IMG/VR virus record: IMGVR_UViG_3300043448_000837
Location: 1-64,000 of that record
Reading direction: 5' to 3' (one strand)
Length of the DNA: 64,000 nt
Source: a virus
In this document: positions 1-64,000 of the stretch, piece by piece
Numbering within the stretch: position 1 is the first letter of the stretch
Layout: each line of letters starts with the position of its first letter
Made by a program: the position numbers and the translations under genes
The notes under the pieces: model-generated
What the model was told of the DNA's origin: nothing
Seen by the model: only the letters and a program-made list of their open reading frames with translations
The model's database searches: none

Positions 1-274
1 CTTGCTCAACCGCAGCTGCTGCTGCAGGCGCTGCGGGAACTAACAGAGCCAGCAAAGTTGTCAACGCTAATTTGCTAGTCTCGGAGAAACTTGAATTTGC
101 CTGACTGCAGACGAGGTTCGTTCGTTCGGTTTCAGCTGAGCTGTTTGAGAGTTTGAAACAGTTGGCAAACTGCGCGCCAGTAGATGCAAACTGAATCAAG
201 AAAATGATAACGAGGCTGCGAATCAGAAAACGCCGCTCGTTGAAATTATTCGTCGTCTTCGTAATCAAGCCCAT
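1..274 (-). CDS. Membrane protein, partial (continues past the left edge)
   Basis: Ninety-one codons are visible and no stop occurs before the window edge. The ATG at 274 has a good ribosome binding site, GGAGG six bases upstream, which lies inside the end of the preceding acidic gene; the two genes overlap by 29 bp. Residues about 16-29 (FLIRSLVIIFLIQF) form one hydrophobic segment and residues 69-88 a second, Ala/Leu-rich one. Cysteines are at 39 and 56 between them. The first segment after a basic stretch (NERR) could be a signal anchor. I do not recognise the family; a small envelope or lysis-related protein is possible but that is inference. Confidence 0.6.
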   Translation of the reverse strand, partial: MGLITKTTNNFNERRFLIRSLVIIFLIQFASTGAQFANCFKLSNSSAETERTNLVCSQANSSFSETSKLALTTLLALLVPAAPAAAAAVEQ

Positions 275-608
275 CGGTTTCCTCCGTTGAAAGTTCGTCA
301 AGAATTTCATCGATAAGGGTATCAATCTCTTCGTCAGTAAGCTCTTCATCCTCCTCGGTCTCTTCCTCTTCGTAGTAGGATTCCGGTTGGAAGGGTTGTT
401 TCAGATCGTCGTCGGGGCCTTTTCCGCTTGGGTATTTCCAAACTCCGACATGATCTATCCACGGCGAGGTGTTAGATATGTGAGAAGTTGGTAATCCTGT
501 TCTTGCGTCGATATCTTGATCCTGGGGGGTAGACAATTGCTGAGCATACGCTGCCCTAAATGCTTCCAGAGCCTCGTGAGAATAATCTCCGCCTATACGA
601 TTTGTCAT
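246..608 (-). CDS. Acidic small protein, possibly virion-associated
   Basis: A 120-residue protein whose last 45 residues are mostly Asp/Glu (EEEETEEDEEL onward), ending DYEDDE. The N-terminus (SHEALEAFRAAYAQ) resembles the N-terminus of the Cys-motif protein at 2013-2705 (FSEEALRRFAQLAAQ), so the two may share a short packaging or assembly segment; this is a visual comparison only. A GGGTAAAA motif lies 26 bp upstream of the ATG and overlaps the stop of the preceding endonuclease. Function unknown. Confidence 0.75.
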   Translation of the reverse strand: MTNRIGGDYSHEALEAFRAAYAQQLSTPQDQDIDARTGLPTSHISNTSPWIDHVGVWKYPSGKGPDDDLKQPFQPESYYEEEETEEDEELTDEEIDTLIDEILDELSTEETDGLDYEDDE

Positions 609-634
609 TTTGTCGTTTTCCTTGAACTAGGTTA

Positions 635-642
635 TTTTACCC
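635..642 (-). promoter_or_regulatory. GGGTAAAA motif (putative late promoter)
   Basis: GGGTAAAA on the minus strand, 26 bp before the ATG at 608. The TAA inside the motif is the stop codon of the upstream GIY-YIG gene. Confidence 0.55.
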
Positions 643-1215
643 CTTCCACTTCATTCCTTTCTCCCAACCTTCACCGGGGCATGCTAACGAGCGAGTTCTT
701 TGACCCTTAGAGTTAACCCACCACGGGAATGAGCAACCTCCTTTTACATTCGTCTGCTTTGCTCTGGCGTCTCGGATTTTTTGTCTAGCTTTCTCTGTAT
801 GTTTCTTTCCGTAAAGGGGGTGCTCTTCGCCTACAGCATACCTTCGGTTCTTCTGTCTCTTTTCTATTGACTCGGCAGAAAGTTTTCTGCCCTTAAGAGA
901 TTCAGATATTCTGCTTCTGTGTTCTTTTGTTTTGACAAGAGAGACAAATCCAGTTGAAGTTTGACGAGCGAGATTGGCAAAATGGGGATTTACGTCAACT
1001 TCAAATAAGTCATGCAAAAGAACCTCAGCCTCAAGACACTCTTGAGGGGTTTCAAACACACCTAGTATAATTTTCTCAGTCGGATTAAATGTTTTGTCCT
1101 TGAATGAGCCCATGTAAGGATCCTCCTCCGGCAAACATTCCGAACCGGACGGTTTAGACCCGATGTAACCTCTGCCCCATTCCTCGTAGGAATAATATAA
1201 ATAGTAGTATCTCAT
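637..1215 (-). CDS. GIY-YIG homing endonuclease-like protein
   Basis: A 192-residue protein with a degenerate GIY-YIG start (YYLYYS...GRGYIGSK, residues 4-21), an acidic Glu in the middle of the nuclease domain (residues about 55-65) and a basic NUMOD3-like segment (HRSRISESLKGRK, about residues 98-110) that would contact DNA. The C-terminus has a W/G-rich motif (PGEGWEKGMKWKG) seen in DNA-binding tails of such enzymes. Free-standing homing endonucleases of this kind cut an allele lacking the insert and spread by repair. It sits between two unknown genes and is followed directly by a GGGTAAAA motif. Whether it is active cannot be judged from sequence. Confidence 0.8.
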   Translation of the reverse strand: MRYYYLYYSYEEWGRGYIGSKPSGSECLPEEDPYMGSFKDKTFNPTEKIILGVFETPQECLEAEVLLHDLFEVDVNPHFANLARQTSTGFVSLVKTKEHRSRISESLKGRKLSAESIEKRQKNRRYAVGEEHPLYGKKHTEKARQKIRDARAKQTNVKGGCSFPWWVNSKGQRTRSLACPGEGWEKGMKWKG

Positions 1216-1225
1216 ACTATTACTA

Positions 1226-1672
1226 TCAGTGCTTCTGTACTTTTCCGGATGTATCTTGCAACATCCTCGAATTTCCCATCAACTTTTCTTCGTACTCTTT
1301 CACTTGCTTCTTGACATCGGCCTTCATCATACCTTCCTGCAGAAGTTTTTCTTTCTTAGCTTCCAGGACCTCCGGGGAATGCGGCTCGTTCTTCTCTCGC
1401 TCTTTCTTCGCTTTCTCCTTGCCTTTCTGCATTGTCTTCGCAGCCTTTTCACGCTTGGCAAGTTCATCCTTGTGAACGATGTTTCCTTGCTTGTCGAACT
1501 CGTGGTCGGTAGGAAGTTCTGGAGGAGTGTACTCCTGGTGGATTTCTTGTGCCAGGCGATCAAGAAGGCGGTCGTAAGAGTCGCGCAGCCGCCTTCTGCA
1601 GACACCCGAAGCAGCCACAGTCATCGGACCACAGGGAACCCTGTGCTGAGAAATTTCTTCGAGTGCGTTCAT
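1226..1672 (-). CDS. Lys/Glu-rich helical protein of unknown function
   Basis: A 148-residue protein. I place the start at the ATG at 1672, one base after the TGA of the upstream gene and eight bases after a CGGAG site. The same frame stays open for another 59 codons upstream, but that stretch overlaps the 111-residue gene and has no ribosome site. Residues about 70-135 are very rich in Lys and Glu (KREKAAKTMQKGKEKAKK) and likely form a long helix or coiled coil. It probably belongs to the same late unit as its neighbours. No family recognised. Confidence 0.7.
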   Translation of the reverse strand: MNALEEISQHRVPCGPMTVAASGVCRRRLRDSYDRLLDRLAQEIHQEYTPPELPTDHEFDKQGNIVHKDELAKREKAAKTMQKGKEKAKKEREKNEPHSPEVLEAKKEKLLQEGMMKADVKKQVKEYEEKLMGNSRMLQDTSGKVQKH

Positions 1673-1673
1673 G

Positions 1674-2009
1674 TCAAGCTCCGGATCTTGGACGAATGCG
1701 ACCGTCGTTGTGGTGGTCGTAGTGAACCCCTTTCTTCTTTTCTTTGCGGGGGTTTGAATCTTGGCGGTTGGTCTCTCGCATCGACTGAACCATTGTGTCG
1801 CGCATATTTCGCAGTTGCTCTCGCGGGAGAGTGCAATGATCGCTGTCACGATAGGAACGATACCACCGGCAGACTTCCGACGGGTCGTCAGCTTGCAGCA
1901 TCATATTCCACACTCCGAGTGCTTGCGCGTCCGCCAGAGTTCCGGGTTTCAGTTTGGCCTCAATCTCGTGCCGCTCGGGGCGATTGAATCGGGTGTCTTT
2001 GCGCATCAC
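1674..2009 (-). CDS. Hypothetical protein (111 aa)
   Basis: A compact, apparently globular N-terminal part (residues 10-75, with PGTLADAQALGVWNMML and CRWYRSYRDSDHC) is followed by a basic tail (RKEKKKG) and a His-rich end. It ends one base before the next gene and starts 3 bp after the stop of the Cys-motif protein, so it is translationally coupled within a virion-gene unit. Family not recognised. Confidence 0.7.
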   Translation of the reverse strand: MMRKDTRFNRPERHEIEAKLKPGTLADAQALGVWNMMLQADDPSEVCRWYRSYRDSDHCTLPREQLRNMRDTMVQSMRETNRQDSNPRKEKKKGVHYDHHNDGRIRPRSGA

Positions 2010-2012
2010 TGA

Positions 2013-2705
2013 TCAGAGTTTTCCTATTTGCCATTTAATGCCGACGTCACTGGTCCACGGGTGCACGACTGTATATCCGTCTTTGGTTTTCTTTACTTGG
2101 AAATTATCGCTTCCCTCCTTCTTATTAAGAGCGTTAGCAAGCTCTTGAGCTTTGTTTTTGGGGAAAATTAAAGAGTCGGACGAACGCTCTGACGAAACTC
2201 CTTTTGAACTCTTCCCTCCCTTTGTAAGCTGGGCCAGAGCGCTTTTAGCATATCGTGCAAAAGAACCTTTCCCGCCATCTTCCTGATAACGGTCGGACGC
2301 ATCATCAAGAGCATTAACGAGTTTTTGTTCTTGTTCAGAGGTTAACTTTAGGCCCAGTGCTTTCGCTAATTTCGGTGCGAGTGTCTCCCCGGCATACCCA
2401 GGGGTAGAGTCCGATTTCCCATCCTCAAAAGCCATGAACTCTTTATCCCATGTCTTATACAAACCGTCCAAGATTTTGACTGCGTCTTTCTTTGCTCCAC
2501 CCGTACCCTTCTTTGCTTTTTCTACGATTTCTTTAGCGCCTTCCGTACCCTTTCGGCATTTACCGCCAGTGCCATACGCCGATCCGTCGGGTCTTACGCA
2601 ACGGGTGAAATCGTACGTTTCGCCTTCGGTGAAGTCGGAAGATTGTGTCTGAGCTGCAAGTTGAGCGAAGCGGCGGAGAGCTTCTTCTGAGAAGTGACCG
2701 TTCAT
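2013..2705 (-). CDS. Cys-motif virion-associated protein (RCVRPDG...GKCRKGTE)
   Basis: A 230-residue protein. After an N-terminal FSEEALRRFAQLA segment and a DFTEGETYDF stretch it carries RCVRPDGSAYGTGGKCRKGT (residues about 36-55), a two-Cys basic motif that I associate with phage structural or internal proteins in cyanophages. The rest is charged and helical. The neighbouring 615-residue protein also has a Cys/Lys motif (RCKKGKSCGASC), which suggests a related role such as DNA binding or packaging inside the capsid; that is inference. A GGGTAAAA motif precedes the gene by 25 bp. Confidence 0.65.
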   Translation of the reverse strand: MNGHFSEEALRRFAQLAAQTQSSDFTEGETYDFTRCVRPDGSAYGTGGKCRKGTEGAKEIVEKAKKGTGGAKKDAVKILDGLYKTWDKEFMAFEDGKSDSTPGYAGETLAPKLAKALGLKLTSEQEQKLVNALDDASDRYQEDGGKGSFARYAKSALAQLTKGGKSSKGVSSERSSDSLIFPKNKAQELANALNKKEGSDNFQVKKTKDGYTVVHPWTSDVGIKWQIGKL

Positions 2706-2730
2706 CTTAGTATGGAGGCTTGATGGTGAA

Positions 2731-2738
2731 TTTTACCC
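2731..2738 (-). promoter_or_regulatory. GGGTAAAA motif (putative late promoter)
   Basis: Minus-strand GGGTAAAA, 25 bp before the ATG at 2705 and 7 bp after the end of the 615-residue gene. Confidence 0.55.
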
Positions 2739-2745
2739 TTGGGGG

Positions 2746-4593
2746 TCATAGGTTCGCAATTTGTTGAAGAACGTCATCTTGAATACCTTTGATCTTAGGC
2801 GCAAGAAAATCAATTAACCCCGTTTTTGTTGAATATTGGGTCTCTCGAACTTTGTTTCCTTTATACTGCTCTTCGTTTAAGTCTAACAGTTTTCTCTGAG
2901 CCGCCCCCAAAATTGCCCCAACTCTCATCAGCCCTTCACTGTCCCCCTTCGCCTGGAGCTCCGCGACTTTCTCTGCTAAGGCTTTACCTACTCCTGCACC
3001 ACCAACATCTTTACCGTACCAGTACAAAGGTTTAGGAACTGAACGTAAACTTCCTTCCTTAGCTGACTGTATTCCAATCGCAACGGTTCGAGAGGCATCC
3101 GTCCACGCCGACACAACTTTTCCCATTAAGTTTGCCCGGTCCCCCGCGTTAATCTCGCTGGTCGGGAGAAGGGCAATGGAGGCAAGTGCCTTTTGTGGAT
3201 CAAGAATTTTGTTTAAGATATCTTCCCCAATTGTTTTCTTTGTTGAGTTTATTTCTTCCCGTTTTTCGTGGAAAAGCCTACCTTCTTCAGTGAGTTTACC
3301 GTTCCCGTCAAAAGTTATCATTCGAGGTTTACCCGAGGTCTTCGATGTATTGGTATTGAACCAACCTCCGGTGTTTTCGGTTAGCAAATAATCCGGACTA
3401 CCTTCGCCTTTACCGCGATTAATTCTGGAGTTTGTCAACGACCAATTGTTTCCGATGTTTGCGTTTGCGCCTGCCACACCAGCGGGTATTAAGTGTTCCA
3501 GGTCTACACTTAACAAATTGAGTTTCTCGCCAGTGTAAACATCCTTGAACCCTGACTCCATGGCGATTTTCATAATCAAGAAAGATTTTGCCCTCTCCTC
3601 CTCGGTTTTTGACATCTTTTTTCCAGAAGGGACTACATCCCCTTTAGGGGTTATCGAGCCATAGGATCCTGGAATATCGGAGCTCCCCGCGCTCTTAAGG
3701 TAAGTAAAAACCTGGGGAGGCATAAGGCCCATCATAAAATGAACCTCCGAGTCCTTGACGTCTTGATTTCTGTACCACTTTGAGAAAGGCTCCAGTGCCT
3801 TAGAGAATTCCTCGGTACTCTTATACTTGCCTTCCTTATAGTTGTCATAGACACTCGTCAACTCCCTGAATTTATCTTGACGCTCTTTTGAGGCCATTCG
3901 CTCGATTCCTTCCACAGAGACTGTGGGGGCTACATCTTTCTTCCCGTAAAGCACATCGAAGGCTTGACTTACCATTTCTCGCATTTTTTGCCTGCGCTCC
4001 TTAGGGTCCGGGTAATCTTGGTTTAAGCCTCGAAGCCCATCTTTAAGAAGGGAAACCCTCTCTTTCAGCTCAGTTTGAACTTTCCCAGTTCTAAACTCTT
4101 TGGGAAGGGTGTCCTCGGCTAATTTGCCTTTTACAAGAGAATTGGAAAAACCTGTGTATTGCTTAAATCGTTTTGCCGCTTCTGTAGTAGTTAAATTACC
4201 TTGTGCTATTTCAGATTTTAGGAAATTGCGAACTTTTGTAACTTCGCCTGAAATTTCCGCGGGTAGCTGAAGGATACAATCGTCACGATAGAAGATGCAG
4301 GAAGCACCGCAAGACTTCCCCTTCTTACACCTGTCTCGTTTTGCAGAAAAACCTTTTCTTTGAGCTGCTGCTGCCATTGCGCGCTCCTTTTTCGCTTCTG
4401 TGATTACTTTCCCAGTACCACTTGAAGCTTTTTTAGCGGATTCAGTTGTCTGAGGAGAAGCCGCTGGCTTGCCAGGTAGAGGTGAAGATTCCCCCGTAAT
4501 TCCTTGCCTTTGCCCAAGACGCTCTACTTTTGCGTCGTCTCCTTGCAAATTGCGAGAGTCTGCAAAGTCAAACCAGCGATACTTACTTCCCAT
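2746..4593 (-). CDS. Large protein with Cys-Lys motif and HNH-like nuclease domain
   Basis: A 615-residue protein. Residues about 86-110 hold a cysteine cluster (RCKKGKSCGASC followed by YRDDC). Residues about 355-405 look like an HNH nuclease: YTGEKL, then VDLEHLIPAGVAG with the catalytic-type His, then NNWSLTNSRINRGKG with the conserved Asn/Lys region. The flanks are Lys/Glu-rich and helical. The gene lies in the virion region next to another Cys-motif protein, so it may be a capsid-internal or ejected protein with nuclease activity rather than a homing endonuclease; this is inference. It starts 5 bp after the stop of the small HNH gene. Confidence 0.6.
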   Translation of the reverse strand: MGSKYRWFDFADSRNLQGDDAKVERLGQRQGITGESSPLPGKPAASPQTTESAKKASSGTGKVITEAKKERAMAAAAQRKGFSAKRDRCKKGKSCGASCIFYRDDCILQLPAEISGEVTKVRNFLKSEIAQGNLTTTEAAKRFKQYTGFSNSLVKGKLAEDTLPKEFRTGKVQTELKERVSLLKDGLRGLNQDYPDPKERRQKMREMVSQAFDVLYGKKDVAPTVSVEGIERMASKERQDKFRELTSVYDNYKEGKYKSTEEFSKALEPFSKWYRNQDVKDSEVHFMMGLMPPQVFTYLKSAGSSDIPGSYGSITPKGDVVPSGKKMSKTEEERAKSFLIMKIAMESGFKDVYTGEKLNLLSVDLEHLIPAGVAGANANIGNNWSLTNSRINRGKGEGSPDYLLTENTGGWFNTNTSKTSGKPRMITFDGNGKLTEEGRLFHEKREEINSTKKTIGEDILNKILDPQKALASIALLPTSEINAGDRANLMGKVVSAWTDASRTVAIGIQSAKEGSLRSVPKPLYWYGKDVGGAGVGKALAEKVAELQAKGDSEGLMRVGAILGAAQRKLLDLNEEQYKGNKVRETQYSTKTGLIDFLAPKIKGIQDDVLQQIANL

Positions 4594-4598
4594 TGCAA

Positions 4599-5084
4599 TC
4601 AGTCTTCGTAACGTTTTCGAAATTGAGTGTTAATCCCCCTTGCCTTTTGGTAAGAGGTTAAGCCAGCTGGCGTGCTGATGTGCCCCGTAACTTGACACAC
4701 CCAGCGTTGAGAATTAGTAATTGAAGCACACTTTTCGCTCCTTTTTGTTTTCTCCTCTGGCGTCATTCCGTGAATTCCAACGCCGAGTTGAAATGTTTTC
4801 GGTCCTGCTATAAGACCTCCACGTTTCCCCCCGGCACTAAGGCTTTCAGGTGTCTTCGGAGGTTCTTTACCTTTTCTCCGACGGCTTTGCTCTAGTCTTA
4901 CCCCTCTTTTCAGAGTCTCTGGCAAGAGTGGCCAAGCAACATGTCTGCAATCGAACCATGGACCTCCTTCTAGAAAGTCGTAAGCGTGGTGTAAGGCATG
5001 GTCGTAAGGGGACATAAGTGAAATGTTGTCCGAATTGTCCCCTCCGCCTCGTGACCTTGGGACTATGTGATGTTTGTGAATCAA
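4599..5084 (-). CDS. HNH homing endonuclease
   Basis: A 161-residue protein. The first 35 residues are a canonical HNH core: HKHHIVPRSRGGGDNSDN followed by a His/Ala-rich stretch. The C-terminus has a NUMOD-like DNA-binding element (GHISTPAGLTSYQKARGI). The start is a TTG whose last two bases are shared with the TGA stop of phoH; no ATG lies upstream of the HNH core. It is inserted between phoH and the next virion gene. Its last four residues, RYED, equal the last four of PhoH and the DNA around both stops is similar, as if the insert had regenerated or copied the phoH 3' end. Confidence 0.8.
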   Translation of the reverse strand: MIHKHHIVPRSRGGGDNSDNISLMSPYDHALHHAYDFLEGGPWFDCRHVAWPLLPETLKRGVRLEQSRRRKGKEPPKTPESLSAGGKRGGLIAGPKTFQLGVGIHGMTPEEKTKRSEKCASITNSQRWVCQVTGHISTPAGLTSYQKARGINTQFRKRYED

Positions 5085-5902
5085 TCTTCATACCTATCGA
5101 GAATGTGGGCGATGACGGAGTTACGAACGATGTCCTCTTTCGAGAACTCCACGATCCCAACTTCCGACAGGTGGCGCAGTCGGTGAATAGCGTCGACCAA
5201 GCCATTTTCCCTTCGAAACACTTCCATATCGGTCTGCTTCGTGTCACCAATCAGAAGGATCTTCGAATCTTTGCCGACACGGGTCAGAACAGTTTTGATT
5301 TGAGAAGGGAGGAAGTTTTGAGCCTCATCAACAATGATGAAAGCCTCGTTGAGCGAGCGTCCCCGAATGTCTTCCAGGAGAACAGGCTCGATAATTTTCT
5401 TGTTCAGCAGGTACTCACTTGCACCGTGCGATCTCATGATGCAGGGCAAGTTGTCAAGAACAGGCGCAATCAGGGGTGCGATCTTCTCGGAAAGGTCTCC
5501 AGGCAGCGCTCCGCGCCCGCGCTGGAATTCAACACCCACGTCACTTCGAACGTAGTATACTTTGTTGAAATCGCCTGAGGCGACACCATACAATCCGTAA
5601 TGCAACGCAATCAGCGTTTTCCCAGTTCCGGCGCAGCCATGGGCGAGAGTAACAGTGTTTTTCTTGAGGGAATTCCACAGATCTTCTTGCCGCCAAGTCA
5701 GAAACTTGGGAGGCATGACATCCATTCCTTTGTGGTAGGATTGTTCTAGCATCTGGGCATTTTCAGCACGGCGAGCCTTGCGCTTTGTCTTTGAATCTAA
5801 CATGTTTAAGGGAGTGATACAGTCGGTGGGTAGGTCATACACTTTGCTGCTTAACAGGATTACATCCTTATCACCCCCTTCAGAACGAATGGAACGAGTC
5901 AT
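5081..5902 (-). CDS. phoH: PhoH-like ATPase
   Basis: A 273-residue PhoH-family P-loop ATPase, close to the usual phage PhoH size. Walker A is GCAGTGKT (about residues 88-95), Walker B is FIIVDEAQN and sensor I is ILLIGDTKQTD. PhoH-like proteins are common in cyanophages; the family is related to RNA helicase/nuclease-associated ATPases and its phage role is unsettled. A GGGTAAAA motif lies 27 bp upstream. An HNH homing endonuclease gene begins at its stop codon. Confidence 0.93.
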   Translation of the reverse strand: MTRSIRSEGGDKDVILLSSKVYDLPTDCITPLNMLDSKTKRKARRAENAQMLEQSYHKGMDVMPPKFLTWRQEDLWNSLKKNTVTLAHGCAGTGKTLIALHYGLYGVASGDFNKVYYVRSDVGVEFQRGRGALPGDLSEKIAPLIAPVLDNLPCIMRSHGASEYLLNKKIIEPVLLEDIRGRSLNEAFIIVDEAQNFLPSQIKTVLTRVGKDSKILLIGDTKQTDMEVFRRENGLVDAIHRLRHLSEVGIVEFSKEDIVRNSVIAHILDRYED

Positions 5903-5929
5903 GGTTGGAAGGGCAACTCGTACAGTGAA

Positions 5930-5937
5930 TTTTACCC
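5930..5937 (-). promoter_or_regulatory. GGGTAAAA motif (putative late promoter)
   Basis: Minus-strand GGGTAAAA, 27 bp before the phoH ATG. It overlaps the TAG stop of a 20-codon reading frame. Confidence 0.55.
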
Positions 5938-5999
5938 TACATTGCCCACCACTGGTCCCACTCGTTCAACTCTTCAATGAAGTCGCTCTGCGAAGTCAT
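5937..5999 (-). CDS. Possible 20-residue peptide
   Basis: A short frame, ATG at 5999 to TAG at 5939-5937, encodes MTSQSDFIEELNEWDQWWAM. It overlaps the end of the 65-residue frame in another register. Its composition looks protein-like, but it could instead be the shifted 3' end of that gene. A weak AGGCGGG site precedes the ATG. Confidence 0.3.
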   Translation of the reverse strand: MTSQSDFIEELNEWDQWWAM

Positions 6000-6171
6000 C
6001 GAACCCGCCTTTTCCGCCACACCATCGAGAGTACCGGTCGGTCGGCACGTTGTATTGTTTGTCCCTTGCTTTTGCCAAATACTGGTCAGCTATTGGCGAA
6101 GTTGCCAATACTACCGTGCCGTGTTCGGCACGCATAATCTCACTGTTAAAGTCAGTCGGATGAATAGCCAT
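5974..6171 (-). CDS. Hypothetical protein (65 aa)
   Basis: The only sizeable frame between terL and phoH (65 residues, MAIHPTDFNSEIMRAEHGT...). No clear Shine-Dalgarno site; instead a perfect 16-nt inverted repeat lies six bases upstream of the ATG, and a TATAAT box lies 32 bp before it. Family not recognised. Confidence 0.45.
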   Translation of the reverse strand: MAIHPTDFNSEIMRAEHGTVVLATSPIADQYLAKARDKQYNVPTDRYSRWCGGKGGFDDFAERLH

Positions 6172-6177
6172 GGTAAT

Positions 6178-6193
6178 CTGTTGTAAACAACAG
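6178..6193 (-). promoter_or_regulatory. 16-nt perfect inverted repeat before the 65-aa gene
   Basis: CTGTTGTTTACAACAG: six-base arms with a four-base loop, ending six bases before an ATG. It could be an operator or a hairpin that controls translation. Confidence 0.4.
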
Positions 6194-6209
6194 CAACTTT
6201 TAGATTATA

Positions 6210-6235
6210 GAGTGGTGGTTACCAGATCACCACTC
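6210..6235 (-). terminator. Hairpin at the end of terL
   Basis: GAGTGGTG and CACCACTC form an 8-bp perfect stem that overlaps the terL TGA. It is followed by CTATAATCT rather than a U-run, so it may be an mRNA end-stabilising hairpin instead of an intrinsic terminator. TATAAT lies immediately after the stem (6204-6209). Confidence 0.45.
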
Positions 6236-7967
6236 ATTCGTAGCCGAGTCGTCCTCTTCCACCCCGTCTTCCGCTCACGAAAGGTGAACGAGCATCAACA
6301 CCCATCGTTGAAGCGTCGTAGTCCGGGTCGTTAATTGCGGTGTCGCCCGAGAACAACTTCTGCCGTCCTGTGCGAATTTCCCCAAAGACGGACTTATCCC
6401 CGAGCCCATCACGAAGTAAATCCCCTTTGAATCGTTTGTTTTGAATAATCGTGTCCTGCAGGTTACGATCAACAACGTCCATTTTCATTGCATAGTAAGT
6501 GAGCGCCCAAGCAAAAGCGTCCGTACTGTCGTCGTGACGAACAAACGGGAATGAGGTTAATTCTTTGATGAATGTGTCAGTCCAGTGCCCCTGAACCAGT
6601 TTAACCCGGCTGTTCTCCAGTAAAGGGCAAACGGCTTGAAGTCTCGTAGTCTTCGACTTCAACGGCCTCATCTCTTCGATCGGAACTCTCGCTTCTTTTC
6701 GAAGAACTTGAATGAGGGAGTGCCCCGAAGCTGCTTTTTCGATGCATAGAACTTTTGCCTGGTAGTATGTGTAGTTTTGCTTCACGGCTTCAACCAAGTC
6801 GGGGAAACCCCATCGACCTTTCACAATCTCTCGAATGTAAATAACAGTCGGATCTCGCATACTAATCCCAGCCACGCAAATCGCGGTTTCGTCCGCCATT
6901 TGTTTCTCGGAGAAAGCGCAGTCAGCCGCTAACCACACGACGTCGAGTGGCGGGCAATCTTCTTCTTCAATAACCTCAATCCAACTGTTCTTGACAATCT
7001 GACCTTCTGCGGCAACAGGAACGCCTTGGTAAAGCGCCGCAAATTTGAAGCTTCCCATGATCTTCTTCTGCGACTCAAGCATCGGCACAGAAAACGTCGG
7101 ATTGTCACCCCAATGCGATTCTCCAATCTGCCGCTCAAGCGGGTCAGTGCGCGGGTCTTCGCAAAGCCCTGCGATATTGATCCAACGCCAACCGAACGGG
7201 TTGTGAACTTCGTCGTAAAGACCGTCGCCTTCCATCAGAACGCCGTGCAAATCTTTCTCGTGGAAGCGAGTTGCGATAACCATCTGACAGTAGTGGTTGG
7301 TTCTTCGGGTGGACGCCTGCTCTTGCCACCAAGACTCAAGGTTGTCGAGTGCTTGTTTTGAGTCCGAAGATTTGAGCGGGTCGTCAATCACCATGGCGCC
7401 AACGCCAGGGCTGTCCATATCTGTTGTTCCGGCGGTGAAACCGGTTAGAACCCCGCCAACGGATGTGGCAAGAATGTAACCGCCGCCGACCATGTCATAC
7501 TTTGAGTCCGGTGAGAATCCAAGCCACTCAGGGAACACCCGCTTGAACTCCTTCGACTTCATCATGTGAACCACTTCGCGGTGAAATTTGAAGGAGAGAG
7601 ACGCACCGTAAGAGGCAATAACGTGCTGAGTCTTCTGATCTCGCCCGAGAAGCCACGCCAGGAACATGGTCGCAAGCATTGACTTTCCCGATCGTGGCGG
7701 GCAGGAAACAATCAATCGCTTGTATCTTCGCGTAGCAAGGTCTTCGAACGCCGAGCCAATCAGCTCGTGAAACGGGGCAACCTGCAGGTCGCCGTGCTTC
7801 ATGATGTCACAGAAAGCAAGGAAGCAATCTCGGGCAGCCTTGTACCGAAAATCCTGAATCACCATGCGTGGTGCTTCCATGAGCGTTAGTTCACGTATGC
7901 CTCGCTGGTATTTTCTCCACGAGCTGTGTTCTTCGAGCTGGCTGGCTTTCGTGATTACGGGACGCAT
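6234..7967 (-). CDS. terL: Terminase large subunit
   Basis: A 577-residue packaging motor: ATPase plus headful or site-specific nuclease. Walker A is CPPRSGKS (residues 89-96). The Walker B region is AMVIDDPLKSSDS (about residue 190). The C-terminal RNase H-like nuclease shows AADCAFSEK (about 345) and the late acidic DDSTDAFAWAL. The length and both domains are complete. It is followed by a strong hairpin and preceded by a 92-residue helical protein ending 1 bp before the start, a position where a small terminase subunit could lie. Confidence 0.95.
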   Translation of the reverse strand: MRPVITKASQLEEHSSWRKYQRGIRELTLMEAPRMVIQDFRYKAARDCFLAFCDIMKHGDLQVAPFHELIGSAFEDLATRRYKRLIVSCPPRSGKSMLATMFLAWLLGRDQKTQHVIASYGASLSFKFHREVVHMMKSKEFKRVFPEWLGFSPDSKYDMVGGGYILATSVGGVLTGFTAGTTDMDSPGVGAMVIDDPLKSSDSKQALDNLESWWQEQASTRRTNHYCQMVIATRFHEKDLHGVLMEGDGLYDEVHNPFGWRWINIAGLCEDPRTDPLERQIGESHWGDNPTFSVPMLESQKKIMGSFKFAALYQGVPVAAEGQIVKNSWIEVIEEEDCPPLDVVWLAADCAFSEKQMADETAICVAGISMRDPTVIYIREIVKGRWGFPDLVEAVKQNYTYYQAKVLCIEKAASGHSLIQVLRKEARVPIEEMRPLKSKTTRLQAVCPLLENSRVKLVQGHWTDTFIKELTSFPFVRHDDSTDAFAWALTYYAMKMDVVDRNLQDTIIQNKRFKGDLLRDGLGDKSVFGEIRTGRQKLFSGDTAINDPDYDASTMGVDARSPFVSGRRGGRGRLGYE

Positions 7968-7968
7968 A

Positions 7969-8247
7969 TCAATCCCCCGTCAGTTTCTTCAGAAGCTCTC
8001 CAACTTTCCCGTCGTACGCAACAGCAAGTTCTTGCTCGCTCTTTGAATCAACTTGGGTCAGGGCAACGATGTCCGAAGTAATTTCTCTGTGCGCTTTGAT
8101 CGCACTGTTGAAGATGGAAACGAGGTCTCGAGTGGAGCACACTTCCATCTGGTTGGCAAGCTGATCCAGAGCATCTTTCGCCACAAGAAGGGTGTCTTGA
8201 GCCAGAATCTCTTTCTGCTTGATAATGTCTTCGCGTGATTTAGCCAT
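7969..8247 (-). CDS. Small helical protein, possible small terminase or packaging factor
   Basis: A 92-residue, almost entirely helical protein (MAKSREDIIKQKEILAQ...). Its ATG overlaps the stop of the 52-residue gene (TGATG) and it ends just before terL. The position fits a small terminase subunit, but I see no helix-turn-helix motif I could name, so the role is inferred from context only. Confidence 0.7.
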   Translation of the reverse strand: MAKSREDIIKQKEILAQDTLLVAKDALDQLANQMEVCSTRDLVSIFNSAIKAHREITSDIVALTQVDSKSEQELAVAYDGKVGELLKKLTGD

Positions 8248-8405
8248 CAGTAAAGCCTCTTTCTACATTTGGAGCAACCACCTCGCGGTGGCGGGGGATT
8301 CCCCTTGTATGATACGATCTTTTGCAAGATCTTCTTTGCCTCTTCCATGTCGCCGCGCTGCACGGCGATGTGGTAACTGTTCCAAAGTTCTTGTGATGAG
8401 TCCAT
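8247..8405 (-). CDS. Short protein with CxxC tail (52 aa)
   Basis: Encodes 52 residues: a helix (MDSSQELWNSYHIAVQRGDM...), a Pro/Gly linker and a basic end with a CSKC pair. Its ATG overlaps the stop of the upstream gene (TAATG) and its TGA overlaps the next ATG (TGATG), a tight coupling that supports it being real. It may bind a metal through too few cysteines unless it dimerises. Function unknown. Confidence 0.7.
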   Translation of the reverse strand: MDSSQELWNSYHIAVQRGDMEEAKKILQKIVSYKGNPPPPRGGCSKCRKRLY

Positions 8406-9622
8406 TAACATGGCGCAATAGGACCGGGATTGCCTTCACAGGGAACGCAACCTAACTTCCACAGTGAGTTGATAGAGGCGAGCTGGAACGTATCTTCCAG
8501 AATCCACCCTTTCCCTTGAGGAGATTTAGCCACAAAGTAGAATCTGCCTTTCGGAGTCTGAATGAACGTCTCGGGGACAATTCCGATCACGGATCCGCCC
8601 TCAAGGTACAGTTGTTTTGCCTCCGGATTCAACGGGTCGATGTTTAAGAAGGTGTACGCTCCGGTAATGACCGCAAACTCACCTACGTTCATGCCCGTAA
8701 ACCATTCAGCATATTTTGAAGCCCGATCGGAAATCGGATCGGCTTTTCCTGCGACGTCATTCCACAGCTCGATCGCGTACCGCGCCAGAAACTTTCCGGT
8801 CGGCGAGTAGAAAACTTCCTCAATCGGTTCAGAGGTCTCGGCGTCCCAAACGGTCACAACTAACCTGCCATCTTCAGTATAGCTGTTGTTGCTCAAAAGA
8901 TAAATCGGTTGGTTGAGGGGATCTGGAAGGAATACCGTGTCCGGGTCGCAAACAAACACCCAGTTTCCGGACGAAGTCGCAGGATTGCTCCAACGAACAC
9001 CGTACGGGGCGGAATAGTCTTCCAGAGGCAACTTGATTCCCGTGTACCACGGAACGTAAATCTCTCCGCTTGCGGTGTCAACAACTCCGGCCAAGGGAAG
9101 GCGAGTCTCAACGTTCGGTCCCGGAAAGATTTGCCGGCAATCGCCACGTTGAACGCAAGGGTCAAGGGCAACATACGGCAGCGTTTCCTCAATCGTGAGA
9201 ACGTAAGTTTGAGTGTAAGTGTACTGAGATTCGGGACTGATACCAGTGAACAGTTCGTTTTGACACGTGAAAGGTTCGATCGTCTGCACTGACGCACCGG
9301 ACGGAACACTGCCGTTTATCGTGTTGAAAGCGCCTGCAAGAAGTTGAGTGGCGAAATCGTGACCAGAGGAGGTGAGATAGTTCTGGCAGGAGAAGTTCAG
9401 CTCGAAGCTCATACTCCGCTCGAAAACCATCGGAATGCGATTCTTGACTGTGTTTGAAGAACCCGTGTAACGCACGACGATGTTGTTAGTTTGCTGCACC
9501 ACTCCCTCGTTTTCGATCGCGTCTGCGAGGCGAAGAACATTCACACTGATTGGAATCAAGGGGGAGGCAACAAGAGCATCAACAATGAACTGCTCGATAC
9601 GGGATATTGTGTTAAGTTCCAT
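8405..9622 (-). CDS. Putative tail terminator / head-tail connector protein
   Basis: A 405-residue protein. The first about 140 residues (IEQFIVDAL..., IVVRYTGSS, then beta-rich) resemble tail-completion proteins of the Mu gp37/DUF1834 type. The remainder is beta-rich, Pro/Gly-containing and looks like an added decoration domain. It sits between terL and the adaptor gene, as expected for neck genes. The family assignment of the N-terminus is tentative; the C-terminal 250 residues are unassigned. Confidence 0.6.
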   Translation of the reverse strand: MELNTISRIEQFIVDALVASPLIPISVNVLRLADAIENEGVVQQTNNIVVRYTGSSNTVKNRIPMVFERSMSFELNFSCQNYLTSSGHDFATQLLAGAFNTINGSVPSGASVQTIEPFTCQNELFTGISPESQYTYTQTYVLTIEETLPYVALDPCVQRGDCRQIFPGPNVETRLPLAGVVDTASGEIYVPWYTGIKLPLEDYSAPYGVRWSNPATSSGNWVFVCDPDTVFLPDPLNQPIYLLSNNSYTEDGRLVVTVWDAETSEPIEEVFYSPTGKFLARYAIELWNDVAGKADPISDRASKYAEWFTGMNVGEFAVITGAYTFLNIDPLNPEAKQLYLEGGSVIGIVPETFIQTPKGRFYFVAKSPQGKGWILEDTFQLASINSLWKLGCVPCEGNPGPIAPC

Positions 9623-9625
9623 GGT

Positions 9626-10705
9626 TTACGGGAAATTCGTGTTTGAGCCGTCGATATACCAGCCGCCAGCATCGTTCGGTTGAGAAATCTGCAGCGTTCC
9701 GCCCAACTCCAGGAAATTGTTGGACGTGATCCAGTTCGGGAAGTCGTTATTCTGCCCGATTGCTCCCCAACCGATGCGGTAATCCGGGGCCTGGTCTCCA
9801 GCTGTATCGGTTGTCCAGCCTGAAAGACCTTTGCCAGAAACCGAGTTGTAGCGTTGAGGAATGCGCCAGGACCGCATAATTCCCTGAGGCGTATCAATGG
9901 CCGAGTCCCCATTCCCTGCGCGAATCGCAGTCATTCCCATCTCGGCCTGCATCTGCTTCAGAGCGGCGTCGTAATCCTTGTAGACGTCTTCTCTGCGGCG
10001 AACCGTGTCGAGATAGTAACGGGCGATTGTGAGTGCGGTGCGGCGGCGATTGCTTGTAATTAGCACCATGCCAGCCTTGCCTGACTGCTCAATGTACGAG
10101 TCAATCAGAGAGTTGGCGTCTTGAATCGCCATGTGCAGCTTCGCCACATTCACTGTCGTGGCTGCTGCGTCGTCAATGTTTGTTAGCTGAATGGCTTCTT
10201 TGAGGCCGAACGCGATAATGAAGTCGTCGGGTGAAGCACTCCTCGGGTCGGTCTTGTTGTTTGTGAGTACGCCGGAACGGTTCTGGTAAGGGAAGCCGTA
10301 TCCGCCGATGGTTTGGCCCAGGTTAGACTGAACTCGAGAGCCATCGGTTGTTTCATCCGGTGCAAGAGTGTTTCTCGCTGCAACGCGATAAAAAGCTCGA
10401 GAGGCGTTGCGTTTCTTGACAACGTCGTTCGCCGTAGGGGGAATCGGCCCGCGCAGGCAAAGGTTGAGGTCAAGAGGCGGTTCGTAGGAAACGAATGCTT
10501 GGTCCCAGGGGGTTAGAGTGCTGTCCAATCCAAGAGACACCATCGTGTCCGAAGAATAGATCAGGGTTTCCACCCCGTACTGCCCGTAATTGACGGTGAA
10601 GGAAGTGAGCGGAACCGGAACATTTGTGTCCAGTGGCGCGTCAAAGTACAGAACAACCGTCGTCGGTGTCGAAACTAGAATTTCCTTGATCTTAGGCGCA
10701 GCCAT
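9626..10705 (-). CDS. Head-tail adaptor (DUF1320-like) with N-terminal beta domain
   Basis: A 359-residue protein. Residues 1-60 form a beta-sandwich-like domain (TTVVLYFDAPLDT). The central part (about residues 150-270) looks like the Mu gp36/DUF1320 adaptor fold: an IQDANSLIDSYI helix, an RRRTALTIARYYLDTVRR helix and a YKDYDAALKQM helix. A long C-terminal extension follows. Adaptors of this family bind the portal ring. DUF1320 proteins are normally about 140 residues, so this one is enlarged at both ends. Confidence 0.65.
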   Translation of the reverse strand: MAAPKIKEILVSTPTTVVLYFDAPLDTNVPVPLTSFTVNYGQYGVETLIYSSDTMVSLGLDSTLTPWDQAFVSYEPPLDLNLCLRGPIPPTANDVVKKRNASRAFYRVAARNTLAPDETTDGSRVQSNLGQTIGGYGFPYQNRSGVLTNNKTDPRSASPDDFIIAFGLKEAIQLTNIDDAAATTVNVAKLHMAIQDANSLIDSYIEQSGKAGMVLITSNRRRTALTIARYYLDTVRRREDVYKDYDAALKQMQAEMGMTAIRAGNGDSAIDTPQGIMRSWRIPQRYNSVSGKGLSGWTTDTAGDQAPDYRIGWGAIGQNNDFPNWITSNNFLELGGTLQISQPNDAGGWYIDGSNTNFP

Positions 10706-10713
10706 CAGCTTCC

Positions 10714-11136
10714 TCAGCTATAAAGATTGGTACGAGGGTCGTTGGAGAACGGGTGGAAGTACTCACTCACCCAGAACGAATAAGCGTCTTGTGGAACTTG
10801 AATGACGTAACCGTCCCACTCCCGGTATTTGCAATTTTGAAGGTAATTCGCAGCCAACCGGAGCGGCCACTCGTCTCTCCAGTTCACTTCCCAGGAGTCG
10901 ATTGTAACAAGAAAACCTTCGATCGTGTAGTCGATTCGAGCAACGATTGAACCGCCGCGCTGCTCATCATCAGCGTAAGGCGGATTGCTATAGTCGAAAG
11001 TTTCTGAGACTCGATCGAAAATCTCCCCGTCCCACTTCACCAATAGGTAACGTAACTCACTCGGAGGATCTTCGTAGTAGAGAAAATCCTGAAAGAGCCA
11101 AGTGGGCGATTGAATTCCGGGACGACGAATTGCCAT
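10714..11136 (-). CDS. Virion-region protein with GNAT-like features
   Basis: A 140-residue protein. The order of a beta-strand VTIDSWEVNW, a helix PLRLAANYLQN, a strand YVIQVPQDAYSFWVS and an ending EYFHPF is reminiscent of a GNAT acetyltransferase C-terminal half, but no clear acetyl-CoA P-loop is visible. It lies between the spike and the adaptor. I would call it unknown with a weak GNAT resemblance. Confidence 0.55.
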   Translation of the reverse strand: MAIRRPGIQSPTWLFQDFLYYEDPPSELRYLLVKWDGEIFDRVSETFDYSNPPYADDEQRGGSIVARIDYTIEGFLVTIDSWEVNWRDEWPLRLAANYLQNCKYREWDGYVIQVPQDAYSFWVSEYFHPFSNDPRTNLYS

Positions 11137-11139
11137 AGT

Positions 11140-11943
11140 TCAAGAGGGAGGTTTGTACCAGGTGGCTTTTCCGCCGTAGGGGTTTGGGCGAGGAGAAGTT
11201 CCGTAAGCAGAGTTTTTGCTCATTTCCTTTGCCGAAGTGGGGAAAACAAAGTCCCAAATGGATTGCTCCTTGACAGGCTGTTCTGCGTCGCCACGGCTGT
11301 CGTTTGGCTGAGTTCCATCGTTTTCGCCTGCATGACCATGCGCTAAGTCAACGTGGCGGACCCAGATATAGTTGCCGTTTCGTTTCAGACAGACACACAA
11401 CCAGTCGGAGCTCATTGGTCCCCCTTCTTCAATCACGGTGCAACCGTGGTTTTCTTTGGATGCGGGCGGAAGGCTTCCTGCGGGGTATACCGGCAGCCGA
11501 ATCATCGTGCTGTTGTCCGGCATCTTAAGGTTTTTCTCTGCCTTTGAAGTCAGAAGTTGGGGGTCGTACAAGACATCTTGGAGGATGGCGTACTGGTACT
11601 CCCCGCTTGACGGTACGATGTTTACACGCTTTCCGACCAATCCTTTCGGTTGTTTCCCCTTGAACGCAGGGGAAGTGTCAATCCAATGCGATGGTTTGGC
11701 TTGTTGGCCTTCGCGCTCGGCGGAAAACTCTCCGGTGGCACCAGAGATTTGGGGGATTTCGATGTTGTGGTCGTCAAAGATGACCTTCACTCTCCCCCGA
11801 TCCAGCGGATCGTTGATATCCACAATCGTTCCACGCAGAGTTCCCCGAGGCAGTCCAGCAAACTTCATGTTCGCCTCAGTTGCATTGAGCATTGCAACAA
11901 ACTGGCTTACAAATTCAGAAGCTCTGAGTTTGGGTTGGTGCAT
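11140..11943 (-). CDS. Baseplate hub/spike protein with OB-fold domain
   Basis: A 267-residue protein. Residues about 34-75 (LRGTIVDINDPLDRGRVKVIFDD) match the OB-fold start of gp5/VgrG-type spike proteins. No long beta-helix repeats or lysozyme domain follow, so it may be a spike hub whose tip is another protein. It lies between fibre genes and the neck genes, as expected for a baseplate component. Confidence 0.72.
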   Translation of the reverse strand: MHQPKLRASEFVSQFVAMLNATEANMKFAGLPRGTLRGTIVDINDPLDRGRVKVIFDDHNIEIPQISGATGEFSAEREGQQAKPSHWIDTSPAFKGKQPKGLVGKRVNIVPSSGEYQYAILQDVLYDPQLLTSKAEKNLKMPDNSTMIRLPVYPAGSLPPASKENHGCTVIEEGGPMSSDWLCVCLKRNGNYIWVRHVDLAHGHAGENDGTQPNDSRGDAEQPVKEQSIWDFVFPTSAKEMSKNSAYGTSPRPNPYGGKATWYKPPS

Positions 11944-11945
11944 GC

Positions 11946-12200
11946 TCAGATGTCCTTACGAAACTGTGAGAATTTCGGTAAGTTTCGGGGATGGCGTTTG
12001 GGCGGAACGGGTGCAACCGGCGGAGAAATCGTTCGACCTGTCGGTTTCGGCTTCAAAGGTTCTTTTACCGTTTCAACTACTTCAACTGTTTCCGAAGGAG
12101 TTTCAACCGTTTCTTCCAAGCTAAATGTTGATTCGTCTTCCATAGTTTCAATTGTACTCGGTTCGATCTGCGAAGGTGTTTTGCGTCGTCTAGGGGCCAT
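11946..12200 (-). CDS. Low-complexity protein (84 aa)
   Basis: Basic N-terminus (MAPRRRKTPS), a Thr/Glu/Val-rich middle with repeated ETV units and a Pro/Lys-rich C-terminus. It is probably disordered. It ends 2 bp before the spike gene and starts after a GGGTAAAA motif. A linker or chaperone role is possible but not shown. Confidence 0.65.
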   Translation of the reverse strand: MAPRRRKTPSQIEPSTIETMEDESTFSLEETVETPSETVEVVETVKEPLKPKPTGRTISPPVAPVPPKRHPRNLPKFSQFRKDI

Positions 12201-12222
12201 CTGTGGGTTAAAGACTGGTAAC

Positions 12223-12230
12223 TTTTACCC
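12223..12230 (-). promoter_or_regulatory. GGGTAAAA motif (putative late promoter)
   Basis: Minus-strand GGGTAAAA, 22 bp before the ATG at 12200. Confidence 0.55.
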
Positions 12231-12275
12231 CCTCGGGGGCACACGGAAACTGTGTGCGACAGCCTTGTGGTTAGG

Positions 12276-15200
12276 TTAAGGCCCAGGCCAGATTTGTGTC
12301 GCGTCGGCATTATATTTCCAGTCGTCAACAGATTGGAACCATGACGAGGACGCAACTGGTGGCGGAACAGGCGGTCCAGGTACGGTGGAAACCACCAAAT
12401 CGAAAGTTTGAGCTGAGTTTTGGAAGCTAAGGGTAGGGGCAATTGTTGGAACATTCGATTCTGGAACTATGCTCATGGACACACTTGTCGCGGTAATCGT
12501 GGGAGGACCAATTACTGGCAAAGTGGTTGGGTTGATTTCACTGCGAGCGTAGAGACCATAACCCGGCGGGTTGTCAGCAAAGATTGGAGTTCCACCTGCA
12601 GCCAAGGGCTGAAGGAAATCTAGAGAGGAAACGTATTTGTAAGCAGCGGTTCCACCACCACCACCATACAGGCCAATTCCACTTGGCGTAATAATCACAC
12701 GCTGGTTTACCGTATCGAGACTCGCTGCGGCAGAGTAGGGGCTTATTCCGTTCACCTGTGTGAAGAAACTCACTTCATTCAGGTTCCAGTCGTAGTCAAT
12801 CAAATTCACAAGGCTTGGCCAACCAGGCATTCCAAGGTCCGAGTAAAAGTTGACGTAACTGTTCCAAATATAGAAACCAGTGGTCGAGGGTTGCATAGAT
12901 GTTGCCCAACCCGAGAAAGTCCTTGTTTCAATCGGTTGGAAAAACTCATCTAAGAGGTGAATTCTTCCGTTGCTACCTTCTAGAAGGAGATAGCCCCCCG
13001 ACTCAGGATGAAAGAGAATAGCGTATATAGAAATGCCACCAAGATCGACCGCTTGAACAACGTTTGTAAACGTTTCGTCTACCTCTACCAAAAACCGGTC
13101 GTAAGGAAGTCCATTTAGAATTCCAGCCAAAACCCAGTTTCCGTTCGGTTTTTGATCAGCGGCAATAATGCGCCAAACAGGTAGACTGTCCGGTCGCGAG
13201 AAAGAGAATCGTTTTAGGAACGAGCCATTCGTAACGTCAATTAAATTGCAGACGTGAGGTTGATACTGCTGCAACTCCGAGACAAGCATCTGAGTTCTGG
13301 CATTATTCAGTGCACGAAGTTCCCAGTTCTGTTCGTAACTGCCGTCAAGAGCTTGATTGTAAATCGTCTGACCGGAAGAGTTGAGACAAATGAAGTGGTG
13401 ATTTCCGTTGTTGTCGTCTACGACAGTTAAAACTTTGTCGTCCGGCAGTGAGTGAACCGTTTGAGAAACCGCAACCGGACCCCATTCATACTGAGTGTTG
13501 GGTGGTGAAATAGTTTTTGACCACTCCAAATTTCCAAAAATTGAGAATTTACTCAACTCTGACCCTGTGCTGTTGGCAATGAAAGAGTAGATCTCCCCTC
13601 CTGGCCCCACGGCCGAGTTGTGACTGTTGACAGCCCCTTCGTCAATCGTGCTGTAGGCTAACCAACGGTTCGCCAAATTGTTGTACAAAATGTTCCAACC
13701 TTTGGCCTCCAAGTTGTCGAAAGCGACAATAGCGGGGGCAGTCCAGTCTCCGTAGGCAGCGTTAGTTCCTAACGAAATATCGAGAATTCCGTTAAGGGCT
13801 CCGCCGGCATCAATGGAAACCAGAATGTTTTCGATGCTCTCAGCTGTAAGCGCACATTCCCGCCAAGCCACGGTGAAGTTAGTAGCTGCACAGTTGTCGA
13901 AAAGATTAGGGGGAAAGTCGGCTAGGTTTGTGCAGTTAAGCCAAGTTGCCTCAAAAATCGTGCCGTTGTCAAAGTTCAGAGCGGGGAAGGAAGTCAGGCC
14001 GGTGCAACCTTGCCAGGTTCCGGTAAATCCGAGACTTTGGAAATTATTTTGGCCCCCAAACACTGACCCTGAACTGGTATCAATCAGTGGGAAAGATGTA
14101 AGACTTGAGTTGTTTCTCCATGCCCCGTCAAAAGTTGTAACATTACTTGTGTTGAGAAGCGGGAAAGAAGTAAGACCACTACAATCCAACCAGGTGTACC
14201 CTAAAGTAGTACAACTGCTTGTGTCTATGAGCGGGAAAGAAGTAAGTGAATTACACTCTCGCCAAGTATCGTTTAAATTACCCACCGAAGACGTGTCGAT
14301 TAGTGGGAAAGAAGTCAGGGACGAGCAACGCATCCAAGCCCTATAAAGGCTGGTAGCTGAACTCGTATCCAGGGGGGGGAAAGTTTCAAGATCGTAACAA
14401 TTTTGCCAAGTTCCCGAGAAAGATGTGATACCCGAAGTATTCAGTAAAGGGAATGAAGTTAAACTTTCGCAATTTAACCACGTTCTCACTAATGAGTTTA
14501 GTGGTTGACCCGGACTACCCGGAGGTTTCAATGTTATTTGAGGGAATGATGTGAGTGAATAACACTCTCCCCATGTCTCTTCCAGATTGTAAGCATTACT
14601 GAAATCTAGTTGGGGGAATGATGTAAGACTATTGCAACCCCACCAAGCTCTAAGGAAACCCACCCCATTGCTGGTATTGATGGTTGGGAACGAGGTTAAC
14701 CCGCCGCACCCGTACCAGGTCTCATAAAAACTGAGTCCGGACCCCGTATCGATCTGCGGGAAAGAGGTCAGAGACGAGCAATTTCTCCAAGTTCTAGTAA
14801 AACCCGTGGCGGAAGATGTGTCTATAGCGGGAAAAGATGCCAGACTAGTGCAACCTTCCCAAGCCCCTCCCCCAAAACCATTTCCAAGAACTGTGGCAGA
14901 ACTGAAGTCAAGCAAAGGGAAAGACGTTAGAGAATTGCACCCCGCCCAAGTTCCCGTAAACGTGGTCCCTGATTCAATAACTGTAAACGGAAAACTGGTC
15001 AAACTGGTGCAGTTTTTCCAGGTTCGGTCGAAAAGATTGGCTGAACTCAGGTTCAGGTTTGGTTGAAAACTTGTGAGGCTGGAACAACCCTCCCACGTTG
15101 AGACGAACTCGGTTGCGTCGGCTAACTGATAGTACAGGTTTAGTGTTGCAATACTTTGCATCGCAGAGCAGCCGTCCCAGGTTCGGTAGAAGTTAACTCC

Positions 15201-15314
15201 CGAACTCAAATCTTTGGGCGGAAAATTGACTATAGACGTGCAATTACGCCAACCGTCAGAGAAATCTACCACCCCGGTCGTATTTACATTAGGGTCGCAG
15301 TTGAAGGATGGCAT
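12276..15314 (-). CDS. BspA-like leucine-rich-repeat tail fibre / adhesin
   Basis: A 1012-residue protein. Residues 1 to about 490 consist of about 19 units of 23-30 residues with the pattern TW..C.SLTSFP.IDTSS, a BspA/DUF285-like leucine-rich repeat used in cell-surface recognition. Residues about 500-900 look like a beta-propeller or other repeated beta structure (short strands separated by G/D/N turns). The C-terminus is Pro/Ser-rich. It starts two bases after the stop of the 170-residue protein, which itself ends in one LRR-like half unit, so the two probably form one fibre from two chains. Repeat-number change by recombination is likely. Confidence 0.8.
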   Translation of the reverse strand: MPSFNCDPNVNTTGVVDFSDGWRNCTSIVNFPPKDLSSGVNFYRTWDGCSAMQSIATLNLYYQLADATEFVSTWEGCSSLTSFQPNLNLSSANLFDRTWKNCTSLTSFPFTVIESGTTFTGTWAGCNSLTSFPLLDFSSATVLGNGFGGGAWEGCTSLASFPAIDTSSATGFTRTWRNCSSLTSFPQIDTGSGLSFYETWYGCGGLTSFPTINTSNGVGFLRAWWGCNSLTSFPQLDFSNAYNLEETWGECYSLTSFPQITLKPPGSPGQPLNSLVRTWLNCESLTSFPLLNTSGITSFSGTWQNCYDLETFPPLDTSSATSLYRAWMRCSSLTSFPLIDTSSVGNLNDTWRECNSLTSFPLIDTSSCTTLGYTWLDCSGLTSFPLLNTSNVTTFDGAWRNNSSLTSFPLIDTSSGSVFGGQNNFQSLGFTGTWQGCTGLTSFPALNFDNGTIFEATWLNCTNLADFPPNLFDNCAATNFTVAWRECALTAESIENILVSIDAGGALNGILDISLGTNAAYGDWTAPAIVAFDNLEAKGWNILYNNLANRWLAYSTIDEGAVNSHNSAVGPGGEIYSFIANSTGSELSKFSIFGNLEWSKTISPPNTQYEWGPVAVSQTVHSLPDDKVLTVVDDNNGNHHFICLNSSGQTIYNQALDGSYEQNWELRALNNARTQMLVSELQQYQPHVCNLIDVTNGSFLKRFSFSRPDSLPVWRIIAADQKPNGNWVLAGILNGLPYDRFLVEVDETFTNVVQAVDLGGISIYAILFHPESGGYLLLEGSNGRIHLLDEFFQPIETRTFSGWATSMQPSTTGFYIWNSYVNFYSDLGMPGWPSLVNLIDYDWNLNEVSFFTQVNGISPYSAAASLDTVNQRVIITPSGIGLYGGGGGTAAYKYVSSLDFLQPLAAGGTPIFADNPPGYGLYARSEINPTTLPVIGPPTITATSVSMSIVPESNVPTIAPTLSFQNSAQTFDLVVSTVPGPPVPPPVASSSWFQSVDDWKYNADATQIWPGP
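13844..15314 (-). repeat. In-gene LRR-coding repeat array (about 19 units)
   Basis: Degenerate DNA repeats of roughly 72-90 bp encode the W..C.SLTSFP units. On the plus strand they appear as recurring GGGAA(A/T)GA(A/T)GT blocks followed by a CCA A(G)T motif. They are imperfect, which fits an old, drifting array under protein-level selection. Confidence 0.75.
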
Positions 15315-15316
15315 GG

Positions 15317-15829
15317 CTATTCAGGGGTATTAACGGTGAAAGATGTCAGGCTATTGCAGTTTCGCCAGGAGGCTTCGAAGTTATACAGCGTAGGAATGTC
15401 GGTGATTGTAAAATTTGCCGAAGTGCTAGGCTTGCCGGTGGCTATTCCTTGCAGTGTGAAAGTAGCGACATCGTTGTTCGTCCCGGGGTCAACTTGTGTC
15501 AGAATCGGGGTTGAGCCAAAGTTTCCGGTGATTGTGATATTGCCACTGGTTGTGACAAGTTTTGCGCTACCTGTTACTATAAAGGGGATTACAGTGCCAT
15601 CTGCAACGTTGGTTGTGTTGACAGAGGCTGTAAAAGTGCTCCCTTCTCCTGCACTTGAAGGGGTAACTGCTGTAGAAAATGCGGGAGAGGGAGGCGGTGG
15701 TGCCGGAACCGTAAAAACTCTTTGCGGCGCCAAGGTGCCGAAATCAGGTTTCTTCGCCGAAGGTCTTATCCAAATGCCCTCGTTAATGTAAACTCCGGGC
15801 GCTTTGCCCGTATCACCCTGCCTAGCCAT
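15317..15829 (-). CDS. Fibre attachment protein with sheath-like N-terminus, Ig-like domain and terminal LRR unit
   Basis: A 170-residue protein. The N-terminus (MARQGDTGKAPGVYINEGIW) contains PGVYINE, the same motif found at the start of the tail sheath protein in this window. A Pro-rich linker (VPAPPPPSP) leads to a beta-sandwich of about 80 residues (TPSSAGEGSTFTASV...). The last 20 residues (SWRNCNSLTSF) are one LRR-like unit that continues the register of the downstream 1012-residue fibre. It probably tethers that fibre to the virion. Its first about 45 codons and promoter are duplicated in front of the next gene upstream. Confidence 0.75.
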   Translation of the reverse strand: MARQGDTGKAPGVYINEGIWIRPSAKKPDFGTLAPQRVFTVPAPPPPSPAFSTAVTPSSAGEGSTFTASVNTTNVADGTVIPFIVTGSAKLVTTSGNITITGNFGSTPILTQVDPGTNNDVATFTLQGIATGKPSTSANFTITDIPTLYNFEASWRNCNSLTSFTVNTPE

Positions 15830-15860
15830 CCTATCACAAGCATTATAAGGTTTTTTACCC
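15699..15860 (-). repeat. 162-bp duplicated promoter plus fibre N-terminus, copy 1
   Basis: Aligns without gaps to 16892-17053. It includes GGGTAAAA, the leader with CTTATAATGCTTGT and the codons for MARQGDTGKAPGVYINEG through VPAP. Confidence 0.85.
15853..15860 (-). promoter_or_regulatory. GGGTAAAA motif (putative late promoter)
   Basis: Minus-strand GGGTAAAA, 23 bp before the ATG at 15829, followed by a TATAAT-like box 6 bp on. Part of the duplicated block. Confidence 0.55.
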
Positions 15861-15876
15861 GCTCACAGTCTAGGGC

Positions 15877-17022
15877 TCAGTCAAAGAATCCACTAGGGGG
15901 AGGGCCACCTATAAGCCAATTTCCAGCCTGGTCGGTATAACCTGTGATGTATGGGGGAGGATCTGTTACTGGTCCGGTCCATGGGTAGTTTAAGCCGAAG
16001 AATGTGTAGTTCGGATCGGCTAAGGTGGATATAAGGGGGACGTTTAGATGCCACATTTTCTTTCCTTGGTTAGGGGGAACGGGCGGAATGGGGTCAAAAG
16101 TGAAAGCAGCAGCGACCCTTGTGTAACTAGCCTGTATAGAAACGTTTACAAAACCCTCGCTAGTGTTTCCGGCGAGGTCTGTAACACGGAAGTGGAATGG
16201 TTCACTCACACCGGTGTAGTAAGGAGGGGTGTAAGGGCTGAGGTTAAGGACTATCGGGTTGGTTAAATCAACAGTGTACTCAAAATCACCGTTTGAGCCC
16301 AGGATAAAGATACCGTAAGACCCAACAGAATCACTGATAAGCTCAAAAATTTGGTTACTTGGTCCCCCCGTACCTACAACGGGTGGCATGGAAACTACCG
16401 GAAGGGTTGGATCGGGCCCAGGGGTGTTAACCTCCCCTGTCAGCAGGTTTCCACCGATGGTTTCAAGAATGCTTCGAATATAGATATTCTGCTGTATTGC
16501 AACAGGGAGTATATCCTCGTAGATGGTTCCAACCACTGGGTTGATCGTTACCGGCGTGTACCCGGAACCCGAAACCAAGGTAATTTCAACAGTTTCGCTG
16601 GATACGATCGAGGCGGCTGGGTCTGGGTCAATCGTAATTTGACCAGTGGTTTGCCCTGCAGGAATGAGAATGCTTCCGCTGGTTGGCGAGAAAGAAGCGG
16701 CACCAGACTGAGTGTAGTCCGTTCCAAGAATCGCCGTCCCCCCAACGTTGAAATTAATAGCCAGCGGGTCAACAGTTGACCCGGTCCGCGTGAAGCTGAA
16801 AACAATGTTAGTTGCCCCGGTATTAACGACTGCGGTAGGCGAGGCAGTTAATGTGATTAGTGCTTCTGCCGGAGGTGGTGGAGGAGGTGATGGTGCCGGA
16901 ACCGTAAAGACTCGTTGAGGTCCCGCGACACCGAAGTCAGGTTTCTTCGTCGAAGGTCTTACCCAAATACCCTCGTTAATGTAAACTCCGGGTGCCTTGC
17001 CCGTATCACCCTGCCTGGCCAT
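15877..17022 (-). CDS. Fibre protein with sheath-like N-terminus and Calx-beta-type domain
   Basis: A 381-residue protein when started at the ATG at 17022; this start matches the paralogous fibre protein and follows a GGGTAAAA motif by 23 bp. The N-terminus is the duplicated MARQGDTGKAPGVYINEG module. After a Pro linker comes a Calx-beta-like domain (GTAILGTDYT...GQTTGQITI) and then a second beta-sandwich (about residues 225-310). The C-terminus ends YTDQAGNWLIGGPPPSGFFD and may be the receptor-facing tip. A short fibre or decoration role is inferred. Confidence 0.75.
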   Translation of the reverse strand: MARQGDTGKAPGVYINEGIWVRPSTKKPDFGVAGPQRVFTVPAPSPPPPPPAEALITLTASPTAVVNTGATNIVFSFTRTGSTVDPLAINFNVGGTAILGTDYTQSGAASFSPTSGSILIPAGQTTGQITIDPDPAASIVSSETVEITLVSGSGYTPVTINPVVGTIYEDILPVAIQQNIYIRSILETIGGNLLTGEVNTPGPDPTLPVVSMPPVVGTGGPSNQIFELISDSVGSYGIFILGSNGDFEYTVDLTNPIVLNLSPYTPPYYTGVSEPFHFRVTDLAGNTSEGFVNVSIQASYTRVAAAFTFDPIPPVPPNQGKKMWHLNVPLISTLADPNYTFFGLNYPWTGPVTDPPPYITGYTDQAGNWLIGGPPPSGFFD

Positions 17023-17053
17023 CCTGCTACAAGCGTTATAGGGGTTTTTACCC
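16892..17053 (-). repeat. 162-bp duplicated promoter plus fibre N-terminus, copy 2
   Basis: Ungapped match to 15699-15860, covering the motif, leader and the first about 43 codons. Differences fall mostly at synonymous positions in the coding part. Confidence 0.85.
17046..17053 (-). promoter_or_regulatory. GGGTAAAA motif (putative late promoter)
   Basis: Minus-strand GGGTAAAA, 23 bp before the ATG at 17022 and directly adjacent to the TAA of the 1001-residue gene. Confidence 0.55.
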
Positions 17054-20000
17054 TTATCCGGGTGTCGGCAAGATTGTAACGGTGATTGGCTCTCCGGGTC
17101 CGGAAGGCTCGGCAGGGCAGTCCGGTGTGATGTAAAGAGTTTGAGGTTGCGTTTCAGCAAATCTCCACGCTGCTTCCTGCTGAACGTCGAAGAAACCGTC
17201 CTCCGCAGCGGACGCATCGGCCACAAAGTATGCGTAACCGATCTTGTAGTTGTTTGCATCTACATCGTAAGTTTTTGACGGATTGTCGCAGGTTGGGGGG
17301 AACTTGTAAATGCTTGCGTCCCATACTGGCGCTTCAATTAACTCCACCGCCCCATCCAAAAGGTCATTCACATAGTACCCTGAAAGGAAACTGCATGCGT
17401 TGATGTTCAAGTAAACACCTTGCCAGTTACCGAAACCTTCTTTGGAGAAATCTACGAGTCGGTTGTGAAGAGGGTCGTACTCCACAAACTGCGCTTCCGT
17501 GAAATCGTCGTAGTCAATGTCGACGATTGGGCGAACCGAAGCATTTGTGTAGGACGCATCCACAAACGAGAAATCGTCGTACAGGACGGTGGAGTAGAAG
17601 TAAGGCTCAGAATACACATAGGTGTAGTCCGTTCTATCACCCCGGAGGGAAACTTCTTCGTAAATTTCCGGAAGGCTCGCAGGTGGCGGACAATCCATTC
17701 TCTCCGGCTCGATGTTGCTACCGAAGTAAGAGAAATCTTCGCAAACCAGGGCAGTCTTCTGCCACAGTGCTCCATTGCGACCGTAATCAAGAGGGAGACG
17801 AACGAAGAAACGTTGCCAGTTATCAAGAGCTGGCCCGTTGTTGAGGTCCGCTACCAGCGGGTTCGGATAAGTCCCCCGCGCAATCAAACTCTCTGAGTCT
17901 GAGCTTTGAAGGTGCTGGGTCTTCCACAACCTTAGGGGGGTTTCAGCGTCGTACACATTAGGCGACATCTTGTAAATCACACCGCTGAAAACCAACGACG
18001 AGATGTCCAGACGATACGAAGAGGTCAGTGAGTCAGAGATTTCAATCCGGGGGAATTGTGTTTTTCCCTGAAGGTTGAAAGCTCGGTATGTGAAACTGTA
18101 AGAACCTACTACTGTTGTGGTTTCGTAGGAAATGTTGTAGTTTGCTGTTACGAGGCTTTGCCCGTCCTCGAGCAAGTTCCCATCGCAATAGAAACGTATT
18201 GTACTAGGGTCGTAAGTGCTTGGCGGAGATGAAAGTGCCACGTTGTCATTCAAGGGGGTCCACCCGCTTTCAAGCAAAATCTGAGCATTACGTGCTCCTA
18301 CGTTCGCGTCAGCGTAATCCCACCACAGTTCGCCTTCCAGCGGACCATCATAAAGAGAACTGTCCGCAATAAACTTCAAGATTGAGTCTGGAAACAAGGT
18401 CCAGTCAAAGTTATTTTCTTCCTTGCACAGGATTGTTTGGTATTGCCCTGAGACCACAAACTCTAAATTGTTGATCGAGTAATTTGAAGTGGACGGCGAA
18501 AGCCCATCTGAGTTGTAAACGTAGGTCGGCACATTTAACGGTATACCTTGACTCGCCGCAGAGAAGTCGAACTCGTTCTGAAATAGGAAACGAATCGGAA
18601 CCCAGTACTGCGTTCCAGGCTGAGGGTACAGGTACAAACTACCAGGACCAGGGAATCCCCCTTCAATGCCCAGAATATTCGCCGAGTCGGTCAAACCTTG
18701 TATGTCAACAATGACGATGCAAGTCGTATTTTCTGGTACCTGGCCGAAGCCTGACAAAAAGGAATCGACATCCGGAAACACAAAGTCAGGGATCAACTCT
18801 TGTTCAGGTGCTTCTCGGTAGGTGACTTCCACCCAAAATGGGCAATCACCTTCTTGCTTCACTTGGACCGCGAGTTTTCCTGTGGAGCTGTTCCACCAAA
18901 GTTTTCCTGGCGGCAGATCACCTGGAATGCCCGCATCAACTTCAGCCCGCTGTGCATAAACCCGGTCTACCAGATCGTTGAACTCCAGACTTCTCTCAAG
19001 AGTGGGGAAATATAGGGACTTTTCTTCGTCGTACCCGTGAATGGAAAGACTGTCGAACGCCAAGTTAAATGGCAGCGCACCGCCTTTGTTCCCCCACGCT
19101 CCCCGGAAATTCTCAAGGCTGCAAGACCCTCCCCAATCAGACGGGTCAACCCAACTTTGAATCTTAACTTCCAGGCTATAGCCATCTGTCGACAGAAATG
19201 CGGTAACTCCTACAGAAGTCGGGGTCAGATTGGCCGGCAGTCTAAGCACCCAGCGCTCAATCGTTTCGTCGTACTCAGGGGCGATATCTACACTCAGGGA
19301 ACTGCTGTACGACAGGAACACAGGTTTGTCGAACGCATACACAGATCCCGCGAACAAGATTGGGAAGAGGTAAGGGAAAAGTTCGCCGGTGTCGTAACTC
19401 GGGAACAAAATAAGTTTCCCAATAGTTGGAGGCGGAACATCGAACAAAGTCGGACCATCAAACAAAGTCGTTACGGGACTAAAGGATAGTTCTTCTTTGC
19501 AGTGGAAAGAGTTATCTCCAGCAACTCCGATGCTCGGGCGAAGAAACGGTGCGGGTCTTGCGCTAGGTACGTCAATTCGCAGCTGAACATTGCTGTTGAT
19601 CTTGGTGAAGAATGTGTCGTCTACTTCCCCAAAGTTCAGAAGCATTCTGCCGGAAGTTTCCGAGAGCGACTGAATGGTGTAACTATCGGTGTCAAGGTAT
19701 GCCGTCTGCCCTGCGGAAATTCGGTCGTCTCTTTCAATCTCAACGACTGCAACATTCGGTGAGGAAAAATCTTCAATATTGTCCCAAGTTCTGACAGAGA
19801 AGACACGAGGAAGAACGAAATTGTTGTATACTCCGAACGTTCCCCCTAGAAGTTGCCTTTTCTGAGAAACGGTTTCAGGGAGATTTGTCCAGTAGTTGCT
19901 TCCGCTCCAACCCAGCATTTGCGCCAGGAAGTCCAGTTGCCCGTTTACTCGTGACTTGGCAAGGTCAACCTGAGTGGTTTGCTCGGGTGACAGATACTTG

Positions 20001-20059
20001 TTAGTGAAATTCCGAAGCTCAAATTCGCTTGGACTAAAACTAGGATTTGCTTCTGTCAT
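17054..20059 (-). CDS. Large baseplate/tail-fibre structural protein
   Basis: A 1001-residue, beta-rich, low-Lys protein with frequent Tyr/Asp/Ser turns. Two LWW-containing motifs (PPGKLWWNSSTGKLAV at about residue 400 and EGELWWDYAD at about 600) occur in cyanophage tail proteins that I recognise only by pattern. It follows the 427-residue gene and baseplate J in one unit without intergenic space, so it is likely a baseplate-attached fibre or wedge component. No receptor-binding motif identified. Confidence 0.7.
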   Translation of the reverse strand: MTEANPSFSPSEFELRNFTNKYLSPEQTTQVDLAKSRVNGQLDFLAQMLGWSGSNYWTNLPETVSQKRQLLGGTFGVYNNFVLPRVFSVRTWDNIEDFSSPNVAVVEIERDDRISAGQTAYLDTDSYTIQSLSETSGRMLLNFGEVDDTFFTKINSNVQLRIDVPSARPAPFLRPSIGVAGDNSFHCKEELSFSPVTTLFDGPTLFDVPPPTIGKLILFPSYDTGELFPYLFPILFAGSVYAFDKPVFLSYSSSLSVDIAPEYDETIERWVLRLPANLTPTSVGVTAFLSTDGYSLEVKIQSWVDPSDWGGSCSLENFRGAWGNKGGALPFNLAFDSLSIHGYDEEKSLYFPTLERSLEFNDLVDRVYAQRAEVDAGIPGDLPPGKLWWNSSTGKLAVQVKQEGDCPFWVEVTYREAPEQELIPDFVFPDVDSFLSGFGQVPENTTCIVIVDIQGLTDSANILGIEGGFPGPGSLYLYPQPGTQYWVPIRFLFQNEFDFSAASQGIPLNVPTYVYNSDGLSPSTSNYSINNLEFVVSGQYQTILCKEENNFDWTLFPDSILKFIADSSLYDGPLEGELWWDYADANVGARNAQILLESGWTPLNDNVALSSPPSTYDPSTIRFYCDGNLLEDGQSLVTANYNISYETTTVVGSYSFTYRAFNLQGKTQFPRIEISDSLTSSYRLDISSLVFSGVIYKMSPNVYDAETPLRLWKTQHLQSSDSESLIARGTYPNPLVADLNNGPALDNWQRFFVRLPLDYGRNGALWQKTALVCEDFSYFGSNIEPERMDCPPPASLPEIYEEVSLRGDRTDYTYVYSEPYFYSTVLYDDFSFVDASYTNASVRPIVDIDYDDFTEAQFVEYDPLHNRLVDFSKEGFGNWQGVYLNINACSFLSGYYVNDLLDGAVELIEAPVWDASIYKFPPTCDNPSKTYDVDANNYKIGYAYFVADASAAEDGFFDVQQEAAWRFAETQPQTLYITPDCPAEPSGPGEPITVTILPTPG

Positions 20060-21343
20060 TTAAGTTAGTTCCACACCGTAAAGTTCAAGAGACAGATATT
20101 CTTGGCTCATGCAGACGACCGGGTTCATCCACAAAACAGAATACCCTGAGAATTGTTCATAGAAGTCGATGAGTTCTTCATCGAAAGGCTTCGTCAACCA
20201 GTCCGCAACGGGCTTGTATTCGCGGTGAATGATTGGTCGAATATCCTGTATGTCTTGCAACAGATAGTCTGAGCCAACATCTATGAATGCAAGGTTGCAG
20301 TAGGTTACGGGAATTTCTTCCCCGTCAGTGTTTGTAACTGTGTTTGGAACAGCATTCTCAGGGTAGATTGAAAGCGCACAACGCGAAGAAGCTCCAGCTT
20401 TCTTCGTCATCTTGGTAACTACCCCCGAGACAGTGATCGTCTGAATTTTCATGTTCAGATCGGTGAAATCCACTCTCCACCCGGTTTGAAAACTAGGCGA
20501 AGGGATAAGAAACTCAAAGTATTGACTAGTGTCGTCCAGACTCACAGAAGCTGTGACAACTTCTTGTGGACCGCTGCTCAGAACATAGCTCAACGTTGCG
20601 CTTCCAGAAAAGCTCGAACCTGATGGGCACCGCAAAACAACCTTTGAAAACGCCGAAGGTAGGTCATCGCCACTAACCCACTCCAGGAAAGTGGAAGTGG
20701 GCTGAGTGGAAGACGGGAAGTAGCTGTCCTGGTTCGACCAAAAGGTGTCTGAGCTCAGGAAAGCGTTCAGAGCAGGGTATCTCCACCCGATAACCGAATC
20801 GGTGCTCGATGTGATCAGCAACTTGGTTCCAGTTAACAAATAGTCGTTAACTTGGTAAAGATGTTCAACTGGGCTGTCGTCGTAGCTAAGCTGATAAGCA
20901 ACAAGATAGCGACCGCTGTCGAAATCCAACTCTTTCAGATTGAGAATGGTTGGAGGGACTGCGATCGTCCCATACTTCCACACAACCTGACCCGACTTGA
21001 CAATCAAGTTTTCAAAAGTTGCAGAAGCAACCACCTCAAGGGAAGTAGGTCCGAAGATGCCCTCTCCCCACGGGATGAAAACATACCCTACATCTTGAAC
21101 TGTGTCAAGTTGAATAGCAGTGTTTGACGCAGGGATTATGTCAAAGAAGTTGACTTGGTAGGTCTCACTTACAGCGGGCAAGCGTCTGTAAATCGGCCTT
21201 CCCCCTGGAATCCACTCGGTTTCCCTGGTTCTCAGGTTCTTAACCTCGATTGACTGATCAGACAAGGTGCTAATAGTCCTACCTTGCGTGCTCGTCTGAA
21301 TGGTTTGAACCCCACCGTCAATGGGAATAAGCTGTTGACTCAT
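20060..21343 (-). CDS. Baseplate-associated structural protein
   Basis: A 427-residue, beta-rich protein. Its start overlaps the stop of baseplate J (ATGA) and its stop abuts the 1001-residue gene, so the three are translated together. No catalytic motif. By position it is a wedge or fibre-network protein; by sequence it is unassigned. Confidence 0.7.
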   Translation of the reverse strand: MSQQLIPIDGGVQTIQTSTQGRTISTLSDQSIEVKNLRTRETEWIPGGRPIYRRLPAVSETYQVNFFDIIPASNTAIQLDTVQDVGYVFIPWGEGIFGPTSLEVVASATFENLIVKSGQVVWKYGTIAVPPTILNLKELDFDSGRYLVAYQLSYDDSPVEHLYQVNDYLLTGTKLLITSSTDSVIGWRYPALNAFLSSDTFWSNQDSYFPSSTQPTSTFLEWVSGDDLPSAFSKVVLRCPSGSSFSGSATLSYVLSSGPQEVVTASVSLDDTSQYFEFLIPSPSFQTGWRVDFTDLNMKIQTITVSGVVTKMTKKAGASSRCALSIYPENAVPNTVTNTDGEEIPVTYCNLAFIDVGSDYLLQDIQDIRPIIHREYKPVADWLTKPFDEELIDFYEQFSGYSVLWMNPVVCMSQEYLSLELYGVELT

Positions 21344-24300
21344 AGCCCCATAGTCCCGTTTCTATAGTTCGGCGGCGAATAGGGGTAGGTTGTTCCAGTG
21401 AACCAGGAAAGCTGCGGAACTTCCGTCGAAGTGGAAGCATTCTCCCAAACGTATAAGTAGGGAGCCGAAGCGTTACTGAACCTGCCACCATTCTTAGGAA
21501 TCAGCGTAATGCTTGCGATGCCAAGTTTGATCGCCGAGATATCCCGACCAAACTGAGATTTGATCTGCTCGTCGCAAGTGTAAGCATTCACGTACCGAAG
21601 AAGGTTACCTTCGTACTCTTCGATTCTGGTTGTGTTGACGACAGTAGTGTTCGTCCAATCGGTAACGGTTGGCACTGGCGAGAAAGCTCGCATGACTCGA
21701 TACAAGTTTCGACCATCTTCCGAAACAATCGTATCCTCGGAGTAGAGCGAGTAGTCCGGGTTGAAATAGGGAATGTACGGTAGAGTTAGGAGGGCGCTGT
21801 CAGCGACATCAGCCGAGGGCACAAACACTTGGTTCTCAAAGTAGACTGAAAAGTCAAACAGCGGTGTTACGTTCGTTGTCGCAGTGTAGGAAAAAATCTC
21901 ACTACCTTGTCTGAAGAATGTGGTGTCGCCCTTAAAGAACCGGAACATTCTCTGCGGAGTTTTAACCGTGCCGTTGTTAATAGACTCAGCAAGTGAAACT
22001 ACCTGAGAAGGCGTGTAAGCCAGCGGTAAAACAAGGTTCTCATCCAGCAAATCGTTGATCAGAGTGCTGTCCGGCGTGAAGTACTGAGTTGCCACAAAAT
22101 ACTGCGGTGCTGACACACTCGATTCTTTGTACTCCAGGTAGGTTCCCACCGGGAAACGGGGTTTGTACTTGTACACTGGCAAACCGAGGTCAGCATTTTG
22201 AACCACGATTTCTTGGATGATGCCGAACTCAACAAGTGTGTCGAAGTATTCTTTGACCGCTAAGTCGTTTGGCTCGTACACAAATCCCTGCAAAACGTAG
22301 GCAAATTTGTTCACGCCACCCTTCAAAGGGTCCACGTAGTTGTAATAAGGGTCTGCCACCGCATTCGGTCCGGATCCGATTTGAGGGGTGGTAACCCACG
22401 TTCCAGACAAATACGAGTTTCCGGGAACCAGCGAGTTGGGGACCACCGAACTTCCTAAAAGACCTGCGGAAAGTGCGCTTGTTGTGTTATTTGAGGGAGC
22501 CTGAAGGGTGAAGTTCTGATCAACAACCCAAACCAAACTTCCGATTCTTGGAACGGTAACTGCTGTAACAGGGATGCTGAAACCAGCGCCAACTCCACTG
22601 TTGCCAAGGTTTGAATCAGCTGCTGTTAAAATCGACCCTGGCGTATAACCGTCACCGGGAGAGACAAGCGCCACTGCTGTTACAACGCCGCCGGAAACCG
22701 TGATGTTTGCTGTTGCTCCTACGCCGAATCCGGTAGTGTTTACCAAGGGAACATTCGTATAATTTCCGTTTGTATACCCTAAACCGGGAGTAATTGTCCC
22801 TAAGGCGGAGATGGGGCCGATCAAGAGTTCTTGGGGCGTTTCGGGAACGAATTGACCGTCACCCGGAACATAGTCGTACTCTACTATGTCCGGGTTGTAA
22901 GAACCGCCCAAATTGCTTACGTAGCTGTTCCCAACCACCCACGGTGAGTAGGTTTTCTCTCCGGATATTTTGCCTCCAACCGCAACGAGAAGGGGAATCT
23001 CTGCTAAAGAGCCGATGTTGATGTTGTCAAGGATCACATGGAGTTTTCCGTCGCCACCGCTCGCTGGACTCCAGTAAACAACGTCACCTTGGTTGTAACT
23101 TCCCGCTTGCAGAAGTTGAATTTGCCTCATGACCAGATTTCCGTAAATCGTCTGATCTTTCTTTTCGGCAGAGTACGGAGTGAAAGAGGTAAGGACGGGA
23201 TAATAAGACGTTGTCGGAATCGTCTCCAGAACCAAATCGTTTTGATTCAGAAGTTGCTCAGATGGGTCAAAAGAGTAGACCTGCGTGTAAAGCGCAGCGG
23301 AAGGTCCGAGTTGTGGCGGAGTGTTGTATGCCTTCGCGGCCACAATTCGGGGGTTAACGTACCGAGTGTCCGCGTCAAACGTTGCGTAGAAAGCGGAATC
23401 AACGTCGCTTACGCTCGGATCGGTAGAGGAAGGAAAAACGTTTCCAGGCTGAAGCAACTGGAAAAGCCTGTCCCGAAAGTTCAACGAGGAGTTCCGTAGA
23501 TTCACTCCGAAAGAACTGTTGGCGTCCACTTCCAGGGTAATGTCGTATTGAACCTGGCTAAGTGTTAGAGGATACAGGTGCCCCGTTGTTCCGATCGGAA
23601 CAGAGAAGTTCACCACATTCTGACCCCTGCTGAGTTGTTCCTCAGTCAGTTCAACACCGCCAGGACCAAGAACGAAGAATGATACTTGACCGCTTGGCAG
23701 AATGTAGTCGGTTAAATAATTGTACGAGAATTCGGACCCTCTGTTGGGTTGCACCGATGTTTGAGTCCCTACTCCGTAAAAGTCGATGAAGAAGTCCTGC
23801 CAATCTTGCGCGCTTACAGGGTTCTTTCGACGAATTAACGTGAAGAAACGTTCCTGAACTTCCTGGTAAGTTTCAACGTCCGATCCGCCGGTTGCGGGCT
23901 CGGGATTTATTGCACTCAAACCAGCGACGTTTATCGCTGAAGAGCCGACGATCGAGTTCGCAGGTACGTTGTAAAGTGACCCGACAAACTCTGAGAATAC
24001 CGGCACGTAAATAACCGTCTCTCCTGGCGAGAAAGTGTAATTCTCAGCAGTCAAGAAAGAATAAACTTGGCCGCCGGTGATGTTCGGGTCAGTTGTGAAC
24101 GAAGAGCCGGAGGGAATTGTGACAGGGCTGTTTGAAGGCGGTATTGTAAGTACGAGCCGAGCGAGAGACGCAGTCCCAAGGCGTCTCATCGCACCCAGGA
24201 AAGGACCAATCCACTCAAGCAGAATCTTTTCTGGCAGCTGGTTCGCCCAAAAGAGAAACTCACCCTGCGCGAAAACCTGCCCTTCCAGCAAAGCAGCCAA

Positions 24301-24432
24301 AGGGTTTCCAGAGCTGAAGTCGTTTAACGTTTGGTTAGAGGCTTGATATACTCTTTGTGAAGCAGCTTGAACAAGCTCTGCTTCATTTCGAGGGTCAATC
24401 GAAACTGACGGTAATGGTGCGTATCTAGGCAT
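21340..24432 (-). CDS. Baseplate J-like wedge protein
   Basis: A 1030-residue protein. Residues 1-230 match the baseplate J/gp6-gp47 pattern: an N-terminal helical part, PVTIPSGSSFTT, a YNVPANSI beta region and ATGGSDVETYQEVQERFF before a helical segment. These proteins form the ring that holds the wedge together. Typical J proteins are 300-500 residues; here a long C-terminal extension contains beta-rich domains and a Gly-rich segment (TPGLGYTNGNYTNV), probably extra fibre or carbohydrate-contact domains. Confidence 0.82.
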   Translation of the reverse strand: MPRYAPLPSVSIDPRNEAELVQAASQRVYQASNQTLNDFSSGNPLAALLEGQVFAQGEFLFWANQLPEKILLEWIGPFLGAMRRLGTASLARLVLTIPPSNSPVTIPSGSSFTTDPNITGGQVYSFLTAENYTFSPGETVIYVPVFSEFVGSLYNVPANSIVGSSAINVAGLSAINPEPATGGSDVETYQEVQERFFTLIRRKNPVSAQDWQDFFIDFYGVGTQTSVQPNRGSEFSYNYLTDYILPSGQVSFFVLGPGGVELTEEQLSRGQNVVNFSVPIGTTGHLYPLTLSQVQYDITLEVDANSSFGVNLRNSSLNFRDRLFQLLQPGNVFPSSTDPSVSDVDSAFYATFDADTRYVNPRIVAAKAYNTPPQLGPSAALYTQVYSFDPSEQLLNQNDLVLETIPTTSYYPVLTSFTPYSAEKKDQTIYGNLVMRQIQLLQAGSYNQGDVVYWSPASGGDGKLHVILDNINIGSLAEIPLLVAVGGKISGEKTYSPWVVGNSYVSNLGGSYNPDIVEYDYVPGDGQFVPETPQELLIGPISALGTITPGLGYTNGNYTNVPLVNTTGFGVGATANITVSGGVVTAVALVSPGDGYTPGSILTAADSNLGNSGVGAGFSIPVTAVTVPRIGSLVWVVDQNFTLQAPSNNTTSALSAGLLGSSVVPNSLVPGNSYLSGTWVTTPQIGSGPNAVADPYYNYVDPLKGGVNKFAYVLQGFVYEPNDLAVKEYFDTLVEFGIIQEIVVQNADLGLPVYKYKPRFPVGTYLEYKESSVSAPQYFVATQYFTPDSTLINDLLDENLVLPLAYTPSQVVSLAESINNGTVKTPQRMFRFFKGDTTFFRQGSEIFSYTATTNVTPLFDFSVYFENQVFVPSADVADSALLTLPYIPYFNPDYSLYSEDTIVSEDGRNLYRVMRAFSPVPTVTDWTNTTVVNTTRIEEYEGNLLRYVNAYTCDEQIKSQFGRDISAIKLGIASITLIPKNGGRFSNASAPYLYVWENASTSTEVPQLSWFTGTTYPYSPPNYRNGTMGL

Positions 24433-24441
24433 TTATCAGCC

Positions 24442-25008
24442 TCAGCAGGGTTCGCAAATCGTTGTGCTGGCGTTAGGTGCCGGTGCAGAGTAGTTATTGC
24501 AGGGGCAAGGATCTCCTGCCGAGTTCTCAAGGTAGTAGAAGCCATTGTCAATCACCAGAGTGTCCAACAAGTACTCAATCTGCTCTTTAAGAACGAGTTT
24601 TGTGATCAAGTCTTCAAGTTGAAGAGCGTCGAACCTTTGTGGGATCGTGGAAGGGTTGATTCCAGCAGCGAAGTTATATTTGTCGTTGGTGGTATAACTT
24701 TTCGGTGCGTTCTCTTTCACATTCTCCGTCCCCCCCGGCGGCACCGCAAATCCGAAATTCCAGACACCCGTGACAACTTTTGTTCCAGAAATTGCTAGCC
24801 CGCTAACGTTGTCCCCTTCCAGGTTTGGTTGAGGGGTGCTCAAAGTAACGTATCTTGAGTCAAGCCCGTTCGGGCCAGCCGTGATGAACGAGTTTAGACC
24901 AAGTGGGGGGTAGTGCCAATCGAGATCTTGACCATCGAACGTAATTTGCTTAGCACCGTTAAGCCACTGGCTTGTAACGATTACACCACTAGAAAAAGTT
25001 GTCTTCAT
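24442..25008 (-). CDS. Tail-region protein with Cys-rich C-terminus
   Basis: A 188-residue protein. The N-terminal two-thirds are beta-rich (TTFSSGVIVTSQWLNGAKQI), followed by a helix (residues about 125-150) and a Cys-rich end (DPCPCNN ... TICEPC) that could bind metal. It lies between the tail tube and baseplate J. A GGGTAAAA motif 30 bp upstream starts a new unit after a terminator. Function unknown. Confidence 0.65.
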   Translation of the reverse strand: MKTTFSSGVIVTSQWLNGAKQITFDGQDLDWHYPPLGLNSFITAGPNGLDSRYVTLSTPQPNLEGDNVSGLAISGTKVVTGVWNFGFAVPPGGTENVKENAPKSYTTNDKYNFAAGINPSTIPQRFDALQLEDLITKLVLKEQIEYLLDTLVIDNGFYYLENSAGDPCPCNNYSAPAPNASTTICEPC

Positions 25009-25038
25009 GAATCCCTACGGATTGCCTTCTTGAATTGG

Positions 25039-25046
25039 TTTTACCC
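25039..25046 (-). promoter_or_regulatory. GGGTAAAA motif (putative late promoter)
   Basis: Minus-strand GGGTAAAA, 30 bp before the ATG at 25008, placed just after the terminator of the tail tube gene. Confidence 0.6.
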
Positions 25047-25049
25047 TAC

Positions 25050-25077
25050 AAAAAATCCCCAGCCGAAGCCGGGGATA
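25050..25077 (-). terminator. Intrinsic terminator after the tail tube gene
   Basis: ATCCCC-GGC-TTCG-GCT-GGGGAT stem with a TTCG loop, then TTTTTT on the minus strand. This is the clearest rho-independent terminator in the window. Confidence 0.9.
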
Positions 25078-25097
25078 AGTAACTCTGAACCCGAGGA

Positions 25098-25541
25098 TCA
25101 GGTGCGCTCCCAGTAGTTAACTGTGAACGAGCACTCGATCGTCTGAACGTTTCCGCTCTCACGGTCAACGTCAGCGGTTGTGACTGACTTGTATTGGCAA
25201 CCGTAAAGCACGTATTGGCCGCCTGCGGGAGCAGAACCAGCGCCGACGCAATCTTTAGGGGTCACGGTAACCGTGATTTCCTCACAGTTGTACGAAAGCC
25301 AGAATTGCTCGAGTTGTTTGAAGATGGTAGGGTCGTACGGGGCCTCTAACGTTACGTCGTCTGCGGTTCTCGGTCCAATGACGTGGTACAGTCTGTTTCC
25401 AGAACCGTTAGCGTACTTGCTGTCTTCGGCTGAATCCTTGACACCGCTGAACTTAGTGAACACCGCTGTGAAAGTGGGTCCACCAAGAGCTGTGAATGAA
25501 ACTTCGTACTGAGACTTGGTAATCGGTCTTAAAATAGCCAT
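25098..25541 (-). CDS. Tail tube protein
   Basis: A 147-residue protein of the T4 gp19/conserved phage tail tube family: N-terminal KSQYEVSFTALGGPTF strand, KFSGVKDS, then ANDVT-like TADDVTLEAPYDPTIFKQLEQFW and a C-terminal ECSFTVNYWERT. It has a near-perfect ribosome site (AAGGAGGT, 6 bases before the ATG), fitting a highly made structural protein, and is followed by a strong terminator. It sits next to the capsid rather than the sheath, an unusual separation. Confidence 0.85.
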   Translation of the reverse strand: MAILRPITKSQYEVSFTALGGPTFTAVFTKFSGVKDSAEDSKYANGSGNRLYHVIGPRTADDVTLEAPYDPTIFKQLEQFWLSYNCEEITVTVTPKDCVGAGSAPAGGQYVLYGCQYKSVTTADVDRESGNVQTIECSFTVNYWERT

Positions 25542-25569
25542 GATGACACCTCCTTATGTATTTCTTGGA

Positions 25570-26622
25570 TCAACCAAGAATGTTGGAGATCATCGCGCCA
25601 GAACCGATAAGACCAGTGGCACCAAGACCCACCAGGTTAACAACACGCTCAACAGTGATTTCAGCACGAACCACGCGACGCTCACGAATGTAGTACTCGG
25701 GGCGAACAGCAGGGGTGCCAGTCAGTTGATAGGTGTAAGCGAAAGCAGGGGTAGCAGCATTAGCGCCACCAGCAGGCATTACGCTGTCTGAAGGACCATT
25801 GGGGCTGTAGAACAGCAGGATTCCGTTTGAAGGGAACACAGGCTGCAGGGTGCCATCGGTGGCAAGATAACGGCCCTCAGCAACGCGCAGACCACGCTCA
25901 AGACCGAAGTAACGAGCAAGCAGGTCTGTGTCGATTGAATCGGCAGTGGTGTACTTGATGCGCTCAAGGATAGCCTGGTTGGTCAGCAGTTGATCAAACA
26001 CGGCAGTTCCCAGAACCATCGAGTTCGGACGGATACCGATTTGGTTGGCAACCGAACGCTTCAGGGTCAGGATGTCCTCGATCGGGTTGGAAGTCAGTGA
26101 AGACCAAGCCGAAGGACCAGCGGCAGAACCGTAGGCGGTCTGGAAGTTAGCCCAGGTGGTGAAACCAAGACCGGTCTGAGTACCAGCACCAGCGGTAGGC
26201 TCGTAAGGGTTGTAACCAGCGGTTACGGTCACGGCCTGGCTTACAGTGTACTCGTAAGCATTCATCAGGCGAGACATGGCGTTGCGAGTTTCGATCGCAC
26301 GCAGGTCAACCTGAGCAGGACCTTCACCAGCGTTCTCGATGACTTCTTCGGGCAGTTCCCAAGCCACGACTTCTTGCTCAAGCGCATAAGGCTCGGCATC
26401 GTAACGGCTTTGAACGAACGGAATGTTGGTTCCGTAAGCACGACGGAAGTCGTTGATGGCGAATTGCTCTTTGCCGAAGCGCAGAATGCGGCCAGCACGA
26501 GTCGGGGTGTCAACAACGGGGGCAATAAAGTTGGCGATATTAGTCGCCGGAAGCATGAAACCTTGTGCGAGCGTAGTCAAAATTGGATCTACGCCAGCAT
26601 AGGTTTGCTGGAGGTTCATCAT
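25570..26622 (-). CDS. Major capsid protein
   Basis: A 350-residue protein with HK97-fold features: N-terminal arm, PVVDTPTRAGRILRFGKEQF (E-loop region), ELPEEVIENAGEG (spine helix start), the P-domain (SVANQIGIRPNSMVLGTAVFDQL) and a C-terminal ERVVNLVGLGATGLI segment. Low Lys, high Ala, as in capsid proteins. It is preceded by a 93-nt leader with hairpins and follows the putative decoration gene. There is no long N-terminal propeptide. Confidence 0.88.
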   Translation of the reverse strand: MMNLQQTYAGVDPILTTLAQGFMLPATNIANFIAPVVDTPTRAGRILRFGKEQFAINDFRRAYGTNIPFVQSRYDAEPYALEQEVVAWELPEEVIENAGEGPAQVDLRAIETRNAMSRLMNAYEYTVSQAVTVTAGYNPYEPTAGAGTQTGLGFTTWANFQTAYGSAAGPSAWSSLTSNPIEDILTLKRSVANQIGIRPNSMVLGTAVFDQLLTNQAILERIKYTTADSIDTDLLARYFGLERGLRVAEGRYLATDGTLQPVFPSNGILLFYSPNGPSDSVMPAGGANAATPAFAYTYQLTGTPAVRPEYYIRERRVVRAEITVERVVNLVGLGATGLIGSGAMISNILG

Positions 26623-26644
26623 GGGAGGGAGGCTCCGAGATAGT

Positions 26645-26705
26645 TAAACGACTTCAAATGGTTGAAAACCACAGTTGGGACTTACACCCGAAGGATGCCC
26701 AACTG
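26645..26705 (-). promoter_or_regulatory. Structured leader of the capsid gene
   Basis: AGTTGGG...CCCAACT form a 7-bp outer stem enclosing a small hairpin (CATCC-TTC-GGGTG), followed by a second hairpin (TGGTT-TTC-AACCA). No GGGTAAAA is present, so the capsid gene is probably read from the upstream promoter and the hairpins may stabilise or process its mRNA. Confidence 0.5.
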
Positions 26706-26715
26706 AAGTTAATTA

Positions 26716-27195
26716 TCAGGCGAAGCTGACAAGGGCGAACTTACGACCGCCGATTCCGATTTGCTCGCGAATCAGAGGAGTGGTACCGTCCAGGGTGACG
26801 GGGGTGCCGTCGCCAACGCCAACGGCTTGGCCGAGGGAGTTGATTTCGAGCTGAGTGTTCAGAGTCAGATCGGTCAGAACAGCAGCTGGAGCAACTTCAA
26901 CCAGCAGAAGACCGGAGGTAGCAACGGTCAGCTGACGAGCGGTGTAAGGTTGAGCCAGAGCGGTAGGCATGTAAGCCTGGTTGATACCAACGATGGTGAC
27001 TACGCTACCGGGGGTAGTGAAAGCATCGGGGGCAGCAGCGAAGTTGGGGCCAGCCCAGGTAGCATAAGAAACGGCGCGGAATTCGCCGATTTCCACTACA
27101 CCGGGATCGCCGGCTTCGTTGTCAGCAGGAGCTTCGAAAGTTTCTGCGTAACGGATGTACTGACGGCCGTATACGGGACCTGCGTTTGTAGCCAT
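26716..27195 (-). CDS. Putative capsid decoration/head protein
   Basis: A 159-residue, Ala/Thr/Val-rich, beta-rich protein from the ATG at 27195, which has GGAG seven bases upstream. It lies directly before the capsid gene, the usual place for a decoration or cement protein, and its composition fits. The leader contains GGGTAAAA 74 bp and GGTGTAAAAA 48 bp before the start. The role is inferred from position. Confidence 0.65.
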   Translation of the reverse strand: MATNAGPVYGRQYIRYAETFEAPADNEAGDPGVVEIGEFRAVSYATWAGPNFAAAPDAFTTPGSVVTIVGINQAYMPTALAQPYTARQLTVATSGLLLVEVAPAAVLTDLTLNTQLEINSLGQAVGVGDGTPVTLDGTTPLIREQIGIGGRKFALVSFA

Positions 27196-27269
27196 GGAAT
27201 TCTCCAAAGTATGAGGACTTCAATTTGTTTACTCTGGGACTTGTTTTTACACCCAGTTAAACTGAATGG

Positions 27270-27277
27270 TTTTACCC
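27270..27277 (-). promoter_or_regulatory. GGGTAAAA motif (putative late promoter)
   Basis: Minus-strand GGGTAAAA directly after the TAA of the gpF-like gene, 74 bp before the decoration gene ATG. A related GGTGTAAAAA lies at 27244-27253. Confidence 0.5.
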
Positions 27278-27931
27278 TTATCGGTATTCAATACTACACC
27301 GGCAGCGGTCGTAGCACTGACATTCTTTACCTGGCATGGGGAGGGTGCCCAGAGGTTGCCAACCAAGTCGACCAAACATTACACAATCGGGACAAGTTCT
27401 TGAGTCGAGTTTCGGAACTCGTCTCATCTCCCGGTATCCCTGATCTTGTCGAACATAGTATTGACCAAGGTTGAAGAAAGAGTAGGAAGGGTTTGCCAAG
27501 TAGCGAATAACGCGAACTAACAACCCAGGCCAACTCTTAACTTCACTAAAATCTTGTGTTTTGTCGCCCAACAGAATACCTCCGTTGTCGAGTGCGTCTT
27601 TTGTTTCAACCAAAAATTCATGCAAAGGCGGTAACATTTCGCCAACGATGGTTGCCCACGCCCGCTCCATTTTACCGCGAGGGTTGATATCTTCGGCGCC
27701 GAGGTTGACAGCGGCAAGCGCAGAGATGAGAGTTTTGTCAAGAAGAGACCTTTCGTACTCCTCCCATCTCATTTGCTTATCTCGAAGACCTTTCACCAAA
27801 ACTTTCGACTCCTCCGTCATGCGCTCTTCAAGCTCAGCTTGAGAGTTCACTTTCTTTCGTAGAGCCTCGGCCTGGGTGAAATAATCTCCCCTCCGTTTCG
27901 TGGCCATGCCAATCAGAGAGAGGAGATCCAT
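27278..27931 (-). CDS. Mu gpF-like minor head / head morphogenesis protein
   Basis: A 217-residue protein. The C-terminal about 50 residues (RTCPDCVMFGRLGW, PMPGKECQC, CRCSIEYR) match the Cys-containing end of gpF/SPP1 gp7-type minor head proteins (RTCPxC ... P.PG..C.C...CRC). The N-terminal part is helical. These proteins sit at the portal vertex or inside the head. It lies between the decoration and scaffold genes, in Mu-like head order. Shorter than most gpF proteins. Confidence 0.75.
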   Translation of the reverse strand: MDLLSLIGMATKRRGDYFTQAEALRKKVNSQAELEERMTEESKVLVKGLRDKQMRWEEYERSLLDKTLISALAAVNLGAEDINPRGKMERAWATIVGEMLPPLHEFLVETKDALDNGGILLGDKTQDFSEVKSWPGLLVRVIRYLANPSYSFFNLGQYYVRQDQGYREMRRVPKLDSRTCPDCVMFGRLGWQPLGTLPMPGKECQCYDRCRCSIEYR

Positions 27932-27939
27932 TTCAAACC

Positions 27940-30321
27940 TCAGTTGTACATTGTGCGCTTGATAGCTTCAACGTAGTCGATTCCTTCGGATTCAACCAGT
28001 TTCAGAGCTTTTGCGTGAGGGTCAAGATCTTCCTCAGCGAACTGGAAAGTTCCACCGGCGACCTCATCGTAGTAAACCATCGGAGGAAGCTTGCTCAGCA
28101 GGCCAAGCAGCTTCGTAGCGGCAGTTTCACCTTCGGAGAACTCAAGAGTTCCGAAGTCAAGCCCTTCGCAGTAGCTTTGCAGCTCGGACTGAGGCATGAT
28201 GCCATCGGTCAGGCGACCATCTTCGTAGAGTGACTCAACGAAAGAAGCGATCTTGGCCTTGCGGGCATTCATCTTCTCTTCAGCGAAGCGACGCTGCAGT
28301 TCGGAGTGCTCTTTCTTCAGGCGGTTGAGCTCCTCGAAGATGGCGGCGGGGAAACCGTCCGGCTTGGCTTGGGCCATTGAACCCATGCCGTAATCCATTC
28401 CACAATGGTCAGCGGAAAGTTCGTTGTAGTCCTCTTCGTCGGCGTCGTCATCGCCGTCTTCCTCGTAAGTGGAACCGAATCCAGTCTTGGTGTAAGGACT
28501 CTTCTTCTCACCGTGCTCTTCAGCGAAAACGCCTCCGGAACGCTTGGCGGTTTGATTAGGGCCACCTTCAAAATCACCACTCAGATTGTCCTCAGCGAAA
28601 GCGCCTTCGGGACTAACAACTTGAGCAGCTTCGTCAATCTCATCCATTGCACCAGGAGTGAGTTGCTTCTTGGAAGATTTCTTCTCTCCTTTGTAACCCT
28701 CTGCGAACACACCGTCAGGACCGGTGATTTCGGCAACACCACCTTCAAAGTGACCAGGCTCCAGTTGACCTTTCTTGAGTTTGGCTTTGCCTTGGGTCAG
28801 ATCGTCAACTTCGCCCATCGCAGTTACGCCCAGCTCGGAAGTTACCTCGTCTGCTTCAGGCTCGGCGTGGTCAATCTTGCCGCCCTTGGTGGCTTGACGA
28901 CCATCGCTGCTCTTTTGACGCATTACGCGCATGCTTCCATCAGACATAACGTTGATGGTGCTGACTGCGAACACTTCGTTGTCAGGCGATTCTTCGGTTT
29001 CGGTAGGAATCTTGGTGTTAGCATCTTCGCGGCCAGCAGGGTTAGAACCGGAAGCAGTTTTAGGCTGATTCGGTTCAGGGTAGCTGTCAGCGTCGGTGTC
29101 GTACTGATCGCCGTTCATGGTGCGATCTTCAGCATCGGCTTGACCGGCCCAACGGGATTCACCAGTTGCGTTATCTGAGCCATCTTTGGCAGTCCTTTTG
29201 CGATCGGAATCCTGCTCAGAGTTCTTGGCAACGCTAACGCGATCGGCTTCCTGCTCACTGCTCTTAGAAGTTTTCATGCGGTCGTCGCCAACACCGCCTT
29301 TGCCTTCCTTGCCTGTTCTCATCCGGTCGGCGTAACCGTTGTCAGATGAACGGGCTGTTTCATAACGACCGGACTCATCATAGTCCATTTCGTCGCCTTC
29401 TTCCATTTCAACCTTTTCGCCAGGGTTAGCCTTGGCTTTGGCCTTCATTTCTTCGGCTTTCTTTTTAAGAGCAGGGGGCAGCTCTTTGTGTTGCTCGTCG
29501 TAGACGTTTTCTACAACCTGCATTACTTGGCCGTGGGCACCTTTGGCGTGCTTACGGCTGATTTTTCCGTCTTCCATAAATTGTTCCTCTGGGAATTGGT
29601 CTTCAAGTTCAGCCGTCTGCTGAGTGATTTCGTTGGTTTTGGCGCCCTCCGTAAATTGTTGGTTTTCCTCGGGGCTGGTTATTTCGGCCGGAGCTTGTGC
29701 ACCAGCCGCTTCATCCACGCCAGTTTCCTTCTGAGTATCGCCAGACTCTTGAAGATCTTTGACAGCGGATGAAACATCTTGTCGAACTTCCTCAAGTTTT
29801 TCGCGAAGAACCTCGAGAGGGCTCTTTTCAACGATCAGGGTAGGACCGAGTTCGTCATCAAAGATTTGGTCCGGGGACAAAGTCACTGCGAAGTCAAAGC
29901 ACCCCTCTGCCTCATTAAATGAGAAAGGTTCGAGTCCTTTAACAGCCGGGGGAGATGCCCCCAGCAAGGCCAGGTGCCTTGCGCTCCACTTTCCCCCGTG
30001 CGGGTTGATTTGGCTATCAGGGGAGTAGAAGGAAATTGATACTTTTCGGTAGTGACCGTTCTTGACCAAATCTTTAGCGGTGTCCGTAAAAGAGACATCT
30101 GCGTAAAGATTTTGTCCCTCTCTTGAAAATCCTTGGATCCACCCAAAAGAAGGCAAACTGTCGTTATCACCCTGGTGGCCAAGAACTATGGGAGCTTCAT
30201 GGACCGAAGGGTCATATGTGTCGACAACTTGCTGAAGATCTTCTGGAGAGAATGTCCGCTTGATTCCTTGGGCAGAGGTCTGATCACCCGCACGAAATAC
30301 GTGAATTCTTTTAGTGAACAC
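27940..30321 (-). CDS. Mu gpI-like prohead protease fused to scaffold
   Basis: A 793-residue protein with a GTG start at 30321. Residues 1-150 resemble the Mu gpI protease region (VLGHQGDNDSLPSFGWI with His, then YRKVSISFYSP with a Ser). Residues about 160-640 are extremely charged and probably disordered. Residues 640-793 are helical scaffold-like. The motif FAE recurs five times (VFAEGY, AFAEDN, VFAEEH, RFAEEK, QFAEED) and could mark self-cleavage sites. Protease and scaffold in one chain is common for phages; the 480-residue acidic insert is large. GGGTAAAA lies 25 bp upstream. Confidence 0.78.
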   Translation of the reverse strand: MFTKRIHVFRAGDQTSAQGIKRTFSPEDLQQVVDTYDPSVHEAPIVLGHQGDNDSLPSFGWIQGFSREGQNLYADVSFTDTAKDLVKNGHYRKVSISFYSPDSQINPHGGKWSARHLALLGASPPAVKGLEPFSFNEAEGCFDFAVTLSPDQIFDDELGPTLIVEKSPLEVLREKLEEVRQDVSSAVKDLQESGDTQKETGVDEAAGAQAPAEITSPEENQQFTEGAKTNEITQQTAELEDQFPEEQFMEDGKISRKHAKGAHGQVMQVVENVYDEQHKELPPALKKKAEEMKAKAKANPGEKVEMEEGDEMDYDESGRYETARSSDNGYADRMRTGKEGKGGVGDDRMKTSKSSEQEADRVSVAKNSEQDSDRKRTAKDGSDNATGESRWAGQADAEDRTMNGDQYDTDADSYPEPNQPKTASGSNPAGREDANTKIPTETEESPDNEVFAVSTINVMSDGSMRVMRQKSSDGRQATKGGKIDHAEPEADEVTSELGVTAMGEVDDLTQGKAKLKKGQLEPGHFEGGVAEITGPDGVFAEGYKGEKKSSKKQLTPGAMDEIDEAAQVVSPEGAFAEDNLSGDFEGGPNQTAKRSGGVFAEEHGEKKSPYTKTGFGSTYEEDGDDDADEEDYNELSADHCGMDYGMGSMAQAKPDGFPAAIFEELNRLKKEHSELQRRFAEEKMNARKAKIASFVESLYEDGRLTDGIMPQSELQSYCEGLDFGTLEFSEGETAATKLLGLLSKLPPMVYYDEVAGGTFQFAEEDLDPHAKALKLVESEGIDYVEAIKRTMYN

Positions 30322-30346
30322 AGTCTATAAGGGATCTGATAACATT

Positions 30347-30354
30347 TTTTACCC
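30347..30354 (-). promoter_or_regulatory. GGGTAAAA motif (putative late promoter)
   Basis: Minus-strand GGGTAAAA, 25 bp before the GTG of the protease/scaffold gene. Its TAA is the portal gene stop codon. Confidence 0.55.
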
Positions 30355-31746
30355 TTCTTGCTCAGCAATCAAGGTTTCCTGCTGGTCTGCTGACTCCTCC
30401 CCGGGGAGGGGAGTTTCTTCGGTCGCAGTTCCACTTTGATCCCCGAAAATTGAACCGAACAGGTCCTGATCTTCTTCAGGGTTGTAAGTCGTTGCCGAAG
30501 CGGTGTCAGCAGGGCCACCACTTTCTTTCTTCTCTTCCAACTCAACACGGAAGTGTCTCTCCAGCCATTCTTTCTTCGGCGTGAAACCAGATTGAATAAG
30601 CAGAGAAACGTCCGGCATCGTAAGAGTTGATTCCTCGATTCGGAACTCCCGAGTAAGAACGGGAGCAGCGACGTCAGTTCCGAAGTTCAGGTCAACGATC
30701 CACCGAATGAGAGTTTGCGTAAGATTTTGTGAAATGATCTCAGAAAGTTCTGACGCCTTCACGACTCGGACAACATTCGCAACCTGGGAGGAAGCACGGG
30801 AACCAGCCTCAGCTTGCCCCGCTTCGTTCTCTCCGCAAATCAACACGCTGATTTCTTTGTCGATGTAGTCAATCAGGTTTTTGAACACATCGGGGCTTCC
30901 GGACGGCGTTACGAACTCTAACTCGTAACCCTCCGGGAGGATCATTGCCGTCTCCTGGCTCAAGTTGGAAAGATGGTCGTACAACGTGTCGATTTCTTTC
31001 GTACTTGCGCTCAAAGGGGCTTTCGCAACGGCTGTCGGCGTGGCGTAGCGGTCGCCGTAAAGCACGTAGGACTCAATCGCCCTGCGACGGAACTTGACGA
31101 GCGGGTACAAGATTCGGCCTAAGGATGAACCGTAAGGGTCGCCATTGTGAGAAACCCAGTACCGATTGACAATGAATTTGCGCGTCGGAAGCTCAACACC
31201 TTCGAACATTCGGTTAAATGTCAGGCAGCGCATTGTGAAACCCGTTTGGGCATCTTCCTTTTCCTGGAAAACAAAACGACGTTGATCACGCATCCGTACA
31301 TCAAACGGAATAACGCCTCTTTTCGTTTTCTTCCACATCACTTCTCCGACGGAGAACCCTGTGATGATTGCTTCCGCAAGTCCCTTGTAAATGTCGTCAA
31401 GAGGAATTTCTTCAAGCACTTCGCTTACGAAATCTCTTACAGCTACGTCGCCGGGTTTGTCACTATATTGCTCAACGTACCATGGACGGGAGGTAATTTC
31501 TTGAACAAGTTTGGCAAAACAGCCCTGAACTTGCTCGTCGTAAAGAAGGCGCTGGTATACAACTAGCGCACGGTTCCCGCCTTTTTGAATGAGGAGATCA
31601 TCGTTAGGCCTGACAATCGTATTACCTTGACCAGTGAACGGGCTGCTAGACCCGAACATGTAGATCGAAGATAGATTATAGGGGTCAGAAGTATAACGAG
31701 CTACCTCTCCCGATGGCACTGGGGCTGTCTTAAATCTCTGAGCCAT
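30349..31746 (-). CDS. Portal protein (Mu gp29-like, DUF935)
   Basis: A 465-residue portal of the DUF935/Mu gp29 type: helical N-terminal YQRLLYDEQVQGCFAKLVQEIT, FVSEVLEEIPLDDIYKGLAEAIITGFSVGEVMWKK, RYATPTAVAKAP and NEAGQAEAGSRASSQVANVV, a very characteristic stretch before the C-terminal helix. The Glu/Gln-rich tail is disordered. It forms the dodecameric DNA channel at the head vertex. Confidence 0.92.
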   Translation of the reverse strand: MAQRFKTAPVPSGEVARYTSDPYNLSSIYMFGSSSPFTGQGNTIVRPNDDLLIQKGGNRALVVYQRLLYDEQVQGCFAKLVQEITSRPWYVEQYSDKPGDVAVRDFVSEVLEEIPLDDIYKGLAEAIITGFSVGEVMWKKTKRGVIPFDVRMRDQRRFVFQEKEDAQTGFTMRCLTFNRMFEGVELPTRKFIVNRYWVSHNGDPYGSSLGRILYPLVKFRRRAIESYVLYGDRYATPTAVAKAPLSASTKEIDTLYDHLSNLSQETAMILPEGYELEFVTPSGSPDVFKNLIDYIDKEISVLICGENEAGQAEAGSRASSQVANVVRVVKASELSEIISQNLTQTLIRWIVDLNFGTDVAAPVLTREFRIEESTLTMPDVSLLIQSGFTPKKEWLERHFRVELEEKKESGGPADTASATTYNPEEDQDLFGSIFGDQSGTATEETPLPGEESADQQETLIAEQEG

Positions 31747-31780
31747 CCAATCCTCTGGTAGTTCTAGTCCTTATGTCAAG

Positions 31781-31788
31781 TTTTACCC
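31781..31788 (-). promoter_or_regulatory. GGGTAAAA motif (putative late promoter)
   Basis: Minus-strand GGGTAAAA, 34 bp before the portal ATG. Its GGG TAA are the last codons of the 53-residue gene. Confidence 0.55.
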
Positions 31789-31944
31789 TCGAGGCAGCTC
31801 GGGGAAGTTTTGCGAGATATAATTTTCAAGTTTAGCCAGGATTCTCGAGTATTCGTCGTAGATCTTCTCGCTTGATGTTTGGCTCATGTAGTACCGACAA
31901 GCTGAGATTAGTCGATAGATGTCTTTTTCTTGTAGAGAGTACAT
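31783..31944 (-). CDS. Short helical protein (53 aa), cyanophage-type
   Basis: Encodes 53 residues (MYSLQEKDIYRLISACRYYM...). The ACRYYMSQTSSEKIYDEYSRILAKL pattern is one I associate with a small conserved cyanophage protein. Its ATG overlaps the gp25-like stop (TGATG). Function unknown. Confidence 0.75.
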   Translation of the reverse strand: MYSLQEKDIYRLISACRYYMSQTSSEKIYDEYSRILAKLENYISQNFPELPRG

Positions 31945-32321
31945 CAGTTTGCCAGAGTAAACTGCATCGGTGGCTGGGGAACTCCGTTTACGGCGTACTG
32001 GATGAAAACGTGGTACACCCCGTCATCGCCCTGTGATTTCCAGTCCCCTGTTACGCTCAGGTCAGATAACCCTGAAACGTTTGCAGAAATTGATGCCTGC
32101 AGTTCAGAGTTGATTTGACCCGGATCCAGGACGTTCAGAACCTGATCTGCTATCCCGTAGTTTGCTCTCATAACCCGATCGTAGTAACGGGTTTCGACTA
32201 CGCTCCGAATTTGCTGCGTTATCAAAGCGTAGTCTACACTTGTCGCTAAATTCCCGTTGACGATAGTCAAAGGGTAAGCCAATCCTCGAATACTCGCTGC
32301 TAAAGGCTCGGTTACGCTCAT
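31944..32321 (-). CDS. gp25-like baseplate wedge protein
   Basis: A 125-residue protein matching the gp25/GpW family: GLAYPLTIVNG, then DYALITQQIRSVVETRYYDRVMRANYG, a VL.PG..N region and a beta-rich C-terminus. gp25 proteins begin sheath polymerisation on the baseplate. Located between the RHH-like gene and the 53-residue gene, close to the sheath. Confidence 0.85.
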   Translation of the reverse strand: MSVTEPLAASIRGLAYPLTIVNGNLATSVDYALITQQIRSVVETRYYDRVMRANYGIADQVLNVLDPGQINSELQASISANVSGLSDLSVTGDWKSQGDDGVYHVFIQYAVNGVPQPPMQFTLAN

Positions 32322-32596
32322 CGGTATCTACGGGAAATTTCAAATTCCAGGTTGTTCAACCTTCTGCGAATTTCTTCGGACGGAAGGGAACTCTCAATGA
32401 CTTTGTTCACCTCTTGCCGCATTCCGGTGTGGCTCAAGGATCGATAGTAGGAAGGATCAACCAGATCCTCTTCTTGTTTTACGCCGGAAAGAAGGGAGAG
32501 GCAAAGGGTTTCAACTGAAACCCCTTGCTCTCTGGCCCTTAGTTCAAGCTGTAGTAGAAGAGAGTCAGGAATCAGTAACGTTAATTCCTTGTTCAT
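32318..32596 (-). CDS. Ribbon-helix-helix-like small protein
   Basis: A 92-residue protein from the ATG at 32596, which has GAGAG 5 bases upstream; an ATG at 32608 is possible but has no ribosome site. The N-terminus (ELTLLIPDSLLLQLELRAREQGVSVETL) has the strand plus two-helix layout of Arc/MetJ-type DNA-binding proteins. It lies in a late operon between sheath and gp25. It could be a late regulator or may have lost DNA binding. Confidence 0.6.
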   Translation of the reverse strand: MNKELTLLIPDSLLLQLELRAREQGVSVETLCLSLLSGVKQEEDLVDPSYYRSLSHTGMRQEVNKVIESSLPSEEIRRRLNNLEFEISRRYR

Positions 32597-32613
32597 TATG
32601 ACTCTCATTTAGT

Positions 32614-35600
32614 TTAGAAACCGGTGTTGTTAGTTCCCAGTCCTTGAGCGTTCAGCTCGTTCTGCATTTGACCAACGGCAACGCGGATCAGATCGATCTG
32701 AATTCTTTCCAGAGTCGGGACAGGAGTCACAAACACCTTGGCGTTAATGATTCCGTTCTCGAGTGAGGCAGGAGGGTTGATTCGAGCATCACAGATAACT
32801 TGGAAAGCGTCGCTTGGGCGAGCGCCGAACAGAGCACCACGAGAGTACAGCTGGTTCAGAACGCTATTACCAACCGAAATGATCTGGTTGAACGCCACAC
32901 CGAATCCATCGATAACGTTGAAGATCTGGCTATCGAAGGCATTTCTCAGCGAACCGTAAACAACGTTCAGAATGACGCGAGTGTTTACGAACTGGTACAG
33001 ACGCTGTTGAGCGTCAGCAGTGTTAACGCGAGTTCTTCCGCCCCAGACAAACACCGCGCTGGTTGGGTAACCAGGCAGGGTACGGATTGCGTTGCAACCG
33101 TCAGGGTTGAGAAGGTTTTGCTGAGCCGAGTTGATCGGAATCTGAGCTGCCACTGCGTCGGCAAGTTGATACTTGACACCAGCAGGCGGGAACTGATATC
33201 CTTCAGCGCGGTAACGACGCAGAGCAATTCCGGTCACGTAAGGTGAAGGAGGAATCCACTGACCCGAAGCGTTCTCGATGTAAGGACCGTAGTAAGCAAT
33301 GAAACCGAAAGGTTGGAAGTACCTTTGGCTATCGTTGTACAGACGGTTGACATTGTCAACGCCAGCCTCAATGAACTCAGCCTGGGGAACACCATTGAAC
33401 CCAACGCCACGGATCGCATCGCTGATGATTTCGGTGGAGGTGATTGGGTCAAAGCGCCAGAGAGCACTCGGAGGAGTTGCCTCAGGGGTGAAGTTCAGAC
33501 CAACTTGTGAGCCGTAGCAAGGTTGACCAACAACACTCAAGTCGCCACCAGCAGGGATAACCACCCAGTCGTAAGCGGTTCCGTTGTAAGTCACGGCGAT
33601 CCGATCACCAACTGCAACCTCAGTTACTCCATCAGGGCCAACGGCGCCAGTAGGAGCCACAGTAACGTTGAAGTAAACCCCTACGAGTTTATCTACAACA
33701 GCTTGAATATCGGTACCGGAGTCGGTTGCTGAGAGACCGGTAGAAGTGACATACAAGGTGGCAGTGTCAAGAACACCCGCAGCAGCAGTGGTATCTGCCT
33801 CGTAGTCACCGCCTTCAATCGGGTCGATGGAAGGAACCAGGAATGCCTGTGAAGCAAAGTTCTGGTCAACGGTTGGGGTGCAGTACCAGTTCTCGAGAGT
33901 TGTGGAAGGAGAACCGGGGGCTGAAAGAGTAAGCTCAGGCAGCCAACCTGCGGTAGAATTCTCACCGAAAGGTGAAATCAAACCAACACCCAGAGCGGTC
34001 AAGCTGTTGTTGAAGAAGATCGAGACTTCAGGGTTGGTTGCGGCAGGAGCAGGAGCTGCAGTTGCAACAGCTGCTTCTGAAGCGATCAGGCCGCTATTCA
34101 GACCGTACTTCCGAGCACGAACAAACGGGATAACCGACAGTTCAGCCAAAGTGGCCGAAGTTGCCTCACCACCAAGAACCTTCGTGTAGAAGATTGTGGG
34201 GCTGGAGACAAAGGAGGTTGTTCCGCTCGGAATCGTTACGAAAGAAGAAGCCGTGTAAGAGGTTAAGCTCTCAGCCAGGCAGAAGGTGTCTGCGTCGATC
34301 ACCTGAACGTAGTAAAGCGCCTCAGAAACTTTAGTCGTTGCACGGAAGAGGTTTACTCCGGCGTTGGTCTTCACCGGCTGAGTGAAGTACAGTTTCTGAC
34401 CACTCGTCAAGCCGTGAGCGACACAAGTAACCCGAGCCGTGCCAGTATAAGCTCCTGTAGAACCAGCCACGGAAGTGTCGGGGTTCAGGATTGTACGAGA
34501 TACGAAGTTCAGACGGTAGTTAGCGGTAGCATCCTGAAGGCTAGCAGGAAGGTGCAGTGTGTTGACATACTGAGCGGCCCCAGTAATGTTCTGCAGAAGG
34601 TTTGAAGTCTGACCGTTAATTGTCTGAGGCAGGCTGTAGAAAGGAACAACGTATGTGAAGTCGCAGGTTCCAGTGGCTCCGCCAAAGTTGATCGCATTGG
34701 CAGGGGTCGTCAGGTTGATTGAACCACCAGCAGCAATGACTTCATCCAGAACGGACACAGCGTTAGGTGCGTCGTAGGCGAAGAACACGTTGTTAAACGA
34801 GTAATCACCGGTTGCCCCCAGATCATACGGGGGAGCAATTACAAAGATCGTTCCATCTTCCCCAATCGTGCTCAGAATGTCACCAGTGGCGTTACTGAAG
34901 GTAACTTCCTGAATCTGATAAGACACAGGCCAGTAGTTCTGAGTTGACAGAACGAGCATTGTGTCGTCAACGGTTGAATCAACCTCGAATGTGGCTGAAT
35001 CCAGCAGGCCAACTTTCTCACCAGCGGCCACAGGAGTTGCACTCCGAGACTGAGAGATAGCGGTTTCTGCCGTGGGGGAAGCAATCAGAGCTTGGTAGGT
35101 GAGCTTGTCGTAAGTGACATCGGTGCCAACCCATTCGTACATGGCATTGTCTACCAGGTACTTGTTTCCGGTGACCAGGTCAGCAGCAGGCTCGTGAGGT
35201 GTGTAGGCGCTGTACTTGTTGATGTCGGTCACAAGGAAAGGACCGGGATCAGCAAGAGCCATCCACTTGTAGTTGTTGTTGGCGCAATGATCGGCAGCAG
35301 CAGCTCCGACAGCAGCACGGCCATCAGCATCAAACTGAGCGTACGCAGTTGGAGTGATCAGATAGCCTTGGTCTTGCTGACCGTCGAAAGCGGTCGCGAT
35401 GCACTGAATGTAATCCTGGGGAACTCGCTCCAGGTTCTGCTGTTGGCCAACGATGTTCTGAATGTCATAAACATTCTGCATCATGACGTACTGAGCACCG
35501 ACTGGCAGAACCAGCGGAACAACGCTCACGTTAGCGTCAAACGTAGCGGCAGCAATGCTTACGAAAGCATTCTCAGAGTTTGAGAGAGGATTGATCGAAG

Positions 35601-36246
35601 TTACCAGACCGAAATCACGAACGTAGACGGAGCTACGAACACTCGGGTTGCTCTCAATCGCCTCTGCAATCGCAATTGCGATAGCCGAAGAAATTCTGCG
35701 GTTGTTAACTTCGTCGCCAGGGATGTAGTCTACGGGAATTGTAACCGGAACACCCAGCCACTCTCCGTCGTTGGTGTAACCTGTAGATCCATCGCCTGCT
35801 ACGAGGCGATTTCCGTTGATTACAAGTTGTGCGTAAACAACGTCTCCAGCCTCGAAGTTCGAGGGAAGACCTGCGTTGCTCTGCTTGGTTCCGTTAGGAA
35901 GAATCTCAATCTCTACGATCTGATCAGGAGTGCCAACGCGAACAACACGCAGATCACCAACCTGAGCATTCTGGAAAAACTCGTTAACGCAGTTGTAGCT
36001 CAGCAAGGGAATCCGGGCCTCAGGAACGCTTCCACCAACGAGGGCGAAATAGTCGTTCAGCGAAGTGATCGGAGTAGGTGTGTTATAAGGGAAAACTGTA
36101 ACCGGCACTGTTTCTTCGGTTTCCACCAGCATGTAAACAGTGCTAAAATTAGCAACGTCAGCGTTTGCGACAACACCGGCACGCTCATTGATGTATACAC
36201 CAGGAGCTCCGGGGGTTGTTCCACCGCCAAGAGAAAATGTGGCCAT
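32614..36246 (-). CDS. Tail sheath protein
   Basis: 1210 residues from the ATG at 36246 (MATFSLGGGTTPGAPGVYINE); a TTG 45 bp further upstream is an alternative start. PGVYINE and the C-terminal domain (about residues 970-1200: GVKYQLADAV, PINSAQQNLLNPDGCNAIRTLPG, VWGGRT, RVNTADAQQRLYQFV) are sheath hallmarks. Typical sheaths are 480-700 residues, so this one carries about 500 residues of inserted beta domains in the middle, presumably exposed on the tail surface. GGGTAAAA lies 102 bp upstream, leaving a long leader. Confidence 0.92.
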   Translation of the reverse strand: MATFSLGGGTTPGAPGVYINERAGVVANADVANFSTVYMLVETEETVPVTVFPYNTPTPITSLNDYFALVGGSVPEARIPLLSYNCVNEFFQNAQVGDLRVVRVGTPDQIVEIEILPNGTKQSNAGLPSNFEAGDVVYAQLVINGNRLVAGDGSTGYTNDGEWLGVPVTIPVDYIPGDEVNNRRISSAIAIAIAEAIESNPSVRSSVYVRDFGLVTSINPLSNSENAFVSIAAATFDANVSVVPLVLPVGAQYVMMQNVYDIQNIVGQQQNLERVPQDYIQCIATAFDGQQDQGYLITPTAYAQFDADGRAAVGAAAADHCANNNYKWMALADPGPFLVTDINKYSAYTPHEPAADLVTGNKYLVDNAMYEWVGTDVTYDKLTYQALIASPTAETAISQSRSATPVAAGEKVGLLDSATFEVDSTVDDTMLVLSTQNYWPVSYQIQEVTFSNATGDILSTIGEDGTIFVIAPPYDLGATGDYSFNNVFFAYDAPNAVSVLDEVIAAGGSINLTTPANAINFGGATGTCDFTYVVPFYSLPQTINGQTSNLLQNITGAAQYVNTLHLPASLQDATANYRLNFVSRTILNPDTSVAGSTGAYTGTARVTCVAHGLTSGQKLYFTQPVKTNAGVNLFRATTKVSEALYYVQVIDADTFCLAESLTSYTASSFVTIPSGTTSFVSSPTIFYTKVLGGEATSATLAELSVIPFVRARKYGLNSGLIASEAAVATAAPAPAATNPEVSIFFNNSLTALGVGLISPFGENSTAGWLPELTLSAPGSPSTTLENWYCTPTVDQNFASQAFLVPSIDPIEGGDYEADTTAAAGVLDTATLYVTSTGLSATDSGTDIQAVVDKLVGVYFNVTVAPTGAVGPDGVTEVAVGDRIAVTYNGTAYDWVVIPAGGDLSVVGQPCYGSQVGLNFTPEATPPSALWRFDPITSTEIISDAIRGVGFNGVPQAEFIEAGVDNVNRLYNDSQRYFQPFGFIAYYGPYIENASGQWIPPSPYVTGIALRRYRAEGYQFPPAGVKYQLADAVAAQIPINSAQQNLLNPDGCNAIRTLPGYPTSAVFVWGGRTRVNTADAQQRLYQFVNTRVILNVVYGSLRNAFDSQIFNVIDGFGVAFNQIISVGNSVLNQLYSRGALFGARPSDAFQVICDARINPPASLENGIINAKVFVTPVPTLERIQIDLIRVAVGQMQNELNAQGLGTNNTGF

Positions 36247-36348
36247 GTTTTTAAGAGGGTGTTCCTTCTTTCCCTTCAGTAGTGCAGGCAAGGATGACTC
36301 CTACGTGGTCTCCGTAGAGCTACTGTTGGGACACAAATGTGTACTAAC

Positions 36349-36356
36349 TTTTACCC
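36349..36356 (-). promoter_or_regulatory. GGGTAAAA motif (putative late promoter)
   Basis: Minus-strand GGGTAAAA overlapping the TAG of the LysM gene, 102 bp before the sheath ATG chosen here (57 bp before the alternative TTG). Confidence 0.5.
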
Positions 36357-36718
36357 TACTGAACACCTGTAATCGCAGGCAGGCTATCAAACGAATACCC
36401 GTTGAGAGACTCTCGCAAGACAACGCCTTGCAGAGTATATTTGTTCAACGACGAAACATACTCAGACTCTGAGTCAAACGGAAAGATCTCGTCTGCCTGT
36501 GCCCCTTCAACGTTCCCGGACACAAAAGAAGCTTGTTGCAAACTTCCGGAAGAACTCTCAGGGTTGGGTAGAAGGAGTTGAGCACCAATCGGGGGAAGTT
36601 CAGTAACGTCCCACTGAGGATTCAACTCAAGCACCGCACGGTACTCAAGAGAATTGGTGTAGTACTGGTACCCGAGTTTCCTCCAGGTGAACTGGGGCTG
36701 GAAGGGCAGAGTAATCAT
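36356..36718 (-). CDS. LysM-domain tail/baseplate protein
   Basis: A 120-residue protein. Residues about 10-50 (TWRKLGYQYYTNSLEYRAVLELNPQW ... LPPIGAQLLLP) form a LysM domain of the gp53/tail LysM type found in baseplates. The rest is Ser/Glu-rich. It lies directly after the Mu gpG-like genes and before the sheath. Confidence 0.8.
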   Translation of the reverse strand: MITLPFQPQFTWRKLGYQYYTNSLEYRAVLELNPQWDVTELPPIGAQLLLPNPESSSGSLQQASFVSGNVEGAQADEIFPFDSESEYVSSLNKYTLQGVVLRESLNGYSFDSLPAITGVQ

Positions 36719-36720
36719 TT

Positions 36721-37095
36721 TCAGACCATCTTACGAGAGCGAGCCAAAAGACGAGCGCCAATCGATGTTCCACGATTCAGTTCAAAGCCTTCTTCTTCGG
36801 CCACTTTCTTAGCAGCAGCTTCAAGAACGGCGGGGCTGGTTGGAACGAAAATATCTTCTTCTTGAGTGCGACTCTGCAGTTTCGTGCGAACGTCAGTCTC
36901 AATCTGCTCTTTTTCTACAGCAGGCGCGGCTGGAACTGGATCTTCAGTCAACATTTGAACTTCAATCTCTGCGGGTTCCGGTTGTGCCTCTACTTTCACC
37001 TCTTCAGCTTGCACGTAAGCCTCGTTGACTTGCGGGGTCGAAGTGTCGTCGGCGGTGAAAGTTCCGTCTTCGTTGTGAGCTCTTTTTCTAGCCAT
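36721..37095 (-). CDS. Hypothetical protein (124 aa) with NEDGTFTADD start
   Basis: Started at the ATG at 37095, two bases after the upstream stop; the open frame extends further upstream but lies within the other gene. The N-terminus MARKRAHNEDGTFTADDTST is a short conserved pattern of phage proteins. The middle is Glu/Pro/Val-rich and likely disordered; the C-terminus (RGTSIGARLLARSRKM) is basic. Function unknown. Confidence 0.7.
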   Translation of the reverse strand: MARKRAHNEDGTFTADDTSTPQVNEAYVQAEEVKVEAQPEPAEIEVQMLTEDPVPAAPAVEKEQIETDVRTKLQSRTQEEDIFVPTSPAVLEAAAKKVAEEEGFELNRGTSIGARLLARSRKMV

Positions 37096-37097
37096 GA

Positions 37098-37511
37098 TTA
37101 ACGTTTTTGTGTGAGAATGTTTTTCCAAGCGATCGGAACAATCTGCTTGAGAGACTTGTCCGGAACGCCCATCCACGGCCTCGCAGCCATCTTTGAAGTT
37201 CCGAACTGGTGATATACGCCATACGGGGCGGCCTTCACCTCGAAGCCTTCTCCTTTCGGTAAAATCTGGGCTTCGTTTTGCATGAACCCTGTTGCCCGTA
37301 GAATCGGTTGACCAGGGTATTTGCGAAGTTTCGCAATCGCGTACTTTGGTGTGAGGGAAGCCCAAGGTCTTCCCGTAGTGGGATCAGATTCCTGGCGCCA
37401 AGGAACGGCATGATCTTTCAAGAGAATGGGCGCCCACTCTTTCTGTGTAGGTTTCCACCAGTCTAGGTTAAACTGAAGGAAACCGCCCTTCTTAACTTGA
37501 AAACTGATCAT
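37098..37511 (-). CDS. Mu gpG-like tail completion/virion morphogenesis protein
   Basis: A 137-residue protein with WASLTPKYAIAKLRKYPGQPILRATGFM, then VKAAPYGVYHQFGT and MAARPWMGVPD. This is the standard pattern of the phage virion morphogenesis (gpG) family that completes the tail end. It overlaps the end of the chaperone extension by 4 bp. Confidence 0.85.
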   Translation of the reverse strand: MISFQVKKGGFLQFNLDWWKPTQKEWAPILLKDHAVPWRQESDPTTGRPWASLTPKYAIAKLRKYPGQPILRATGFMQNEAQILPKGEGFEVKAAPYGVYHQFGTSKMAARPWMGVPDKSLKQIVPIAWKNILTQKR

Positions 37512-37930
37512 CTCTTCCTCGCGTTCTTTTTGATCGCTTGCTCTTGCTTTTCCGCAAAATCTTCAACAATGTTGATCATTGCAAGAATTTTGCTCATCGG
37601 TTGTTTCTCTAACCAGTCTACAGTGCTATCCCAACGTTGTTTGCACAAGTGGAAAGAAACCTCAAGCCAGTTTTCGACCGTTAAGACTTTTTCGTTGATA
37701 ATCTCTTCCCCAATCCACTTGAAGACTTTTTCCGTTTGAGGAAGGGTGAAATACGCTAAGTCGTCGTGATTCTGAATGAGCCGGGAGATCAAAGGGACCA
37801 TCCCGGTTTCTTTGTTTCGCAGGAGTTGCGCAAAATAAAAGTCTTTCGGGCAAAGCTCTCGAACGTGAAGGGAAACACCCTTACCGAAACTTAGCAGATA
37901 CGTGAAATCTTCAAGGTCTTCAACGATTAG
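37508..37930 (-). CDS. Tail assembly chaperone, frameshift extension (GT-type)
   Basis: An open frame of 140 codons with no usable start codon near its beginning (the first residues are LIVEDLEDFTYLL). It lies in the -1 frame relative to the upstream chaperone gene, which ends at a CCCAAAC heptamer followed by TAA. Reading through by -1 frameshifting gives a 249-residue fusion. Two-frame chaperones of this kind bind the tape measure in lambda, P2 and Mu. An independent ATG exists only at 37801, which would discard 43 conserved-looking residues. Confidence 0.8.
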   Translation of the reverse strand, partial: LIVEDLEDFTYLLSFGKGVSLHVRELCPKDFYFAQLLRNKETGMVPLISRLIQNHDDLAYFTLPQTEKVFKWIGEEIINEKVLTVENWLEVSFHLCKQRWDSTVDWLEKQPMSKILAMINIVEDFAEKQEQAIKKNARKR

Positions 37931-38256
37931 TTTGGGTCGGTGTCTTCCTCATCGGATCCGCTTGCCTTGGCAACGAGGTCGCTGAGTTTCTTGAAGTCTC
38001 TCACGCCGAGGTCAAGAATTTCGTCGTAAGTGATCTTGTCGGAGCCTACAATCAGGCGCTCGATGATCTTCATACCTCGCTCAACGTCACCGGCTTTGCC
38101 AAGTTCTTTCTCCATATACAGGAGATCGCGGCCAGTCATTTCGCGGATTTGAATCTCTCGACCGTCTGAAATCTTAGTGGAGAATGTTTCGAGCTGCTTT
38201 TGTTTTTTGTCCGCTGCCGGAGTTGGTTGTCCAGCATCTGTTGAAATGGTTCGCAT
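37927..38256 (-). CDS. Tail assembly chaperone (short form)
   Basis: A 109-residue protein. The pattern ISDGREIQIREMTGRDLLYMEKELG is typical of gp41/GpE-like tail assembly chaperones. It ends SDEEDTDPN with the slippery C CCA AAC directly before the stop. GGGTAAAA lies 26 bp upstream. No tape-measure gene follows it, which is unusual. Confidence 0.8.
   Translation of the reverse strand: MRTISTDAGQPTPAADKKQKQLETFSTKISDGREIQIREMTGRDLLYMEKELGKAGDVERGMKIIERLIVGSDKITYDEILDLGVRDFKKLSDLVAKASGSDEEDTDPN
37930..37936 (-). other. -1 ribosomal frameshift site, C_CCA_AAC
   Basis: In the zero frame the codons are GAC CCA AAC TAA, so C CCA AAC fits the X XXY YYZ rule exactly and the stop codon follows at once. 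In the -1 frame the next codon is CTA and the frame is open for 140 codons. I did not find an obvious downstream pseudoknot by eye. Confidence 0.8.
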
Positions 38257-38264
38257 AGTAATTG

Positions 38265-38489
38265 CTAAGTGAATCTGTCAAGTTTTACCCTCGCGTCAAC
38301 AAGCTGCTTTTCAATCGACTCGGAACCTTCGCCAGGCGGCAGAGACAAGTAAATTTCCTGAGCAGTTTTCCAACTCTGTTTTGCGCCTTCAAGATCTTCC
38401 AGCTTTAGTCGATCCTCGATATCGCATATCCACATGAAGACTATCTCTTTTCGAAAGTAAGGGTCAATTGGAAGGGGGAACGGCGTCAT
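38265..38489 (-). CDS. Hypothetical protein (74 aa)
   Basis: Started at the ATG at 38489, which overlaps the upstream stop (ATGA). MTPFPLPIDPYFRKEIVFMW leads into a helical, charged protein. A GGGTAAAA motif lies within its last codons. Function unknown. Confidence 0.65.
   Translation of the reverse strand: MTPFPLPIDPYFRKEIVFMWICDIEDRLKLEDLEGAKQSWKTAQEIYLSLPPGEGSESIEKQLVDARVKLDRFT
38283..38290 (-). promoter_or_regulatory. GGGTAAAA motif (putative late promoter)
   Basis: Minus-strand GGGTAAAA inside the last codons of the 74-residue gene, 26 bp before the chaperone ATG. Confidence 0.55.
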
Positions 38490-38674
38490 AGGGCGCGAGA
38501 GATCGTGAATGCTTGTTGAGGAGAAAAGTACTCGGAGTTGTAAGCGCAATGGACCGAGGAGGGAATTTCTCGTCCTTTTTTATCATAGGGGGTGACCAGA
38601 TAGTAAACTCCGGCAATACCAACCATGGTTTCCAGTGAAGCTGATGCGACACGTGACTTGCGTGACTTTTTCAT
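38486..38674 (-). CDS. Hypothetical protein (62 aa)
   Basis: MKKSRKSRVASASLETMVGI start, ATG at 38674 overlapping the polymerase stop (ATGA), stop overlapping the next ATG. Basic N-terminus then a small beta-like part. Function unknown; coupling on both sides supports it as a gene. Confidence 0.65.
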   Translation of the reverse strand: MKKSRKSRVASASLETMVGIAGVYYLVTPYDKKGREIPSSVHCAYNSEYFSPQQAFTISRAL

Positions 38675-41466
38675 TTGATGAGACCTTTCTTGATTGCGTT
38701 GAAACGAGTTGTCAGTTTATCGATGGCCCCAATCTCACTCAGCTCTTTCATCGAGTACTCCAAGCCAGATGGCTCTTTGTCGCCGCCAGGGTTGGAAGGA
38801 GTGACAGTCTTTTCCTTAGGCGACTTACGAATCCGGTTGTCGATTGCAACACTGGAAAAGTAAGCTCGTGACAACGGCAGTTCAGGGATGCCAACCGCAG
38901 AATGAAACAGGGACCAGGTGTACATGTGAGCGATTTGAAACAGAACAGCAAACTGCTCTGCATAACGGTCTGGCGTCATAAACCAGATCTCGTCATGAAT
39001 ACTAAGGATAAACCGTGCCGGAATCTTGTATTCTTCGGTGAGCCAGTGGATGGAGGTAAGGAAGATCGACAGAATTTCAGCGCCGGAGGATTGAATTGTC
39101 CAGTTCACTCGCCCGGTTTTGAAGTCGTCGCCCACGGCAGCCGGACGCATCGCAGTCGAGATCTTGGTACCCAGGCAAGGGAGCTGGGGCACACGAGTTC
39201 GCATTGCGATCTCTTCCATAAAGTTAAAGCAGCCGCTGTCTAAGCCGCCTTCATATAGACCATCTCGTTGCGCTCCTTTCTTGCTCTGTAAGAGCTTGAA
39301 CGCAATGTTTTTTACTTCTTCAGGGGATTTCTCCGGGTATTTGCGACGGATGTATGTCTGCACTGCACGAACACCAGCTCCGTACAGGATAGCGAAACCG
39401 ACGATCTTGGCCGTGTCTCGGTCAATGCCGCAGAGTTTTGCAAGTGCGGAGTGCGGGTCCGTGCCTGCCTCTTTCGAGCCACTCAGGACGTTGTAGCCAA
39501 AGGGTGAACAACCGACGTGGCCGCCTTCCCACTTGTCGCTGTAGATCGAGGCGATCTGCATTTCTTGACCGTCAAAGTCTGCACCAACAATCTTCCAACC
39601 ATCTGGAGCTTTGACTCGCGTTTTGAGTTCAGTGCCGATGCGCCAGTTTTTGGTGGAGCACATCGTAACCATCAACGATTCCACGGTTCTGCGAGTAACT
39701 GTGCCGTGGCAAAGAATCTCCGGCAGAGTGACCAAAGAGTCCTCGCCGTAAGGATTGTTGGCACGCAAGAAGATGCGGTCCATCACACGCTTTCGCACGG
39801 AAGTCCAGTAGGACACGGAGTTGGCAATCTCGAGTGCGCGTTTCGCCTCAGGGAGATCGCTGCTGAGGCGACCAACAGCCATATCTTCGACGAAATCTTT
39901 ACTCAACACCCCGCCAACATTGTCGCCATTGCCTTTCGGGTGTGGGATCTTCGTTAGATTACCGTCTTCGTCATGGTAGCACCACCCGTCATTCTTGGTG
40001 AAGATCATCGGGCTTCCTTCGTACTTGAGCTTCAGCATCAGGTGAGCCAGGTTGGATTTCACGCCGATATGCTGATTCTCGTCCTTGATGAAAGGGCGAA
40101 CCCAGTTTGGAATGTGAGCATACTTGCCTTTCGCAGACTTGACCTTCCAGTCGAGTTGTGAAACCCACGGATCTTTGCGCACCCACTGCTGAGCCTTGAT
40201 GGGATCGTTAAGGTAGAGAACGCGCCAGTCTTCGTAAGTTTTCCACACCAGATCTTTACAGATCTGCGTCATTTCGTCGTTGTATTCTTTGTAAACACGC
40301 TCAACATCCTCAATCCACTCGGACCAGTTATCTACGAGCGGAATGATCGAACCGTTCAGATGATAGTGACCGCAGAGAGCAACCATCGAAGGAGTGCTAT
40401 CCAGGTACTTTGGCCACAGCGCCTGAAAGAGTTCAGCAGTGTAGTAAGCATCCTTCAGGGCGTAATCAAGAGCTTCGGTCAGAACTTGACGAATCTGCGA
40501 GAGGTGAGTCGCATCTACGAAGATGTCACGAACTTTTTTATCCACTGCGCCCAGTTCTTTCACGTCCTCACCAAAATACTTTCGGACGGCTGCCACGTGA
40601 AAGTTGTAGCACTGCACAAGGCTGTTCGTAGCGCCTTTGTCAAGCCACTTCGGAGCATAACGCAACTTGCGCTTCTCCTCTGGCGTCAGACTCTCCGGGT
40701 CTTTTCCTGCGAGAACGTACAGCCAGCGTTGACCACTGGCCAATCCTGACACACCGATGTGAGCGGATAGCGTGTCGAAGTAAAAGTTTTCGGGCGCAGT
40801 CTGATCAAGAGTGTAACCCTCGCGAGCACGAACACGGTCGTAGCTGATGTTGTGGCCCGGAATAAAACGGTTGGTACCAATCGGAATCAGTTCGTGTTGA
40901 TCCCACTGGCTTTCGGGGATGGTTGGATCAATCAGTTCAGAAGCTAGCCAAACATAGGCAGCTTTCGCGCTCAGGGCGGTGCCGATGATCGGAAACGCAC
41001 CGCCGTGAACGTAAGTCTCGGTATCGAACGTGAACGCTTCCTCTTCAGGGAAGTCCACCTTCTCGATGTACCAACCACCGGCAGCGTCATTCTCAACCCA
41101 CTCGTACCGAGTCCAGCCGGATTCAAACCGGAACTCTTCAGGTGGCGGCAGAGGGGGAAGTTTGCACCGGGAGAATTGATCACCGAGCTCTTTGTAGCGG
41201 CCAACTTGATCGCTGGCAATCTTTTCGAAATGATCGCGCAAAAAATCACCCTTCAAGTCTGGAAGCGGCAAAGGGCCATCATACAGACCTGCAGGGTGAT
41301 CTACAGGAACAGAAATATCAAATTCTTTCAGCAGGTTTTCTGCTTTCTGAATGGACAGACGAGACATTTTCTGTGGCTTTTCTGTGCCAAAGATTTTGTC
41401 GTGCAGGTCGTCTGACAGAACGGGGTATCCAAGTTGTGTTTTCTTCACGGACGTTAGGTTTTTCAT
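38671..41466 (-). CDS. Pol gamma-like family A DNA polymerase with 3'-5' exonuclease
   Basis: A 931-residue replicative polymerase. Exonuclease motifs are FDTET (147-151), GHNISYD (204-210) and YALKDAYYTAELF (345-357). Polymerase motif A is VGADFDGQE (627-635), motif B RDTAKIVGFAILYGAG (683-698) and motif C SIHDE (822-826). The details resemble mitochondrial Pol gamma rather than Pol I or T7: GGLDSGCFNFMEEIA (741-755), RVNWTIQSSGAEIL (786-799) and the C-terminal ELPLSRAYFSSVAID with IRKS. Pol gamma-like enzymes were reported in Acaryochloris cyanophages. It has no 5' nuclease domain; a separate exonuclease is at 62580-63461. Confidence 0.93.
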   Translation of the reverse strand: MKNLTSVKKTQLGYPVLSDDLHDKIFGTEKPQKMSRLSIQKAENLLKEFDISVPVDHPAGLYDGPLPLPDLKGDFLRDHFEKIASDQVGRYKELGDQFSRCKLPPLPPPEEFRFESGWTRYEWVENDAAGGWYIEKVDFPEEEAFTFDTETYVHGGAFPIIGTALSAKAAYVWLASELIDPTIPESQWDQHELIPIGTNRFIPGHNISYDRVRAREGYTLDQTAPENFYFDTLSAHIGVSGLASGQRWLYVLAGKDPESLTPEEKRKLRYAPKWLDKGATNSLVQCYNFHVAAVRKYFGEDVKELGAVDKKVRDIFVDATHLSQIRQVLTEALDYALKDAYYTAELFQALWPKYLDSTPSMVALCGHYHLNGSIIPLVDNWSEWIEDVERVYKEYNDEMTQICKDLVWKTYEDWRVLYLNDPIKAQQWVRKDPWVSQLDWKVKSAKGKYAHIPNWVRPFIKDENQHIGVKSNLAHLMLKLKYEGSPMIFTKNDGWCYHDEDGNLTKIPHPKGNGDNVGGVLSKDFVEDMAVGRLSSDLPEAKRALEIANSVSYWTSVRKRVMDRIFLRANNPYGEDSLVTLPEILCHGTVTRRTVESLMVTMCSTKNWRIGTELKTRVKAPDGWKIVGADFDGQEMQIASIYSDKWEGGHVGCSPFGYNVLSGSKEAGTDPHSALAKLCGIDRDTAKIVGFAILYGAGVRAVQTYIRRKYPEKSPEEVKNIAFKLLQSKKGAQRDGLYEGGLDSGCFNFMEEIAMRTRVPQLPCLGTKISTAMRPAAVGDDFKTGRVNWTIQSSGAEILSIFLTSIHWLTEEYKIPARFILSIHDEIWFMTPDRYAEQFAVLFQIAHMYTWSLFHSAVGIPELPLSRAYFSSVAIDNRIRKSPKEKTVTPSNPGGDKEPSGLEYSMKELSEIGAIDKLTTRFNAIKKGLIK

Positions 41467-41499
41467 GGTTTAGTATAGCGGTTTACTTGCCTCGTAAAC

Positions 41500-41868
41500 T
41501 CAGTACGCGGTCAGGTTGTCGATCGGCGGCGGGGGGATCGATCCGGTTGTTCCGCAAGGAACGATTGCTCTGATGGGCTTCGTAGGTTGGAAACCACCGG
41601 AGTTAGTCCACCAAATGTTAGTTGGCCGCACGGGGAACCATCTGTATCTAGGGGTTCCATTTGCGTCGTAAGAGTAGACGCAGGGTTGACCCGCGAAAGG
41701 GGTTCCGGGGTTGAACTGCAGATTTTCAGTTCGAGTAAAATAGTTCGCACTGTTGTTTGCCCAACCTCTGTATTGAGGAGCCAGGATGTTACCTAGGAGT
41801 TCGGTATCAATGGATCCGGCGTTGTACTCGGTGACGGCTTTTGCCATCTGAACAGCACGGGGATTCAT
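41500..41868 (-). CDS. Hypothetical protein (122 aa)
   Basis: An N-terminal helix (RAVQMAKAVTEYNAGSI) is followed by a Trp/Asn/Pro-rich, beta-like part (YRWFPVRPTNIWWTN) and a Pro-rich end. GGGTAAAA lies 23 bp upstream, so it is likely a virion protein although it lies beside the polymerase. Family not recognised. Confidence 0.65.
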   Translation of the reverse strand: MNPRAVQMAKAVTEYNAGSIDTELLGNILAPQYRGWANNSANYFTRTENLQFNPGTPFAGQPCVYSYDANGTPRYRWFPVRPTNIWWTNSGGFQPTKPIRAIVPCGTTGSIPPPPIDNLTAY

Positions 41869-41891
41869 ACACTTTCATCACAGTTGAACAA

Positions 41892-41899
41892 TTTTACCC
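41892..41899 (-). promoter_or_regulatory. GGGTAAAA motif (putative late promoter)
   Basis: Minus-strand GGGTAAAA, 23 bp before the ATG at 41868, overlapping the TAG of the 85-residue gene. Confidence 0.55.
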
Positions 41900-42156
41900 T
41901 AGAACACACAGTCCCAGCAGAGCTTACCGGGTTCCTCATCATAAAGCCCAAGATTTCTTGCCTCGTTGATTGAATCGAGAGTTTCCCGATCATTCTTGAG
42001 ACGACGATGCAACCGCAAACGCCAGAGGACGTACTCCCTCGCATTACGTTCGGAGGGATCTTCAAGGTACTTCTGATATTTCGTTTCGACCGTCTGAACG
42101 ATACCGATACCAACTTTTTCAATAAGGTGGTCGACTTTCTGAAGAGCTCTTGCCAT
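41899..42156 (-). CDS. Small Arg-rich helical protein (85 aa)
   Basis: Helical, basic protein (REYVLWRLRLHRRLKNDRET) ending GKLCWDCVF with a CxxC. Its start shares the base of the preceding stop (TAATG). Function unknown. Confidence 0.7.
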   Translation of the reverse strand: MARALQKVDHLIEKVGIGIVQTVETKYQKYLEDPSERNAREYVLWRLRLHRRLKNDRETLDSINEARNLGLYDEEPGKLCWDCVF

Positions 42157-42962
42157 TAGTTTACGGAGTTGAAGGAGAACATTTTGAGCTCAAAGTTGCG
42201 AACACCGGAGCTTTCGTAAACGATATCTTTGTTCTTCTTGTAAATCTCGTAAGCGTCGAACACCGAAGAGAAGTGAAGCGGGCGGTCAGCGGGGCTGCTT
42301 CGCCAAAGGAGCATTTCCTGGAGGGACAGTGGAACGTCGATATCCCACTGCTCGTCTCGCGAAGAGTACAGGAGGGGAAGGGCGTCATTCCGCCACCAGT
42401 CGCAGATCTGGGGGCTGTATTCATCCCAGGCCAGAGGATCCGTAAGGTGAGTGTCGCAAGTTTCGCGAATCCAGTTCACGTACTGGCGACCACGCTCAAC
42501 AACAAGTTTGGCACTCGCCGGAACTTCTTCCAGGAAGTAAGCTTCCTCGTCACCACGAACGACCCGCTCAATAACCGAGGGGAACAAGAAGGACTCGGAA
42601 ATAAGGCGGAAGTCCTCAGCACCTTCGCTAACCAAACGCAGAACAACCTCAAGGATCGACATAGTGGTTGCAATCTGAAGCTCTTCACCCGAAGCATTAA
42701 CTTTTGGTTTCTCGTTCGACAAACCTTTTCGCAGGAGGCTCAACTCGCGCTCAAGGCGACGAACCTCTCGACCCATTTCTCTCTCGAGTTTGTTCTTGTA
42801 AATCTCCGACTGGGTTACCAGATTGTCGAATTTGTTGTCGAGTTTCTCCAGCTCGACGTCCAGCTGCTCCACGGATATCTTCAAGTTGGATAATTTTTTC
42901 TTGAGAGAAGTTACCGAAGAGCGTATTGAGTTGGTTGCAAAAATTAGGTTGTCAGCAGTCAT
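42156..42962 (-). CDS. Coiled-coil protein (268 aa)
   Basis: Residues about 10-85 form a long coiled coil (VTSLKKKLSNLKISVEQLDVEL...). Residues 95-268 are a globular, acidic, Trp-containing domain. It is too short to be the tape measure of a myovirus tail. Overlaps its neighbour by one base (TGATG). Function unknown. Confidence 0.7.
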   Translation of the reverse strand: MTADNLIFATNSIRSSVTSLKKKLSNLKISVEQLDVELEKLDNKFDNLVTQSEIYKNKLEREMGREVRRLERELSLLRKGLSNEKPKVNASGEELQIATTMSILEVVLRLVSEGAEDFRLISESFLFPSVIERVVRGDEEAYFLEEVPASAKLVVERGRQYVNWIRETCDTHLTDPLAWDEYSPQICDWWRNDALPLLYSSRDEQWDIDVPLSLQEMLLWRSSPADRPLHFSSVFDAYEIYKKNKDIVYESSGVRNFELKMFSFNSVN

Positions 42963-43516
42963 CAGATTGGGCGAATCGTTGCTCTTAGTTGGTCAGTGTT
43001 GACGTCGATGACCTCAACGTTAAACGAGTATAGGCTCTCAGGGTCGCTAAGTAAGTGAAAACTCCCCTCAAAGCGGTCACCATCCCGAGAACGCAAGTAA
43101 AAGTTACCAGGCGTGGGTGGCGAGCAGAGTGCAATGTCGCCTGCGAATTCAGGGTTGGACTCTTCAATCGCCGTGACAAGCCTCTGGTAGATTGCAGAAG
43201 CCGCTGCCATCTCACTGTCGTTTGAAAACTGCGCTCTGAGTTCGCCTTCAATCGCTTCCAGACTTGCCGCGATCCCCGTGTCAAGAACAATCTCGAAAGT
43301 TTCGCCTTCGCCCCGAGTCAGGAAACAAACTTCCTCCGAGTCAAAGTTGCATTCTTCCGGGTTATCAAATGCTTGGAAGCCATGCTCCAGAAGCTCGTAA
43401 AAGGTCTCTTTGATTGTTTCAGCGTCAGGGCCACCCAAGTAGTTGGCGATGGCGTGAAAAATACGAGGGTTGGCGAGCAAACGCGCCACCGGGTAAATCA
43501 GCTGTTGTTCGTCCAT
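42962..43516 (-). CDS. Hypothetical acidic protein (184 aa)
   Basis: An acidic, helical N-terminus (IFHAIANYLGGPDAETIKE) followed by a beta-rich C-terminus (FYLRSRDGDRFEGSFHLL). Possibly a structural or assembly protein because a GGGTAAAA motif lies in the leader, 58 bp upstream. Family not recognised. Confidence 0.65.
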   Translation of the reverse strand: MDEQQLIYPVARLLANPRIFHAIANYLGGPDAETIKETFYELLEHGFQAFDNPEECNFDSEEVCFLTRGEGETFEIVLDTGIAASLEAIEGELRAQFSNDSEMAAASAIYQRLVTAIEESNPEFAGDIALCSPPTPGNFYLRSRDGDRFEGSFHLLSDPESLYSFNVEVIDVNTDQLRATIRPI

Positions 43517-43574
43517 TACAGTGCTCCGCCGAAGCAGTATAACGATCTCGTCGTTTGGTAATCGTTTAACATGG

Positions 43575-43582
43575 TTTTACCC
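43575..43582 (-). promoter_or_regulatory. GGGTAAAA motif (putative late promoter)
   Basis: Minus-strand GGGTAAAA, 58 bp before the ATG at 43516, just after the topoisomerase stop. A TTATACT box lies between motif and gene. Confidence 0.5.
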
Positions 43583-43587
43583 GGCGC

Positions 43588-45582
43588 TCACAGTTGAACT
43601 TCTTCAAGGTTGGCCACCTTGATTCCTTTCGCCCCAGGGCGACCTTGCTTCACAGTGCTGAGGCTAAGCTCCACCTTCCTCTTGCGTATCGAAACCCAAG
43701 GAACAGAGTAAGAGCCTTCACCAAGGTACACAAACTCAGCCTCGGCGGGTAGCCAGAGTTTGCCTTTGCTGGTTGCTTTGCAGAGGTCTTCGCCACTCAG
43801 CACCAAAGCCTTGAGTTGACCCTCGAGTTTGAAGACACACAGGTACTTCCGCTGAGAAACTTCGGCTTCGCGTTTCGCGAGAGCCACAGGGCCATAGCCC
43901 GTGGAGATTGGACCTTTGAAAGTTGCCCCAACCTTCTTCAAGAAGCCATCCTGGGTCATTAAAACCACTTTTTCCTTCGCGTCGACGACCATAGCACCCC
44001 TTGGCCCCTTGGCCTGTTCAACCATGCCTTTTTTCAAATCAATCTTGAGAAACCGGGGCTTGGGCGGGGCTGGGGGCCTCTTCTCCCCGGTCCTCGGGCT
44101 GACGGCCAGGCTTCCGGCCGGAGGCTCCACCAGGGCGCTCCTGCGGGCCTCTCCGTGGCGTTTGGCGAGCTCAGTGATCTGTGTGTACACCCACTTATGG
44201 CGCACCTCTTTGTTCTTTACCAGCTCGTCTAGAGTTTTCAGGCGTTCCTCAAGGGTTTCCTTCTCGGCTTCCAGTTCAGCCTGGTCAAGACCAGTAAGTT
44301 GACGAAGGCGCATTTCAAGGATTGCTTCGGCTTGGTCTCGTGTGAACTTGAATGGGCGGTCTACAAGGGCAACGAGTGCCTCTTTCTTTGAGGCTGACTC
44401 CTTAATCTTCTTGATGATTGCGTCAATCTTGTCGATGGCCTTGATGAAGCCCATCACGATCTCAAGGCGCTGCTCGGTGAGGTCTAGCTCCTGGGAGAAC
44501 TTTCGCTCCAGGCGAGCCATTCGCCACGAGAACCATTTCTGACAAATTTCAACTGGGCTGAGCTCAACGGGTCGCGTACCGTCAATAACCAGCGTTTTTG
44601 CTGAATAGCGAGTGTCGAGATCGGTGTATGCGTAGAGTTGCTCAACCAGCTGCTCAGTTCCGACATTGGGCTTCGCAACAATCGTGACACGATCTCCGGA
44701 GAGATCAGATTCGTCGATAACTTCTGCGATTCCATCGAGTTTTCCTTTCTCTAGAGCGTCACGAACTTGTTCACCGAGTTTCTCAGGGTTGACCCCAGGC
44801 GGGAAATTCGTGAATGTAAGTGTGCCACGATCTTTTGCCTTGCCACTTCGTTTCTGTACGCCTGACTCGTACTTAGCGCGGCAGCGAATGTTGCCAGAGC
44901 CTGTTTCCTTGTACCTCTTGAGTTCTTCGTCATTAACAATGTCGCAGCCAGTTGGAAAGTCAGGAATTAGGAGTTCGCGTGCTTTCGCCTCCTTCGGGGC
45001 TTTGAACTCGCACGCAAGTTTGGTGGCCTCTACAACTGCCCGCAGAGAATGGGGTGCCAGCTTCGTTGCGAATCCTACGGCAATACCTGTGTCGCCATTC
45101 AGCAACACCGAAGGGATCGCAGTGTTAAACCGTTCTGCCTCTTGGCGAGATCCGTCGTAGTTCGGCCTCGTCTCCCAGGTGGCTTTGTCCTGCAGAAGCA
45201 GTTCAACAGCGGAGGGTCGAAGTTTACACTCGGTGTAGCGAGCGGCTGCAGGACCGTCAACGGTGCTACCGAAGTTTCCGTGACCGTCAACCCACGGAAC
45301 GTTGTTGTTCCAGGTTGTGGCCATGTTGACCAGAGTGCCGTAGCAATCGCCGTGCGGGTGGTAGTAACCCATCGCAAGGCCAGTTACGCGGGCGCACTTC
45401 ACATAGCGTTTGTCTGGCATCAACCCTTCCTCGAACATCGTCTGAAGGACGCGACGCTGGGCAGGTTTCAAACCGTCATACATGTCTGGGATGGCTCGCC
45501 CAAGTAGGACGGCCATCGAGTAAGCCATGTAATCCTCCTTCATCTGGGAGGTTAGATTGGTCGTTGTTAGGTTTTCTGTCAT
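43588..45582 (-). CDS. Type II DNA topoisomerase subunit A (GyrA/ParC-like)
   Basis: A 664-residue DNA-cleavage subunit. It shows LGRAIPDMYDGLKPAQRRVL (residues 27-46), YYHPHGDCYGTLVNMA (73-88) and the catalytic tyrosine in AAARYTECKL (Tyr116). A long coiled-coil segment (about 370-470) precedes a reduced C-terminal beta domain; host GyrA is over 800 residues, so the pinwheel is shortened. It should pair with a GyrB-like ATPase subunit, which is not in this window. Last gene of the unit starting at 46723; ATGA overlap with the upstream gene. Confidence 0.93.
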   Translation of the reverse strand: MTENLTTTNLTSQMKEDYMAYSMAVLLGRAIPDMYDGLKPAQRRVLQTMFEEGLMPDKRYVKCARVTGLAMGYYHPHGDCYGTLVNMATTWNNNVPWVDGHGNFGSTVDGPAAARYTECKLRPSAVELLLQDKATWETRPNYDGSRQEAERFNTAIPSVLLNGDTGIAVGFATKLAPHSLRAVVEATKLACEFKAPKEAKARELLIPDFPTGCDIVNDEELKRYKETGSGNIRCRAKYESGVQKRSGKAKDRGTLTFTNFPPGVNPEKLGEQVRDALEKGKLDGIAEVIDESDLSGDRVTIVAKPNVGTEQLVEQLYAYTDLDTRYSAKTLVIDGTRPVELSPVEICQKWFSWRMARLERKFSQELDLTEQRLEIVMGFIKAIDKIDAIIKKIKESASKKEALVALVDRPFKFTRDQAEAILEMRLRQLTGLDQAELEAEKETLEERLKTLDELVKNKEVRHKWVYTQITELAKRHGEARRSALVEPPAGSLAVSPRTGEKRPPAPPKPRFLKIDLKKGMVEQAKGPRGAMVVDAKEKVVLMTQDGFLKKVGATFKGPISTGYGPVALAKREAEVSQRKYLCVFKLEGQLKALVLSGEDLCKATSKGKLWLPAEAEFVYLGEGSYSVPWVSIRKRKVELSLSTVKQGRPGAKGIKVANLEEVQL

Positions 45583-46040
45583 GCTACTTTCTTAACGTAC
45601 TTGGTCCAGCGGCCAAACTTGGGACCCCTCTTGCAGTCTGTGATTGTGATGTACCGTTGGTGCTTGTGCTCCTTGAACGGAATGTGAGCCTCAAAGGTTT
45701 CCCCGGTGCTAGGGCGAGTGAAGATTGCCCTAACGTCCCCTGTGCAGTTAGTCACCTTGATCCGCCAACCGTACGCGGTGTACTGACCGTTGACAGGTCC
45801 GTAAGAGGCTGTGATCTTGCAGTTAGATCCGTCGGCAAGATCCCGGCCAGCTACGCTGTCCAATGGAATTCCGTGGCGAACGGAGGACAAAACCTCGTAC
45901 AACCGGGAAACGTCGAGGCACCCCGTTTTAATCAGATGCTCGAGAAGGTCGGGGCTATCATCCATCAGGGACGAGTACTCTGTGAGCAGCCTCCTGCAAA
46001 GAGGCTCGTGAAGCTCGGCAGCGCGGTCAGTTGTGGCCAT
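45579..46040 (-). CDS. Hypothetical protein (153 aa)
   Basis: The N-terminal half is helical (PLCRRLLTEYSSLMDDSPDLL), the C-terminal half beta-rich and basic (RYITITDCKRGPKFGRWTKYVKK), which could bind nucleic acid. The start lies inside the preceding gene and the stop overlaps the topoisomerase start. Family not recognised. Confidence 0.7.
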   Translation of the reverse strand: MATTDRAAELHEPLCRRLLTEYSSLMDDSPDLLEHLIKTGCLDVSRLYEVLSSVRHGIPLDSVAGRDLADGSNCKITASYGPVNGQYTAYGWRIKVTNCTGDVRAIFTRPSTGETFEAHIPFKEHKHQRYITITDCKRGPKFGRWTKYVKKVA

Positions 46041-46305
46041 CGTTTGAAGGAAGGTTTTGAATTCGCTCGATCAAGGTGTCTACAGCGTCCACTGTGCAAA
46101 ACCGAATCACATCGTTGGTGATCTCAGTTTCGTACGTCAGGTGCGCGTGCTTGCCCTCATTATGGCTCAGGACGGCCACTTCGTAAAGCGCATCCTCGCC
46201 GACTTCGTATTCCGGGATAACAGAGATTCCGTAACCGTTGTCAAACAGCTCCCTATGCTGGAACCCAGCGGGATGGGGGAAGAGTTTAAGATCTTCGAGC
46301 TTCAT
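46027..46305 (-). CDS. Conserved phage hypothetical protein (92 aa)
   Basis: The pattern FPHPAGFQHRELFDNGYGISVI ... YEVAVL ... YETEITNDVIRFCT is one I recognise from many phage genomes as an uncharacterised small protein. Translationally coupled on both sides. Confidence 0.75.
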   Translation of the reverse strand: MKLEDLKLFPHPAGFQHRELFDNGYGISVIPEYEVGEDALYEVAVLSHNEGKHAHLTYETEITNDVIRFCTVDAVDTLIERIQNLPSNDGHN

Positions 46306-46511
46306 TCTTCAAACAGCTGTGCGTATTCCTCTTGAGTGGACATGTCCTCGATCTCACCGATTAGTTCCTCGTCGGTGTAACTCCCGATGTAATTCAGTTG
46401 GGTATCGACGAAGAATCGCTCAAGGTCGCGAGTGGTCATTCCGTCAAGATAACGCTCAACAAGCCATTCCACAAGATAGGAACGTTTTTCAGGGGTCAAA
46501 ATAGTCATCAT
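46302..46511 (-). CDS. Small acidic helical protein (69 aa)
   Basis: Starts MMTILTPEKRSYLVEWLVER and ends with an acidic helix (EEYAQLFEE). Two adjacent ATGs are possible starts. Function unknown; member of the unit from 46723. Confidence 0.7.
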   Translation of the reverse strand: MMTILTPEKRSYLVEWLVERYLDGMTTRDLERFFVDTQLNYIGSYTDEELIGEIEDMSTQEEYAQLFEE

Positions 46512-46525
46512 TAGTAGTAGCGGGA

Positions 46526-46723
46526 TCAGGCCAGAACGGTTTCGATAACGTTCTCAGAGATGCCGAAGTATTCGCAGATAGCAACGCGACGATTGGTTTC
46601 AGCGGAAACCTCGAAGGCAATATCGCGAACTTCGTCGAGGTTAATATATTCTTCACCGTCAACAAGGCAACCGTTGTCGCTAAACATCAGAGCGTAGGTA
46701 AGCATGGGGGTCGTTTGATTCAC
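46526..46723 (-). CDS. Small protein (65 aa) with leaderless GTG start
   Basis: The GTG at 46723 lies 7 bp after a TATAGT -10 box, so translation probably starts at the mRNA 5' end; an internal ATG (46705) has no ribosome site. The protein is acidic and may have an alpha/beta fold (INLDEVRDIAFEVSAETNRRVAI). It heads the unit ending with the topoisomerase. Confidence 0.7.
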   Translation of the reverse strand: MNQTTPMLTYALMFSDNGCLVDGEEYINLDEVRDIAFEVSAETNRRVAICEYFGISENVIETVLA

Positions 46724-46797
46724 TGTAATTACTATAGCGCGTTTTGCCCGTTCTGTAAAGGGTGCAAACCGCCCTGGCAGGTACGGTTAACCGCCCT
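46724..46797 (-). promoter_or_regulatory. Hairpin-promoter module 1
   Basis: Minus-strand order: GGCGGTTAACCGTACC hairpin region, GGGCGGTTTGC, TTTACA (-35, 46754-46759), 17-bp spacer, TATAGT (-10, 46731-46736), then GTG start 7 bp on. The TTTGC...GCAAA arms flank the -35 box. Confidence 0.85.
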
Positions 46798-47129
46798 CAG
46801 GCACTCTTGAGAACCAGGCGGTCGGCACTGGAGCCGACGCGAAAGGTGCCATTCCAGAGATAAGCACCCCAGAAGTAGGGGTCCTTGTCGGAAACATTCT
46901 GGAACTCGGCGGTAATCGAGCCGTACTGCTTTTGACGATCAACCTCAAACTCCAAGTCACGCAGGTTGCGAACGCCGAAGAACTCTTTCAGGTCTTGCAG
47001 TTTGCTGAAGTACAGATCGCCGACTTTGAACCCAACGAAACGGTTGGCATCGGTCAAGTCCGCACCTTTGCGAACGTATCCGGCTTTGATGACTTGGCCA
47101 GCGACAAGGTTGGAAACGGTTTTCTTCAT
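46797..47129 (-). CDS. Hypothetical protein (110 aa), leaderless
   Basis: The ATG lies six bases after the -10 box of module 2, so the mRNA should be leaderless. A beta-rich, basic small protein (KKTVSNLVAGQVIKAGYVRK). It is a single-gene unit bounded by modules on both sides. Family not recognised. Confidence 0.75.
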   Translation of the reverse strand: MKKTVSNLVAGQVIKAGYVRKGADLTDANRFVGFKVGDLYFSKLQDLKEFFGVRNLRDLEFEVDRQKQYGSITAEFQNVSDKDPYFWGAYLWNGTFRVGSSADRLVLKSA

Positions 47130-47205
47130 GTAATTACTATAGCGCCTTTTGCCCGTTTTCGAAAGGGGGCAAACCGCCCTCCGAGGTACGGGAAACCGTA
47201 CCTAC
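47130..47205 (-). promoter_or_regulatory. Hairpin-promoter module 2
   Basis: Perfect 8-bp hairpin AGGTACGG-TTTC-CCGTACCT (47184-47203, containing the stop of the upstream gene), GGGCGGTTTGCCC, TTTCGA (-35, 47159-47164), 17-bp spacer, TATAGT (-10, 47136-47141), ATG six bases on. Confidence 0.85.
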
Positions 47206-47450
47206 TCGGATATTGAAGCGGGGCGGCCCCAGCGGGCGAGCCGCAGGATGCCAGCGTCTCCATCGCCTGCACAGTGCTCAGACCAAAAAGCGATGATTTC
47301 CATTTCCGTCGGCCCCTGCGGCTCGGGCTGGGCCAGAGCGGCGTTGGCTTTAGCTACCAGCGCAGTTTCGTACCCTTCGTACAGGCTGGTGTGCCTGTGA
47401 AGTTCTTGGGTTAGCTCAGCGCACAGCGCACGGAAATTGGGTTCAGTCAT
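47202..47450 (-). CDS. ALAQPEPQGP / RWGRPA family protein, copy A
   Basis: 82 residues: MTEPNFRALCAELTQEL, ...ANAALAQPEPQGPTEMEI, ...LARWGRPA. A paralogue of the gene directly upstream, with which it shares identical DNA blocks. Has GGAG 9 bases before the ATG. I associate this family with cyanophages; function unknown. Confidence 0.75.
   Translation of the reverse strand: MTEPNFRALCAELTQELHRHTSLYEGYETALVAKANAALAQPEPQGPTEMEIIAFWSEHCAGDGDAGILRLARWGRPASISE
47218..47240 (-). repeat. 23-bp identical block, copy 1 (RWGRPA codons)
   Basis: Identical to 47469-47491; encodes the LARWGRP segment in both tandem paralogues. Confidence 0.85.
47311..47344 (-). repeat. 34-bp near-identical block, copy 1 (ALAQPEPQGP codons)
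   Basis: Matches 47601-47634 with one mismatch. The flanking gene sequence is much less similar, so the blocks are conserved islands. Confidence 0.85.
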
Positions 47451-47752
47451 TGTTGTTCTCCAGTAGTGGCGGGGCGGCCCCAGCGGGCGAGAACGGCGCG
47501 GGCAAAGTCCAACTCTTGTCTGAACTCTTCGGCAAGGAAACCATGGTAACAGGATGTTTCCACTCCGTACAAGCTCATTAGCTCTTCATCTGTTGGCATA
47601 GGCCCCTGCGGCTCGGGCTGGGCCAGGGCGGCGTCAACACGAACAGCAAGCGGTGACTGTTTGATGCGCTCGACTGGAATGCCGGAGTCGATGGCATCCA
47701 TCAGCTCTTGGCACAGCGCACGGAAGTCAGTTTTGGTTTCGTTCGTTTTCAT
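47447..47752 (-). CDS. ALAQPEPQGP / RWGRPA family protein, copy B, leaderless
   Basis: 101 residues: FRALCQELMDAIDSG, ...DAALAQPEPQGPMPTDEEL, ...VLARWGRPA. Paralogue of copy A. The ATG is six bases after the TATGAT -10 box of module 3, so leaderless. Its stop overlaps the copy A start (ATGA). Confidence 0.75.
   Translation of the reverse strand: MKTNETKTDFRALCQELMDAIDSGIPVERIKQSPLAVRVDAALAQPEPQGPMPTDEELMSLYGVETSCYHGFLAEEFRQELDFARAVLARWGRPATTGEQQ
47469..47491 (-). repeat. 23-bp identical block, copy 2
   Basis: Identical to 47218-47240. Confidence 0.85.
47601..47634 (-). repeat. 34-bp near-identical block, copy 2
   Basis: Matches 47311-47344 with one mismatch. Confidence 0.85.
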
Positions 47753-47826
47753 GTTTTAATCATAGCTCATTTTCGCCCCAGCGAAAAGGGGGCAAACCGC
47801 CCTCCGAGGTACGGTTTCCCGTACCT
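47753..47826 (-). promoter_or_regulatory. Hairpin-promoter module 3
   Basis: Perfect hairpin AGGTACGG-GAAA-CCGTACCT (47807-47826), GGGCGGTTTGCCC, TTTTCG (-35, 47782-47787), 17-bp spacer, TATGAT (-10, 47759-47764), ATG six bases on. The loop differs from module 2, showing a conserved stem with changed loop. Confidence 0.85.
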
Positions 47827-47838
47827 GCTTGGACTTTA

Positions 47839-48318
47839 CTACGTGAAAAGATATTCTTTCCACTCGGGAACAATGCTGCTGTTCAACGTTAGAAGAAAAC
47901 GACTGAACGGCGCGTGGGGTCTTCTGTTCAAAGGAACTCCCCACTCTTCTGGCGTTCTGTTGTCCTTTACGTTGTTGCAGGTGTAGCAGCACGCTACCAT
48001 GTTCTCCCAAGTATCTCCGCCTCCCCGCGACTGCGGCAAAACGTGGTCAATCGTAAGGTCACGATCAGAACCGCAATACTGACAAGTGAAACCGTCACGT
48101 TTTAGAATGAGGCTACGAGAAGGTTTCTTTGCGTTGATGCGCCGAATCGGAAGCCGCACGTATGTGAGCAAACGAATGACTTGCTCGGACAGAATCTGTG
48201 CTTTTTTCTTCAGCACGAGCACAATGGCACGTCGCCAGGAGCAGACGTTGAGAGGCTCATAGCTGGCGTTAAGTACGAGAATACTTCTGTCGATGGCTAG
48301 AGTAGTAGGCGATGACAT
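47839..48318 (-). CDS. HNH endonuclease family protein
   Basis: 159 residues. The N-terminal domain (ILVLNASYEPLNVCSWRRAIVLVLKKKAQIL) and the C-terminal HNH (CQYCGSDRDLTIDHVLPQSRGGGDTWENMVACCYTCN) with two CxxC metal pairs form the arrangement of a bacterial HNH family common in cyanobacteria. It is probably a non-homing nuclease acquired from a host. It follows the 157-residue gene in the same unit. Confidence 0.88.
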   Translation of the reverse strand: MSSPTTLAIDRSILVLNASYEPLNVCSWRRAIVLVLKKKAQILSEQVIRLLTYVRLPIRRINAKKPSRSLILKRDGFTCQYCGSDRDLTIDHVLPQSRGGGDTWENMVACCYTCNNVKDNRTPEEWGVPLNRRPHAPFSRFLLTLNSSIVPEWKEYLFT

Positions 48319-48321
48319 AGT

Positions 48322-48795
48322 TTAACAATCCCCGGTGTAGCAGCCGTCGTAAGGGTCGAAGCCTTGCTCAAGATCCAAGTCCCCTTCCTCCTCGTAGCTA
48401 GGATCCGTATCAATTATAACGTGACCCAGGTAAATCATGCCGTTCTCGTAGCTGCACTCGAACTCCTGAAGTTCTGCGGAGAACTCCAGTATGTGACCCA
48501 GGCCCCTTTCTACGACTTCAGAAAAGTCGGGGTCGCGAATATCGTCGACGCGAATCGCACCAATGGTGCCGGAATCCACCGAGTACTCATTTCCATACGA
48601 ATCCTCGTAGACACCGTCGCCGTAGGCGGTGCCAAACATGAAGAACTTACGACCGTCGGCCAGAATAAACTCGTGCGAGGAGTTGTCGAAAGGAACTAGG
48701 CTGCATACTTCGTCCCATGCGTCGTGCATCACGTAGCACAGATCGCCAATATAGTAACGGACGGGAAGAGAGTTGCTCATTTCGGTTTCGTTCAT
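48322..48795 (-). CDS. Conserved phage hypothetical protein (157 aa), leaderless
   Basis: The pattern YYIGDLCYVMHDAWDEVC ... ADGRKFFMFGTAYGDGVYED ... VDSGTIGAI is a recognisable but uncharacterised phage protein family; acidic C-terminus. ATG six bases after a TATAAT box (module 4). Confidence 0.8.
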   Translation of the reverse strand: MNETEMSNSLPVRYYIGDLCYVMHDAWDEVCSLVPFDNSSHEFILADGRKFFMFGTAYGDGVYEDSYGNEYSVDSGTIGAIRVDDIRDPDFSEVVERGLGHILEFSAELQEFECSYENGMIYLGHVIIDTDPSYEEEGDLDLEQGFDPYDGCYTGDC

Positions 48796-48861
48796 GTAAG
48801 TATTATAGGTCAGCTTGGGAGCCAGCGGTCAGAAAGGTAGGCGGTTTGAGAACCGGCCTAC
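48796..48861 (-). promoter_or_regulatory. Hairpin-promoter module 4
   Basis: Hairpin GTAGGCCGGTT-CTCA-AACCGCCTAC (48836-48861) followed by CTTTCTGACC, a possible -35 (CTGACC, 19-bp spacer), TATAAT (48802-48807), ATG six bases on. Sequence differs from the other modules but the layout is the same. Confidence 0.75.
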
Positions 48862-49049
48862 TCGGCTTCCTGCCAGGCGTTGATGGCGTCTCGGGCGATC
48901 TCGTCGTCGGTCATCTGGGCAGCGTCATAAGGCTGGTCGAGGATGTAGCGGACCTCGGCCTCAGCCGCGTAGCGGCAGTCCCAGCCGGCACCGTGCTCGG
49001 CCCAGGCGTCGACAATAGCCATGATCAGTTCGAATCGGTTCATTTCCAT
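48858..49049 (-). CDS. Small acidic protein (63 aa), leaderless
   Basis: Starts MEMNRFELIMAIVDAWAEHG at the ATG at 49049, six bases after TATGCT. A longer frame from 49067 would begin before the predicted transcript start. Acidic helical protein; function unknown. Confidence 0.7.
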   Translation of the reverse strand: MEMNRFELIMAIVDAWAEHGAGWDCRYAAEAEVRYILDQPYDAAQMTDDEIARDAINAWQEAE

Positions 49050-49127
49050 GCTATAAGCATAGCTCATTTTGCCAGTTCTGCAAAGGGGGTAAACCGTCCT
49101 CCCAGGTACGGTTAACCGCCCTGCGCC
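49050..49127 (-). promoter_or_regulatory. Hairpin-promoter module 5
   Basis: GGCGGTTAACCGTACCT hairpin region, GGACGGTTTACCC, TTTGCA (-35, 49079-49084), 17-bp spacer, TATGCT (-10, 49056-49061), ATG six bases on. Confidence 0.8.
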
Positions 49128-49858
49128 TCAGCGAGTAGGCGAGTCAGCAGGCGGTCTACCTCCGGCCACTGGGCGCTGGGCCGGTACTTGCGCAGGCGGA
49201 CCACGTGCGACATCTCAGCTGCCAGGGCCTGGGTCCACAAGGGTTCCCCCAGCCTTTGGCGAAGGTGGGCGCACAGAGGCGCAGGGTCGCCACCTGGGTG
49301 TGAGTTGAACAACCGGTGGTAATCGCTGTGCACAGACTGAAGTAATTTACCCAAGTCGAGCACGTAAGACTGGAACAAATTTTGCTTGAAGTTAGGGTCG
49401 ATCAGAACGATGCCCCCGTTATTTTCTACAATGATGTTTTCAAGCGTCAGATCTCCGTGTGAGAACGAGGATGGTAGTGGCTCAATTTCGTCGAGGATTT
49501 CGAAAGTTCGACGAACTATATCACTGTCCGCCAGAGCGACGTGCTCTGAGTGAAGACGATCTTTGTAAGAAACCCAGTCTGCATTTCGCGTTGCTGGGAC
49601 CGTTGACCACAGAAGAATCTGGTCTACCAACGTGTCAATCAGGCGAGTCGATTCAATCTGCGTGCCGCAAACTCCTTCGACAAACTCAATATCGTACTCG
49701 GAACTGGACACGCAAATGGTTTGAGGAAGTCGAATCCCTGGTGTCAAAGTGTACCGCGAGGCAGTACGAAACCAGTCGCACTGCTCAGCGGCATCCTTAC
49801 ACTTCTTTCGTATGAAATCCCCGGAGAAATCCAGGGTCGCACCACTACTTCCCTTCAC
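49112..49858 (-). CDS. Aminoglycoside phosphotransferase-like kinase (modification cassette)
   Basis: 248 residues from the GTG at 49858, which has GGGAG 7 bases upstream; the frame could also start at TTG 49864. The APH/choline-kinase fold is seen in GSSGATL (nucleotide loop), SFSHGDLTLENIIV (catalytic loop with Asp and Asn) and IVLIDPNF (metal-binding Asp). It should transfer a phosphate from ATP to a hydroxyl of a small molecule or sugar. It overlaps the nucleotidyltransferase gene and belongs to the unit HAD-NTP transferase-kinase, next to the TET and glycosyltransferase genes. Substrate unknown. Confidence 0.85.
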   Translation of the reverse strand: MKGSSGATLDFSGDFIRKKCKDAAEQCDWFRTASRYTLTPGIRLPQTICVSSSEYDIEFVEGVCGTQIESTRLIDTLVDQILLWSTVPATRNADWVSYKDRLHSEHVALADSDIVRRTFEILDEIEPLPSSFSHGDLTLENIIVENNGGIVLIDPNFKQNLFQSYVLDLGKLLQSVHSDYHRLFNSHPGGDPAPLCAHLRQRLGEPLWTQALAAEMSHVVRLRKYRPSAQWPEVDRLLTRLLAEAQGG

Positions 49859-50558
49859 GAACAAGCTCCCGAATCCGAGCGCAATCGGCCTCGTAAGTTA
49901 GATCGCCCCAAGTTACACCCAGGGAAGAAAGCGAGATTGCCTCCCGAGTCTTGGCCATGTTGATCATATCGGTGATTTCAACCTCGCCACGATCACTCTT
50001 ACGCAGCTCACCAATCGTGTTCAAGTAACCAGCTGGAAAACGCGCGAAGCCGCAGAAGTAACGACCTTCCAGTTGGCCATGAGGTTTTTCAACTACGTAA
50101 TCTTCAATCACGGTAGCCAGCTGCAGGTTTCGCGGACTCAGTGATTTGTGCAGGAAGGTGAAATAAACTGAATTGTCAAGATCTGAACTCAGCAGAACTC
50201 GTTCTGCAATTGGCATTACCCCTTGATAGTAGTTGTCCCCAAACAATACGGTAAACGGTCCGTCAATCACACCGGCCCACGTTGTAATGGCAGCGCCAGG
50301 ACCATAGGTGTCTTCACTCTGGAAGCGCACGATCGGATCACAAATCTTTGATACTTCGTCAAGAACCGGGTGGTAGATCCGTGTCCCGTCCGTTTTCACT
50401 GCCGACCTTGAAAGTGTCAGGTAAATGTTCTCGGCTCCGTTATCCAGAGCGAACAGTGCCGCCAAGTAGGGAAGCGACATGCCATCAAACTTCTCCTCAA
50501 GTTTATTTCGGCCGAACCGAGTGCTACGACCGGCAGCAAGAATGAGTGCGTTCTTCAT
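49845..50558 (-). CDS. Sugar-phosphate/polyol-phosphate nucleotidyltransferase (modification cassette)
   Basis: 237 residues, NTP_transferase family. N-terminal LAAGRSTRFGRNKL is the nucleotide-binding signature; GPGAAITTWAGV and FGDNYYQGV supply the metal/substrate sites. The family joins a sugar-1-phosphate, or phosphocholine-like compound, to an NTP to give an activated donor. Coupled to the HAD phosphatase (ATGA) upstream and the kinase downstream. Which NTP and substrate are used cannot be told from sequence. Confidence 0.87.
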   Translation of the reverse strand: MKNALILAAGRSTRFGRNKLEEKFDGMSLPYLAALFALDNGAENIYLTLSRSAVKTDGTRIYHPVLDEVSKICDPIVRFQSEDTYGPGAAITTWAGVIDGPFTVLFGDNYYQGVMPIAERVLLSSDLDNSVYFTFLHKSLSPRNLQLATVIEDYVVEKPHGQLEGRYFCGFARFPAGYLNTIGELRKSDRGEVEITDMINMAKTREAISLSSLGVTWGDLTYEADCARIRELVREGK

Positions 50559-50911
50559 TGTGCGATTTCTTTGTATTTTGCGGAGAACTGAGCGGGTGTC
50601 ACCGCTTTGTCGTCAACGTAGTACGCCGCCCACGGTTTTCCAATCTGAATGGAATCGTAAGGCACATCGTATTTAGTGCAGAATTTTTCGATTTCCTCGA
50701 TAACTTCTTGCCTCACACTTTCGATATTTCCGTTTGAGCGCCCCATTCCACGAGCCGTATGAAGAATAATCGTCCACCCTGCCTCCTTCATTGCTCGCAT
50801 ACCCGTGATAACTTCCATCTTTGGGCGCGAGTTCTCGTAGTCCCTGTTTACCGTGATAAGGATTGTGTCGTCAACGTCGAAGACAATGGTTTTCTTTGGG
50901 TCGGGAATCAT
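50555..50911 (-). CDS. HAD-family phosphatase, capsule-biosynthesis type (modification cassette)
   Basis: 118 residues. HAD motif I is VFDVDDTI (Asp12, Asp14), motif II ILHTARG, motif III/IV IGKPWAAYYVDDKAV. The short, cap-less type occurs in bacterial capsule loci next to nucleotidyltransferases. First gene of a three-gene unit with its own promoter (module 11) and a 21-nt leader without an obvious ribosome site. Confidence 0.87.
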   Translation of the reverse strand: MIPDPKKTIVFDVDDTILITVNRDYENSRPKMEVITGMRAMKEAGWTIILHTARGMGRSNGNIESVRQEVIEEIEKFCTKYDVPYDSIQIGKPWAAYYVDDKAVTPAQFSAKYKEIAQ

Positions 50912-50976
50912 AGAGAGTCAGGAGCTGATCTAAACATAGGTCGCGAGAGCTGCAAGTAAAGGGCGGAAACCCGCCC
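50912..50976 (-). promoter_or_regulatory. Terminator-promoter module 11
   Basis: GGGCGG-GTTT-CCGCCC hairpin (50961-50976) followed by TTTACT, which can serve both as the U-tract of the terminator and as the -35 box; 16-bp spacer; TATGTT (-10, 50933-50938). Confidence 0.8.
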
Positions 50977-50982
50977 AGTTTC

Positions 50983-51807
50983 TCACACAGGAATGACTTC
51001 TGTCGTCAGAGTTTTTAGGCGAATCTCAGCGTATCGAGAAAGCCACTCGTCCTTCGTCCGTCTGGTCTTAGGTGTTGCCAGCTCAGAGAACTCAGCGCAG
51101 ATTCGCTCAACCGTCTCGTTGTTGGTTTGAAGTTTCCGTTCCAGGTCTTCGCAAGTGCCACCACCACCGGTGTGTTGCTTTGCCTTGACGCAAACGTTGT
51201 CGAACCGTAGGGTTCCCTTTCCGTGCACAGTGTGGTACAGCGACAGGAAGTAATCGTCTTTCATGCTGTACTCCGTGATTCGATCAAACGCTGGGTCGCC
51301 AGCGTAGAAACCGAAGGCGTGGCCCATAATGAACTTAAGACCCACGGTGATCTTAGGGTGGAGGAAGCCTTTGTTACGCACTGCGTAGAAACCCCAGAGG
51401 CCGACATCTCGTCGCCCGCTCATTCGAAACCCTCGCTCAATCAGCTCGGACATATTTTCCACCGAGTTTAGGCGGCTCGGGTGGTCCAGCGGCTTTTGCG
51501 TCCCGGTCAGCGGGGCAAGCAGTTCGAGTTCCTCAACGGCGCTAACATCGTCGTCAAATGAAAAAACAGCTGTTCCCTTGTCGTAATAGTTGGAAATGAA
51601 GCGACGTTGATTCGTCAATCCTTTCTCACCAACAACAATCTTGTACTGCGGGTTTGAACTTTGATATTTTTCCAACTCCTGGTCGTTGGCCACGAACAAA
51701 GTCACTCGGGACAGATCGACGTCGGTTTTTTCAAGATAATTCAGAGTCAGTTTTCGGACGCCGTCTGGGCGCCCGTAAGTTGGTATGGCAATCTGGTAAT
51801 CAAGCAT
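50983..51807 (-). CDS. TET-associated glycosyltransferase (TAGT)
   Basis: 274 residues from the ATG at 51807, inside the last codons of the TET gene (8-bp overlap). GT-A-like features: IAIPTYGRPDGVRKLTL, GLTNQRRFISNYY, VFSFDDDV (metal-binding DDD), MGHAFGFYAG, then MKDDYFLSLYH and CVKAKQHTGGGGT. This combination matches the glycosyltransferases found with TET/JBP dioxygenases in phages, which add a sugar to 5-hydroxymethylcytosine in DNA. Coupling to the dioxygenase strongly supports that role; the sugar is unknown. Confidence 0.88.
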   Translation of the reverse strand: MLDYQIAIPTYGRPDGVRKLTLNYLEKTDVDLSRVTLFVANDQELEKYQSSNPQYKIVVGEKGLTNQRRFISNYYDKGTAVFSFDDDVSAVEELELLAPLTGTQKPLDHPSRLNSVENMSELIERGFRMSGRRDVGLWGFYAVRNKGFLHPKITVGLKFIMGHAFGFYAGDPAFDRITEYSMKDDYFLSLYHTVHGKGTLRFDNVCVKAKQHTGGGGTCEDLERKLQTNNETVERICAEFSELATPKTRRTKDEWLSRYAEIRLKTLTTEVIPV

Positions 51808-53164
51808 TGGGAGTAACGTCGGGTTGTCCTTTGATGTTGGTGTTGGAGCAGCGCTCCATCTTTTGAAGCTTCTTGTACTCATCCCACTCAGGGCTGCACC
51901 ACATTCCGGGGAAGGAACCGTTCCACTTCGGCTCACCTGTTCCTCGCTCAGGGTGGTTGGTTGTAACCCATTCCATGAAGGATCGTCGGCAAGCTTCACA
52001 TTCCAGGTCATCCAGGGTAACGATTGCGTCCCGTGAGTAAAACACAAGAACAAGGTTCTCAGCATCCTCGCTCAGTGGAACGAATGGAGTTTGACCGTGA
52101 ACAAAGCCCTGGTTGTCTCCAATCAGAATGTCACCGTGGCGCATGTGGAAACCAAGGCCAAGTTGAGGCATCACAAAGTCAACGCCATCGTAGGAACCCC
52201 GGTCCATACAAACGAGAGCGGCCACAGCGTCCTTTGCGTTCTGACCGTCGTAATGCCAGCAGGTGGAAAAGTTGTAGTTACAGGTGATTGAGGAGAAGAC
52301 CGTGTCAAACAGGCTGTAACGGGTATCTGCGATATCCTTGTACCTATTTCGCAGGATCCCCCACTCCCTCGGAAAGAGGTCTTTTGTCAGAGAATCAACT
52401 TCCTTGTAGAAAGGTGCGAAAGAAGCGAAGTCGTCGTACCGCTCCATCGTCGGGGCAGTCAACCGGGCAAAGGGTGTTCTCCCTGAGCGAGTGATTGTGC
52501 CTAGAACGGCTGAGAAAACTTTCTGCCCCCGAGGTTGCTTCGTTACGTAACGTGCTTTCCCTGCGATCGCAGCCGCTTTCCGGTCCCCAGAGGGAGCCCA
52601 CTCTCGAACCAACCAATTGTCGAACCACGCCAGTTTGGCAGCATTTCTGTTCAAGATGGCCGTCTGTTTCAGGTCAAACGGCGTGCTCTTTTTTCGGACG
52701 AGGCTGTCCCACTTTTCAATCTCGTCGAGATCCACTAAACCATCCGTTTCGACTTTTCCTACAAAGTAGGTTGTTCTAGAAACGCGAGTATCAGCGGCGA
52801 CGATTGCTCTGGCTTCTTCCAAGTCGGCCACAAGGCCCTTCACAGCCTTACTGAAGAACACTTTCTGACCTTCGGTTAGCCGGATTTCCACGTTCGTGGT
52901 GATTTCCGAACCAGCGGCGTTCCCGCGTTGATCTGACAGAAGGGACTTACAGGCCCAGCGCCAGTACTCAAATTCTTTGCTGTTGGGTCGGATATTGGCT
53001 GCTGCTTTCAGACCTTTTTTGCGAAAAGCGACGGCAAGTGAACCATCGGGGCGGTACACGTTGCAATCTTCATCGATAAGTTCAAGGAAATCCGTCGATG
53101 AAGGCACTCCACCAAGTCGTTTGTCGTCAAACGGAACTAGCGCGTCTAAGTAAATTTCTCTCAT
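51800..53164 (-). CDS. TET/JBP-family 2-oxoglutarate, Fe(II)-dependent DNA dioxygenase
   Basis: 454 residues. The double-stranded beta-helix core is at about 240-385: NYNFSTCWHYDGQN (His304, Asp306), GDILIGDNQGFVHGQ (His356 as the second histidine) and LVLVFYSRD (Arg378, binding 2-oxoglutarate). Phage TETs oxidise 5-methylcytosine in DNA to 5-hydroxymethylcytosine for further decoration. The N-terminal about 200 residues (VYRPDGSLAVAFRKKGLK...) are typical of phage TETs. A cysteine pair (CEACR) follows the core. A cytosine-5 methyltransferase, needed to supply 5mC, is not in the window. Confidence 0.9.
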   Translation of the reverse strand: MREIYLDALVPFDDKRLGGVPSSTDFLELIDEDCNVYRPDGSLAVAFRKKGLKAAANIRPNSKEFEYWRWACKSLLSDQRGNAAGSEITTNVEIRLTEGQKVFFSKAVKGLVADLEEARAIVAADTRVSRTTYFVGKVETDGLVDLDEIEKWDSLVRKKSTPFDLKQTAILNRNAAKLAWFDNWLVREWAPSGDRKAAAIAGKARYVTKQPRGQKVFSAVLGTITRSGRTPFARLTAPTMERYDDFASFAPFYKEVDSLTKDLFPREWGILRNRYKDIADTRYSLFDTVFSSITCNYNFSTCWHYDGQNAKDAVAALVCMDRGSYDGVDFVMPQLGLGFHMRHGDILIGDNQGFVHGQTPFVPLSEDAENLVLVFYSRDAIVTLDDLECEACRRSFMEWVTTNHPERGTGEPKWNGSFPGMWCSPEWDEYKKLQKMERCSNTNIKGQPDVTPNA

Positions 53165-53188
53165 GATGTTTAAGGAGTAACCTCACAG

Positions 53189-53196
53189 TTTTACCC
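53189..53196 (-). promoter_or_regulatory. GGGTAAAA motif before the TET gene
   Basis: Minus-strand GGGTAAAA, 24 bp before the TET ATG and 5 bp after a TATAAT box. The gene thus has both the early-type and late-type signals. Confidence 0.55.
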
Positions 53197-53253
53197 ACCT
53201 CATTATAACGGTTCGGGTCAGCGGTAAGCAAAATAAAAGGCGGTTTCCCGCCC
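53197..53253 (-). promoter_or_regulatory. Terminator-promoter module 10
   Basis: Hairpin GGCGG-GAAA-CCGCC followed by TTTTATTTT (53230-53253) is a good intrinsic terminator; then TTGCTT (-35), 18-bp spacer and TATAAT (53202-53207). Confidence 0.85.
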
Positions 53254-53275
53254 ATCCGACCAACAAGTTAAGGTC

Positions 53276-53890
53276 TTACTGCGTGTATTCGCAGAGGATA
53301 TCGGACTCTTGGTCAAAGGCGCAGTTGAGCAATTTTCGCATTTGGCGGGCGACATCAAGGTCTTTACCGAGGTAAAGAGTCGTTTTCAGAAGGTCGCTGT
53401 ACACAACCGGTTGCTCTTTGGTGATTTCCTCGTCATAGAAGTTGACTCGGTAAGCAACGCCATTTGATTCGCAAAGTTCGTTTATTCGCTTTGCGTGCAG
53501 AATGAAATTCTCTCCGTGACCCTTGATTCCATCATCAAGATTCTTCATGTCGAGATAAGCGTGAAGCATCTCGTGAAGCAAGGTGCTGCGAACTTCCAGG
53601 GGATCTTTCGCAGCGTGGCGGGCGAGTTTGATTTCCCCAGTTCCTCCGTTATTTGGCTTGTAAGTCCCCCACTTAGTTCTGTAACGACCTTCCCACTTGA
53701 GACGCGGATACGAGTTCCAGGTCTCTCCGTTTTCGTCGGTGCGAGAGACAACCTTGGGGACCGGGAGTTCTCCGTTGAAATACTTCGCATTGAACTCGGC
53801 GTACAACTCGCCAAGGTCATAAATCGCGCAAGGGTTGGGGCAGAACCGTTCAAGAAACGAGTTTGAAACTACCGTTTTGAATTCCGTCAT
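53276..53890 (-). CDS. SprT-like zinc metalloprotease
   Basis: 204 residues from the ATG at 53890 (TGATG overlap with upstream stop). The zinc site is LLHEMLHAYLD, with a third ligand in GHGENF; before it a beta part (YNGEL-like YFNGELPVPKV) as in SprT/Spartan proteins. Host Spartan-type enzymes remove DNA-protein crosslinks; in a phage it may process proteins on DNA, but the substrate is unknown. Confidence 0.87.
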   Translation of the reverse strand: MTEFKTVVSNSFLERFCPNPCAIYDLGELYAEFNAKYFNGELPVPKVVSRTDENGETWNSYPRLKWEGRYRTKWGTYKPNNGGTGEIKLARHAAKDPLEVRSTLLHEMLHAYLDMKNLDDGIKGHGENFILHAKRINELCESNGVAYRVNFYDEEITKEQPVVYSDLLKTTLYLGKDLDVARQMRKLLNCAFDQESDILCEYTQ

Positions 53891-54132
53891 CAGTCGCGAG
53901 CGGAGTGGATGGACTCGTTGATCTTCGCGGCGTAGGCCGTGGGGCTCATGCCGGTGACGGCGGACCTCCACTCCAGGAAGGCCACCTCGGCCCGGTCGCA
54001 GAGGTCTTCGTACTTGGCGATGGCATGCGGTGCCCAGGGGCTGGCCATGGCACCCTGCTTGTGGTAGAAGGCCAGCTTGACCTGGGTGGCTTCTTCGTAG
54101 AGGGCTTTGAGTTGGGTTTGAACGTCTTTCAT
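53890..54132 (-). CDS. Hypothetical protein (80 aa), leaderless
   Basis: Helical protein starting MKDVQTQLKALYEEATQVKL. The ATG is six bases after CATAAT (module 6). Coupled to the SprT-like gene. Function unknown. Confidence 0.75.
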   Translation of the reverse strand: MKDVQTQLKALYEEATQVKLAFYHKQGAMASPWAPHAIAKYEDLCDRAEVAFLEWRSAVTGMSPTAYAAKINESIHSARD

Positions 54133-54206
54133 GCTTTAATTATGGCTCATTTTGTCGCGTTTGTAAAGGGGGCAAACCGCCCTCCCAGGTACGGTTAACC
54201 GCCCTC
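54133..54206 (-). promoter_or_regulatory. Hairpin-promoter module 6
   Basis: GGCGGTTAACCGTACCT region, GGGCGGTTTGCCC, TTTACA (-35, 54162-54167), 17-bp spacer, CATAAT (-10, 54139-54144), ATG six bases on. Confidence 0.87.
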
Positions 54207-54456
54207 ACATCCACCAGCCGATCTCGCGATCGCCATTCATTTGCTCCAGCTGGTAATCGTGGAAGGTTTCGCAAACGTATTCAACAGTAGCGTTATCCGG
54301 CAGTTCGTCGCGGCAGATTACGTACACTTCGTTGTAAAGATTGTCAAAGGCTTCTTTGTCACCATCGTAACCGGCGTAGCAGCAATCGTTGAGAAGCTCC
54401 TTGTGAAGCTGAAAGCTGGCGGCGAGGGCTTTCTGGGAGAGGTCGGTTTTCTTCAT
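54205..54456 (-). CDS. Hypothetical protein (83 aa), leaderless
   Basis: Single-gene unit between two modules; MKKTDLSQKALAASFQLHKE start, acidic and Tyr/Cys-containing. ATG six bases after TATAGT (module 7). Function unknown. Confidence 0.75.
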   Translation of the reverse strand: MKKTDLSQKALAASFQLHKELLNDCCYAGYDGDKEAFDNLYNEVYVICRDELPDNATVEYVCETFHDYQLEQMNGDREIGWWM

Positions 54457-54530
54457 GTAATTACTATAGCGCCTTTTGCCCGTTTTCGAAAGGGGGGCAA
54501 ACCGCCCTCCCAGGTACGGTTAACCGCCCT
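54457..54530 (-). promoter_or_regulatory. Hairpin-promoter module 7
   Basis: Same layout as modules 1-6: GGCGGTTAACCGTACCT, GGGCGGTTTGCCC, TTTCGA (-35, 54486-54491), 17-bp spacer, TATAGT (-10, 54463-54468), ATG six bases on. Confidence 0.87.
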
Positions 54531-54756
54531 AGTCCAGCTTGGATTCAGGTTCGTTAAACTGGTCGAGCAATTCGGGGGCGTAATCTTCAGCCAGGTCCCA
54601 CAGATCCGTCCAATCTTGCCAAACTGTTTGCTCGTAGTGCAGATCCCAAACAATCTGACGAAGCTGCTCTAACGTCAACTGGGAGACCAATCCGTCTACG
54701 ATCGCGGAAACAACCTCTTCGCGATCTTCTTCAATCCACTCAGTAGGACGATTCAT
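54529..54756 (-). CDS. Acidic protein (75 aa)
   Basis: Acidic helical protein (MNRPTEWIEEDREEVVSAIV). The last gene of the long unit that begins at 59296; its start overlaps the DUF1599-like stop (ATGA) and its end touches module 7. Function unknown. Confidence 0.7.
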   Translation of the reverse strand: MNRPTEWIEEDREEVVSAIVDGLVSQLTLEQLRQIVWDLHYEQTVWQDWTDLWDLAEDYAPELLDQFNEPESKLD

Positions 54757-55040
54757 ACCACTCCGTAGTCGACACGAGATTGTTGCATCAGGGCAACTTT
54801 GTACAGAATCAGGTACCCGATCAGGTCAGAAGTTACATCCTCGTCTTCATCCTCTTGGGCGTTTCTCAGCCGGGAAAGTTTATCATCTAGACGAACTTTG
54901 ATCTGCTCAAGGGTGCTTGCTTTGCTGAAGACTCGGACCGGGCGCAAAGCCGAGTCCCCGTATTTACGGTTCTTTTCAAGAAGCAACTCACGTATTTCAT
55001 CGCAAACTTGGGCAATGTCTTGTTGAGACTGAGTGATCAT
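54753..55040 (-). CDS. DUF1599-like nucleotide-metabolism protein
   Basis: 95 residues with LLLEKNRKYGDSALRPVRVFS and RLDDKLSRLRN...DLIGYLILY, the pattern of DUF1599 / MazG-like helical proteins. Members have been linked to nucleotide pools, but the activity of this one is unknown. ATGA coupling on both sides. Confidence 0.8.
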   Translation of the reverse strand: MITQSQQDIAQVCDEIRELLLEKNRKYGDSALRPVRVFSKASTLEQIKVRLDDKLSRLRNAQEDEDEDVTSDLIGYLILYKVALMQQSRVDYGVV

Positions 55041-55177
55041 GATTGGGGCAGAATTGAACGGTAGTACGCTTGGTAGCGGGCGAATCTGTGCACGGAGGGT
55101 TCAAACCCGAGCGACCAGCAACATTCACAGTACGAGAGAAACTCAAACCACGGAGTTGTCGGGTCGAGGGCAGGCAT
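55037..55177 (-). CDS. Short Cys/Trp-containing protein (46 aa)
   Basis: Encodes MPALDPTTPWFEFLSYCECC followed by WSLGFEPSVHRFARYQAYYR. The ATG is coupled to the upstream stop (TGATG) and the TGA overlaps the next ATG, which supports it. Function unknown. Confidence 0.65.
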   Translation of the reverse strand: MPALDPTTPWFEFLSYCECCWSLGFEPSVHRFARYQAYYRSILPQS

Positions 55178-55389
55178 CACAGTTTTCCACCAACCACGCT
55201 ATCATAGCTTTTGCTACTGTCGGGAAAACCGTCTTGCTCGGCTTTGAGGTACCACCGTGTTGCTTCAACGCACTGTTCCTCAGTCAGGGAAGTTAGGAGC
55301 TCTCTTCCGCTTTTGTGCATGGACACGAAAGTGCCCCAGCGTTGTTTCTTGATGTAGAAACAATCGTCAATCAGTGTTTGCTCAATCAT
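55177..55389 (-). CDS. Conserved cyanophage-type protein (70 aa)
   Basis: Pattern FYIKKQRWGTFVSMHKSGRE followed by LLTSLTEEQCVEATRWYLKAEQ. I recognise similar short proteins in cyanophages; function unknown. Confidence 0.78.
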   Translation of the reverse strand: MIEQTLIDDCFYIKKQRWGTFVSMHKSGRELLTSLTEEQCVEATRWYLKAEQDGFPDSSKSYDSVVGGKL

Positions 55390-55699
55390 GCTGTAACCAA
55401 TCGTTTTCTTTATCTTGCCGGAACCATTCGGCCAAGTCCACCGGGTTTTGCGGCCCGATAAGGTGGTTGGAAGGGTCGGGGTCGCCCAAATCCATTACAT
55501 CAAGAAGTTCGTCAAGGGAGCCTTTCTCGGGCTCGCCGTTGATTGCTCGGCGCCGTGCTCTCCTCAGAATTTCAGCAGCCGAGCGGTTCGCATTCGCCCA
55601 CTTCTGGGCAAATTGCATTTCTTCGAAGGAAACGCTCAAGCCACCCGAAATTCGAGCGGCAATGTCTTCTAGGCGAATCCGTGTTTGAGTTGAGAGCAT
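55382..55699 (-). CDS. Conserved cyanophage-type protein (105 aa)
   Basis: Pattern RISGGLSVSFEEMQFAQKWA, then NRSAAEILRRARRRAINGEP and DLGDPDPSNH. Basic helical middle. A GGGTAAAA variant (AGGTAAAA) lies 21 bp upstream. Function unknown. Confidence 0.78.
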   Translation of the reverse strand: MLSTQTRIRLEDIAARISGGLSVSFEEMQFAQKWANANRSAAEILRRARRRAINGEPEKGSLDELLDVMDLGDPDPSNHLIGPQNPVDLAEWFRQDKENDWLQHD

Positions 55700-55720
55700 T
55701 TTACTTTTCCCGTTGGATAA

Positions 55721-55728
55721 TTTTACCT
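55721..55728 (-). promoter_or_regulatory. AGGTAAAA variant of the late motif
   Basis: Minus-strand AGGTAAAA, 21 bp before the ATG at 55699, overlapping the stop of the thioredoxin-like gene. One mismatch from the consensus. Confidence 0.35.
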
Positions 55729-56009
55729 CACCTGCCGTGTTTGTTGATCGTGTCCCTCCAGAAATCGGATGTCATTTCCTGAGAGCCTGTCATTTTGGCA
55801 ACGGGCACGCCATCAACCAGTGCGATAAGAGTTGGAGTCGCTTCAACTTCGCACTGTTTTGCAAACTCGGACCACTCTCCGTTCTCTTTGGCGGTGGTAA
55901 TAGTAACGACACTTTCCCAGTTGGGAACCTTCTTCAGTTGTGTTTCGGCGTACATACAGGGTCGGCACCCTTCTTGTACGAATAGGTGGATTTCAGTACC
56001 GATAGCCAT
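55728..56009 (-). CDS. Thioredoxin-like protein (CRPC)
   Basis: 93 residues: an IHLFVQEGCRPCMYAE active-site strand and helix with a CxxC, EVEATPTLIALVDG with the cis-Pro, and a C-terminal helix. Shorter than thioredoxin. Likely a redox partner for a phage or host reductase; substrate unknown. Confidence 0.85.
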   Translation of the reverse strand: MAIGTEIHLFVQEGCRPCMYAETQLKKVPNWESVVTITTAKENGEWSEFAKQCEVEATPTLIALVDGVPVAKMTGSQEMTSDFWRDTINKHGR

Positions 56010-56202
56010 GGTAGTTGCAAGAGGGGCAGTGGACGTTGTACTGGGGCGGATAAGATGTCAGCATGACACTTGGGCTCGAATCCCACAGTTCGTTTCCGCA
56101 AAGTGGGCACGCGATGCCATTCGGTGCGGGGGATCCCCACCGAGCTCGCTGAACTTCAAAGTTGTGCTCTTCCAGGGACTTGAGATTGTTGAGTTTGGTC
56201 AT
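55993..56202 (-). CDS. Zinc-ribbon protein (69 aa)
   Basis: Started at the ATG at 56202, which has GGAGG 5 bases upstream. Two CxxC pairs, CPLCGNEL and CPSCNYHG, 28 residues apart, form a zinc ribbon. Perhaps a nucleic-acid or protein-binding accessory factor. Confidence 0.78.
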   Translation of the reverse strand: MTKLNNLKSLEEHNFEVQRARWGSPAPNGIACPLCGNELWDSSPSVMLTSYPPQYNVHCPSCNYHGYRY

Positions 56203-56203
56203 G

Positions 56204-56404
56204 TCAACCTCCAACGTCTCCGCTCACAACGACGGGCTCCACATCGCCACAGAGGACCTCGACCTCAATTCGGCCCATGATACTCAGGACATGGTCTCTC
56301 ACCCGCTCTCTCGTTTCCTTTGTGAATCCCTCGTAGTTGGAAATCCTCAAACTCTTGTTGAGCGTGTCAGCGATCACCATCAAGTCACCGGCGGATAGTT
56401 TCAT
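56204..56404 (-). CDS. Hypothetical protein (66 aa)
   Basis: MKLSAGDLMVIADTLNKSLR start, helical, then a beta end rich in Val/Asp. Follows the 84-residue gene by 2 bp. Function unknown. Confidence 0.7.
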   Translation of the reverse strand: MKLSAGDLMVIADTLNKSLRISNYEGFTKETRERVRDHVLSIMGRIEVEVLCGDVEPVVVSGDVGG

Positions 56405-56406
56405 TG

Positions 56407-56661
56407 TTACTCCTCCCTCACAACTACAAAGTGGCGTTGCGCCTCTGCGGGCAACTGATCGTAAACTTTCTGCTCGTCTCGCAGGGACTTATTCCAGGCT
56501 TGCACCATCAGCAGGTAAATGCAGAGGGAGAGTTCATACGTGGTAATGTCAGGTTTGGGGCGATACTTGAAACTTCGCCCATCCTCAAGCGCCTCCTGCA
56601 GGGAGGTATCCCCAAAGAAGTGAGCGAAGAAGTTAGCGGTGGCGCGATCGGTGTCAGTCAT
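56407..56661 (-). CDS. Hypothetical helical protein (84 aa)
   Basis: MTDTDRATANFFAHFFGDTS start, all-helical appearance. Start lies inside the end of the previous gene (8-bp overlap). Function unknown. Confidence 0.7.
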   Translation of the reverse strand: MTDTDRATANFFAHFFGDTSLQEALEDGRSFKYRPKPDITTYELSLCIYLLMVQAWNKSLRDEQKVYDQLPAEAQRHFVVVREE

Positions 56662-56848
56662 TGCTATCAGTGTGAAGACGCCAGTTTACATCACGAGCGG
56701 TTGGAATCTTGAGAGCCATCCGCAGCGTGTTGTTTTCGTGAATCAGCAGCTTGACCATGTCGAGCGTTGTAACCTCGCACTCGGGAAACTGCTTGCCCAC
56801 TTCGTGAGCGATTCGCATGTATTCGGTTTTGTAGTCAAGTTCAATCAT
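56654..56848 (-). CDS. Hypothetical protein (64 aa)
   Basis: MIELDYKTEYMRIAHEVGKQ start; short helical protein. ATGA coupling with the upstream gene. Function unknown. Confidence 0.7.
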   Translation of the reverse strand: MIELDYKTEYMRIAHEVGKQFPECEVTTLDMVKLLIHENNTLRMALKIPTARDVNWRLHTDSND

Positions 56849-57201
56849 TCGGGCAAAGCCTCCAGTGCGCGGCGGATGTTGGCAAGATCTTTCATCTGGT
56901 CACTGAAGAATTCTCCCGTTGCTACAAGGCGTTTGAGTCCCTCCAGTGCTACCTCCTTCAAGCTCGGTGGCCTTGGACGGCGATAGTTGTAGAACTCAAT
57001 CACATCTTCTTCCTCCCACCCAGCACACTGCTTGAGGTAATTTCCGCAAGCCAGTAGCTCCTGATCTGCGCCCCATTGGGCGGCACTGGCAGCCAAGTGC
57101 AGATCGCTTTGCGCTACTCGCACTGGCGTGCCTTCATGCCAGATCTCGCCAATCCATTTCTCTACGATCTCCGGCGGTGGGGTAAGTTTGGGGTCAGTCA
57201 C
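56845..57201 (-). CDS. RRALEALPE paralogue family, copy 1
   Basis: 118 residues from the GTG at 57201, which has GGAGG 8 bases upstream. Shares PPPE...W, AAQWGAD.EL.AC, RRP.PPSLKE and a C-terminal RRALEALPE with the protein at 61787-62131, so they are diverged duplicates. Function unknown; the family appears to be phage-specific. Confidence 0.72.
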   Translation of the reverse strand: MTDPKLTPPPEIVEKWIGEIWHEGTPVRVAQSDLHLAASAAQWGADQELLACGNYLKQCAGWEEEDVIEFYNYRRPRPPSLKEVALEGLKRLVATGEFFSDQMKDLANIRRALEALPE

Positions 57202-57385
57202 TACATGCCTCCTCTCGAAGTTCAGTTGTAATCCAATCAATCTGAGGACCAAACGCCTCCTCCAACCATATCGCCACTTCTCGAATAGCAGCGCGAGCTT
57301 CCGGTTGGCCAGTAGTTTTTGAACGTGCGTATTCAACGTAGATTGCGTGTTGAACCCGATTCACTAACGAGTCGTAGTCACTCAT
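57194..57385 (-). CDS. Hypothetical protein (63 aa)
   Basis: Started at the ATG at 57385, which overlaps the upstream stop; an upstream GTG (57400) has no well-placed ribosome site. MSDYDSLVNRVQHAIYVEYA start, helical. Function unknown. Confidence 0.65.
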   Translation of the reverse strand: MSDYDSLVNRVQHAIYVEYARSKTTGQPEARAAIREVAIWLEEAFGPQIDWITTELREEACSD

Positions 57386-57986
57386 TTCCCGAACCCTCAC
57401 CTCCCTTCAGTGCCATGAAGGCGTCCCTGAACCCCCACCATCGCATTTCGTACTCCCCGGCCCCCCACTCACCATACTTTTCGTAGTAGGCTTTCAAAGC
57501 CGGGGACAGTTCGTATTTCACGCAGTAGTCGTCGTACAAGTCAAAGACTTTGTTGATAGCGGCCTTGCAAGGATCATCCAGCTCGTACTCTTCGTGTTCT
57601 TCCACGAATTCCAGCATATCCTTAAGAGCCGCAACCTCATCTTCGTTAAAACTGCAAGAAATCTCACCTTGCTCGTAACTCGGAATCAGTTCCGCCTCCA
57701 GCGCCTCGTCAGTCATGATTGGTTGCATATTTGCAAACAGGTGTTTAGCTACTTCTTTGCTTTGCTCTTTGATGTTTGCCTGGGCTCTTGCCATCGCGAT
57801 TCCTTTGGCAAGGTAACCCCAGTCGCGCACTTCGGTGACGGGTTTCGTTTCACCGCAAACCTCACATTGCCCTTCATAGATGCTTGAGCACCCGACAGAA
57901 TACTTGCCGTATGCTTGACCGCAATCTTTGCACACAACGTCGGCTTGGGTCAGCCTTGTGACTAGGTTTTCACTCAAGGGTTTCAT
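57378..57986 (-). CDS. Zinc-finger protein with acidic helical domain
   Basis: 202 residues. The N-terminus has CKDCG...YEGQCEVCGET (two CxxC pairs, about residues 19-45), then a helical acidic region and a Tyr/Trp-rich C-terminus. A four-Cys zinc finger is likely. Function unknown. Confidence 0.75.
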   Translation of the reverse strand: MKPLSENLVTRLTQADVVCKDCGQAYGKYSVGCSSIYEGQCEVCGETKPVTEVRDWGYLAKGIAMARAQANIKEQSKEVAKHLFANMQPIMTDEALEAELIPSYEQGEISCSFNEDEVAALKDMLEFVEEHEEYELDDPCKAAINKVFDLYDDYCVKYELSPALKAYYEKYGEWGAGEYEMRWWGFRDAFMALKGGEGSGNE

Positions 57987-58177
57987 CTGCCTTGCTCCTG
58001 GTTTTGATTGTAATAGTAAGGAAAGAGTTCTCTCAGAATTGTGTCAACGGCGTTGTAGGTTTTACCTCCAATCTTGCAACTCTCAAGCTGGTAACGGCGA
58101 AGGAGTTGGTAAAGGGTACGGTACTCAGAGGGGGTCATAGTTTCTTTGTGCAGCGCACAGAAATTGGGCTCAGTCAT
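57983..58177 (-). CDS. MTEPNF-type small protein (64 aa)
   Basis: Starts MTEPNFCALHKET, similar to the MTEPNFRALCAEL start of the ALAQPEPQGP protein at 47202-47450, then MTPSEYRTLYQLLRRYQLES. GGAG precedes the ATG. Function unknown. Confidence 0.72.
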   Translation of the reverse strand: MTEPNFCALHKETMTPSEYRTLYQLLRRYQLESCKIGGKTYNAVDTILRELFPYYYNQNQEQGR

Positions 58178-58386
58178 TTCTTCTCCTTAAGCTTCAGGTA
58201 ATTATACTCCGTGGCGCACTGTTTGGGTTGTTCGGTGCAGTAGATGATTCCGGCGTTTCTGCCACGTTCGATGTTACCTTTCTCTGGCAGAGTTGCGCCG
58301 ATAGAAATTAACATTCCCGAAACCACAAGGACGATAAAGCATGTCATAAATCCGACAAACACTGATTCTCCTTCTGTTCTTATCAT
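58174..58386 (-). CDS. Small membrane protein (70 aa)
   Basis: One transmembrane segment (residues about 10-30, FVGFMTCFIVLVVSGMLISI), then a basic, Cys-containing cytoplasmic or periplasmic tail ending KLKEKK. Function unknown. Confidence 0.75.
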   Translation of the reverse strand: MIRTEGESVFVGFMTCFIVLVVSGMLISIGATLPEKGNIERGRNAGIIYCTEQPKQCATEYNYLKLKEKK

Positions 58387-58625
58387 TCTCCACCCTCCAG
58401 TTCGTCGGCGATGAGCTCCAGGGTGCTTGCGCGGATGTACTCAACGCCGCCTATGAACTCAGTGTCTACCCGCCAATCGTTTGCAACAGCTCGCAGTGAA
58501 GCGGCGATAGTGGATGCCATCCGCGCTGCTTCATTGGAAACGTCGCAAGGATTAAGGTCGTATTCCTTGCGTATAGCTGCTGCAAGCACCGCATGCGCGG
58601 CGGGGGAGAGTTCAATCATTGGCAC
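58383..58625 (-). CDS. SPAAQAVL...IADELEG paralogue 1
   Basis: 80 residues: LSPAAHAVLAAAIRKEYD, AASLRAVANDW, LELIADELEGGE. One of four related small proteins in this region (also 58612, 59018, 61381). The C-terminal codons form a recurring DNA repeat (CTCCAGTTCGTCGGCGATG on the plus strand). Function unknown. Confidence 0.75.
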   Translation of the reverse strand: MPMIELSPAAHAVLAAAIRKEYDLNPCDVSNEAARMASTIAASLRAVANDWRVDTEFIGGVEYIRASTLELIADELEGGE

Positions 58626-58818
58626 CCTCCAGCTCCTCGGCGATCAGGCGGATCTGGGAGGAATCCACAGCGCGGACACCAAGAACGTCGTAACCAAGTT
58701 GCTCGTCAAGGGCACGCAGTGCGGCGGCAAGAGCTTTGCGATCGGTTTCGAACGAAGGCTCATTGTAAAGGCCAATTCGGTTGAAGGCAGTGTAAACTGC
58801 AAGAGCTTGAGAAGTCAT
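58612..58818 (-). CDS. SPAAQAVL...IADELEG paralogue 2 (divergent)
   Basis: 68 residues: LAVYTAFNRIG, KALAAALRALDEQ, RLIAEELEGAND. It lacks the SPAA start but keeps the LRA and EELEG segments. Overlaps its neighbour by 14 bp. Function unknown. Confidence 0.72.
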   Translation of the reverse strand: MTSQALAVYTAFNRIGLYNEPSFETDRKALAAALRALDEQLGYDVLGVRAVDSSQIRLIAEELEGAND

Positions 58819-59018
58819 TCGGGCAAAATAAAGTCAATGTCGGAGGCGATTGCGTTGAGAATCGCGGTCTCTTCCCACAGAAGAGTGCCGTAGTCGCGGG
58901 AACCCTTCTCGCAGGCACGATTGCACTCGTGGGTCAGATTGTGCGCCTCGTTGCGAAGGGCTTGGATCACACGCTCCCAATCGGCGCGGCAGAGGGTGAA
59001 GGTGTACAAAGGTTCCAT
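58815..59018 (-). CDS. Hypothetical protein (67 aa)
   Basis: MEPLYTFTLCRADWERVIQA start; helical and Cys-containing. ATGA-type overlap with both neighbours. Function unknown. Confidence 0.7.
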   Translation of the reverse strand: MEPLYTFTLCRADWERVIQALRNEAHNLTHECNRACEKGSRDYGTLLWEETAILNAIASDIDFILPE

Positions 59019-59296
59019 CAGTTGAAACCCTCCAGTTCGTCGGCGATGGCGAGGATTGCCTCACGGATTGAGTCACTTCTTGCCTCCATTCCTTGGTCCC
59101 ACTCGATGTGGCCAGTGAATGAGGCATAGTCATCGGGTGCTACCTGATCAGCAGCAGCTCGCAGAGCGGCGGCCACTTCCAATCGCGTGCATTGAAAAGC
59201 AACGATTTCGGTTTCCGGGTGACAAACGGAAGTTGCTGCATTCAGCACCGCCTGCGCGGCGGGAGAGAGAGTGGTCACAGCGGTTTCGTTTTCCAT
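59018..59296 (-). CDS. SPAAQAVL...IADELEG paralogue 3, leaderless
   Basis: 92 residues: LSPAAQAVLNAATSVCH, VAAALRAAADQV, AILAIADELEGFN. The ATG is six bases after TATAGT (module 8). First gene of the long unit down to 54529. Confidence 0.78.
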   Translation of the reverse strand: MENETAVTTLSPAAQAVLNAATSVCHPETEIVAFQCTRLEVAAALRAAADQVAPDDYASFTGHIEWDQGMEARSDSIREAILAIADELEGFN

Positions 59297-59370
59297 GAAT
59301 TAACTATAGCGCCTTTTGCCCGTTTTCGAAAGGGGGGCAAACCGCCCCATCAGGTAGGGGAAACCGTCCC
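59297..59370 (-). promoter_or_regulatory. Hairpin-promoter module 8
   Basis: GGGACGGTTTCCCCTACC hairpin, GGGGCGGTTTGCCC, TTTCGA (-35), 17-bp spacer, TATAGT (-10, 59303-59308), ATG six bases on. The hairpin overlaps the end of the 54-residue gene. Confidence 0.85.
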
Positions 59371-59514
59371 TCGGATGGGACCGTCGCCTTTGCCTTCCAG
59401 AGACTTTACAAGTAGCTCGGTGAACTTCTCTTGAGCCTCGGAATCGTACGCCATCATATTGCCGTTCAGCTCTCGAAGTAATTCGGTCAGATCCTTCCAC
59501 TCCTCTTGCTCCAT
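59350..59514 (-). CDS. Short protein (54 aa) ending in the intergenic hairpin
   Basis: ATG at 59514 with GAGGA 6 bases upstream; encodes MEQEEWKDLTELLRELNGNM and so on to a stop at 59350, whose last codons (GTVSPT) lie in the hairpin of module 8. Another frame of 75 codons on the same strand has no ribosome site and a shadow-like composition. Function unknown. Confidence 0.65.
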   Translation of the reverse strand: MEQEEWKDLTELLRELNGNMMAYDSEAQEKFTELLVKSLEGKGDGPIRGTVSPT

Positions 59515-59527
59515 GTTTCGTCCTCAA

Positions 59528-59806
59528 TCAAAAAACATCGTTTGGTGTGAATACTAGGCTAGCGTCTGCTGCCCACTCCACGATTCTATCTCCCAAGTCA
59601 AGTGCTTCTTCCGGGGATAGAAGAATCTCCTCAAAGTCACCATACTCAGATCGCCGCCCCAGAATATAGCGAGCAGCGTGTACAACTCGCTTCCAGAACG
59701 GTAACGGGCTTAGGTGTATTTCGATAAACAGGTCTTCGGTGTCCGAGGTAACTACGAGCGAATGCTGAATACTTCCGCAGCGGCAAAGGTATAGCGTTCG
59801 CTTCAT
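59528..59806 (-). CDS. Hypothetical protein (92 aa)
   Basis: MKRTLYLCRCGSIQHSLVVT start, mixed alpha/beta with a CRC motif. Overlaps the HAD gene end (ATGA). Function unknown. Confidence 0.7.
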   Translation of the reverse strand: MKRTLYLCRCGSIQHSLVVTSDTEDLFIEIHLSPLPFWKRVVHAARYILGRRSEYGDFEEILLSPEEALDLGDRIVEWAADASLVFTPNDVF

Positions 59807-60195
59807 CGCTTCACGTGAATTACAGGAACGTTGTTCCTCTGCAGCATCTCGATATTCCCAGCGTTATCGTCAGCCCAAACAAGCGGATCACCGTAGAACG
59901 AACGGATCCTGTTTAGGTGATCTTCCTTGATAACGTGATCCGGAACTCCCTCTTGATCGTCTGGGCGCATGAAGATTTGAATCGGAAGAAGGCCGCGCAT
60001 CTTCAACCATTCGGTTGTTTGTGGGCGCAGTCGTTCAGGGCGAGCGGTCGAGATTAGCAGAGGACGTTCAGCCTGGAGGGCGATTGCCACAAGAAGCATC
60101 GCGGCATTTTCTCTCAGGGTTAGGAGGTTGTTCTCGTCGTAATGCTCTGAGGTAAGGGTGCCATCAATGTCAAAGACAACAGGTTGTTTTCTCAT
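59803..60195 (-). CDS. HAD-family phosphatase (polynucleotide 3'-phosphatase-like)
   Basis: 130 residues from the ATG at 60195. Motif I VVFDIDGTL, motif II LLISTARPE, motif III/IV IKEDHL...PLVWADDNAGNI. Resembles the phosphatase half of T4 polynucleotide kinase and acid phosphatase-type HADs; could repair 3'-phosphate ends or dephosphorylate nucleotides. The substrate is not determinable here. Confidence 0.82.
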   Translation of the reverse strand: MRKQPVVFDIDGTLTSEHYDENNLLTLRENAAMLLVAIALQAERPLLISTARPERLRPQTTEWLKMRGLLPIQIFMRPDDQEGVPDHVIKEDHLNRIRSFYGDPLVWADDNAGNIEMLQRNNVPVIHVKR

Positions 60196-60449
60196 ACCAA
60201 TTTTGCTTGCAGTTTGTCCAGGGTCTGAAGAAGGTTGTTCATTCGGTTTGCCTCTTGCTGAGCCTCGTCCAGTTGCCCCCTCGTAACGTAGGTGGCGATT
60301 GTTTTCGAGCGCCCCGCGCGATAAGTTTCTGCGTAGGCGTCGGCGCATAGTGCCAGAATCGCCCACTGTTCGTTGGTCAGGGTTACCGAGCGACTGATTT
60401 CGTTCTCAGGCTCTCCTGCGAAAACAACTAGCTCTGTGTCAGTCAACAT
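60192..60449 (-). CDS. Hypothetical protein (85 aa)
   Basis: MLTDTELVVFAGEPENEISR start, then two helices (QWAILALCADAYAETYRAGR and EANRMNNLLQTLDKLQAKL). Coupled to the HAD gene. Function unknown. Confidence 0.7.
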   Translation of the reverse strand: MLTDTELVVFAGEPENEISRSVTLTNEQWAILALCADAYAETYRAGRSKTIATYVTRGQLDEAQQEANRMNNLLQTLDKLQAKLV

Positions 60450-60678
60450 TTTCTCTCTCTTTGAAGAATTCCGCTGCGATTCTGTCCGCGTTTCGCTTTA
60501 TTTCGTAGCGCACCCATGGGCTGTCCGGGTGATAGCGAACCTTGAACCAGAAACGTTGAAGCTCGATGCGGAGGAGCTTGGATTGCAACACTAACCAGTC
60601 ATACACGTTGCTATCTTGAACAACAACGTAAACGAGGCAAGCGCCAATCGTGAACCAAGTTAGTGTGGCGACGTTCAT
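60439..60678 (-). CDS. Small membrane protein (79 aa)
   Basis: N-terminal transmembrane segment (residues about 3-21, VATLTWFTIGACLVYVVV) followed by a basic amphipathic domain with aromatic residues. It overlaps the downstream gene by 11 bp. Function unknown. Confidence 0.72.
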   Translation of the reverse strand: MNVATLTWFTIGACLVYVVVQDSNVYDWLVLQSKLLRIELQRFWFKVRYHPDSPWVRYEIKRNADRIAAEFFKERENVD

Positions 60679-60860
60679 AGTATATTTGCCGAGTCAACTA
60701 CTACAAGAGTTGAATCGATAGCAACTAGCCACGTGTTCAACAGTTTTTTCAGTTTATCGTTATCAACGTTCTCACCGTTGATGTTTAGGTTGAGGTCAGT
60801 GTCGTGATCGCCGTTGTAAGACCGGTAGGAAAAGTCAACGGTGTTCTTTTCAGAGCTCAT
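60675..60860 (-). CDS. Hypothetical protein (61 aa)
   Basis: Started at the ATG at 60860, which overlaps the end of the previous gene; MSSEKNTVDFSYRSYNGDHD then LNLNINGENVDNDKLKKLLN, a beta-helix pattern. Function unknown. Confidence 0.65.
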   Translation of the reverse strand: MSSEKNTVDFSYRSYNGDHDTDLNLNINGENVDNDKLKKLLNTWLVAIDSTLVVVDSANIL

Positions 60861-61122
60861 TTTGTTTCTTGATGTTGAGTAGGAGAAGGAAGCCTTCGTA
60901 TTTTGAGAAGGTGGCAACAGGTTGCCAGTGGTTCAGATAAGAGGTCGAAAGATACCACTCGTCGTCTTTTTTGTAGACGCGAGCGACAGGAACACCCCCA
61001 TAACTAGCAGCGTAAATCACCTCCGCTTCCGAGGAGGAGACGATCCACAATGGTGACTGATAGTCCAAGGGTTTACCGTACTCGACGAATGTTCTCCCAG
61101 TAAGGAGAGTCTGGACGTTCAT
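60850..61122 (-). CDS. Hypothetical protein (90 aa)
   Basis: MNVQTLLTGRTFVEYGKPLD start, beta-rich. It overlaps the upstream gene by 50 bp, which is unusually long for this region, so the true start may be later. Function unknown. Confidence 0.65.
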   Translation of the reverse strand: MNVQTLLTGRTFVEYGKPLDYQSPLWIVSSSEAEVIYAASYGGVPVARVYKKDDEWYLSTSYLNHWQPVATFSKYEGFLLLLNIKKQNEL

Positions 61123-61381
61123 TGGGTTGCACCTTGATCGGAGTGAGAGTTGCTTTGCGACGCTTGAGAATTTCCCAGAGTCCCGCTTTCAATCGCGGGT
61201 CGGTAGTAGTATTATAGGCAGTCACGAGTTTCGTAAATGCCTCGTCGCGTTCGGGAATGCGGAGGTTTTCACGCGAGAGAATGTCTTTCGTGAGGTCAAG
61301 ATCGCCAGGTTTGCCTTGAACTTTTGCCCTGCCGAAATTGCCGGTGTGAACGCCAGTAGTTCGTAGTCCGTGATTTGCCAT
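61073..61381 (-). CDS. Hypothetical basic protein (102 aa)
   Basis: MANHGLRTTGVHTGNFGRAK start; helical middle (EAFTKLVTAYNTTTDPRLKA) and basic end. Starts at the stop of the paralogue gene (61381). Function unknown. Confidence 0.7.
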   Translation of the reverse strand: MANHGLRTTGVHTGNFGRAKVQGKPGDLDLTKDILSRENLRIPERDEAFTKLVTAYNTTTDPRLKAGLWEILKRRKATLTPIKVQPNERPDSPYWENIRRVR

Positions 61382-61587
61382 CAGTTAGCACCCTCCAGCT
61401 CGTCGGCGATGGCGAGGAGGATGTCAACAGGGACTACCTCAATCGTTTTATTTACCGCTACGTCGGCAAAGGTACTTTGTTTTGCAGCAGCTCGCAGCAC
61501 GGCGGCAACCGACAGCCTGTTGTCGCAAGGTGCTTTCAGGTAGGCATCCAGTACCGCCTGCGCGGCGGGGGAGAGAGGTTCAGTCAT
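61381..61587 (-). CDS. SPAAQAVL...IADELEG paralogue 4
   Basis: 68 residues from the ATG at 61587 (MTEPLSPAAQAVLDAYLKAP), VAAVLRAAAKQ, LLAIADELEGAN. The shortest clear member of the family. The frame is open further upstream but that overlaps the membrane protein gene. Coupled by ATGA. Confidence 0.75.
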   Translation of the reverse strand: MTEPLSPAAQAVLDAYLKAPCDNRLSVAAVLRAAAKQSTFADVAVNKTIEVVPVDILLAIADELEGAN

Positions 61588-61790
61588 AGATTTGAAAGAA
61601 AAACGAGTAGTTGTGCGATCAGAAGCAAAGTCAGGCCTATCGGGCCCATAATGACAAAGTAGGCGTAGAAAATCAACAGCATCATTGCGTCTACAAGTTC
61701 CATGCCTCTGATCCAATGGCGCTCGCTGAACGCGAAAATCAAGCACGAAAAGATGCCAGCGATGATCCAGAGGGTGGTGCTGCCAGTCAT
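61584..61790 (-). CDS. Small two-helix membrane protein (68 aa)
   Basis: Two hydrophobic segments, residues about 5-22 (TTLWIIAGIFSCLIFAF) and 36-66 (MMLLIFYAYFVIMGPIGLTL). A holin-like topology is possible but nothing else supports lysis function, and it lies in the early region. Function unknown. Confidence 0.72.
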   Translation of the reverse strand: MTGSTTLWIIAGIFSCLIFAFSERHWIRGMELVDAMMLLIFYAYFVIMGPIGLTLLLIAQLLVFLSNL

Positions 61791-62131
61791 TCAGGCAGCG
61801 CCTCCAGTGCGCGGCGGATCAGGTCAGAGTCCCCGCCAGATGTTTCAAATGCCGCTGCAAATGACTCAAAGTGGATCAGCGCCTGCTCCTTCAAGCTCGG
61901 CGGCTTGGGGCGGCGAATCATACGAAGATCTGTTGAAACATGCTTGCCGTCGCAAATCAATTCACGGGCAAGCACCTCGCAGCACGCCTCCAGCTCAGTG
62001 TCGGCGCCCCATTGAGCGGCGCGATCAATCATGTAATCTTCGCGCTCAACGCTAATAACCTTGAACGGCGACTCTGATAGCCATTCACACCGCAGCTCCG
62101 GCGGTGGGGTGATGGGGTGTTGGTTAGTCAT
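61787..62131 (-). CDS. RRALEALPE paralogue family, copy 2
   Basis: 114 residues from the ATG at 62131 (MTNQHPITPPPELRCEWLSE). Shares AAQWGADTELEACC, RRPKPPSLKEQAL and LIRRALEALPE with the protein at 56845-57201. No strong ribosome site. Function unknown. Confidence 0.72.
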   Translation of the reverse strand: MTNQHPITPPPELRCEWLSESPFKVISVEREDYMIDRAAQWGADTELEACCEVLARELICDGKHVSTDLRMIRRPKPPSLKEQALIHFESFAAAFETSGGDSDLIRRALEALPE

Positions 62132-62141
62132 GTTGGTTAAT

Positions 62142-62378
62142 TCAGTTGCCAGGAAAGGTGATCGTGAGCTCATCGCTCCAGAGAGCAGAACTTTCACAGC
62201 GAGACAGGTGCATCACGCAGCCTCCGCCAACCATTGTGAAGTCAGGGTCAAGTCGAACTAGGAAAGGTTGGTTGGAGTATTCAACTCGGCAGCAAAGGTA
62301 GTGACCCGGTGCGGTAGGTCTGTTGCGAGGTTTAAGGGTTAGGTTCGTTGTGAGGGGCACGGGGTCGTTTTCGTTCAT
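62142..62378 (-). CDS. Hypothetical protein (78 aa), leaderless
   Basis: The ATG is six bases after TATAGT (module 9). A beta-rich, Cys-containing protein (GHYLCCRVEYSNQPFLVRLD). First of a twelve-gene unit reaching 59350. Function unknown. Confidence 0.75.
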   Translation of the reverse strand: MNENDPVPLTTNLTLKPRNRPTAPGHYLCCRVEYSNQPFLVRLDPDFTMVGGGCVMHLSRCESSALWSDELTITFPGN

Positions 62379-62449
62379 GAATTAACTATAGCGCCTTTTG
62401 CCCGTTTTCGAAAGGGGGCAAACCGCCCTCCCAGGTACGGTTAACCGCC
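62379..62449 (-). promoter_or_regulatory. Hairpin-promoter module 9
   Basis: GGCGGTTAACCGTACCT region, GGGCGGTTTGCCC, TTTCGA (-35), 17-bp spacer, TATAGT (-10, 62385-62390), ATG six bases on. Nearly identical to module 7. Confidence 0.87.
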
Positions 62450-62578
62450 CTACTCGTGATAACCGATAATCACGTATCCTTGCTTCCTCAGGTCGTCCAA
62501 AGCGTGTTTCCCCCAGGGAACCCATCGCCACTCAGTTTTTCCACCTGTAAGAAGCAAGTGAACGCACATGTACCTCAT
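62450..62578 (-). CDS. Short protein (42 aa)
   Basis: ATG at 62578, one base after the exonuclease stop; encodes MRYMCVHLLLTGGKTEWRWV and ends IGYHE at TAG 62450, next to module 9. Possible alternative start at the internal ATG. Function unknown. Confidence 0.6.
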   Translation of the reverse strand: MRYMCVHLLLTGGKTEWRWVPWGKHALDDLRKQGYVIIGYHE

Positions 62579-62579
62579 C

Positions 62580-63461
62580 TCAGCACCCAAGTGTCTGCAG
62601 GATTTTACCTTTGCGCTTCAACATCTGCTTGAACTCAAGCGCCTCGAAGAGCGCCTCGACGTGAAGGGGAATGGGCGGACTCGACGCAAACCAGATCAGA
62701 TCCGGAACGTCGTGCTCCAGCGTTACCAAACGCAGGTTAGCGAGGAAAGTCCCGGCATTGTCTTTCACCTTCGGGTGAAGGCAAATTCGGTCGGCACCGG
62801 TGAGTCCCGAGAAAACGTCCTCCTTGGGGCGACTTTCCTCGATAATTTTGACGGCAGTCTTCGGACCGATCTTAGGAATCCCTGCCACGTTATCGCTGGA
62901 ATCACCGCTGAGCGCCTTGAAGTATTTGACCTCTGCCGGGAACACACCGAAGTGATTAAGCACGCCGTCAATGTCAACAAGCTCGATCTTCTTCGTCGAG
63001 CTAAACAGCAGGACCTTCACCCTGTTGCTAACTAACTGAAGCAAATCTTTGTCACAAGTTAAGATGTGAATTTCGTCGTAGGCCGTTGAATGACGTGAAA
63101 TATGCGCGATTACGTCGTCAGCCTCGTAGCCTGGTGCCTTCGCGATCGTCATGCCCAGCGTGGGCAAAACTTCATCCAGCAGCAGGCTTTGATCGGCGTA
63201 GTGGGCAATGTCGCCACCCTCACGATTGGCCTTGTAGGCAGTTGACTCTTTCTTGCGCCAGTTGTTTCCACCTTCGGCGCAGGGAATCACGCAGCTATAC
63301 TCTTCCTTCGCCATGATGGCAAAGAGTGCGTTTAGGAACCCCATTGTCCCGGTAACGGGAATTCCGGCCGAAGTTGTGAGCTCACCGCAGGTGCGTGTGA
63401 GTGCAGATCGCGAGCGGTGGAACAGGGCGGAGCAGTCGATTAGCAGCAGGCGGTTCTTCAT
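62580..63461 (-). CDS. 5'-3' exonuclease / flap endonuclease
   Basis: 293 residues of the PIN-like Pol I 5'-nuclease family. Acidic and helix-hairpin-helix signatures: LLIDCSALFHRSR (Asp9), GYEADDVIAH, TCDKDLLQLV and LSGDSSDNVAGIPKIGPKTAVKII (DNA-binding H3TH). Removes RNA primers or flaps; complements the polymerase at 38671, which has no such domain. Overlaps the phosphoesterase gene by 4 bp. Confidence 0.93.
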   Translation of the reverse strand: MKNRLLLIDCSALFHRSRSALTRTCGELTTSAGIPVTGTMGFLNALFAIMAKEEYSCVIPCAEGGNNWRKKESTAYKANREGGDIAHYADQSLLLDEVLPTLGMTIAKAPGYEADDVIAHISRHSTAYDEIHILTCDKDLLQLVSNRVKVLLFSSTKKIELVDIDGVLNHFGVFPAEVKYFKALSGDSSDNVAGIPKIGPKTAVKIIEESRPKEDVFSGLTGADRICLHPKVKDNAGTFLANLRLVTLEHDVPDLIWFASSPPIPLHVEALFEALEFKQMLKRKGKILQTLGC

Positions 63462-64000
63462 TGAGGGTCGGTTTCGATCTGAAAGAAGGTGTCTTGGGTG
63501 GCGTTGTAGGCAGTTAGCACTCCGGTTTTGTACGCAAGAGTGTCAATGCAAATACCGTTCGGAATTCGGTAGGGCAATGCGCCTTTCGGAGTGTGACCGA
63601 AGACAACTTTCTTGAGGTTCGGGGTCCACTTTTCAAATTGCGGCCCATCGTCCAGAAAGGGTTTCCGCATCCATAGAAATTGCTCTCGAAGGAAGTGCGT
63701 CCCCATCATCGTTTGGGGATCCTCACCAGGCGGGCACCCTGCGTGCGTAAACAGTGTGTCACCGATTACAGCGTAGTACGGCAGCTCGCGAAGCCATTCG
63801 GCGTGTTTCCGTAGTTTTTCGAAATCTTCCCAGTTTCCACCATTCTTGACCCAGTCTTCCCACCCGCAACCCTCGTCAGCGTTTAGAAACATCTGCTCGT
63901 GATTGCCACGAATCACGGTGAATGCCTCAAGACCGTTGCGAGTGGGATCCTCGAGAAGGCAGCGAGTGAGTTCCAGGACGACCAAGTCCTCCCCGCCACG
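63458..64000 (-). CDS. Calcineurin-like metallophosphoesterase, partial (N-terminus beyond the right edge)
   Basis: Open to the window edge; the visible residues begin RGGEDLVVLELTRCL, the continuation of a GDxVDRG motif. VIRGNHEQMFLNAD is the GNHE metal motif, FTHAGCPP the third motif and VVFGHTPKGAL the fourth. This is the PP1/diadenosine-tetraphosphatase-like class of serine/threonine phosphatases as found in lambda and other phages. Substrate unknown. I do not use the in-frame TTG at 63985 as a start because the motif extends past it. Confidence 0.9.
   Translation of the reverse strand, partial: RGGEDLVVLELTRCLLEDPTRNGLEAFTVIRGNHEQMFLNADEGCGWEDWVKNGGNWEDFEKLRKHAEWLRELPYYAVIGDTLFTHAGCPPGEDPQTMMGTHFLREQFLWMRKPFLDDGPQFEKWTPNLKKVVFGHTPKGALPYRIPNGICIDTLAYKTGVLTAYNATQDTFFQIETDPQ

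Follow-up and report, generated by a model that had tools for sequence, protein, structure and literature searches.

The phage pathway that starts from 5-methylcytosine (5mC) comprises a C5-methyltransferase, a TET dioxygenase and a TET-associated glycosyltransferase (TAGT), and characterised phage TETs act on 5mC. In phage TET-TAGT systems (PF12851 and PF20691) the TAGT gene directly follows that of the TET, as it does in the locus described here, which differs by the addition of a putative donor-synthesis unit and in that no C5-methyltransferase was found. Solitary TAGTs are common in phages, occurring in 288 of 753 glycosyltransferase-bearing phage genomes (PMC13216743), and the present cassette would tie one TAGT group to a dedicated unit of this kind. 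Donor synthesis by phage genes has been proposed for RB69 (Mosigvirus), whose DNA is arabinosylated and whose nucleotidyltransferase-phosphotransferase ORF53_52c is the proposed source of UDP-arabinose (PMC6024577, PMC8056088), and for the Shewanella phage Thanatos a UDP-xylose pyrophosphorylase is proven (PMC12838424).

The window studied here is a stretch of 64,000 nucleotides (positions 1 to 64,000 of IMG/VR virus record IMGVR_UViG_3300043448_000837), and its source is a 114 kb contig, a genome fragment of a cyanophage that carries psbA and has Synechococcus phage S-CBWM1 as a relative. Since megablast with 25 kb of the window gave no match among 50,697 phage records, relatives were sought at the protein level. 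Five adjacent open reading frames on the minus strand (53164-49112) encode a TET, a TAGT, a HAD phosphatase, a nucleotidyltransferase (NTPT) and a kinase (Table 1). All five were verified, together with the overlap of exactly 8 bp between the TET stop and the ATG of the glycosyltransferase, as a preliminary description of this DNA had stated. HAD and NTPT overlap by 4 bp, and the kinase has two candidate starts, TTG 49864 and GTG 49858, the second suggested by the S-CBWM1 gene.

Table 1. Features of the five-gene block and its spacer (window coordinates).
Feature	Position	Strand	Details
TET/JBP-family Fe(II)/2-oxoglutarate dioxygenase	51800..53164	-	454 aa; PF12851, S-CBWM1 gp8 ortholog
TAGT (TET-associated glycosyltransferase), GT-A type, DDD motif	50983..51807	-	274 aa; PF20691, phrog_842
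Terminator-like hairpin	50961..50976	-	6 G-C pairs, then TTTACTT; inside GT-HAD gap
Small HAD-family phosphatase	50555..50911	-	118 aa; DxD motif D12/D14; TIGR01689 relative
RmlA-like nucleotidyltransferase (NTPT)	49845..50558	-	237 aa; LAAGRSTRFG and GDN motifs
APH/choline-kinase-fold small-molecule kinase	49112..49864 (or 49858)	-	~250 aa; HGDLTLEN, IDPN motifs

The catalytic motifs of the encoded proteins are intact. The TET matches Tet_JBP (PF12851) at 7e-14 and 51.8 bits, above the curated cut-off of 34.9, and is 36% identical over its full length to gp8 of S-CBWM1. The core residues attributed to it in the preliminary description (His304, Asp306, His356 and Arg378, corresponding to the HxD...H iron triad and the 2-oxoglutarate-binding arginine) are invariant in an alignment of 15 diverse phage TETs. 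The TAGT scores 38.3 bits against PF20691 (1.7e-9; curated cut-off 27.5), matches phrog_842, beta-glucosyl-HMC-alpha-glucosyltransferase (1e-10), and shares 62% identity with gp9 of S-CBWM1. Its previously claimed DDD metal motif is indeed present as Asp85-Asp86-Asp87, with positions 86 and 87 invariant in 11 TAGTs. Searches of PDB sequences with the first TET profile, the TAGT profile and the kinase profile returned nothing usable.

Profile and structure matches agree with the earlier assignment of the three following genes to a HAD phosphatase, an NTP transferase and an APH-like kinase. The HAD resembles TIGR01689, "capsule biosynthesis phosphatase" (3.6e-26), at 91.6 bits versus a subfamily cut-off of 162, which by sequence makes it a relative of the EcbF/BcbF capsule phosphatase and not a member; its nearest solved structures are 1xpj (1e-23) and 9iqw. 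The NTPT falls slightly under the cut-off of NTP_transf_3 (1.9e-5), while its S-CBWM1 ortholog lies above it (2.9e-10). With a PDB sequence match to 3hl3 (3.9e-10) and an AlphaFold model of moderate confidence (pLDDT 71) matching RmlA and UDP-Glc pyrophosphorylases at E ~1e-9, its predicted closest relatives in sequence and fold are the RmlA/UDP-glucose pyrophosphorylases. The kinase is just above the cut-off of APH (PF01636, 4e-5), and the best PDB folds for its AlphaFold model (pLDDT 87.5) are maltokinase 4u94, fructosamine-3-kinase and APH. Maltokinase is an anomeric sugar kinase, and this best fold match, like the RmlA-like NTPT, speaks for a sugar donor; against it, the same fold also covers choline and ethanolamine kinases, and the substrate of the kinase is unreadable from sequence.

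The same five genes lie in the same order in S-CBWM1 (gp8-gp12), as direct orthologs with the same predicted activities, and their conservation down to 36-62% protein identity indicates that the block is more than a product of chance. The order TET-TAGT-HAD-NTPT-kinase is found in S-CBWM1 and 15 IMG/VR contigs, this one included, with 36-100% identity. Seven to eight of them have the TET about 2 kb off, the other four genes remaining together. The Stenotrophomonas maltophilia phage DLP6 (AAY80_028-030) has the same five predicted activities in another order, TAGT-HAD-[NTPT-kinase fusion, 563 aa]-TET, and contig L230 carries TET-HAD-NTPT-kinase-TAGT. In three further contigs (L024, L231 and L232) no TET or TAGT stands beside the unit, their place being taken by a T4-type DNA alpha-glucosyltransferase (AGT): L024 has AGT-HAD-NTPT-kinase with 1 bp between AGT and HAD, and L231 and L232 have a HAD-kinase fusion, a CTP_transf_like enzyme (PF01467) replacing the RmlA-type NTPT, and then AGT. 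Among closely related phages every readable copy of the three-gene unit adjoins a DNA glycosyltransferase. The outcome named as refuting in the preliminary description, a unit consistently found apart from TET and TAGT, did not appear among these close relatives, AGT substituting where TET/TAGT are missing. Contig G014 (201 kb) keeps two TETs and lacks both the TAGT and the three-gene unit, a joint absence that also speaks for their link. This recurrence of one enzyme set in unrelated phages, under other gene orders, looks like the trace of a real DNA-decorating pathway and not of a chance neighbourhood, one type of unit having been combined with DNA glycosyltransferases of two unrelated kinds. 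As a point against a donor-making role, the HAD-NTPT-kinase unit is dispensable for TAGT activity as such, since many TET-TAGT phages are devoid of it and the T6 enzyme works with ordinary UDP-glucose.

Taken together, the five genes probably form a post-replicative DNA hypermodification cassette, in which HAD, kinase and NTPT would make a nucleotide-sugar that the TAGT transfers onto a hydroxymethyl base produced by the TET. In the scheme that we infer, the TET would act on a pyrimidine of the phage DNA, hydroxylating its 5-methyl group, and the TAGT would join a sugar to the new hydroxyl. The donor would arise by removal of the phosphate from a sugar phosphate of host metabolism (HAD), transfer of a phosphate to the freed sugar, with the anomeric carbon as the probable site (APH-fold kinase), and conversion of the sugar 1-phosphate to an NDP-sugar (RmlA-like NTPT). 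Each of these reactions is a prediction, as are the relative order of HAD and kinase, the nucleotide, the target base and the sugar, which need not be glucose, UDP-glucose being already supplied by the host.

The likeness to RB69 comprises the same HAD family, enzymes of the nucleotidyltransferase and phosphotransferase types, a DNA glycosyltransferase and a donor proposed to be made by phage genes. In RB69, ORF051c adjoins the fused ORF53_52c, whereas NTPT and kinase are separate genes here; the RB69 transferase is of the GT-B type and the TAGT of the GT-A type; and hydroxylated cytosine is made there at the nucleotide level, whereas the TET is predicted to act on DNA. RB69 also has an arabinose 5-phosphate isomerase, and none is encoded here: a sugar isomerase (PF01380, SIS) was considered as a cassette member and rejected, none being found in 14 records including the complete S-CBWM1. 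Similarity to the RB69 proteins is strong for the HAD only (64.8 bits by profile, 34% identity with ORF051c), which counts against the parallel; in an eight-protein comparison the kinase is weakly similar to the RB69 phosphotransferase (24% over 193 aa, 3.5e-8), and the NTPT shares just the superfamily of ORF53_52c.

The base on which the TET would act was approached through the enzymes expected to prepare it. No C5-methyltransferase (PF00145) was detected in this contig (a fragment), the complete S-CBWM1, DLP6 or the other records of the TET/TAGT set, and the same search does detect divergent viral C5-methyltransferases in L231-L234. A profile built from three of these (L231, L232 and L234) had no match in this contig or S-CBWM1, where a motif scan gave one chance match only and palindrome under-representation singled out no C- or T-containing sites. 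The lack of PF00145 in the searched records weakens the 5mC to 5hmC route assumed in the preliminary description and makes 5mC doubtful as the starting base; the cassette casts doubt on 5mC as the universal substrate of phage TETs. The candidates for the TET substrate are thymine and host-made 5mC.

Somewhat short of an even chance is given to a route in which a host methyltransferase, or else a phage enzyme from a family so far unrecognised, puts 5mC into the phage DNA and sequence-specific glycosylated 5hmC is the product. The T-even phages connect the TAGT family with hydroxymethylcytosine, and the residue three positions after the HxD aspartate, a base-contact position, is an asparagine both in these TETs and in human TET2, a 5mC enzyme weakly alignable to the TET of this locus. 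However, the known C5-methyltransferase family was found in none of the records of the TET/TAGT group, and a dedicated multi-gene cassette that leaned on where the host methylates would be useless in many hosts.

A little less probable, and compatible with the cassette proposed above, is that thymine (5-methyluracil) is converted to 5-hydroxymethyluracil and glycosylated to a base J-like product, which needs no methyltransferase. Besides the PF00145 results, this is favoured by the absence of the thymidylate-synthase-type/dCMP hydroxymethylase family (PF00303), which belongs to the T-even hydroxymethylcytosine pathway, from 22 of 23 records, this contig, S-CBWM1 and DLP6 included. The exception, Cr30, which has a PF00303 protein, also offers support, its TET being clustered with an amino acid:DNA transferase (PF18724) of a family known from thymidine hypermodification. 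The TET2-like asparagine, the action of characterised phage TETs on 5mC and the possible supply of 5mC by a host methyltransferase argue against thymine. If thymine is the target, the cassette would resemble the trypanosome base J system (JBP1/JBP2 and JGT), which pairs a TET/JBP enzyme with a glycosyltransferase on DNA without a methyltransferase; that system differs in its glycosyltransferase family and in using glucose, and the base in the phage is a predicted one. A full phage counterpart of base J, in which the TET hydroxylates thymine and the TAGT adds a non-glucose sugar whose NDP form comes from the adjacent HAD, kinase and NTPT, with neither methyltransferase nor modified-nucleotide synthase, is a speculative combination that we regard as rather unlikely.

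The preliminary description had proposed that the three-gene unit builds an activated phospho-sugar or phosphocholine-like donor with which the glycosylated base is decorated. Its tie between the unit and DNA glycosylation within a hypermodification pathway is supported; the phosphocholine-like decoration is the less likely reading and was rejected as first choice. Spelled out, that proposal has the TAGT add host glucose and the unit build a second donor (a phospho-sugar, or a CDP-choline- or CDP-polyol-like compound). The kinase fold includes choline/ethanolamine kinases, LicC-like enzymes lie within the NTPT superfamily, and the CTP_transf_like family found in L231 and L232 includes glycerol-phosphate and ethanolamine-phosphate cytidylyltransferases. 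We nevertheless consider a second donor improbable: no second transferase is conserved beside the unit, which in L024 comes straight after a single AGT, and the kinase scores 14.2 bits against Choline_kinase (PF01633), not reaching the cut-off of 29. As the NTPT is nearest to RmlA/UDP-glucose pyrophosphorylases and a DNA glycosyltransferase is the sole adjacent transferase, the unit more likely makes the NDP-sugar donor of that enzyme, which is also the simpler reading.

That the unit modifies a surface glycan and adjoins TET-TAGT by chance, the alternative first left open, is very unlikely for the phage copies and was rejected, for although bacterial relatives of the kinase occur, alongside genes for HAD and NTPT, in loci of polysaccharide type, as does the very distant copy in the "viral" contig L235, in at least four separate arrangements the unit stands with DNA glycosyltransferases, which represent two unrelated folds, and no O-antigen-type acceptor or flippase genes were seen beside the phage copies. 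Bacterial capsule/LPS sets (TIGR01689 relatives), in which the same three enzyme types lie side by side and serve surface polysaccharides, are presumably the evolutionary source of the phage unit.

S-CBWM1 and DLP6 are cultured phages in which the modified base could be sought directly. Their genes are annotated as SNF2 protein, hypothetical proteins, capsule phosphatase and thymidylyltransferase, and the literature searched gave no description of either set as a DNA-modification cassette; for DLP6, 18 enzymes have been tried in restriction of its DNA. New sugar-decorated bases would bear on how phage DNA withstands restriction and CRISPR, and their pathways would be possible sources of DNA-labelling enzymes.

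The spacing between the glycosyltransferase and HAD genes is 71 bp in this phage, whereas they overlap by 4 bp in S-CBWM1. The hairpin within this gap may divide transcription of the block in two, but is only suggestive, as terminator-like sites are about as frequent in this region as chance would give. In third-position G+C the five cassette genes resemble the core genes.

The five genes of the cassette, encoding a TET/JBP dioxygenase (TET), a TET-associated glycosyltransferase (TAGT), a small phosphatase (HAD), an RmlA-like nucleotidyltransferase (NTPT) and an APH-fold kinase (KIN), are all real and intact. The TET core residues listed in the preliminary description (His304, Asp306, His356 and Arg378) were confirmed by a sequence check, and the 8-bp overlap reported there between the TET and TAGT genes holds on the coordinates. 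In Pfam searches TET (PF12851, 7e-14) and TAGT (PF20691, 1.7e-9) exceeded the curated cut-offs and KIN (PF01636) passed just over its own, while NTPT scored just under the cut-off in the window copy and well over it in that of Synechococcus phage S-CBWM1. HAD is akin to the EcbF/BcbF capsule phosphatases (TIGR01689) and related to PDB 1xpj/9iqw. NTPT is closest in sequence to RmlA-type glucose-1-phosphate thymidylyltransferases (3hl3, 3.9e-10) and, in a structure model of moderate confidence, closest in fold to RmlA and UDP-glucose pyrophosphorylase; the good KIN model (pLDDT 87.5) has an APH/choline-kinase fold, with maltokinase as top match.

Positions of features in the window and in other viral loci
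Feature	Locus	Position	Strand	Remark
TET	window	53164-51800	minus	ORF intact
TAGT	window	51807-50983	minus	ORF intact
HAD	window	50911-50555	minus	ORF intact
NTPT	window	50558-49845	minus	ORF intact
KIN	window	49864/49858-49112	minus	ORF intact; two candidate starts
SprT-like gene	window	53276-53971		directly upstream of TET
CCGTACCTGGGAGGACGGTT copies	window	46767-46786, 47172-47191, 47795-47814, 49092-49111, 54175-54194, 54500-54519, 62421-62440	minus	0-3 mismatches per copy
HAD	DLP6 (L005)	5895/5901-6275		unannotated, 124-126 aa
AAY80_029	DLP6 (L005)	6235-7926		563 aa
TET cluster	Cr30 (L006)	7491-13964		
R2K-clade ATP-grasp	L020	5896-6660		PF14243 4e-20
R2K-clade ATP-grasp	L042	12616-13380		
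Tandem TETs	L016	1746-4943		
HAD-KIN fusion locus	L231	1582-5444		
HAD-KIN fusion locus	L232	6623-10734		
HAD, KIN, NTPT locus	L234	5791-12319		

The window record, a 114-kb viral fragment, has dozens of genes in common with S-CBWM1, whose genome is complete and circular (capsid 66%, portal 64% and terminase 58% identity), as well as psbA, and its phage is therefore a cyanophage of the S-CBWM1 group. Products gp8-gp12 of S-CBWM1 are direct orthologues of the five window genes in identical order (TET 36%, TAGT 62%, HAD 39%, NTPT 52% and KIN 46% identity). Since the upstream SprT-like gene is also common to both phages (gp6 in S-CBWM1, annotated as ‘putative transcription elongation protein’), the two cassettes reflect vertical inheritance and not two acquisitions; it precedes TET in contigs L020 and L042 as well. 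The window TAGT and HAD genes are separated by 71 bp holding a terminator-like hairpin; those of S-CBWM1 overlap by 4 bp. The S-CBWM1 TET (MG450654 gp8) and other phage TETs carry the misleading label ‘SNF2 DNA repair protein’.

Scans of 2.9 million viral contigs for the three-gene unit HAD-NTPT-KIN found it in 15 IMG/VR contigs of the window's group (window included, one other being 100% identical), with TAGT immediately preceding HAD in every one reaching far enough upstream; one additional contig begins within NTPT. In contigs L014-L020, TAGT-HAD-NTPT-KIN stay contiguous despite the displacement of TET to ~2 kb upstream, beyond intervening exonuclease and ATP-grasp genes. The ATP-grasp gene found near TET in relatives is of the R2K clade (the L042 copy was likened to that of L020 by eye); its product could attach an amino acid or a peptide, and this might add one more step to the decoration. 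Tandem TET paralogues occur within single phages (L016, L017, L042-L044), with best identities to the query TETs of 59% and 44%, and in L042-L044 they come with neither TAGT nor the three-gene unit.

Other loci arrange these genes differently. The Stenotrophomonas phage DLP6, which is in culture and belongs to the T4 superfamily, has the order TAGT (AAY80_028), HAD, AAY80_029, TET (AAY80_030). The third product was named a ModA ADP-ribosyltransferase (PMC5349666); contrary to that label, its sequence reads as a nucleotidyltransferase at the N-terminus (NTP_transf_3, PF12804 2e-8) followed by an APH-like kinase at the C-terminus (weak APH match plus HGDLHFAN/IDPRG motifs). Contig L230 has a short TET, HAD, NTPT, KIN and TAGT, in that order. 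In L024, an 8-kb contig with neither TET nor TAGT, HAD-NTPT-KIN begins one base past a DNA alpha-glucosyltransferase (phrog_2888 1.6e-34, PF11440 8e-6), with psbA alongside. In contigs L231 and L232, HAD and KIN are fused, a CTP_transf_like protein (PF01467) replaces the RmlA-type enzyme, and a T4-type DNA alpha-glucosyltransferase (PF11440 5e-11) is accompanied by a divergent C5-methyltransferase (PF00145 2e-18); L234 has HAD, KIN, a radical-SAM gene, NTPT, a glycosyltransferase-like gene and a C5-methyltransferase. The methyltransferase-like genes of these three contigs show the motif GENAP where ENV is usual, and no TET was found within the stretch read. The 201-kb G014, with two TETs but no TAGT or NTPT, is a loss case. 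Co-occurrence in related phages, proposed earlier as a check, thus ties the three-gene unit to DNA glycosyltransferases of two unrelated folds, the exception being L235, a very distant viral match among glycan-type genes.

The five-gene set very probably serves DNA modification and, granted this, there is a good chance that the neighbouring glycosyltransferase receives its donor from the three-gene unit; both propositions together are somewhat favoured. HAD would strip the phosphate from a sugar phosphate, freeing a sugar that KIN would turn into a sugar 1-phosphate and NTPT into an NDP-sugar, whose sugar TAGT would move onto the hydroxymethyl base produced by TET. This is the most likely working, employing all five genes and no extra transferase. 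In phage RB69, whose DNA is arabinosylated, ORF53_52c (nucleotidyltransferase and phosphotransferase) and the isomerase ORF055c were proposed to make UDP-arabinose (PMC6024577), and the module genes show RmlA, APH(3') and PNK-phosphatase similarity (PMC8056088). The HAD profile of the window group matches RB69 ORF051c, which adjoins ORF53_52c, at 64.8 bits; the RefSeq label of ORF051c, ‘phosphoheptose isomerase’, is misleading, and phrog_1238 bears the same name. However, the likeness of the window KIN and NTPT to their RB69 counterparts is weak or superficial, so the cassette is proposed to work like the RB69 module, not to be that module, and it lacks the isomerase that RB69 has. In phage Thanatos, a UDP-xylose pyrophosphorylase, experimentally shown, serves pentose-modified cytosine (PMC12838424).

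As to the target base, the C5-methyltransferase that the preliminary description suggested seeking elsewhere in the genome was not found in the 114-kb contig, complete S-CBWM1 or DLP6, nor in other records of the TET/TAGT type, of which one search covered 50; several exceed 130 kb, but most records are fragments. This negative is meaningful, since the identical search picks up divergent viral C5-methyltransferases in L231-L234. TS-type hydroxymethylases were absent from the records examined, Cr30 excepted, and ThyX, which S-CBWM1 and most of its long relatives have, accounts for thymidine supply only. Thymine and host-made 5mC therefore remain as candidates. Thymine requires no further enzyme, and the Cr30 TET clusters with an amino acid:DNA transferase (PF18724 1e-52). 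Host-made 5mC is suggested by the Asn three residues past the HxD aspartate in window-group TETs, as in human TET2 (HRDLHN), a residue that we take to have a role in base contact; the TETs of DLP6, Cr30 and most others, however, have Asp there. The Cr30 cluster also includes a dATP/dGTP diphosphohydrolase, a TAGT-like gene and inositol-1-phosphate synthase, and is possibly a locus for hypermodification that involves an unusual polyol. A thymidylate-synthase-family gene is also present in Cr30.

Taken one by one, TET, TAGT and nucleotide-sugars made by phages are already known. To our knowledge, and within the literature covered, there is no description of their union as a conserved cassette, of the recurrence of that cassette in several gene orders and alongside the T4-type enzyme, or of the missing methyltransferase. 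Finally, CCGTACCTGGGAGGACGGTT occurs seven times in the window, with none expected by chance; the copy at 49092-49111 lies immediately past the KIN stop codon, and the repeat is possibly a regulatory element.
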